33,876 nt of DNA from an uncultured Desulfococcus sp. (lineage in GTDB: Bacteria; Desulfobacterota; Desulfobacteria; Desulfobacterales; Desulfococcaceae): positions 1 through 33,876 of the forward strand of contig CAJXSB010000005.1 of NCBI GenBank assembly GCA_913060435.1, in the 5' to 3' direction. The notes beneath the pieces were generated by a model. The model made no database searches and was not told the origin of the DNA. It worked only from the letters and a program-made list of their open reading frames with translations. Each line of letters starts with the position of its first letter. Position 1 is the stretch's first letter. Below, piece by piece: positions 1 to 33,876 of the stretch. A program made the translations under genes and the position numbers.

Positions 1-897
1 ATCAACTACGACGACATCTGCCTGACCTGCATCACCATCCGCGAGGGCGCCGTCGACCGGGCCATAGAACTCAAAGAGAAGGGCATCGGCCCCGACCGCG
101 TCCTGATGATGGTCTCCACCGAGGAGGAGCACCATTTTGCCAACTCCGGCACGAGCCTGCCGAACTACTGGAAAGAAGCGGAGCGGTGCATCCAGAAATG
201 CACGGATGCCGGCATCAAGATGTGCGGCACCGTCAGCACCATTTGGGGCAGCCCCATCGGCGGCGCCACCGACATGAAGGACGCCGTGGAGTTTACCAAG
301 CGCTGGCTGGAGATCGGGGCCCACGACGTCGAACACGCCGATCACGACGGCAGCGCCTCCGCGCCGGATGTCTACCGCTACTTCTCCATGATCCTCGACG
401 AGATCCCCGATACGCGGCTCCATATCGCCCATTTCCACGAGACCAAACGGGTGGCTGCAGCATCGGTTCTGGCGGCGCTCCAGGCCGGGATCACCAATTT
501 CGAGGCGACCCTGGGCGGGCTGGGCGGCCAGCCGGCCAACTTCCTTGACGACTGCCCGGTCAAAGGCACGGGCGACTACTATTACGAGGACCCCCGCTAT
601 GTCGGGCTGGTGACCCTGGAGGACACCCTGGTGCAGATCGACGAGATGGGCATCGAGCACGGCTGGGATGTGGACCGGGTCCTCTGGATCGGGAAACAGC
701 TCGAGCGGACCATCGGCCGTCGCCTGCGCTCCGAGGCGATCCTCAACGGCCGCACCCTCACCGAGGGCCATCCGGAGTTCGCCAGGCCGGGGCTGCCCAA
801 GGTCAAGGCCAAGCTCGGAGAGGACCCGGGCCAGAAGCTCCCCAAGGAATGGGGGGAGAAGGCGGTCCTGCCGGAGCAGTACCGGCCCGCAGGTTAA
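1..897 (+). CDS. HMG-CoA lyase / pyruvate carboxyltransferase-like protein, 5' truncated by window edge
   Basis: Frame 1 is open from base 1 (INYDDICLTCITIREGAVDRAIEL...) to the TAA at 895-897. Contains a TIM-barrel HMGL-like segment 'HIAHFHETKRVAAASVLAALQAGITNFEATLGGLGGQP'. Confidence 0.85.
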   Translation: MNYDDICLTCITIREGAVDRAIELKEKGIGPDRVLMMVSTEEEHHFANSGTSLPNYWKEAERCIQKCTDAGIKMCGTVSTIWGSPIGGATDMKDAVEFTKRWLEIGAHDVEHADHDGSASAPDVYRYFSMILDEIPDTRLHIAHFHETKRVAAASVLAALQAGITNFEATLGGLGGQPANFLDDCPVKGTGDYYYEDPRYVGLVTLEDTLVQIDEMGIEHGWDVDRVLWIGKQLERTIGRRLRSEAILNGRTLTEGHPEFARPGLPKVKAKLGEDPGQKLPKEWGEKAVLPEQYRPAG

Positions 898-1057
898 TCC
901 GGGATTTATCTTTCAGAAATGATCTGGTATATTCCCCCCGGCGCCTGCGGCCGAAGGCCGCCGGAGCCGGCTTCGTGGAGCGCAGGGGGCCTGCGGGCCC
1001 CTGATATCCGCCGGTTGGCATTGCACCGGCCACCTAACACACGAGGGAGTGAAGATT

Positions 1058-1696
1058 ATGACATCGCAAGAACAGCCACCTCATATCAACGTGGACTATT
1101 TTGAAGATTTGACCGGGGATATCGCCGAATCCGGACAGAGCGGAATCGAGGAGATCGGGAAGCGGCTGAAGTCCCTGAGGGAGGAGAAGGGGATTTCCCT
1201 GGAGGAGCTCTCGGGCCGGACTGGGTTTGACGCCGACTTTCTCTCGAGGATCGAACGCCAGGAGATCTATCCCCAACTGGGGACGGTGATCAAGCTCTCC
1301 AAGTCCCTGGACGCGGCCTTCGGCCAGGTGCTGGCAGGCGAGGGCGACAAGCCCTATGCCATCACCCGGCGGCAGGATCAGAAGACCGTGGCCCGGTCCA
1401 CCTCCCACAAGGGACAGAAGAACATCTACACCTACAAAGGGCTGGCACCGGAGGTGAAGGGCCGGAACATGGAACCCCTGATCGTCCATCTGCAGGCCGA
1501 GCCGGACAAGGAGCTCTCCCAGCACGACGGCGAAGAGTTCATCTATGTCCTGCAGGGAGAAGTGGTGCTGGAGATCGGTGAGGATCATTTTGAGCTGTCC
1601 CCCGGAGACAGCGCCTATTACCTCTCGACCATCCCCCATTTTATTGCGGCCAAGGATGACGTCGCCACCATCCTGGCGGTGATCTACGACAAATAG
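1058..1696 (+). CDS. XRE-family transcriptional regulator with C-terminal cupin domain
   Basis: N-terminal HTH 'IGKRLKSLREEKGISLEELSGRTGFDADFLSRIERQEIYPQLGTVIKLSKSLD' and C-terminal cupin 'HDGEEFIYVLQGEVVLEIGEDHFELSPGDSAYYLSTIPH'. The ATG at 1058 has a gaggga SD. The ORF track starts at GTG 1049. Confidence 0.88.
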   Translation: MTSQEQPPHINVDYFEDLTGDIAESGQSGIEEIGKRLKSLREEKGISLEELSGRTGFDADFLSRIERQEIYPQLGTVIKLSKSLDAAFGQVLAGEGDKPYAITRRQDQKTVARSTSHKGQKNIYTYKGLAPEVKGRNMEPLIVHLQAEPDKELSQHDGEEFIYVLQGEVVLEIGEDHFELSPGDSAYYLSTIPHFIAAKDDVATILAVIYDK

Positions 1697-1801
1697 AAAA
1701 ATCCGGCGTCCCGCGGATGCCGCTTGCCTTTTCGCCCCTGCCGGCCCCCCGGGAAAGGCAGGGGCGCTCGCCGTCGGAACTGCCGAAGGAGGGCCGCACA
1801 T

Positions 1802-2569
1802 ATGCCCGTCGCCGTAATGGATGACGATACGCTGTACGTTGACCGGAGCCCCGCCGAAACAGGGCCCGCCCTCGTTCTGGTCCACGGCTCCGGTGGAGAC
1901 CATACCCACTGGCCGGCGGCGCTGCGGCGGCACCCGAAGCTCCGGGTGTTTACGCCCGATCTTCCCGGCCATGGCCGTTCCGCCGGCGCCGGGTGTGACA
2001 GCGTTGAGGCCTATGCCCGGATCATCGACCGGTTTGTCCGGTCGATGGGCCTTGAAAAGGCCGCGGTTGCTGGCCATTCCCTCGGCGGGGCGGTGGCCCT
2101 CACCCTGGGCTTCATGAAACCCGCGTGGCTCTCCGCCGTCGTTCTCGTGGGCACCGGCGCAAGGCTCCGGGTCCATCCGAAGATCCTCGCCGGCTTTTCG
2201 AATGCCTTCGAGGAGACCGTGGAGACGGTCTGCAGCTGGTCTTTCGGCCCGGCGGCGCCCGCGTCCCTCATCGGCGGGATCCGGCGGCAGCTGCTCGCCA
2301 ACGACCCGGGGGTGATCCAGGCGGATTATCGGGCCTGCGACCGCTTCGATGCCATGGACCGCATCCACGGCATCGCCTGCCCGGCGTTGGTGGTCTCCGC
2401 GACCCACGACCGCATGACGCCGCCGAAGTATGGCGAATATCTCCACCAGGAGATCCCGGGGGCGTTGTTCACCCTCATCGAAGGCGCCGGCCACATGATG
2501 GCCGTCGAAAAGCCCGATGCGTTGACCGCCGCAGTGGTGCGGTTCATGGGGATGGCGCACCGGGGATGA
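1802..2569 (+). CDS. alpha/beta hydrolase
   Basis: 'LVLVHGSGGDHTHWPAAL', nucleophile elbow 'VAGHSLGGAVAL' and C-terminal 'GAGHMMAVEKPDAL'. Preferred ATG at 1802 follows an AAGGAGG SD; the ORF track extends to 1724. Confidence 0.88.
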   Translation: MPVAVMDDDTLYVDRSPAETGPALVLVHGSGGDHTHWPAALRRHPKLRVFTPDLPGHGRSAGAGCDSVEAYARIIDRFVRSMGLEKAAVAGHSLGGAVALTLGFMKPAWLSAVVLVGTGARLRVHPKILAGFSNAFEETVETVCSWSFGPAAPASLIGGIRRQLLANDPGVIQADYRACDRFDAMDRIHGIACPALVVSATHDRMTPPKYGEYLHQEIPGALFTLIEGAGHMMAVEKPDALTAAVVRFMGMAHRG

Positions 2570-2635
2570 GCTGTTTCCTCAACTTTCCATTCCTATGTTT
2601 TTGGGATAGAACTGACATTCGACCAAGGGGGCTTA

Positions 2636-4588
<1,953 letters not shown>

Positions 4589-4625
4589 CGCGCTGTAGCA
4601 GGATGACATGAGCCTTGCAGCTCTC

Positions 4626-4668
4626 CCGCCCGGTGCCCGCAGGATGTGGCACCGGGCGGTCTTTTTTT
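4626..4668 (+). terminator. intrinsic terminator downstream of acetoacetyl-CoA synthetase
   Basis: Perfect 12-bp inverted repeat ccgcccggtgcc (4626-4637) / ggcaccgggcgg (4648-4659), followed by tcttttttt. Confidence 0.85.
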
Positions 4669-4720
4669 GGGGGGCGCCGCCCCAGTGGGGGAGGGTCGGT
4701 CGAGTGCGATTTCCCGCCGG

Positions 4721-5461
4721 CTACGCAGACGGGGGTTCAGGGATCGGCTGGACCCAGCTCCCCCGGTCGCCGTCGTAGAACCATTTGTCGGGAAAGCCCC
4801 GCCGCCGGACGAAGCTCGGGCTCCGGGCCCAGGCCAGGAGCGCTTCGTAGGCACGCTGGACCCGGATGAATGCTCGGCTGTTTCCGCCGTGGTCCGGATG
4901 GTGGCGCATCACCTGGCGGCGGTAGGCGCGCTTGATGATCTCCCGACGTTCGGGCTTCGCCAGATCCGCCTCGCCCAGTTCGAGGCAGACCAGCGCCCTG
5001 CCTTTCAAGGTCGGGATGTGCCGCTCGAGGGGGGAGACCTTCCGGAGGGAGGAATCCTGAAGGTTCGACTGCGCCAGCACATGGCGGGCGGCCAGATAAT
5101 TTCTCTGGGTCCGCCGCTGCTCTGTCCACCAGGCATTGCCGAGAATGTCCCCCAGGTCGCTGTAATCCTCGGCCGGCACCCGGTCCGGCGTTCGGGGATA
5201 AATGAAGCTGAAAATCCTCTGCTCGCCGTAAGGCATCAGGTCCATGATGATGACGGCGTCCGTGAAATAGAAGGTGGCATAGCGGGTGTTGAGCGCCCGC
5301 AGCAGGCCGGTGCGCTGGTCCAGCCGCTGCCGCAGGCGCTGGCGGCAGGGGATCGAACAGTATCGCTTCCGGCCCATGTTCCGGCTGGTGCCGCAGGAAA
5401 GGCATCTTCTTTCATTCTTTTTGGCCGCTGTTGCGGGCATATGTGGCGACTGGTGTTCCAT
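4721..5461 (-). CDS. Zinc-finger / DnaJ-domain protein
   Basis: N-terminal Cys cluster 'RRCLSCGTSRNMGRKRYCSIPCRQRL'. C-terminal J domain with HPD motif: 'KPERREIIKRAYRRQVMRHHPDHGGNSRAFIRVQRAYEALL'. Confidence 0.75.
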   Translation of the reverse strand: MEHQSPHMPATAAKKNERRCLSCGTSRNMGRKRYCSIPCRQRLRQRLDQRTGLLRALNTRYATFYFTDAVIIMDLMPYGEQRIFSFIYPRTPDRVPAEDYSDLGDILGNAWWTEQRRTQRNYLAARHVLAQSNLQDSSLRKVSPLERHIPTLKGRALVCLELGEADLAKPERREIIKRAYRRQVMRHHPDHGGNSRAFIRVQRAYEALLAWARSPSFVRRRGFPDKWFYDGDRGSWVQPIPEPPSA

Positions 5462-5557
5462 ATTCCCGGACTATATCAGCATTGGCAGTGGAGATGAAGG
5501 GCGAATTGCATCCCTCGAGGGGATCGGCGGTACTGGAGAATGCCTGAAGTACCGGCG

Positions 5558-5589
5558 AAAAAAACGCCGGGCCCCGAGAGGGGGCCCGG
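5558..5589 (-). terminator. intrinsic terminator of the multiheme cytochrome gene
   Basis: Inverted repeat ccgggcccc (5567-5575) / ggggcccgg (5581-5589), with an A7 run on + (T7 on -) at 5558-5564, downstream of the minus-strand CDS. Confidence 0.85.
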
Positions 5590-5611
5590 TGCTGAAGGTG
5601 CACAGCGCGTC

Positions 5612-7504
5612 TTAATTGGCCCTTGAAAAATTGTGGCAGACGCCGCAGTCGAGGTTTTTATCTCGGACATGCTTGTCGTGTATGTTGCTGAAGTAGACCG
5701 ATCCCGACCACTCCTCGGATTCTTCTTCATGGCAGCTGGCGCAAAGGGGCCTGCCGTTCAGGGTCGTTTTCGGGGTGTATCCGAGTTTGGCAAAATCGAT
5801 CCGTGTGCCGCTGTTGTGGCAGCTGTCGCAGGAGAGGGCCTCTTCCTTGGGCGCCACCTCGTGAAACAGGCCCATGTAGCGCTCGGTTTCGGAGAAGCTG
5901 TGACCATTGTATTCCCAGCCGACGCCGGCCACGCCCAGCAGCACCGCTTCGTCCAGGTTTCCGCTTTCAAAAAATTTCCCGATCTTGAGGGGAAGGAGGC
6001 GGCGTGTTTCGGGATCGATGGGCTGGTAGGCTTCGTGGCGCTTAAAGGCGTGAATCTTGGCCCCAAGTTCCCGGACGTCGCCCATGGGGCCGGACATCAA
6101 CACCTTACCGTTCGCCTCCGGCACGGCCTCGTCGCCGAATTGGTAAAAATAGGACTGGCCGTTAAAAAAAGCGTATTCGGGAGTCACGTTCTGCCGCTTT
6201 TCATGGTTCGGTTCGTAAAGGCCGGTGCTGGCGACCAGATCCCCCGGTTGGGACCAGTCCCTTCTCATATCCGTCGGAGCGACCTTGGCAAATTGGGGGA
6301 TGTGGCATACGGTGCAGTTGACCCGCGCCGTGTGCTTGTCGATTTCCCTGCGTTCGTGGGGGCTGTCTCCGTGACATCGGGTGCAGCTGACCTCGTTATC
6401 GGATTCTCGTGGTCTCAGGTCAGTCCCGCGTCCGGCGATCTTGTGGTTGGCGGCGACGTGACAGTCGAGGCAGTCGAGCCCGGCACCGCCGCTGGCCGCC
6501 GAGGCCATGTGGACGTCGAAGCTCCGCGAAGGATTACGGTGGGCCTCCTCGATGTCTCCGCGTTTGAAATTGTTGCCTCCCCCGGCTTTGGTATGACAGT
6601 TGAGACAGGAGTCTTTTCCGGGGAGTCCTACGTTTGCCGCCGCCTGAGTCACGGTGACCGCCATTTTTTCCATATCTGGCACAAACCGGAAGCTTCCGTC
6701 CGCCGTCTTCTCCACCCTCCGCTTGTAGTCGTCCGAGTGACAGATCAGACAGTCGATGTTTTCCAGCGGATCCAGAGAAGTCTCCATATTGGGCTTCTCG
6801 CCGAGACCAGCGTGGCATTTGGCGCACCCACCATCCACCTCAATGCCGTCGACGTTGGTCAGTTTGCCGATCCAGTTGATGTCAGGGTAGATGCAGAAAT
6901 CGTTAATGCCCCCCATCTTGCCGGCAGGGTCTTCGCTCAGCCCGACGGCATCCACAGCGCTCCCTTTCCACTGGTAGTGGACGGAGCCGTAGACCTCTTC
7001 GGCCTCTTTCCGGTGGCATTTTAGGCAGGTCTTTGTCCCTTCGTATACGGGAATTCTGCGGGCGTGGGATCCAGAGGAGGGCGCCGGATCCGTTGTTGGC
7101 TCTGTGGGATCGGTTGCCGGATCGGCAGGCGTCGACGCCGAGCATAGATCGGGCGGGTTCCGCGTGTAGCCGGTTTCGACATACACGACATCAGATTCTA
7201 TCCGGATCAGGCAAGGCGGCGTGCCAAAGATTTGCCTACGGAATCTGAAGTCGCCGTCATCTGCGGCCTGTATGACGCCCAGCAGAGAGTCGGACATGGC
7301 GTCCCAGACGCTGATACTTTCGGAATCAGAGGCACCGTAGCCCCGGATATTGAGCCGTCCTTTGGCCTCGTCCCAGCGGACCTCGGTTACCCCCAGGGCT
7401 GTTGCCTCCACAGCGGATCCGGCCAATAGGGACGATATCATCATGCAAATGGCAATGAGCCTGAAAAATTGCTTATTGTAATTGTCTTTCTCAATCATAA
7501 CCAA
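5612..7504 (-). CDS. secreted multiheme (10 CxxCH) cytochrome c, octaheme-tetrathionate-reductase-like
   Basis: Hydrophobic N-terminal signal (FFRLIAICMMISSLLAGSAVEA). Ten CxxCH motifs: CLKCH, CAKCH, CLICH, CLNCH, CLDCH, CTRCH, CTVCH, CDSCH, CASCH, CGVCH. The OTR-like family assignment is by motif layout only. Confidence 0.88.
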   Translation of the reverse strand: MVMIEKDNYNKQFFRLIAICMMISSLLAGSAVEATALGVTEVRWDEAKGRLNIRGYGASDSESISVWDAMSDSLLGVIQAADDGDFRFRRQIFGTPPCLIRIESDVVYVETGYTRNPPDLCSASTPADPATDPTEPTTDPAPSSGSHARRIPVYEGTKTCLKCHRKEAEEVYGSVHYQWKGSAVDAVGLSEDPAGKMGGINDFCIYPDINWIGKLTNVDGIEVDGGCAKCHAGLGEKPNMETSLDPLENIDCLICHSDDYKRRVEKTADGSFRFVPDMEKMAVTVTQAAANVGLPGKDSCLNCHTKAGGGNNFKRGDIEEAHRNPSRSFDVHMASAASGGAGLDCLDCHVAANHKIAGRGTDLRPRESDNEVSCTRCHGDSPHERREIDKHTARVNCTVCHIPQFAKVAPTDMRRDWSQPGDLVASTGLYEPNHEKRQNVTPEYAFFNGQSYFYQFGDEAVPEANGKVLMSGPMGDVRELGAKIHAFKRHEAYQPIDPETRRLLPLKIGKFFESGNLDEAVLLGVAGVGWEYNGHSFSETERYMGLFHEVAPKEEALSCDSCHNSGTRIDFAKLGYTPKTTLNGRPLCASCHEEESEEWSGSVYFSNIHDKHVRDKNLDCGVCHNFSRAN

Positions 7505-7753
7505 CCCCCTTTTTTAATTGCAGATCGACGGCCGAAGCGCCGCCTCTCTGAATTTCCGGCACGCAAATGCCTACATTGTGGTATAGTTTAAAGGGGGGAG
7601 GACAGAAATGCAGTGATTTGTTGCGTAATTTGAAGGGAAAGAAAGGCGTGCCGATTCCGTGATGAAATACCGGAACGGAAAATCTGCGGCTTCATGCTCT
7701 GCTGAGGGGAGGCTGGAGGGCGCCTCGGTGATTTCGCCCGCTGCCCGGGCCGG

Positions 7754-8080
7754 TCATTTGGCGGCTTTGTGGGCCTCAAAGCAGACCACTCCATCCGGCC
7801 CCACGAAGGCGTCGTGGACGGTCCCGGCGGGAAGATAGAGTCGATCTCCGGCGCTTAGGGGAATGGTGTTGCCGAGATCCGGTAGCCCGAAGGTGATGGC
7901 GCCGGAGGCGACATGGATGATCTTGTCGTACGGGTGGTCATGGGCTTCGTAGACATCCCCCGGGCCGTTGGACCAGCGGTAGAATCCGATCCCTTCCGCC
8001 TGCATGCGGGCTTCGACCGCCGCAGCGGTCGGCGGTTCGGATCCCGGCCAGTGCTGTACGTCGACGTTTTTTGCTGCCAT
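7754..8080 (-). CDS. cupin-domain protein
   Basis: 'EAHDHPYDKIIHVASGAITFGLPDLGNTIPLSAGDRLYLPAGTVHDAFVGPDGVVCFEAHK' is a classic small cupin. ATG preceded by ggagga. Confidence 0.85.
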   Translation of the reverse strand: MAAKNVDVQHWPGSEPPTAAAVEARMQAEGIGFYRWSNGPGDVYEAHDHPYDKIIHVASGAITFGLPDLGNTIPLSAGDRLYLPAGTVHDAFVGPDGVVCFEAHKAAK

Positions 8081-8194
8081 GGTCTCCTCCGTTCATGGCG
8101 GATTCGCAGCACTGAGGGAATCCGCCCGAAATGGTCTATACTAGCATAGGAATTCTTTTGGGGAATGTAAACGGTCGAGCGCTGACCTTGAAAT

Positions 8195-8206
8195 TTGTCT
8201 TGACAA
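8195..8206. promoter_or_regulatory. palindrome TTGTCTTGACAA overlapping a possible -35, upstream of gntR-trpBA
   Basis: Perfect TTGTC-TT-GACAA. No convincing -10 was found. Confidence 0.3.
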
Positions 8207-8255
8207 CTTTACCAATATATGGGAACGGTTCTCCAAGACAGGAATATTTCACAGG

Positions 8256-8341
8256 CGCCACTTTCGAGATTCGTTCATGCGATGGATATGGGGCCTCCTC
8301 CGGACCCGGAAAACACCGTCGGATGAAACGCGAAAGTGGCG
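8256..8341 (+). promoter_or_regulatory. predicted structured leader (stem-loop) upstream of gntR-trpBA
   Basis: Perfect 11-bp outer stem cgccactttcg (8256-8266) / cgaaagtggcg (8331-8341). Inner stem cgttcat (8272-8278) / atgaa(a)cg (8323-8330). Confidence 0.55.
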
Positions 8342-8387
8342 TCACAGAAAAGAACGCACAGAAAAGAATGCCATGACGGCGGTGTAA
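8277..8387 (+). CDS. putative Trp-containing leader peptide (36 aa)
   Basis: ATG CGA TGG ATA TGG GGC ... GTG TAA = MRWIWGLLRTRKTPSDETRKWRHRKERTEKNAMTAV. Three Trp codons. Stop lies 7 nt before the gntR ATG at 8395. SD is weak. Confidence 0.35.
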   Translation: MRWIWGLLRTRKTPSDETRKWRHRKERTEKNAMTAV

Positions 8388-8394
8388 AACCACG

Positions 8395-9126
8395 ATGCTG
8401 AACCCCAACGCGCCCATCCCCCTCTATCACCAGCTGGCGGATATTCTGCTGGCGAAGATCCGTTCGGGTGAATATCCGCCGGGATCCCGGATTCCGGCGG
8501 AGCTCAAGCTCGCTGCAGCCTACCGGATCGGGCGTCCGACCGTGCGGCAGGCCATTGAGATGCTGGTGAAGAAGGGGTTTCTCTCTCGAAAACGGGGGGC
8601 CGGAACCTTTGTCCGCGAGAGACAGGCCGAGGTGGAACTCTTCTCCCTTGACGGAACGGCGGCCTCCTTCCACAAGAAGGGACTTGCCACCGCCACCCGG
8701 GTGATCGAGGCCGTGCGGCTGGAAGCAGTGGATGGACAGCCGGAAAATCCCTTTGACGGCAGAGATGCCTATTTTTTTTCCCGGCTGGTGCAGGTCGAAA
8801 GAACGCCGGTGCTGATCGAGGAAATCTACCTCCATCCGACATTCTTTTCGGGCATCGACCAGATGGATCTGAAGAATGCATCCCTTTCGGAAATCGCCGA
8901 TGAACGCTACTTCATGCGGCCCGACAGCGCCCGCCAGAATTTTCGGATCGGACACCCCGGCGCGGCGAAGGCCGATCTCCTCGGGGTGGCGCCTGAGGCG
9001 CCGGTGCTGATCGTCAGCCGGTACCTCAATTTTCCCCAGGCCGACAGCGCCGTCTATTCAGCGCTTTTCTGCCGAACCGACCAGTACGTTTTTTCCCAGA
9101 CCATAGGAGGAACGACCCATGGATAA
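8395..9126 (+). CDS. GntR-family transcriptional regulator (HutC/UTRA type)
   Basis: 'PLYHQLADILLAKIRSGEYPPGSRIPAELKLAAAYRIGRPTVRQAIEMLVKKGFLSRKRGAGTFV' followed by a UTRA-like effector domain. Confidence 0.93.
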   Translation: MLNPNAPIPLYHQLADILLAKIRSGEYPPGSRIPAELKLAAAYRIGRPTVRQAIEMLVKKGFLSRKRGAGTFVRERQAEVELFSLDGTAASFHKKGLATATRVIEAVRLEAVDGQPENPFDGRDAYFFSRLVQVERTPVLIEEIYLHPTFFSGIDQMDLKNASLSEIADERYFMRPDSARQNFRIGHPGAAKADLLGVAPEAPVLIVSRYLNFPQADSAVYSALFCRTDQYVFSQTIGGTTHG

Positions 9127-10345
9127 CCGCGGATACTATCACCAGTTCGGCGGGGCCTACCTGCCCGAAATTCTGGTGGCCACCTTTGACGAGCTCGACG
9201 AGACCTTCCGGGAGGCGAAAAACGATCCGGCCTTCTGGCAGGCCTATGAAGCGCTGATGGCAAGCTATTCCTGCCGGCCCACGCCGCTGACCTACTGCGA
9301 GAATCTGACCCGGCACTTCGGCGGCGCCAAGATCTATATCAAGCGGGAAGACCTCAACCACACCGGCGCCCACAAGGCCAACAATGTCATGGGGCAGGGC
9401 CTGCTCGTCCGGCGGATGGGCAAGCGGCGGGTCATCGCCGAGACCGGCGCCGGGCAGCATGGCGTCGCCACGGCGACCATGGCGGCGAAATTCGGCTTCG
9501 AGTGCACGATTTACATGGGCGAGGTCGACGTCGAGCGGCAGCGGCCCAATGTCTTCTGGATGGAGCGGCTGGGAGCGACGGTCCACCCGGTCACCGACGG
9601 GACGCGCATCCTCAAGGATGCCATCAACGAGGCCTTCCGGGACTGGGTTTCCAACATGGACACGACCCATTACGTCCTGGGCACCGCCTGCGGCCCCCAT
9701 CCGTTCCCCGAGATGGTCACCTATTTCCAGTCGATCATCGGGAAGGAGGCCCGGGCGCAGATCCTGGCTGCCGAGGGCCGGCTGCCCAGCCGGATCTACG
9801 CCTGCGTCGGCGGCGGATCCAATGCCATGGGAATCTTCAGCGGCTTCATGGAGGATCCGGTGGAGCTCGTGGGCGTGGAGGCCGGCGGCAGAGGGCTCGA
9901 CTCCGGGCAGCACGCCTCCCGGCTCTGTTCCCAGGATGCCAGCATCGGCGTGGCCCAGGGCTACCGGACCTATTTCCTTCAGGACGCCGACGGGCAGATG
10001 CAGGAGACCCACAGCATCGCCGCTGGCCTCGATTACGTGGGGGTCTCTCCCATCCTCTCGGACTTGAAGGAGACCGGGAGAGCCCGTTTTGCTGCGGCAA
10101 CGGACCAGGAGGTCGTAGCGGCCCTCTCGCTCACCATTCGGAAGGAAGGGGTGATCCCGGCCCTGGAATCCGCCCATGCGTTTGTGCAGGCGTTCAAGGA
10201 GGCCCCCGGGCTTTCACCGGAGGAGAGCATCATCATCAACCAGTCGGGCCGGGGCGACAAGGACATCTTCACGGTGGCCGACGCCTTCGACGACCCGCGA
10301 TGGAAGGCGTTCATCATCAGAAAGGCGGAACAGTACCATGCTTGA
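9119..10345 (+). CDS. trpB: tryptophan synthase beta chain
   Basis: 'YIKREDLNHTGAHKANNVMGQGLL', 'RVIAETGAGQHGVATATMAAKFG', 'CVGGGSNAMGIFSGF', 'SAGLDYVG'-type segment. SD aggagg. Overlaps gntR by 8 bp. Confidence 0.97.
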   Translation: MDNRGYYHQFGGAYLPEILVATFDELDETFREAKNDPAFWQAYEALMASYSCRPTPLTYCENLTRHFGGAKIYIKREDLNHTGAHKANNVMGQGLLVRRMGKRRVIAETGAGQHGVATATMAAKFGFECTIYMGEVDVERQRPNVFWMERLGATVHPVTDGTRILKDAINEAFRDWVSNMDTTHYVLGTACGPHPFPEMVTYFQSIIGKEARAQILAAEGRLPSRIYACVGGGSNAMGIFSGFMEDPVELVGVEAGGRGLDSGQHASRLCSQDASIGVAQGYRTYFLQDADGQMQETHSIAAGLDYVGVSPILSDLKETGRARFAAATDQEVVAALSLTIRKEGVIPALESAHAFVQAFKEAPGLSPEESIIINQSGRGDKDIFTVADAFDDPRWKAFIIRKAEQYHA

Positions 10346-11099
10346 ATCGTATATCCACGACCGGCGGAAGGAAAAGGAGATCCTGCTGATGACCCATATC
10401 GTCATGGGATACCCGTCCTTCGAGGCATCCATGGAGATCGTGGCGGCCATGGTGGATGCGGGGGTCGATCTCATGGAGCTTCAGATTCCCTTCTCCGAGC
10501 CCATCGCCGACGGGCCGGTGATCCTGGCGGCCAACCAGCAGGCCCTGGAGAGGGGGGCCACCGTCGACAGGTGCATGGCCTTCGCCCGGGAGGCGGCCGC
10601 GCGCTTCGAGATACCGTTCCTCTTCATGACCTACTACAACATCCTATACCGCTTCGGCGTTGAGGCGTTTACGCAAGCCATGGCAGAGCACCGGATCCGG
10701 GGCGCCATCGTTCCCGACCTGCCGCCCGAGGAAGGCGGCGAATACATGGCTGACATGGCGGCGCGGCAGCTCGATCCCATCTACATCTATGCGCCGACGA
10801 CCCCTGAAGCACGGATGAAGCGCATCGCCGATGTCGGCCGGGGGTTCATCTACTGCGTGGCGAGAAAGGGCGTGACCGGCGCGGAAACCGATTTTTCTTC
10901 GGAGCTCACGGACTATCTCGACCGTTGTCGACGGGCCACCCGGCTCCCGCTGGCCGTCGGCTTCGGGGTGAAGCGTCGCGAGGACGTTGATTTTCTCAAG
11001 GGGAAGGCCGATATCGCCGTGGTGGGTTCCCAGACCATCCGTCTGATGGACCGGGAGGGGCCGGGGGCGGTGGGGGACTTTGTCCGGAGCCTGCGGTGA
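10338..11099 (+). CDS. trpA: tryptophan synthase alpha chain
   Basis: 'THIVMGYPSFEASMEIVAAMVDAGVDLMELQIPFSEPIADGPVI', 'PDLPPEE' and 'GFGVKRREDVDFLKGKADIAVVGSQTI'. ATG 10338 overlaps trpB by 8 bp; the ORF track over-extends to 10176. Confidence 0.95.
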   Translation: MLESYIHDRRKEKEILLMTHIVMGYPSFEASMEIVAAMVDAGVDLMELQIPFSEPIADGPVILAANQQALERGATVDRCMAFAREAAARFEIPFLFMTYYNILYRFGVEAFTQAMAEHRIRGAIVPDLPPEEGGEYMADMAARQLDPIYIYAPTTPEARMKRIADVGRGFIYCVARKGVTGAETDFSSELTDYLDRCRRATRLPLAVGFGVKRREDVDFLKGKADIAVVGSQTIRLMDREGPGAVGDFVRSLR

Positions 11100-11152
11100 G
11101 GCAACGGCGATGGATCCAACAGGGATAGGCCATTGCCGGGGCCCCGGGCTGC

Positions 11153-11180
11153 TTGACTTTGGCGGCGGATGCGCTATCAT
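11153..11180 (+). promoter_or_regulatory. sigma70-type promoter of arfB
   Basis: TTGACT (11153-11158), 16 nt, TATCAT (11175-11180). Confidence 0.6.
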
Positions 11181-11273
11181 TTCAAATCAAAGGTGCCGGC
11201 TGGCGGCATATCCCGCCGTCACCGGCCCGCAGCGCCGACACTGGGGCTGCATAGACAGGAAAGGAGCCAGTAG

Positions 11274-11741
11274 ATGATTGAGGTTTGCGGCATCACCATC
11301 GGACCCGAAGAGATCCATGAAACGTTCATGCGATGCTCCGGGCCCGGCGGGCAGAATGTCAACAAGGTCAATTCGGGGGTTCAGCTGCGCTTCGACGTGG
11401 GCGCGTCGGAGTCCCTGCCGGAGGAGGTCCGCCGGCGGCTGATGAAGATCGCCGGACGGCGGCTGAATCGGGACGGTGAGATCGTCCTGACGGTCCAGAA
11501 GCACCGGAGCCAGGTCGGCAACCGGCAGGAGGCGCTGCTGCGCCTCGAAGAGATGATCCGGGAGGCCGCCCGGCCGCCGAAGGCGCGAAAGCGCACCCGG
11601 GTGCCGCGCAGGGCGCGCCGGCAGCGCCTGGACGACAAGCGGCACCGCAGCCGGATCAAGGCGTTTCGGCGGGATGTCACCCACAGGGCAGGGCCGGCGG
11701 ATGCCGGCCCTGCTTGTTTTCGGGCGGCGTTAGTCGGATAG
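11274..11741 (+). CDS. arfB: ArfB/YaeJ-like peptidyl-tRNA hydrolase (ribosome rescue, RF-1 GGQ domain)
   Basis: 'MRCSGPGGQNVNKVNSGVQLRFDV' GGQ motif, 'RDGEIVLTVQKHRSQVGNRQEALLRLEEMI' and basic tail 'KARKRTRVPRRARRQRLDDKRHRSRIKAFRRDV'. SD aaggag. Confidence 0.92.
   Translation: MIEVCGITIGPEEIHETFMRCSGPGGQNVNKVNSGVQLRFDVGASESLPEEVRRRLMKIAGRRLNRDGEIVLTVQKHRSQVGNRQEALLRLEEMIREAARPPKARKRTRVPRRARRQRLDDKRHRSRIKAFRRDVTHRAGPADAGPACFRAALVG
11688..11720 (+). terminator. intrinsic terminator located inside the arfB reading frame
   Basis: Perfect 11-bp stem gcagggccggc (11688-11698) / gccggccctgc (11703-11713), loop ggat, followed by ttgtttt (11714-11720). The arfB stop codon is at 11739-11741. Confidence 0.82.
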
Positions 11742-12116
11742 AAACGTCAGAGCTCCCTTGATCTCCTGGTACTCCTTCTCGGATATCTGCTTCCAGGGAC
11801 CAGACGGAAAGAACTGGATGAGGGCATTGGTGGTCGGCGAAAACACCTTGCCGGATTTCAGGATCGGCTCCTTCATCAGGTATTTGAATTCCCCGCCCAG
11901 ATCGATCACCATGTCGATGATATCGTTATCCTCGTGCATCTCGACAATCCAGAACGGACGGGCCATGCCTTTTCCCATGATGTGCCTGCGGCCGTCCGGC
12001 CCGGTGGAAACCTCGATATAGGCCTTGTCGATACCGGCACCCTGCCGGTCCCGCGTCATCAGAAACGCATCCACTACAATATACTCGCCATTCTCAAAGG
12101 GAATCCAATCTGTCAT
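11730..12116 (-). CDS. hypothetical protein (128 aa), convergent with and overlapping the arfB 3' end by 12 bp
   Basis: Complete ORF MTDWIPFENGEYIVVDAFLMTRDRQ...GALTFLSD with a plausible globular sequence. No family recognised. Confidence 0.7.
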   Translation of the reverse strand: MTDWIPFENGEYIVVDAFLMTRDRQGAGIDKAYIEVSTGPDGRRHIMGKGMARPFWIVEMHEDNDIIDMVIDLGGEFKYLMKEPILKSGKVFSPTTNALIQFFPSGPWKQISEKEYQEIKGALTFLSD

Positions 12117-12561
12117 TTGATATGCTTCCTTCCGTCATGTTGGTAGGCCCGGCGCCTGTCCGACGCATCCGTTTCCCATCAGACCGGTTTTCCGATGGGC
12201 ACTGGATTGCCAGTATACGCCCTTTATCCCGGCCTGTTAAGTTTGAAAATCAGGGCCACGCCGCGGTCGGCCGTTCCAGAGGCCCGGCGCCCCGGCGGGA
12301 TCCTCCCGAGTACAGGGAGAATTCTTGACCGTTCAAGGGGAGGCGTGTTATCAGGGACGCACAGCACATCCGGAACTCCCGACGCCCGTCAAGTCGTTTC
12401 CCTTGGTTGCCATCATTTCTCGATTCGTTCCATGGAAATCGCTTCGAGGAACCATGCCATCATGGCCTTGTTTCAGGCGTCGGGACCCGTCCCTGGGGTC
12501 GCGGCATGAAAGGATATCCTGCCGGGGCCACTGAATGCGCGGCATTTCGAAAGGAAGGATT

Positions 12562-12990
12562 ATGGCGGAGGCGAAACACGGCGACACCGTCAGGGTGCAC
12601 TATACCGGCACCCTCGATGACGGCACCAAATTCGACACATCGGCGGAGCGGGAGCCACTGGAATTCACCATCGGCGAGGGAACGCTTCTCGAAGCCTTCG
12701 AGTCGGCGGTCACGGGGCTTTGCCCGGGGGAGTCGACGCGCGTCAAGGTCCCTGCCGAAGCGGCCTACGGGCAAAGGCGGGATGCGCTGGTGGGGCAGCT
12801 TCCCCGGACGCAGCTTCCCGATGACCTGACGCCCGAAATCGGCATGCAGCTGCAGCTGCAGCCGCCCGAGGGGCAGCCGGTGGTCATGACCATCATCGCG
12901 ATGGACGATGACCGCATCACCCTCGACGGCAACCATCATCTGGCCGGCCAAAATCTCAATTTCGACATTTCGCTTCTGGAAATTCTATAG
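12562..12990 (+). CDS. FKBP-type peptidyl-prolyl cis-trans isomerase (SlyD-like)
   Basis: 'GDTVRVHYTGTLDDGTKFDTSAEREPLEFTIGEGTLLEAFESAVTGLCPGESTRVKVPAEAAYG'. ATG 12562 after an aaggaagg SD. Confidence 0.93.
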   Translation: MAEAKHGDTVRVHYTGTLDDGTKFDTSAEREPLEFTIGEGTLLEAFESAVTGLCPGESTRVKVPAEAAYGQRRDALVGQLPRTQLPDDLTPEIGMQLQLQPPEGQPVVMTIIAMDDDRITLDGNHHLAGQNLNFDISLLEIL

Positions 12991-13062
12991 GCGGCCGGTT
13001 TCCTCTTTAAATTTGTCCTGGCCTGGGCGGTTCCCGAGGATGGCGTCCGGCCGGGCGGTGGA

Positions 13063-13458
13063 ATGGAGCGGGATATGGAGATTATCACACACCAGAGAAT
13101 CGATCAGGGCCTCTGCGGCAGGCCGCTGGAGGTGGCACCGGGCAAGAGCCGCGTGGCGCTGGAGACGATGGCGGAAATGGCGGCCGACGACACCGGGCTG
13201 GTCCACGGCGGGTTTGTCTTCGGCCTGGCCGACTACGCGGCCATGATCGCCGTCAACCATCCCAACGTCGTCCTTGGGGGCGCCGAGATCAAATTCCTCA
13301 AGCCTGTTCGGGTCGGCGAGACGGTCACCGCCGAGGCGGCGGTGACGGAAGAAAAGGGTAAAAAGCGCATTGTCCGTGTTACGGCGTCCTTGGGCGCCGT
13401 GCCGGTCTTCGAGGGGACACTGACCTGCTTTGTGCTGGAGCAGCACGTGCTGGCCTGA
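13063..13458 (+). CDS. hotdog-fold thioesterase (PaaI-like)
   Basis: 'ALETMAEMAADDTGLVHGGFVFGLADYAAMIAVNHPNVVLGGAEIKFLKPVRVGETVTAEA'. An alternative start is ATG 13075. Confidence 0.85.
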   Translation: MERDMEIITHQRIDQGLCGRPLEVAPGKSRVALETMAEMAADDTGLVHGGFVFGLADYAAMIAVNHPNVVLGGAEIKFLKPVRVGETVTAEAAVTEEKGKKRIVRVTASLGAVPVFEGTLTCFVLEQHVLA

Positions 13459-13468
13459 GGCCGGCGCC

Positions 13469-15298
13469 TCAGGCCTTTACCGCCCGCAGATTGTGTCGCT
13501 TCTGTGCCGACAGCACGGCCTTCCGCAGGCGCAGGGAGATCGGGGTGACCTCTACCAGTTCGTCTTCACGGATAAAATTGATCGCCTGTTCCAGGGTCAT
13601 GGGCCGGACAGGGGTCAGCATGACATTGTCGTCTTTTCCCGCAGCCCGCATATTGGTCAATTTCTTCTCCTTGCAGGGGTTGACGTTGATGTCCTGGGGG
13701 CGGTTGTGCTCTCCGATGATCATGCCCTCGTAGACCGGCTGCCCCGGCTCAAGGAAAAGGCGGCCGCGAGGCTCTAAATTGAACAGCGCGTAGGCCACGG
13801 CGGCCCCGGCACGGTCGGCGACGATGGATCCGGTGAAGCGGCTGGGGCACTCCCCGCGGAATTCGCCATATCCGTCGAAAAGGGAGTTCATGATGCCGGT
13901 GCCGCGGGTGTCGGTAAGGAATTCGTCCCGGTAGCCGATGAGGGTCCGGGTCGGCACGGAAAACTCCATCCGGACCCGCCCTTTGCCGTTGTTGACCATG
14001 TTGGTCATCTTGCCACGGCGAAGGGAGAGCTTTTCCGTGACCACCCCGAGGAAGCGCTCCTCGCAGTCTACCATCAGGCGCTCGATGGGCTCCATTCGGA
14101 TGCCGTTCTCGTAGTGGAATATCGCCTCCGGCCGCCCCACACAGAATTCAAAACCCTCCCGTCGCATGGTTTCGATGAGGATGGCCAGCTGGAACTCCCC
14201 CCGCCCTTTGACCATAATGCTGTCCCGGTCTTCGATCTCCTCCACCTGAACCGCAACGTTTCGAAGGGTTTCCTTGACAAGACGCTCCCGGATGCGGCTC
14301 GACTGAACGTATTTCCCCTCCTTGCCGCCGAGGGGGGAGTTGCTGATGGTGAACCGCATGGAGACCGTCGGTTCGTCCACCCGGATGCGCGGCAGGGGCT
14401 TCGGGTGCTCCCGGTTGCAGATGGTGTCGCCGATCTTGACATCCTCGATGCCGGCGAGGACGGCGATGTCGCCGGGCTGGACCTCCGCCACGTCCACCAG
14501 CTTGATGCCCCTGTACACCTGGAGTTTGGAGATTTTCAATGGGACGTTCCGGCCGTTTTCGCCCAGGCAGACGAGGCTGTCCCGGGCCCGGGCCGTGCCG
14601 TTGAAGATCTTGCCGACAGCCAAGCGGCCCATATAGTCGGAATAGCCGAGGTCCGAGACGAGCATCTGGAAGGGGGCATCGGGGTCGTGGGACGGGCCGG
14701 GGATCTCCTCAACGATGGTGTCGAGGAGGACATGCAGGTTGTCTGCTGTCTCCTCCAGGGATCTCATGGCGATGCCGGAGCGGCCGACGGCATAGAGGAG
14801 CGGGAATTCCAGCTGGTCGTCCGTGGCGTCGAGGTCGATGAGGAGGTCGTATATTTCGTCGAGAACCGCGTCGGGGCGGGCGTCCTGGCGATCGATTTTG
14901 TTGATGATCACCACGATCTTGAGGCCGGCCTCCAGCGCCTTTTTCAGAACGAACCGGGTCTGGGGCAGGGGGCCTTCAGATGCGTCGACCAGGAGGATGG
15001 CCCCGTCGGCCATGGAGAGGGCGCGTTCGACTTCTCCGCCGAAATCGGCGTGGCCCGGGGTGTCGATGATGTTGATGCGGGTGTTTTTCCACGCCACCGA
15101 GCAGTTCTTGGCGGCAATGGTGATGCCGCGCTCCCGCTCCAGGTCCATGGTGTCCATGACGCGTTCATCCACGGCCTGGTTGGCGCGGAAGAGGCCGCTC
15201 TGGTGGAACATGGCGTCCACCAGCGTGGTCTTGCCATGATCGACATGGGCGATGATGGCAACATTTCTCAGTTTTTCATTGGTCTGCTCTGCAGGCAT
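13469..15298 (-). CDS. typA: GTP-binding protein TypA/BipA
   Basis: 'NVAIIAHVDHGKTTLVDAMFHQSG', 'RERGITIAAKNCS', 'DTPGHADFGGEVERALSMADG', 'NKIDRQDARP' and BipA C-terminal 'RPMTLEQAINFIREDELVEVTPISLRLRK'. Confidence 0.97.
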   Translation of the reverse strand: MPAEQTNEKLRNVAIIAHVDHGKTTLVDAMFHQSGLFRANQAVDERVMDTMDLERERGITIAAKNCSVAWKNTRINIIDTPGHADFGGEVERALSMADGAILLVDASEGPLPQTRFVLKKALEAGLKIVVIINKIDRQDARPDAVLDEIYDLLIDLDATDDQLEFPLLYAVGRSGIAMRSLEETADNLHVLLDTIVEEIPGPSHDPDAPFQMLVSDLGYSDYMGRLAVGKIFNGTARARDSLVCLGENGRNVPLKISKLQVYRGIKLVDVAEVQPGDIAVLAGIEDVKIGDTICNREHPKPLPRIRVDEPTVSMRFTISNSPLGGKEGKYVQSSRIRERLVKETLRNVAVQVEEIEDRDSIMVKGRGEFQLAILIETMRREGFEFCVGRPEAIFHYENGIRMEPIERLMVDCEERFLGVVTEKLSLRRGKMTNMVNNGKGRVRMEFSVPTRTLIGYRDEFLTDTRGTGIMNSLFDGYGEFRGECPSRFTGSIVADRAGAAVAYALFNLEPRGRLFLEPGQPVYEGMIIGEHNRPQDINVNPCKEKKLTNMRAAGKDDNVMLTPVRPMTLEQAINFIREDELVEVTPISLRLRKAVLSAQKRHNLRAVKA

Positions 15299-15565
15299 CT
15301 CTTTGATTCTCCATGATGGGTATTGGTGGCTCCGGCCATTCCGAAACCACCAAAAATAAGCACACTGGATTCAAAGGCAAGCCCACGAAAGCGGTGAAAG
15401 TGCGATGCCTGCCGACTTCCGCGTCATCCGGAGGAGGACGGGTTCAAAATGAAGACTCCAAAATATAGATGCGAATATCTCGAAATGCAAGAATCTTCCA
15501 GAAAGAATTTTGGTATATATTCCATCATGGTATGGATATCAGGTGGTTGAACGGAGAGAAGAATA

Positions 15566-15593
15566 GAAAAGCCCGCTTCCATGGGAAGCGGGC
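15566..15593 (-). terminator. intrinsic terminator of the etf operon
   Basis: gcccgcttcc (15571-15580) atg ggaagcgggc (15584-15593). An A-run on + gives cttttct on -. Confidence 0.8.
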
Positions 15594-15631
15594 CGATCGA
15601 TCATGGCGGAAACTTCAAACGAAGCTGTTGG

Positions 15632-16603
15632 TTAGGCCTCCTCGACGGCCTCGGTCAGCTCCGGCAGGAACTCGAGGATGTCGGCGACGATGCCGATGTC
15701 GGCCACCTGGAAGATGGGGGCCTTGGCATTCTTATTGACAGCGACGATGAAGGGCGCGCCCTTGATGCCGCCCATGTGCTGGAACGACCCGCTGATGCCG
15801 CAGGCCAGGTAGACCTTGGGGCTGACGGTCTGGCCCGAGGTGCCGACCTGGCGGGATTTCTCAAGCCACTTGGCGTCGACGATGGGGCGGGAGCAGGAGA
15901 CATCGGCGCCCATGGCCTTGGCCAGGTCGTGGACGATTTCGAGATTGTCCTCGTCCTCGATGCCGCGGCCCACGGAGACGAGGATCTCGGATTTGGTGAT
16001 GTCGACGTCGCCGACCTCGGCCACCACGGTCTCGAGGTAGCGGCGGCCCACCGTCAGATCGCCGACGTCGCCGGATTTGTCCGCTACGGTTCCGCCGGCT
16101 GCGGCATTCTCATCGGCCTGAAAAGCACCCGGCCGGACCGTGATCACGGCCCCCCCTTCGATGTCGCAGGCGACGTGGGTGCTCACCATGCCGGAGTATT
16201 CCTGGCGGACGGCGTTGAGGGTGCCGCCGTCGAGGCTCTCGAAGTCGACCACGTCGGCGATATAGGGGGAGTCGAGCTGGATGGAGAGGCCCGGGGCCAT
16301 GTCGAGGCCGAAGTGTTCATGGGGGACGAGAACCACGGCGTCTTTGGGGAGGATGCCCACGAGGGCCTTGCGGACCATGTCGGCCACGGGGTATTCCAGC
16401 GCCGCATTGTCGATCTTCCAGACCGTTTTATAGAGGGCGGCGACTTCGTTTGCCACCGCATCCAGCGCTGCGCCGGTGCCGGCCACCACGGCGGTGACCT
16501 CCGCGTTCGCGTCGAGCTTCCGGGCGGCGACGGCAAACTCCATGGCCGTGTCGTCGGCTTTCCCGTCCTTGTGGATGATGTATGCAAAGACCTGTCGGCT
16601 CAT
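15632..16603 (-). CDS. etfA: electron transfer flavoprotein alpha subunit
   Basis: 'LVSVGRGIEDEDNLEIVHDLAKAMGADVSCSRPIVDAKWLEKSRQVGTSGQTVSPKVYLACGISGSFQHMGGIKGAPFIVAVNKNAKAPIFQVADIGIVAD', the FAD-binding ETF-alpha C-terminus. Confidence 0.97.
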   Translation of the reverse strand: MSRQVFAYIIHKDGKADDTAMEFAVAARKLDANAEVTAVVAGTGAALDAVANEVAALYKTVWKIDNAALEYPVADMVRKALVGILPKDAVVLVPHEHFGLDMAPGLSIQLDSPYIADVVDFESLDGGTLNAVRQEYSGMVSTHVACDIEGGAVITVRPGAFQADENAAAGGTVADKSGDVGDLTVGRRYLETVVAEVGDVDITKSEILVSVGRGIEDEDNLEIVHDLAKAMGADVSCSRPIVDAKWLEKSRQVGTSGQTVSPKVYLACGISGSFQHMGGIKGAPFIVAVNKNAKAPIFQVADIGIVADILEFLPELTEAVEEA

Positions 16604-17385
16604 GATTTAATTCCTCCTTTGGCTTTCAAGAGTTCCATCAATTTCTCGATGATTTCCTCGGTGCTGCCCTCGAGCATTTCGGCGCCCTCGCCCATATCCG
16701 GCACGAAGTAGTCGAGGCGCTTCACCTTGGGGGCAACGGCGTCGGCGTCGAGGCCGAGGTCGCCGGCGCCCATGGTCGGGATCTCCACCGAGGCGACCTT
16801 GCGGATGCCGCGGATGCCGACATAGCGGGGCTCGTTGATGCCCGTCTGGATGGAGAGGACGCAGGGCAGGTTCATCTCGTTCATCTCCTGGTTGCCGCCT
16901 GCGATCTCCCGGCCGACCTTGATCTTCTGGTCATCGATGGTCTCGATGATGTTGACCAGGGAGGCGTAGGGCACGTCGAGCATCGCCGCCAGCATGCCGC
17001 CCACCTGGCCTGCGCCGTCGTCGGCCTGGGCGCCGGTCAGGATCAGGTCGTATTTGCCCTTGTCGATCGCTGCCTTGAGGATCGACGCCACCGCCCGGCC
17101 GTCGGCGTTCTCAAATGCGTCGTCCGACAGCAGGATGCCGTTGTCGGCACCCATGGCCATCTCCCGCCGCAGCACCTCCTCCGACTCGTCGTCGCCGACG
17201 GTCATGACCGTCACCGACCCGCCGACGCGGTCCCGGATCTGGATCGCCTCTTCCACGGCGTAGTTGTCCCACTCGTTGACCGAGTACACCAGATCGTCCC
17301 GCTCGATGTCGGTGCCGCTGCTGTTGACTTGAATTTCGTTTTCAGAGGTGTCGGGAACCCTCTTCACACATACCAGAATCTCCAT
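16600..17385 (-). CDS. etfB: electron transfer flavoprotein beta subunit
   Basis: 'MEILVCVKRVPDTSENEIQV', 'NEWDNYAVEEAIQIRDRVGGSVTVMTVGDDESEEVLRREMAMGADNGILL' and 'TGAQADDGAGQVGGMLAAMLDVPYASLV'. 4-bp overlap with etfA. Confidence 0.97.
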   Translation of the reverse strand: MEILVCVKRVPDTSENEIQVNSSGTDIERDDLVYSVNEWDNYAVEEAIQIRDRVGGSVTVMTVGDDESEEVLRREMAMGADNGILLSDDAFENADGRAVASILKAAIDKGKYDLILTGAQADDGAGQVGGMLAAMLDVPYASLVNIIETIDDQKIKVGREIAGGNQEMNEMNLPCVLSIQTGINEPRYVGIRGIRKVASVEIPTMGAGDLGLDADAVAPKVKRLDYFVPDMGEGAEMLEGSTEEIIEKLMELLKAKGGIKS

Positions 17386-17423
17386 ATTTTCCTCCCGGAT
17401 TGGTTTTTGGGTTAATTGTTCGG

Positions 17424-19496
17424 TTATGCTGCCTGGTGGCGGTCAATCAGCTCGACCAGGTCGATGGCCTCCATTTCCCCCTCGAGGCCGCTGGTCTTGA
17501 TGGCGTCCTCCATGTTGACCATGCAGAAGGGGCAGGCGGTGACGATGACGTTGGCCCCGGCCGCCTTGGCCATTTCGACCCGGAGCTGTCCCATCCGCTG
17601 CTCCTCGATGGGTTCGTAGAAGAGCATCAGTCCGCCGCCGCCGCAGCAGAAGGAGCGGTCCCGGGATTTTTCCATCTCGACCCGCTGGATGCCGGGAATG
17701 GCGTCCAGGACGTCCCGGGGGATGTCGTACATATTATTGTGCCGGCCCAGGTAGCAGGGGTCGTGGTAGGTGTATACCTTGCCCGGATCGCCGTTGCCGT
17801 TGAGGCGGATGCTGCCCGACTGGATTGCCTCGGCGATCAGCTCGCTGATGTGCAGGACCGGGGGCAGCCCGCTGTAGTCCTTCTTGAGGGCGTTGTACGC
17901 ATGGGGGTCTGCGGTGACGATGCGCCGGGCGCCCGTGGCCAGGATCGCCTCGGTGTTCATCTCCTTCAGGGTCTGGAAGAGCATCTCTTCCCCGAAGCGC
18001 CGTGCCTCGTGGCCTGAATCCTTCTCCAGCTTGCCCAGCACGCCGAAGTCGATGCCGGCGGTGCGCAGCAGGCGGGCCGCCGACTGGGTGATCTGGATGA
18101 TCCGGTCATCGTAAGACGAGATGGAGTCGACGAAAAAGAGGGTCTCGGCGTCGCCGCCCTTCTCCAGGACCTTGACCTCGCATTCGGCCTTGAACTCCTT
18201 GTCCTTGGTGGCCCACTCGGCCCGCTTCTTCTCCATCTTGCCCCAGGGGTTGCCGCGCTTCTCCAGGGCGCTCAGCGGCTTCTGGAGGGACTGGGGAACA
18301 TTGCCCTCGTCGACCATCCCCCGCCGGAGGTCGACCATCTTGTCGATGTACTCGATCATGAGGGGGCACTCCTCCTCGCAGGCGCCGCAGGTGGTGCACG
18401 ACCAGATCTCGTCTTCCTCGTAGATGCCACCGATGAGAGGTTCGCTCTCCTTCAGCCGGCCCTTCAGGGGATAGTGGCTGAAGGCGTAGTCCCGGGCCTT
18501 GATGCTGATGAACCGGGGCGACAGCGGGCGGCCCACGGCGTTGGCCGGGCACTGGTCCGAGCAGCGGCCGCAGTCGGCGCAGGAATAGAAGTCGAGCATG
18601 TGCTTCCAGGTGAAGTCCTCGAAGGTCTTGACGCCGAAGGATTCGAGCTCGTCGAGCTTCTCGTCGTCGACCCCCCACTTCACCGGCTTGACGGCACCCT
18701 TGTCGAGCTTCAGAAAATAGACGTTGAAGAGCGACGTGATGACGTGGAAATGCTTGCCCAGGGGCAGGAAGCAGAGGAACGAGAAGAAGATGAGGTCATG
18801 GATATAGTAGGCGATGACGTGGAGGGCCTGGAGCCCGCCTTCGGGCATTGCCGTCATGGTGGCCTTGAAGAGCCAGGCCAGGGTCAGGGGGGCGATGAAC
18901 TCGGGTTCGAGCCCCTTCTGGACGGCGGCCGCCGCCTCCGTGCCCTCGAAGAGGCTCTCGGTGATCATGAGCCCCGAGATCATGGCCAGTACGAAAAGCG
19001 CCTCGCCGGTGTGGGGCTTGCCGTATTTTTCCGGCACGTCGTATCGCTTGGGCTTGGTGATACCCCGGCGCCAGGCGGCCATCAGGGCCGCCACGAGCAC
19101 CAGGGTCGCCGCGTAGTCCTTGAAAAAATTGTAGACATGGCCCAGAGCGCCCCCCAGGCCGGGAAAAACGAAGTCGTTGTAGATGCCGATGACAACCAGG
19201 GAAGACGACCGGATCGAGAGGATGATGAAGCCGGCAAAGAGCATGATATGAATCACTCCCGCCAGGCGGTAACGGGGCTGCTTCCACTGGGCCAGCCACA
19301 GCTTGAAGACGGCCGCGACCCGTTCGGGAATCCGGTCGAACCGGAAGTCAGGGTTGGAGAAGACAAGGGGGGCGATCCGTTTCGCCATGATGTAGGCGAA
19401 GAGCGCCACCCCGGCAACGGGAATCAGGACGGAGAAGATTATCGTCGGGATGCCCAGAACTGCGGCCTCGGCCGGGGGAATCAACGCGGGTTCCAT
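17424..19496 (-). CDS. membrane-bound iron-sulfur oxidoreductase (EtfD / HdrD-like; ETF:quinone electron transfer)
   Basis: N-terminal transmembrane segments, ferredoxin motifs 'CADCGRCSDQCPA' and 'CTTCGACEEECP', and CCG-type cysteine motifs 'YHDPCYLGRHN' and 'RSFCCGGGG'. Confidence 0.92.
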   Translation of the reverse strand: MEPALIPPAEAAVLGIPTIIFSVLIPVAGVALFAYIMAKRIAPLVFSNPDFRFDRIPERVAAVFKLWLAQWKQPRYRLAGVIHIMLFAGFIILSIRSSSLVVIGIYNDFVFPGLGGALGHVYNFFKDYAATLVLVAALMAAWRRGITKPKRYDVPEKYGKPHTGEALFVLAMISGLMITESLFEGTEAAAAVQKGLEPEFIAPLTLAWLFKATMTAMPEGGLQALHVIAYYIHDLIFFSFLCFLPLGKHFHVITSLFNVYFLKLDKGAVKPVKWGVDDEKLDELESFGVKTFEDFTWKHMLDFYSCADCGRCSDQCPANAVGRPLSPRFISIKARDYAFSHYPLKGRLKESEPLIGGIYEEDEIWSCTTCGACEEECPLMIEYIDKMVDLRRGMVDEGNVPQSLQKPLSALEKRGNPWGKMEKKRAEWATKDKEFKAECEVKVLEKGGDAETLFFVDSISSYDDRIIQITQSAARLLRTAGIDFGVLGKLEKDSGHEARRFGEEMLFQTLKEMNTEAILATGARRIVTADPHAYNALKKDYSGLPPVLHISELIAEAIQSGSIRLNGNGDPGKVYTYHDPCYLGRHNNMYDIPRDVLDAIPGIQRVEMEKSRDRSFCCGGGGLMLFYEPIEEQRMGQLRVEMAKAAGANVIVTACPFCMVNMEDAIKTSGLEGEMEAIDLVELIDRHQAA

Positions 19497-19544
19497 TTTT
19501 TGCTTTCATTCTCCTTTCAAAAGTAGTACGTATGTTGGAATCAG

Positions 19545-19566
19545 AATGAATGAGCATTCATTCATT
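19545..19566. promoter_or_regulatory. FadR/TetR-type operator at the etfD-etfBA promoter
   Basis: AATGAATGA-GCAT-TCATTCATT: 9-bp perfect arms, 4-nt spacer. Lies just downstream of a minus-strand promoter TTGACA (19595-19590), N16, GATACA (19573-19568). Confidence 0.75.
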
Positions 19567-19788
19567 TTGTATCAAACCGGTTTTCGAACTGTCAAGCAAA
19601 AACATCAGACACATGAGGTCCTTTCACATGCATCTCCGGCCATGTGCATCTCCGGCATGCCGTCGGCCCGGATGGGTCGATCTTCCGACAAAGAGTTGCC
19701 CGAAAAGCGGCCCGTATACGGCAGCAATTCCGGCGGCCAGGGAGGCGGTTGCGGCGTGCAGCACCCCCCAAGATATGACCGATAACTG

Positions 19789-19806
19789 TTGATGAATATT
19801 CATTCA
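19789..19806. promoter_or_regulatory. degenerate FadR/TetR-type operator
   Basis: TTGATGA-ATAT-TCATTCA, two mismatches in the left half relative to TGAATGA-N4-TCATTCA. Confidence 0.35.
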
Positions 19807-19838
19807 CTCCGCTGCTGGATGGGTTGATGGTGATGCAT

Positions 19839-19906
19839 GCAATAAAATGTTATGTCTCAATGTATCGTTTCCGGATGAACTCGATACAACTATATGTTTT
19901 TATTGC
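19839..19906. repeat. AT-rich imperfect inverted repeat upstream of fadD
   Basis: Outer arms gcaataaaa (19839-19847) / ttttattgc (19898-19906); inner arms tgtatcg (19861-19867) / cgataca (19882-19888). Confidence 0.5.
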
Positions 19907-19944
19907 TTTGCGGTGAATAGAGCGCGTTCAGGTCAATTGTTATC

Positions 19945-19962
19945 TGAACGAGCGCTCGGTCA
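19945..19962. promoter_or_regulatory. second TetR-like palindrome upstream of fadD
   Basis: TGAACGAGC-GCTCGGTCA: 9-bp half-sites with a single mismatched pair. Confidence 0.5.
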
Positions 19963-20184
19963 TGCGTTACCATGATGCATGCCGCATGTCAAGGATTTTA
20001 AAAGAGGATATTCAAAAAATATGGTATAGGCCAAATAGGGTGTTCGGGGCGGGCGGCAATGCAGCGTCGCCGGGCTCGACAGCGGTTCAGGGACACTTTA
20101 TCATATCAACCATATTCGTTCGACCGGCGCCCGGGAGCGGACAGCCGGATGCCGCACCAGGACGCGAGAGGGGAGGCGTAAAGG

Positions 20185-21888
20185 ATGAGCAACGATACCA
20201 GTGAACAGATGCTGCCGTGGCGGAAGAGTTATGGGCCCAATGTCAATGCAGAGCTATCGTATGAATCCGTTCTCCTGCCGGAATTTCTGGAGGCTTCGGC
20301 GGAAGCGTTTCCGGATAGGACAGCGCTTGTCTTTGAAGGGTACAAGGTTCGTTATCGAGAGTTGAGCGATATGGTGGACCGCTTTGCCGCCTGCCTTCAT
20401 GAAATGGGCATTCGAAAGGGCGACAGCGTTGCGATCCTGCTCCCCAACATAATTCCCTGTGTGGTCAGCTATTATGCCATCATGAAGATCGGCGCGATCA
20501 CGGTGATGAACAACCCGCTGTATACGGACCGGGAGCTGGCGCATCAGTTCACGGATTCGGGGGCGAAGCTCCTCATCACGCTGGACCTTCTGGGAAACCG
20601 GATGATCGACCTCCGGCCCAAAACGCAGATCCGCCAGATCATCATCACATCGATCGGGGACTATCTGCCCTTTCCCAAGAACCTGCTTTTCCCCCTGGTG
20701 GCCAAGCGCAGGAAGCTGGCCGCTGACGTCAAGGCTGCGGCGGATGTCTTCCGGTGGAAGAGACTCCTTTCTCAGGCAGCCCCGACGCCTCCCCGCGTCG
20801 AGATCGATTTCGAGGATACCGCCATGTATCAGTACACCGGCGGAACGACCGGCGTCTCCAAGGGGGTGATCCTCACCCATGCCAACCTGAGCTGCCAGGT
20901 CCAGCAGATCGTGGCATGGTTTCCGGATTTCCAGAAAGGCAATGAAGTCATGCTGGGGGCCCTGCCGTTTTTTCACGTCTTCGGCCTCTCCACTGCCATG
21001 AATTTTGCCATTTACATGGGCTGGACCGACGTCCTGGTGGCAAAGCCCCAGCCGGACCCCCTCATGAAGGCGATCGTCCGGTTCCGGCCGTCTTTTGTAC
21101 CGCTGGTGCCGACCATGTACATCGGGCTCCTGAACCATCCCAAGATCGACCAGATGGACATGACGTCGATCAAGGGCTGCTTTTCGGGGAGCGCCCCGCT
21201 CCCGCTGGAGGTGATTCGAGCCTTCGAGGAGAAGACCGGAGCGGTCATCGTGGAAGGGTACGGCCTCACGGAGACGACCCCCGTCACCCACGTCAATCCG
21301 TTCCACAAGGATCGGCGGAAGGTCGGCAGCATCGGGCTTCCGATCTCCGACACCCTCTGCCGGATTGTGGATCTGGAGGACGGCACGGAAGATGTCTCCC
21401 CAGGCCAGCCCGGGGAGCTTCTCATCAAGGGCCCCCAGGTCATGAAGGCATACCACAACATGCCGGAGGAGACCGCAGCGGTCTTCAGCGGGGAGGGGTG
21501 GCTCCACACCGGTGATATCGCGCGGATGGATGAGGACGGCTATTTTTATATCGTGGACCGGAAAAAGGACCTGATCATCTCCGGGGGATACAATGTCTAC
21601 CCCAGGGATATCGACGAGATCTTCTACCAGCACCCCAAGGTTCAGGAGGCATGCGCCGTCGGGATTCCCCATGAAAAGCGGGGGGAGGCGGTCAAGGTCT
21701 TTCTGGTGCTGAAAGAGGGCGAGACGGCAACCGAAGACGAGATGCTGGCGTACTGCCGGGACAAGCTGGCCAAATACAAGTGGCCGGTGGAGATTGAATT
21801 CCGGGAGAGTCTGCCCAAGACCAATGTCGGAAAGATACTGAGAAAAGATCTCCGGGCGGAGATTCTGGAGGGATCGAAGGAGGGGTAG
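20185..21888 (+). CDS. fadD: long-chain-fatty-acid--CoA ligase
   Basis: 'AMYQYTGGTTGVSKGVILTHANL', 'VEGYGLTETTPVTHVNP' and 'GWLHTGDIARMDEDGYFYIVDRKKDLIISGGYNVYPRDIDEI'. Confidence 0.93.
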   Translation: MSNDTSEQMLPWRKSYGPNVNAELSYESVLLPEFLEASAEAFPDRTALVFEGYKVRYRELSDMVDRFAACLHEMGIRKGDSVAILLPNIIPCVVSYYAIMKIGAITVMNNPLYTDRELAHQFTDSGAKLLITLDLLGNRMIDLRPKTQIRQIIITSIGDYLPFPKNLLFPLVAKRRKLAADVKAAADVFRWKRLLSQAAPTPPRVEIDFEDTAMYQYTGGTTGVSKGVILTHANLSCQVQQIVAWFPDFQKGNEVMLGALPFFHVFGLSTAMNFAIYMGWTDVLVAKPQPDPLMKAIVRFRPSFVPLVPTMYIGLLNHPKIDQMDMTSIKGCFSGSAPLPLEVIRAFEEKTGAVIVEGYGLTETTPVTHVNPFHKDRRKVGSIGLPISDTLCRIVDLEDGTEDVSPGQPGELLIKGPQVMKAYHNMPEETAAVFSGEGWLHTGDIARMDEDGYFYIVDRKKDLIISGGYNVYPRDIDEIFYQHPKVQEACAVGIPHEKRGEAVKVFLVLKEGETATEDEMLAYCRDKLAKYKWPVEIEFRESLPKTNVGKILRKDLRAEILEGSKEG

Positions 21889-21904
21889 CGCCCGGCTGGG
21901 GGCT

Positions 21905-21934
21905 GGAGCGCTGGGGGCGAGCCCCCAGCGCTCC
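21905..21934. terminator. GC-rich hairpin between convergent fadD and acyl-CoA dehydrogenase genes
   Basis: ggagcgctgggggc (21905-21918) / gcccccagcgctcc (21921-21934) perfect arms. No T-tract, so terminator function is uncertain. Confidence 0.5.
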
Positions 21935-21945
21935 CGGCCGGATGC

Positions 21946-23760
21946 CTATCGGCCGCCAAACGCCTCTTCGGAAATCTCCACCGCCGCGCCATTGTTGCCC
22001 AGAATGGCTTCCATCTTGCCCAGGGTGATCGGCAGCACCGTTTTGATAAAGAACTCCGCGCTCTTCAGCTGCCCCTCATAGAAGGCCTTGTCCTTTTTCC
22101 CCGCCCGCTCGATCTTCCCGCCGGCGATGGCGGCGCGCCAGAGGAGCATCCACGCAATTCCGACATCCCCGGTGACTTCCATGAACGGGTGCGCGAAAGC
22201 GAAGGCGTTCAGCACCTGGGGGGACATGGCCGTCATGCCCATGTGCATGCCGACGTCGCCCAGCTTCTTCACCACCGCCTGAAAGTCCGCCGCCAGACCC
22301 TCGAGGATGGGGATCTCCCTGGCCGCGGCAATGGTTTTGTTCATTTCACCCAGCAGATCCATCACCGGTTTGCCCTGGTTCATCCCCAGCTTCCTGCCGA
22401 GAAGGTCCATGGCCTGGATGCCGTTGGTGCCCTCGTATATCTGGGTGATGCGGCAGTCGCGCAGCAGCTGCTCCTGAGGGTAGTCGCTGATAAAGCCGTA
22501 TCCGCCGAAGACCTGGACGCCTTCGCTGCAGATCTCGAAGGCGCGATCGGTGACGTAGCCCTTGACGATGGGGGTCAGCAGTTCGATCATGCCCTGCAGC
22601 TTGGCGGCCTCGGCATCATCTTCGGTGATCTGCTTCAAATCTTCGAGATACCCATGGTAGTAGAGCAGGCTCCGCATGCCTTCGACCATGCTCTTCATCC
22701 TCAGCAGCATGCGGCGGACATCGGGGTGCTGGATGATGGGCACCGGCGGTGCGTCCTCCTCCATCATCTTGAGCAGGTGCTTCCCCTGGACGCGGGTGCG
22801 GGCGTAGTCGAGGGCATTCAGGTAGGACGCCGAGGCGCAGCAGAACCCCTGCATGCCCACGAGGGCCCGGGCCTCGTTCATCATCAGGAACATGGCTTTC
22901 ATCCCCTTGTTCTCCTCGCCCAGGAGGGTGCCGATGCAGTTGCCCTTGCCCCCCAGGGTCAGGGAGCAGGTGGCGTTGCCGTGAATGCCCATCTTGTGCT
23001 CGATGCCGGTGCAGACCACGTCATTGAACTCGCCGAGGCTGCCGTCGGGGTTGACCCGGTATTTGGGGACGAGAAAAAGGGATATCCCCCGGGTGCCTTC
23101 CGGCGCCCCCTCGATCCGGGCCAGCACCGGGTGGATGATGTTCTCGGTAAGGTCGTGCTCCCCTGACGAGATGAAAATCTTGCTGCCGGTGATGGAAAAG
23201 GTGCCGTCGTCGTTCCGGACCGCCGTGGCCTGGAGTGCGCCCACATCCGATCCAGCCTCGGGTTCCGTCAGGAGCATGGTCCCGGTCCATTCCCCCGTGT
23301 ACATTTTTTTGAGGTAGATCCGCTTCTGTTCATCGGTCCCGAAAACCTCGACCAGCTTGCCGGCGCCGTGGGTCAGTCCGGGGTACATGACGAAGGCGAA
23401 ATTGGCGCCGTTGAAGAAATCGCCGGCCGCCAGCGCCACCGTTCGCGGCATGCCCTGCCCACCCCATTCCGGGTCCTCGTTCATGGCCAGCCATTCGCCC
23501 TCGCAGAAAAGCTTGTACACCCGGTGGAAGGCCTCGGGAACGGTCACCTTTCCGCCTTCAAAAACGCACCCCTCTTCGTCGCCGATCTTTTGGGTCGGCA
23601 GGATCTCCTTTACGGCGAGATTGCGGGCCTCGTTGATCACCAGGTCCACGGTCTTTTTGGTGAATTCAGCAAATATCGGCGATTTGCTGAACTTGCCCAC
23701 CTCGAACTGCTCGTGGAGAACAAAATCCACATCTCTTCGATCTGCGATAACCTGTGCCAT
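21946..23760 (-). CDS. acyl-CoA dehydrogenase (604 aa, long form)
   Basis: 'MLLTEPEAGSDVGALQATAVRNDDGTFSITGSKIFISSGEHDLTENIIH', 'EVFGGYGFISDYPQEQLLRDCRITQIYEGTNGIQAMDLLGRKL'-type segment. Confidence 0.94.
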   Translation of the reverse strand: MAQVIADRRDVDFVLHEQFEVGKFSKSPIFAEFTKKTVDLVINEARNLAVKEILPTQKIGDEEGCVFEGGKVTVPEAFHRVYKLFCEGEWLAMNEDPEWGGQGMPRTVALAAGDFFNGANFAFVMYPGLTHGAGKLVEVFGTDEQKRIYLKKMYTGEWTGTMLLTEPEAGSDVGALQATAVRNDDGTFSITGSKIFISSGEHDLTENIIHPVLARIEGAPEGTRGISLFLVPKYRVNPDGSLGEFNDVVCTGIEHKMGIHGNATCSLTLGGKGNCIGTLLGEENKGMKAMFLMMNEARALVGMQGFCCASASYLNALDYARTRVQGKHLLKMMEEDAPPVPIIQHPDVRRMLLRMKSMVEGMRSLLYYHGYLEDLKQITEDDAEAAKLQGMIELLTPIVKGYVTDRAFEICSEGVQVFGGYGFISDYPQEQLLRDCRITQIYEGTNGIQAMDLLGRKLGMNQGKPVMDLLGEMNKTIAAAREIPILEGLAADFQAVVKKLGDVGMHMGMTAMSPQVLNAFAFAHPFMEVTGDVGIAWMLLWRAAIAGGKIERAGKKDKAFYEGQLKSAEFFIKTVLPITLGKMEAILGNNGAAVEISEEAFGGR

Positions 23761-23801
23761 TGTCGATTGCTCCTTGCGCTAAGATTATGATTTTTAATAA
23801 T

Positions 23802-24455
23802 TTATTCCGATGGTGATTCCGACGTTCCGATGCCCCGTGTGAACAGGTCGATCAGGGGGTCGGCCATGGATTTGAGATCGTATCCCTTTGTCGATCGCAG
23901 CCAGGTGTTGATTGCCGAATCCACCGATCCCAGGATGAATCGTTTGACCAGACCCACGTATAGGTCTTTGCGTATGGTTCCTTCCTGCTGCCCTTGTTCA
24001 ACAATCTCCGAGACGATGTCGAGGTACATCTTCGACATTTCCCGGATGTTGCTTTCGACCAGATCGTTTTTATGGTAGGCAAAAGACTGGTATACAACGG
24101 CCATGTCGCGGTCGCGCTGAAACTCCGACAGGTGCCGATGGATCAGATTGCGCAGTTTTTCGATGGCGGAGTCGCCTTTCTTGACCTCTTCCCTGAACCC
24201 GTTGAAGACCTGTTTGGTCTTGTACTGGAAAAACTGGACCAGGACATCGTCCTTGTTTTTGAAATAGAGGTAAATGGTCCCGTCGGCGACGCCGGCTTTT
24301 TTGGCGATCTGGGAGATGGTTGACTGGTGGAACCCCTTTTCGGCGAATATCTTGGCGGCTGCTTCAAGGATGCGATGGTATTTCTCTCCGGTTTTTGCTT
24401 TGGTATTGATAGGATACCTCCTTGAAACACAGATAATAAATGAATGAATGCTCAT
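23802..24455 (-). CDS. fadR: TetR-family regulator resembling Bacillus FadR (fatty-acid degradation)
   Basis: 'RILEAAAKIFAEKGFHQSTISQIAKKAGVADGTIYLYFKNKDDVLVQFF' closely resembles the FadR/YsiA HTH. The true start is uncertain: ATG 24455 lies in the operator; an SD-positioned AUC is at 24410. Confidence 0.88.
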   Translation of the reverse strand: MSIHSFIICVSRRYPINTKAKTGEKYHRILEAAAKIFAEKGFHQSTISQIAKKAGVADGTIYLYFKNKDDVLVQFFQYKTKQVFNGFREEVKKGDSAIEKLRNLIHRHLSEFQRDRDMAVVYQSFAYHKNDLVESNIREMSKMYLDIVSEIVEQGQQEGTIRKDLYVGLVKRFILGSVDSAINTWLRSTKGYDLKSMADPLIDLFTRGIGTSESPSE

Positions 24456-24460
24456 TCATT
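24439..24460. promoter_or_regulatory. FadR/TetR-type operator at the fadR-acd promoter
   Basis: AATGAATGA-ATGC-TCATTCATT, the exact reverse complement of the 19545-19566 site. Overlaps the -10 of a minus-strand promoter TTGACA (24485-24480), N17, TTAATG (24462-24457). Confidence 0.78.
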
Positions 24461-24779
24461 AACAAGGCTCGATGATCCCTGTCAAGAAAATTCAGACTTT
24501 GGTGGGTGAGAGACGGTTAACTTCTCGTATTTATGATTACAATAACTCAGGCTTCAAGCGGATGGGCGAGGCGGTGAGCCGTAGATTCTGCCGGGATATT
24601 GGGGGGAGGTGAGGTGAGTTTGTATTCATTCAGCCCGCATGCACCGCGGATCGGGGGGTGCCGGCGCGGCAGGGGCCGGATGCACAAACCCCTCCCCGGC
24701 GCATGGCCGGGTCGGGGTCTGCCGGATCATTGGCTTTTGCTGCAAGAGCGGTCGTGCATAATGGTAGATGAAGATGCGC

Positions 24780-25946
24780 TTAGAGAGCGTTCTTGTAGAT
24801 CTGGATGACGTCCTCCAGGGTCGGGCACCTGGGGTTGGTCAGGCCGCAGGCGTCTTTCTGCGCATTTTCGGCCATGGTCTTGAGGTCCGCTTCCTTGACG
24901 CCCAGCTCCGCGAGTCCGCTGGGGATGCCCACGTCGGCGGAGAGGGTTTTGATCGCATCGAGGGCCACGTCGGCTGCGGCACGCGTGGACAGGCCTTCCA
25001 GGTTTTCCCCCATGGCCCTGGCGATGTCGCCGTAGCGCCCCATCTTGGCGATGAGGTTATACTGAGATACGTGGGGGAGCAGGATCGCGTTGCAGACGCC
25101 GTGGGGCAGGTCATAGAAGCCGCCCAGCTGGTGGGCCATGGCGTGGACGTGGCCGAGGCTGGCGTTGTTGAATGCCATGCCGGCGAGATATTCTGCATAC
25201 GCCATCTGGTCTCTGGCGATCATGTCGGCGCCGTTGGCGACGGCCGCCCGCAGGTTGCCGGCGACCAGGGAGATGGCCTGGAGGGCGCAGGCGTCGGTTA
25301 CCGGGGTCGCGGCGATGGAGACGTAGGCCTCTACCGCATGGGTCAGGGCGTCCATGCCCGTTGCGGCGGTCAGTGCCGGGGGCATGCCGGCCATGAGGAG
25401 CGGGTCGTTGATGGCAACGGTGGGGGTCACGCGCCAGTCGACGATGGCCATTTTGACCTTGCGGGAGGTGTCGGTGATGATGCAGAAACGGGTCATTTCG
25501 CTCGCCGTGCCGGCGGTGGTGTTGACGGCGATGAACGGGGGCATGTCTTTGGCGGATTGGTCGACCCCTTCATAGTCATGGATTTTGCCGCCGTTGGTGG
25601 CCATGATGCCGATGCCCTTGCCGCAGTCGTGGGGGCTGCCGCCGCCCAGAGAGATGATGGAGTCGCAGCCGTTGCTCTTGTAGACTTCCAGGCCGTCATG
25701 AACGTTGTTGTCCGTGGGGTTCGGGACGGTCTCGTCGAAGACGGCACAGGTGACGCCGATATCCTCTTTCACCATGTTGACGATTTTTTCGGTGATGCCC
25801 GCGCCGGTAATGCCCTTGTCGGTGACGATCAGGGGCTTCTTGGCGCCCAGGGTTTTAATCTGGTTGCCGATCTCCTTGTGGGCGCCGATGCCCATCAGGG
25901 TAACGGTGGGAATGAAAAAGCCGAAAACTTGTTCTTGTACTGCCAT
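24780..25946 (-). CDS. iron-containing alcohol dehydrogenase
   Basis: 'SIISLGGGSPHDCGKGIGIMATNGGKIHDYEG', 'TTAGTASEMTRFCIITD', 'TGMDALTHAVEAYVS' and 'GHVHAMAHQLGGFYDLPHGVCNAILLPHV'. Preferred ATG 25946 with SD aggagg. Confidence 0.95.
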   Translation of the reverse strand: MAVQEQVFGFFIPTVTLMGIGAHKEIGNQIKTLGAKKPLIVTDKGITGAGITEKIVNMVKEDIGVTCAVFDETVPNPTDNNVHDGLEVYKSNGCDSIISLGGGSPHDCGKGIGIMATNGGKIHDYEGVDQSAKDMPPFIAVNTTAGTASEMTRFCIITDTSRKVKMAIVDWRVTPTVAINDPLLMAGMPPALTAATGMDALTHAVEAYVSIAATPVTDACALQAISLVAGNLRAAVANGADMIARDQMAYAEYLAGMAFNNASLGHVHAMAHQLGGFYDLPHGVCNAILLPHVSQYNLIAKMGRYGDIARAMGENLEGLSTRAAADVALDAIKTLSADVGIPSGLAELGVKEADLKTMAENAQKDACGLTNPRCPTLEDVIQIYKNAL

Positions 25947-26268
25947 GGGGTTGACCTCCTGTAGGTGAATGGGATTCATAAAATGTGCGGAAAAGCAATA
26001 ATGATTTCCGCCATATCAAATTTGGTGGTGCAATACTTGAAAGGGGTATTCAGCAAGAAAAGCGCCATTAACGTCTTTCGTGGGAAAAAAAATTGGAGAA
26101 GAGATGCAACTCATTGATGTCGAAAGGGTTACGCGCTTTCTTGCCGGATGCCGAACCGGTTCCGGGCGATCCTGGCATGCGGGTCATTATGACTCGTAGG
26201 GGGGTGGGGAGGCGGTCAATAGGAAACAGGGTGCGGCGGCATGGGACTGCTTTCGCTGGTGTGGCATC

Positions 26269-26280
26269 ATTGACGTCAAT
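26269..26280. promoter_or_regulatory. palindrome ATTGACGTCAAT upstream of the glutaredoxin-like gene
   Basis: 12-bp perfect palindrome overlapping a possible promoter TTGATA (26280-26285), N18, TCTAAT (26304-26309). Confidence 0.35.
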
Positions 26281-26413
26281 TGATATGGTGATAAAAATAA
26301 GAATCTAATATTGTCCAAAACGAATGGGATGCACATGCCCTCCGGCACGCGAGGTGCGGGACAGCCTGATGGTGTCGAAGGGATCCGGCATATCCCCATG
26401 CAAGGAGACAGAA

Positions 26414-26680
26414 ATGAAGGGTGATATCAAGCTTTACGGCCTCTCCTCATGTTCGCACTGCAAAAGCCTCCGGAATTTTCTGATGGACAGCGATGTCGAG
26501 TTCGACTGGACGTATGTGGACATGCTGGTGGGGGAAGAACGGAACAGGACCATGAAGGAGCTGAAAGCCGTCAATCCGAGCTGCTCCTTCCCGACCCTCG
26601 TGGTGGAAGGGGATGTGGTGGTCGGTTTCAAGAAGGATCGGGTCCGGGACCTGATTGCCGCCTATCAGCGGAAGCAGTAG
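26414..26680 (+). CDS. glutaredoxin family protein
   Basis: 'IKLYGLSSCSHCKSLRNFLMDSDVEFDWTYVDML...CSFPTLVVEGDVVVGFKKDRVRDLI'. CxxC plus cis-Pro. SD aaggag. Confidence 0.88.
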   Translation: MKGDIKLYGLSSCSHCKSLRNFLMDSDVEFDWTYVDMLVGEERNRTMKELKAVNPSCSFPTLVVEGDVVVGFKKDRVRDLIAAYQRKQ

Positions 26681-26791
26681 CGCGGCCGTGATGGATGCGC
26701 GGGATCAGACCGAGCGGGCGTCGCCGGCGGAAGTGCCGCTGCCGGTCAGGTGCCTGCGGATTGCCATGAACGGTGGAGGAAAGGCGGCAGA

Positions 26792-27940
26792 ATGGCACTG
26801 AACGTGCGGAAATTCTCCGTGCCGGAGATCTTCTTCGGCCGGGGCAGCCTCAAGTATGCGGGCCTTTGCGCCAAGCGGCTGGGGGCGGAAAAGATCTTTC
26901 TGGTAAGCGACGCGGGCCTCGAGAAATCGGGCTGGGTGGACAAGGTCTTCCAGTTTCTGGAAGAGGAGAAGCTCGATTGCTTCTATTTTTCGGACGTGGT
27001 CGCCAATCCGAGGGACTTTCAGGTCCAGGAGGGGGCGCGCCTCTACCGGGAGGAGCGGTGCGACGTGGTCATGGGCCTTGGCGGCGGCAGTCCCATGGAT
27101 GCGGCCAAGGGCATTGCGCTGGTGGCCAGCAACGGGGGGACGGTGCACGACTATGAGGGGGCCAACCGGATTCAGCGGCCGCTGCCGCCCATGGTGTTCA
27201 TCCCGTCGACCGGGGGCAGCGGTTCGGACGTGTCGCAGTTCACCATCGTCAACGACGTGTCGCGCCGGGTCAAGATGTCGATTATCAGCCGTACGCTGGT
27301 GCCCAATATCTCGATCATCGATCCGACCCTGCTCACCACCAAAAGCCGCTCGCTGATCATTGCGGCAGCCATCGACGCCATGGCCCATGCGGTGGAGTCC
27401 TATGTCTCCCTTCTCGCCTCGCCGTTCACGGAAATTCATTCCCTCAAGGCCATCGAACTGATCATGACGCATCTCCCCGTTGCCGCAGAAACCCGCGCCA
27501 TCGATGCGCTGGAGAACCTCTGCATCGCCAGCACGTCCGCCGGCATGGCGTTCAGCAATGCCAGCCTTGGCATGGATCACGCTCTGGCCCATTCTCTGGG
27601 GGGGATGCTGGATGCCGTCCACGGCCTTATCCATCCGGTGCTGCTGCCCCATGTCATGCGGTACAATCTCCCCGCCTGCAGGGAAAAGATCGCCAAGATC
27701 GGAGAGATCGTGCTGGGAAGGCGTCTGGGAAGCGACGATGAGACCGCCCTGGCGGGCATTGAAAAGATGGCGGAGTATTTCGAGGATCTCCACATCTCCA
27801 CACGGCTTCGGGATATCGTGCCGGACCCGTCCACACTGCCCCGGCTCTGCCGGATGGCCTCCCACGATTCGTGCCTGCTGACGAACCCCCGCACCGCCGG
27901 CTGGGAGGACATGCTGCAGCTCTGCAAGGAGGCATGGTAA
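26792..27940 (+). CDS. iron-containing alcohol dehydrogenase (second paralog)
   Basis: 'DVVMGLGGGSPMDAAKGIALVASNGGTVHDYEG', 'STGGSGSDVSQFTIVND', 'AAIDAMAHAVESYVS' and 'GMDHALAHSLGGMLDAVHGLIHPVLLPHV'. Metal-ligand D/H/H/H positions appear intact. Confidence 0.93.
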   Translation: MALNVRKFSVPEIFFGRGSLKYAGLCAKRLGAEKIFLVSDAGLEKSGWVDKVFQFLEEEKLDCFYFSDVVANPRDFQVQEGARLYREERCDVVMGLGGGSPMDAAKGIALVASNGGTVHDYEGANRIQRPLPPMVFIPSTGGSGSDVSQFTIVNDVSRRVKMSIISRTLVPNISIIDPTLLTTKSRSLIIAAAIDAMAHAVESYVSLLASPFTEIHSLKAIELIMTHLPVAAETRAIDALENLCIASTSAGMAFSNASLGMDHALAHSLGGMLDAVHGLIHPVLLPHVMRYNLPACREKIAKIGEIVLGRRLGSDDETALAGIEKMAEYFEDLHISTRLRDIVPDPSTLPRLCRMASHDSCLLTNPRTAGWEDMLQLCKEAW

Positions 27941-29148
27941 TGGCCAGAGAAACCAAAATGGAAGATCTGATCGGCCTGGGGCATACCAAGCTTGGGTTTT
28001 TCAAGGAGGTCCAGGTCAAGATCCGCGAGCTGCAGGAGACCAACCTGAAGCTCGAACAGAAGCGGCAGCAGGTTCAGGCGATCATCGACGGCATTACCGA
28101 CGTGATGGCGGTGGTGACCCTCGATTTCAGGATCCACTCGGTCAACCACGTCTTCTACACCACTTTCTCCCGGTCATCCCCCATCGGAGAGCCCTGCTAC
28201 CATGTGTTTCGAGGCCAGCGGCGCCCGTGCGACGACTGCCCCATGATCGCCGCCGTCGAAAACAACGACACCTGCCGGCGGATGCATATCTACAATCTCA
28301 AGGGCGAGAACCGGCAGTTTGAAATCACCGCATCCCTTCTGCGGGACCGCCTGGGGCGGGTGGAAAATATCCTTCTGCTCAAACGGGATGTCACCGTGGA
28401 GAAGGCTTACCAGGCCAAATACTACCATACCGAAAAGATGGCGACCATCGGGCTCCTCGCCGCCGGCGTGGCCCATGAGATCAACAATCCCCTGGCGGCC
28501 ATATCCGGCTTTGCCGAGGGCCTCAAGCGCCGGTTGCCCAGACTGGAGGCGCGGCTGGGGATACAGCCGACGGACATCAGCCTCAAGCGGGACTTCCGGG
28601 AATATGTCGAGACCATCATGGCGGAGTGCAACCGCTGCCGGGACATCGTCCAGAACCTTCTGACCTTCAGCCCCCGGAGCCGGGTGATGCGCTCGGCGGT
28701 CGACCTCAACGACCTGACCGTGGATGTCATCAAGATCCTCGAGCATCAGCTCAAGAAGAAGCTGCCCCGGGCCATCTGTCTCGACCTGTCGCCGTCGCTT
28801 CCGCCGGTGTCCGGGGTGGTCGCGGAGTTGAAGCAGGTGGTCATCAACCTGGTCCTCAACGCCATGGATGCGGTGCAGGAGAAAGGGACGATCCTGATCC
28901 GCACCTTTCCGGAGGACGACCGGTGGATCGTGCTTCGCGTGAAGGATACGGGGTGCGGCATCGCCCCCAAGGATCAGGATAAGCTCTTCGAGCCCTTCTT
29001 TACGACCAAGCCGGTGGGCAAGGGGATCGGCATCGGCCTGTCGACCTGCTACAATATCATCCGGCAGCATGGGGGGGAGATTATGGTCGAAAGCGAGGCG
29101 GGGGAGGGCAGTGTCTTCGAGGTGCGTCTGCCGCATCAGGAGGGGTGA
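27940..29148 (+). CDS. PAS-domain sensor histidine kinase
   Basis: PAS with Cys cluster 'CYHVFRGQRRPCDDCP', H-box 'GVAHEINNPLAAISGFAEG' and ATPase 'VVINLVLNAMDAVQEKGTILIRTF...DTGCGIAPKDQDKLFEPFFTTKPVGKGIGIGLSTCYNIIRQHGGEI'. TAATG overlap with the upstream ADH gene. Confidence 0.93.
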   Translation: MARETKMEDLIGLGHTKLGFFKEVQVKIRELQETNLKLEQKRQQVQAIIDGITDVMAVVTLDFRIHSVNHVFYTTFSRSSPIGEPCYHVFRGQRRPCDDCPMIAAVENNDTCRRMHIYNLKGENRQFEITASLLRDRLGRVENILLLKRDVTVEKAYQAKYYHTEKMATIGLLAAGVAHEINNPLAAISGFAEGLKRRLPRLEARLGIQPTDISLKRDFREYVETIMAECNRCRDIVQNLLTFSPRSRVMRSAVDLNDLTVDVIKILEHQLKKKLPRAICLDLSPSLPPVSGVVAELKQVVINLVLNAMDAVQEKGTILIRTFPEDDRWIVLRVKDTGCGIAPKDQDKLFEPFFTTKPVGKGIGIGLSTCYNIIRQHGGEIMVESEAGEGSVFEVRLPHQEG

Positions 29149-29381
29149 CGCGGCCGGGGCAGGGGTCGCCCCTTTCACTGCTCTCCTTCAACACGGCACC
29201 CCGGCTTTCGCGTTTCATCCGCCGGAGAGCCCCTTTGTCCATCCCAAAACCGAATCCCGAAAGTTGAGACTGTTAAAAACTGCACAGATCTGCTATTGTC
29301 ACCAGTTCGTGCTGCCGCCTGGATGCATGCCGGCTTTCGGCGCAGGCGAGATCTAAAAGAGAAAGGAATAGAGAGAAAAAT

Positions 29382-30188
29382 ATGGATAAATCCAACGACA
29401 TGGCGAGAATCAATCCGGTCAGATACAGCCTCGACAGCAAGTTCCGGTTCAAATGCCACAGCGGCGTCAAATGTTTTACAAAATGCTGCAGGGGCATCAA
29501 TATCATCCTGACCCCATATGACATCATCTTGATGAAACGGCGGCTGCAGCTGCCGTCGGATGAGTTTCTGGCCATCTATACCCAGCCCCAGGTGCTGGAA
29601 AAGACCGATTTGCCGGTGGTCAGCCTCCGGCTCCTGGACGATGAGCAGAACTCCTGTCCCTTTGTCCGGGACGATGGGTGCCTGATCTACGAAGACCGGC
29701 CGAGCGCCTGCCGCTACTACCCTTTGGGCGTCGCATCCCTTGCACACCAGGAGGGCGCGGATGATGAGGGGTTTTATTTCTTTGTGAACGAGCCCCACTG
29801 CCTCGGCTTCGAAGAAGATACCGAGTGGACGGTCCGGGAGTGGCGGGCGGACCAGGGCGTGGATGTCCGGGATAAAATCAACGCCGAGTGGACGGACCTG
29901 ATTGTCCGAAAACGCTCGTTTCCTTCCAATATCAAGCTCACCGAAAAGAGCAAGCAGCTTTTCTTCATGGTCAGCTACAATATCGACCAGTTCCGCCGCT
30001 TTGTCTTTGAAAGCTCATTTCTCGAGCGCTATGATGTGGACGACGAAACCGCGCAGAAGATCCGGGAGGATGAGATCGCCCTCCTGAAATTCGGCCTGAA
30101 ATGGCTGAAGGGTATCCTATTCGATTATAGAAATTTTGAAGTCAACGAGACCGAGCAGACCGTTTCCGTCAAAAACAGCCGGGGGTAA
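29382..30188 (+). CDS. YkgJ-family cysteine-cluster (putative Zn/Fe-chelating) protein
   Basis: 'FKCHSGVKCFTKCCRGINIILTPYDIILMKRRL' and 'SCPFVRDDGCLIYEDRPSACRYYPLG'. Confidence 0.85.
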   Translation: MDKSNDMARINPVRYSLDSKFRFKCHSGVKCFTKCCRGINIILTPYDIILMKRRLQLPSDEFLAIYTQPQVLEKTDLPVVSLRLLDDEQNSCPFVRDDGCLIYEDRPSACRYYPLGVASLAHQEGADDEGFYFFVNEPHCLGFEEDTEWTVREWRADQGVDVRDKINAEWTDLIVRKRSFPSNIKLTEKSKQLFFMVSYNIDQFRRFVFESSFLERYDVDDETAQKIREDEIALLKFGLKWLKGILFDYRNFEVNETEQTVSVKNSRG

Positions 30189-30213
30189 CGGCAATGCCGA
30201 TATCCGGCGGATA

Positions 30214-30266
30214 TCCTTCTGCTGCGCCGAGCACAGCAGTCGCGGCGCAGCAGAAGGACTTTCTTT
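30214..30266 (+). terminator. intrinsic terminator downstream of the YkgJ-family gene
   Basis: Perfect 16-bp stem tccttctgctgcgccg (30214-30229) / cggcgcagcagaagga (30243-30258), then ctttcttt. Confidence 0.8.
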
Positions 30267-30274
30267 GAAAAGGA

Positions 30275-31309
30275 TCAGTAATCGCCGTAGCAGAGATGCT
30301 CCCAGCGGTCGGGGCTGTGGAGATTCGCTTCGATGTCGATCTTGAAAAATGCCGCTGCGGGCTCAAGGATTTCCGGGCTTTCCGCCAGGACTTTCCGGGC
30401 GGCATCCAGGACCACCGCGACGCCGTTTCGGGTCATCCTGCCGAGCGGCCTCCGGCAGGGGCCCGACGGCATGCCGAGGATCGCCATCAGCGTTTTGACC
30501 CCGAGGGGGTTTCTGGCCCGGCATTTGACCTCGCCGAATGCGGTATTTTCCACGGTGATGATCGTCACCAGCTGGAAGAGGGGCGCCAGGGCGGATTCGA
30601 TCTGCTTTGCCTTTGCCGTCTCCCCCGCCGCCAGCAGTGCGACCATCTCGGAAACGGCCTTGGGTGCGATGTTGGATGCCACGGAGATGACCCCGGCCGC
30701 CTGGACCTCCGGGTCGTTCATCATGGATGCCGTCAGGGCGTCGTCGCCGGAAAGGATGGTGAAGTCGGGGCCGCAGCAGGCCCGGGTGCGCCGCATATTG
30801 TCCAGGTTTCCGGTCGCCTCCTTGACGGCGCCGACATTGGGGTAGGCCCGGTGGAGCAGGGCGATATCCTCGGGGAGCAGCTGGGCGCCGGTCCGGCCGG
30901 GAATGACGTATGGGATGACGCCGATTTCCGGGAACTTTTCGGCAATGGGGGCGATGTATTCCCTGCGGATTTCAAGGGAGCTGGGGCCGTTGTAGTACGG
31001 GTCGACGAGCAGGACGGCATCCGCGCCGGCCTCGGCTGCGTGGGCCGTGCCGTCGAGCGCCTCCCGTGTGTTGTTGCTGCCGGTGCCGGCAATGCATTTG
31101 CAGCGGCCTTTGGCGAGTCCGGCGACCCTTTCGACAACCGCGTTGTGCTCGCGCCAGTTCAGGACCGGGCTCTCACCGGTCGTCCCAACGGCCAGGATGC
31201 CGGAAATGCCGTTTGCAATCTGAAATTCCACCAGTTTTTCGATTCCCGCCTCATCAACGGCATCACCTGCAAAAGGCGTGATGAGGGCGGTGTGCGTCCC
31301 TGCCATCAT
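30275..31309 (-). CDS. dihydrodipicolinate synthase family protein (DapA-like) with C-terminal extension
   Basis: 'GTTGESPVLNWREH', 'DPYYNGP', 'PYVIPGRTG' and 'VGAVKEATGNLDNM' preserve the DapA active-site motifs. Confidence 0.9.
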   Translation of the reverse strand: MMAGTHTALITPFAGDAVDEAGIEKLVEFQIANGISGILAVGTTGESPVLNWREHNAVVERVAGLAKGRCKCIAGTGSNNTREALDGTAHAAEAGADAVLLVDPYYNGPSSLEIRREYIAPIAEKFPEIGVIPYVIPGRTGAQLLPEDIALLHRAYPNVGAVKEATGNLDNMRRTRACCGPDFTILSGDDALTASMMNDPEVQAAGVISVASNIAPKAVSEMVALLAAGETAKAKQIESALAPLFQLVTIITVENTAFGEVKCRARNPLGVKTLMAILGMPSGPCRRPLGRMTRNGVAVVLDAARKVLAESPEILEPAAAFFKIDIEANLHSPDRWEHLCYGDY

Positions 31310-31457
31310 AGCAATCCCCCTTGGATCTGAAAGAAAGGTGTTCCGTGCCGAACGCTCTTTTTTCAGCGAATTGAATGGTATTGGTCTGTAATTTTTCTCG
31401 GGAAAAGGATGATAAAATTTTCTTCATATTGAAGATGTTGGCGTCTGTCAAGTGTGT

Positions 31458-31471
31458 TATTTTGCAAAATA
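31458..31471. promoter_or_regulatory. 14-bp perfect palindrome TATTTTGCAAAATA upstream of the TPR-gene promoter
   Basis: Perfect palindrome ending 8 bp before a TTGACA -35. Confidence 0.45.
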
Positions 31472-31479
31472 TTTTCTTC

Positions 31480-31508
31480 TTGACAACCGGAGGGCGTCTG
31501 CGTACTAA
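31480..31508 (+). promoter_or_regulatory. sigma70-type promoter of the TPR gene
   Basis: TTGACA (31480-31485), 17 nt, TACTAA (31503-31508). Confidence 0.65.
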
Positions 31509-31551
31509 CGTTCACTGCGCATAACCAATAGATAAAGGAAGTATTCAACGA

Positions 31552-32175
31552 ATGGAAAAAGCGAAGAATGCAGAGGAATATATTGCCCAGCAGCGGCAGA
31601 TGATCAGTTCGAACCCGGATTGCGGGACCAGCCACTACAACCTCGCCGTCGCCCTCATGGGCCTCCGGAAATACGATGAGGCCGAAAAGTCGCTCCTGGC
31701 GGCCCTCGATTGCAGCCCCGGTCTTGCCGAAGCCTATGTTCAGCTCGGCGGGCTGGCCCTGAGGAAAGGGGATCTGGACGCCTGCCTGGACTACAACAAA
31801 CGGGCGGTCAAGGTGAAGCCGGGCTTTTCCGAGGGGCACGGCAATATCGGGTTCGTCCACCTGCAGCGGGGAGAGGTGGATGAGGCCATCAAGGCCCTCC
31901 AGCGGGCGACCTATTTCAACTTCCGGTTCGTCCAGGCCTTTGCCTCCCTCGGCAGCGCCTACCTGATGAAGGGGATGCTGGACGAGAGCATCGAAAACAG
32001 CCGCAAGGCCATTGATCTCTCCCCGGAGTTCGCCGTGGCCCACAACAACCTGGCCATCGCCTATCTGGAGAAGGGCGAATTTGACAAGGCGGTCGAACAT
32101 TGTGATAAAGCGAAAAAATTCGGGTATGAAGTCGCGCCCCAGATCCTGGCGGAAATCGAAAAGCACCGCGGCTGA
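31552..32175 (+). CDS. tetratricopeptide-repeat protein
   Basis: Repeated TPR helices: 'SHYNLAVALMGLRKYDEAEKSLLAALDCSPGLAEAYVQLGGLALRKGDLDACLDYNKRAVKVKPGFSEGHGNIGFVHLQRGEVDEAIKALQRA...'. Confidence 0.92.
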   Translation: MEKAKNAEEYIAQQRQMISSNPDCGTSHYNLAVALMGLRKYDEAEKSLLAALDCSPGLAEAYVQLGGLALRKGDLDACLDYNKRAVKVKPGFSEGHGNIGFVHLQRGEVDEAIKALQRATYFNFRFVQAFASLGSAYLMKGMLDESIENSRKAIDLSPEFAVAHNNLAIAYLEKGEFDKAVEHCDKAKKFGYEVAPQILAEIEKHRG

Positions 32176-32218
32176 ATGAGCTATATGCCATCCAGCCCCT
32201 TCCAGCCGTGCTTTTCTA

Positions 32219-32247
32219 TTGACATCCGTCCGGATTGACTTTATAAG
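32219..32247 (+). promoter_or_regulatory. sigma70-type promoter of dsrAB
   Basis: TTGACA (32219-32224), 17 nt, TATAAG (32242-32247). Confidence 0.75.
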
Positions 32248-32255
32248 TTCGCACT

Positions 32256-32341
32256 TAAGCAACGCTGTGCTTACATGGGAAGGCCGTCGCCTTTGCAAGC
32301 GGAAGGTGGGTTCAGCACCCGGTTGGGAGTTTGCGCTTTCC
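32256..32341 (+). promoter_or_regulatory. predicted structured 5' leader of dsrAB
   Basis: Hairpin taagca-acgctg-tgctta (32256-32273). Possible closing stem ggaaggc (32278-32284) / gctttcc (32335-32341) around two small hairpins, with an alternative hairpin aaggc-cgtc-gcctt (32280-32293). Confidence 0.4.
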
Positions 32342-32385
32342 TTATAGTCAGGATGGTTAATCTATAAACTACTTATGGAGGTAAG

Positions 32386-33699
32386 ATGATGAAGCATGAG
32401 ACCCCTTTGTTAGATCAGCTTGAGTCCGGACCGTGGCCGAGCTTCGTGTCCGACCTGAAGGCAGAGGCTGAAAAGAGGGCCAAAAACGAAGAGAATATCG
32501 AGTTCCAGATCCCCAGCGACGTTGTGGACGACCTCCTGGGCGTGCTCGAGCTTTCCTTCAAAGACGGCACCACCCACTGGAAGCACGGCGGCATCGTCGG
32601 CGTCTTCGGATACGGCGGCGGCGTTATCGGCCGTTACTGCGACCAGCCGGACACCTTCCCCGGGGTTGCCCATTTCCACACCATGCGCGTTGCCCAGCCC
32701 GGCGGCAAGTTCTACACCACGGAATACCTGCGGAAGCTCTGCGACCTCTGGGACCTCCGCGGCTCCGGCGTCACCAACATGCACGGCTCCACCGGCGACA
32801 TCATCTTCCTGGGCACCACCACCCCGCAGCTGGAGGAGATCTTCTTCGAACTGACCCACAACATCGGTCAGGACCTCGGCGGCTCCGGCTCCAACCTGAG
32901 AACCCCGGCCGACTGCATCGGCCAGGCCCGCTGCGAATACGCCTGCTACGACACCCAGGCGCTCTGCTACGACCTGACCATGGAGTACCAGGACGAACTC
33001 CATCGCCCGGCGTTCCCCTACAAGTTCAAGTTCAAGTTTGACGGCTGCCCCAACGGCTGCGTCGCCTCCATCGCCCGTGCGGACATGTCCTTCATCGGCA
33101 CCTGGAAAGACGACATCAAGATCGATCAGGAAGCGGTTGCGGCCTATGTCGGCGGCGAGTTCGCTCCCAACGCCGGTGCCCATGCCGGCCGCGACTGGGG
33201 TGCTTTCGATATCCAGAAGGAGGTCGTCGACCTCTGCCCGAGCAAGTGCATCAAATACGAAGACGGCAAGCTTGCCATCAACACCCGGGAGTGCGTCCGC
33301 TGCATGCACTGCATCAACACCATGCCGCGAGCCCTCAAGATCGGCGACGAGAGAGGCGTCTCCATCCTGGTCGGCGCCAAGGCCCCCATCCTCGACGGCG
33401 CCCAGATGGGCTCCCTCCTGGTCCCCTTCGTCAAGGTGGAAGAGCCCTATGACGAGATCAAGGAAGTGATCGAGAAGGTCTGGGACTGGTGGATGGAAGA
33501 GGGCAAGAACCGCGAGCGTCTCGGCGAGCTGATGAAACGCCAGGGCTTCCAGAAGCTGCTCGAGATGACCGAGCTGGATCCGGATCCGCGCATGGTCGCC
33601 GAACCCCGAACCAATCCCTACATCTTCTGGAAGGAAGACGAGGTCGAGGGCGGCTGGGATCGCGACATCAACGAATTCAGAAAACATCATCTGAGATAA
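32386..33699 (+). CDS. dsrA: dissimilatory sulfite reductase alpha subunit
   Basis: '[22 protein letters not shown]', '[118 protein letters not shown]', ferredoxin Cys 'CVRCMHC'. SD ggaggt. Confidence 0.98.
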
Positions 33700-33714
33700 G
33701 GAGGGTAATACACC

Positions 33715-33876
33715 ATGGCATTTATTTCTTCTGGATACGATCCGAAAGAACCGATGAAAAACCGCATCACCGACATCGGTCCGAAAAAATATGATGAGTT
33801 TTATCCTCCGATCATCGCCAAGAACAAAGGCAAATGGCTCTACCATGAGATCCTCGAGCCCGGCATCCTGGTGCAT
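33715..33876 (+). CDS. dsrB: dissimilatory sulfite reductase beta subunit, 3' truncated by window edge
   Basis: MAFISSGYDPKEPMKNRITDIGPKKYDEFYPPIIAKNKGKWLYHEILEPGILVH, immediately downstream of dsrA with SD aaggaggg. Confidence 0.97.
   Translation, partial: MAFISSGYDPKEPMKNRITDIGPKKYDEFYPPIIAKNKGKWLYHEILEPGILVH

Follow-up and report, generated by a model that had tools for sequence, protein, structure and literature searches.

The arfB gene of an uncultured Desulfococcus sp. raises the question of whether a GGQ-type ribosome rescue factor may be produced from a non-stop mRNA, since a terminator hairpin lies inside its reading frame, ahead of the stop codon. We analysed this gene in a 33,876-nucleotide stretch of contig CAJXSB010000005.1 (assembly GCA_913060435.1), hereafter called the window.

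The arfB gene and its product

The gene and the parts that define its product are as follows.

11261-11266, plus strand: Shine-Dalgarno sequence AAGGAG, 7 nt 5' of the ATG, read from the sequence
11274-11741, plus strand: arfB open reading frame of 155 codons with an ATG start, coding for the stop-codon-independent peptidyl-tRNA hydrolase ArfB
11346-11354, plus strand: GGQ catalytic motif (residues 25-27), from the translation and the alignment to E. coli ArfB
11571-11681, plus strand: basic C-terminal tail, or mRNA-channel tail (residues 100-136), aligned to the tail of E. coli ArfB

The assignment of the gene to arfB, proposed in a preliminary description of this DNA, is borne out by the GGQ motif and by profile matches. 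Residues 7-136 match the ArfB family NF006718 with 155 bits for a cut-off of 100 (profile positions 10-138 of 140), and the protein also matches the RF-1 domain of Pfam (PF00472). The family domain thus ends at residue 136, which corresponds to profile position 138 of 140. E. coli ArfB in 4v95 aligns to residues 9-135 (E = 4e-24). The protein harbours an RF-1-type domain with the GGQ motif, followed by a linker and the basic tail, and is devoid of a stop-codon-recognition domain. It does not match the ArfA signature PF03889. E. coli and Caulobacter ArfB/YaeJ and mitochondrial ICT1 belong to the same family, with the GGQ domain and the basic mRNA-channel tail. Judging from its sequence, the product is an ordinary, genuine ArfB, predicted to release peptides on non-stop ribosomes.

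A terminator within the reading frame

The elements at the 3' end of the gene are listed below. The comparison genome, denoted G001, belongs to the one further species of the genus represented among the genomes compared.

11688-11713, plus strand: 11-bp terminator hairpin within the reading frame, with a perfect G+C-rich stem and covariation in G001
11714-11720, plus strand: U-tract TTGTTTT, in frame, read from the sequence
11739-11741, plus strand: TAG stop codon of arfB, inside the 3' end of a convergent gene

The arms of the stem are GCAGGGCCGGC and GCCGGCCCTGC, with the loop GGAT, and the hairpin occupies arfB codons 139 onward. The perfect in-frame stem and the TTGTTTT tract were already reported in the preliminary description, whose coordinates for them are exact; the spacing from the U-tract to the TAG is 18 nt. 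Folded alone, positions 11684-11721 yield -28.5 kcal/mol (z = -5.7), with none of 200 shuffled sequences as good, and the energy of the hairpin is at the strong end of the range for terminators in the genus. The U-tract is interrupted by a G, and its T-score of 3.21 is middling relative to the values of 1.8-5.4 for terminators located downstream of genes.

On the opposite strand at 11688-11720, the hairpin is present and a U-tract is absent, and the element therefore reads as pointing in the direction of arfB. We rejected the possibility that it is the terminator of the convergent gene, because that strand lacks a U-tract in both species. A dispersed repeat was also rejected, as a search of the same genome with 111 bp around the hairpin returned only weak, short matches (best E-value 0.005). 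An assembly or frame error is unlikely, given that G001, on a single contig, keeps the same frame through the hairpin with no gaps.

Intrinsic terminators usually release the RNA 7-9 nt past the stem. The 3' end of the arfB transcript is therefore predicted at approximately 11720-11722, and the mRNA would thus finish after codon 149 (TTT), the last whole codon, without a stop codon. Such an mRNA would encode approximately 149 residues, i.e., the whole ArfB domain (residues 7-136) and a tail of approximately 13 residues. Since the family profile finishes at residue 136, this agrees with the earlier proposal that a truncated product would retain both the GGQ domain and the mRNA-channel tail. The locus thus combines a terminator placed in the reading frame before the stop codon with a functional domain that is encoded in full ahead of the predicted 3' end of the mRNA.

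Conservation and divergence in the congener

G001 has no further congeners among the genomes compared, and a search of viral contigs yielded just two matches, both distant and partial. The arfB proteins of the two species are 70% identical, and the synteny of trpA, arfB and the convergent gene is kept. In G001, the in-frame hairpin is GAACGGGGCCGGC-GGAA-GCTGGTCCCGTTC, followed by TGTTTTAG, whose TAG is the stop codon of arfB. Taking the stem of the window as the reference, 6 of the 22 stem positions differ between the species, with all 11 pairs kept. The changes include G-C to A-U and A-U to G-C replacements that affect both sides of the stem, together with two G-C to G-U replacements. Six random changes would keep all pairs with a probability of 0.001, or 0.005 if transitions are favoured threefold. 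Four of the changes are in the 3' arm, and three of these fall at third codon positions, a bias that fits a translated frame, on a small count. The in-frame tail, GPA(D/E)AGP, is similar in both species.

The two genes differ in the position of the stop codon. In G001 the TAG closes the U-tract at codon 150, for which the window has CGG. A few bases would then decide whether the G001 mRNA is non-stop: release at +7 would lose the G of the TAG, and release at +8 would keep it. G001 may represent a leaky version of the arrangement, an intermediate, or a sign that the overlap is mere compaction. The strongest argument against a regulatory reading is that its stop codon closes the U-tract.

The stop codon of G001 would likewise be lost if exonucleases trimmed the transcript back to the hairpin. 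This bears on another explanation, that the hairpin is mainly an RNase III site or a 3'-end stability element, in which case the cut or trimmed transcript would lose its stop codon and still be a non-stop mRNA. We regard this as quite improbable: the U-tract conserved on the arfB strand points to termination, and a stem of 11-13 bp is short for RNase III. Nevertheless, the stem-loop of E. coli arfA is both a terminator and an RNase III site (PMC10107115).

Genetic environment and base rate of such terminators

Upstream of arfB and at its 3' end, the following features were found.

11153-11180, plus strand: putative arfB promoter TTGACT-N16-TATCAT, matching the consensus at 10 of 12 positions
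11730-12116, minus strand: convergent gene for a protein of 128 aa, adjoining arfB in G001 too

The claim that arfB has its own promoter stood only in part. The 10/12 match is present in the window; in G001 the -35 motif and its surroundings align (GCTTGACTT), but TACTTT is a poor -10 motif, and upstream of arfB no sigma-70-like promoter was called. A trpB-trpA pair is found directly upstream of arfB (window positions 9119-11274), and the trpA-arfB order also occurs in G001. arfB may be the last gene of a trp transcript besides having its own promoter. The product of the convergent gene has no family match in Pfam or NCBIfam. Its 3' end shares 12 nt with the end of the arfB reading frame, an overlap missed in the preliminary description.

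One alternative is a neutral origin for the embedding. The element would be the ordinary terminator of arfB, or of a trp-arfB operon, embedded through neutral loss of the usual stop codon in a tight convergent pair; read-through, or a slight over-extension, would furnish a stop often enough, and tmRNA would merely clean up. The convergent neighbour with its 12-nt overlap fits this explanation, as do the G001 stop, which closes the U-tract, and the scarcity of stop codons in GC-rich sequence, where a frame can easily stay open across a hairpin.

We evaluated how common such an arrangement is by scanning gene ends for hairpins (6 bp or more, -12 kcal/mol or lower) followed by a U-tract, with genes called using a codon-usage model. 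The sample comprised 1,824 gene 3' ends, from 2.4 of the 4.46 Mb of G001 and from the window; the base rate thus reflects roughly one half of G001, and the window's own genome contributed just 34 kb. Of 35 terminators near these ends, 33 are downstream of the stop codon, and the 2 that overlap a coding sequence are those of arfB in the window and in G001. The same scan showed that overlapping convergent pairs are not rare (24 of 226). In gene interiors, covering 545 kb (the first 0.8 Mb of G001 and the window), no hairpin at or below -18 kcal/mol with a U-tract was found. A chance hairpin in GC-rich DNA is thus rejected by both the interior and the end-of-gene scans, and the in-frame arfB terminator is beyond chance.

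These counts also weigh against neutral embedding. Despite the 24 overlapping convergent pairs, none of the other 33 terminators overlaps a coding sequence. In each species the gene concerned serves ribosome rescue, and this class is one in which the arrangement has a known regulatory use; the arrangement has also outlived a species divergence that left the proteins 70% identical. We consider neutral embedding rather unlikely.

Distribution among arfB genes

The comparison set consisted of 163 distinct arfB loci, drawn from the order as well as from GTDB genomes spanning several phyla. An in-frame terminator was found in two of them, those of the window and of G001, and is absent from all 161 loci outside the genus. 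The other arfB proteins end at 136-145 residues, with one at 151 whose gene lacks the terminator, compared with 155 in the window and 149 in G001. The hairpin stands where other arfB genes have their stop-codon region. In two genomes of the same family (G002 and G005), arfB ends normally at 141; in two others (G003 and G004) the arfB search gave no match. A tmRNA-like sequence is present in both of the latter, below the family cut-off in G003.

The preliminary description had named the arfB 3' ends of related Desulfobacterota as a test for conservation of the element. The outcome is mixed, with the greater part in its favour. The hairpin and U-tract are in frame in the congener, with compensatory changes, but all 161 other loci lack them and the G001 stop ends the U-tract. 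A trait general in Desulfobacterota is thus rejected, and as far as sampled the trait appears to be an innovation of the genus.

Hairpins of other kinds occur at the 3' ends of two further arfB genes. In locus L262 (genome G290), a 13-bp stem, TTCAACTTCCGAGGAATAACTTCGGAAGTTGGG (-18.8 kcal/mol), extends from -16 to +17 around the stop codon, which it holds in its loop, and a U-tract is absent; it is possible that this hairpin is RNase-processed or masks the stop codon. In locus L123 (genome G101), an 11-bp stem, GTAGAGACGGGTTTGAAACCCGTCTCTAC, starts from the stop codon (-1 to +28), also with no U-tract.

The extension of the protein might instead have no regulatory effect, if termination is weak and full-length ArfB of 155 residues is made with a harmless or useful tail. 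The reading frame does run on to a stop codon in both species, the GPA(D/E)AGP tails are similar and the changes in the 3' arm favour third codon positions. However, the hairpin itself dictates the similarity of the tails, no other ArfB among the 163 loci has such a tail, and the hairpin is among the more stable terminators of the genus. We find this explanation hardly credible.

A proposed back-up circuit

Both genomes encode a tmRNA (ssrA) with the tag ADDYNYAVAA, with smpB just upstream. Neither ArfA (PF03889) nor RqcH (PF05833) was detected in the window's genome or in G001. ArfB is therefore the only back-up found and may be the sole one.

We propose that a non-stop mRNA serves as the template for ArfB, which is tagged as long as tmRNA works and accumulates when tmRNA fails. 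RNA polymerase would release the transcript at the U-tract (approximately position 11720), ahead of the TAG, and ribosomes would reach the 3' end of the mRNA carrying an ArfB of approximately 149 residues. With trans-translation working, tmRNA-SmpB would add ADDYNYAVAA and the tagged ArfB would be degraded. With trans-translation absent or overloaded, untagged ArfB would be freed, slowly at first; it would then act on the ribosomes stalled at the end of the arfB mRNA and build up as a back-up rescue factor. We infer termination, tagging, degradation, induction and positive feedback from the arrangement of the sequence elements. Some observations speak against this regulatory reading: coupled ribosomes could hinder formation of the hairpin and permit read-through, the feature is found in two genomes only, and the U-tract, with its G, is middling. 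We give regulation by a non-stop mRNA a probability of roughly 0.6, a value held down because the TAG of G001 is fused to the U-tract.

Relation to known systems

Control of this kind has been demonstrated for Bacillus subtilis brfA (YqkK), in which synonymous mutations that break the hairpin established the role of the internal terminator, and the truncated product is tagged by tmRNA (PMC6881298). As in arfB here, an in-frame intrinsic terminator is found just before the stop codon, and the functional part of the truncated product is kept, with 62 of 71 codons in BrfA and a predicted ~149 of 155 in arfB (PMC6881298). In contrast with ArfB, BrfA is a small RF2-recruiting protein, to which ArfB is not homologous, and its effect was shown by experiment. 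E. coli arfA similarly harbours a stem-loop in its reading frame, yielding a non-stop mRNA and an active truncated product (PMC3989581, PMC10107115), and it is also a back-up to trans-translation; unlike ArfB, ArfA is small and RF2-dependent, and its main route is RNase III cleavage. As ArfA and BrfA are both small RF2-recruiting proteins, the analogy is one of regulation, not of descent: by its regulation, arfB would work like these two genes with no kinship to them. Francisella ArfT is, like ArfB, an alternative rescue factor that backs up trans-translation; its authors searched the gene for a terminator or an RNase III site within it and found neither (PMC6299226).

We found no literature report of a non-stop mRNA for ArfB of E. 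coli or Caulobacter or for ICT1. The available parts of two reviews (PMC8012679, PMC8874680) and of a survey (PMC11633108) do not mention a non-stop arfB mRNA, and our literature search, with most subscription papers outside its scope, identified no ArfB case of internal-terminator control. The earlier suggestion that such control had not been described for ArfB is in line with this outcome, control of this kind being known for two unrelated rescue proteins.

It is probable that, in one genus, a GGQ-type ArfB independently gained the non-stop switch of ArfA and BrfA, providing a self-amplifying, RF2-free back-up. ArfB is poorly expressed in E. coli. Among alternative rescue factors it has the widest distribution, being present in 58% of 15,259 surveyed genomes (PMC11633108). 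If our reading is true, rescue proteins with no common descent have come under this type of control more than once, and non-stop control can serve a factor that needs no RF2.
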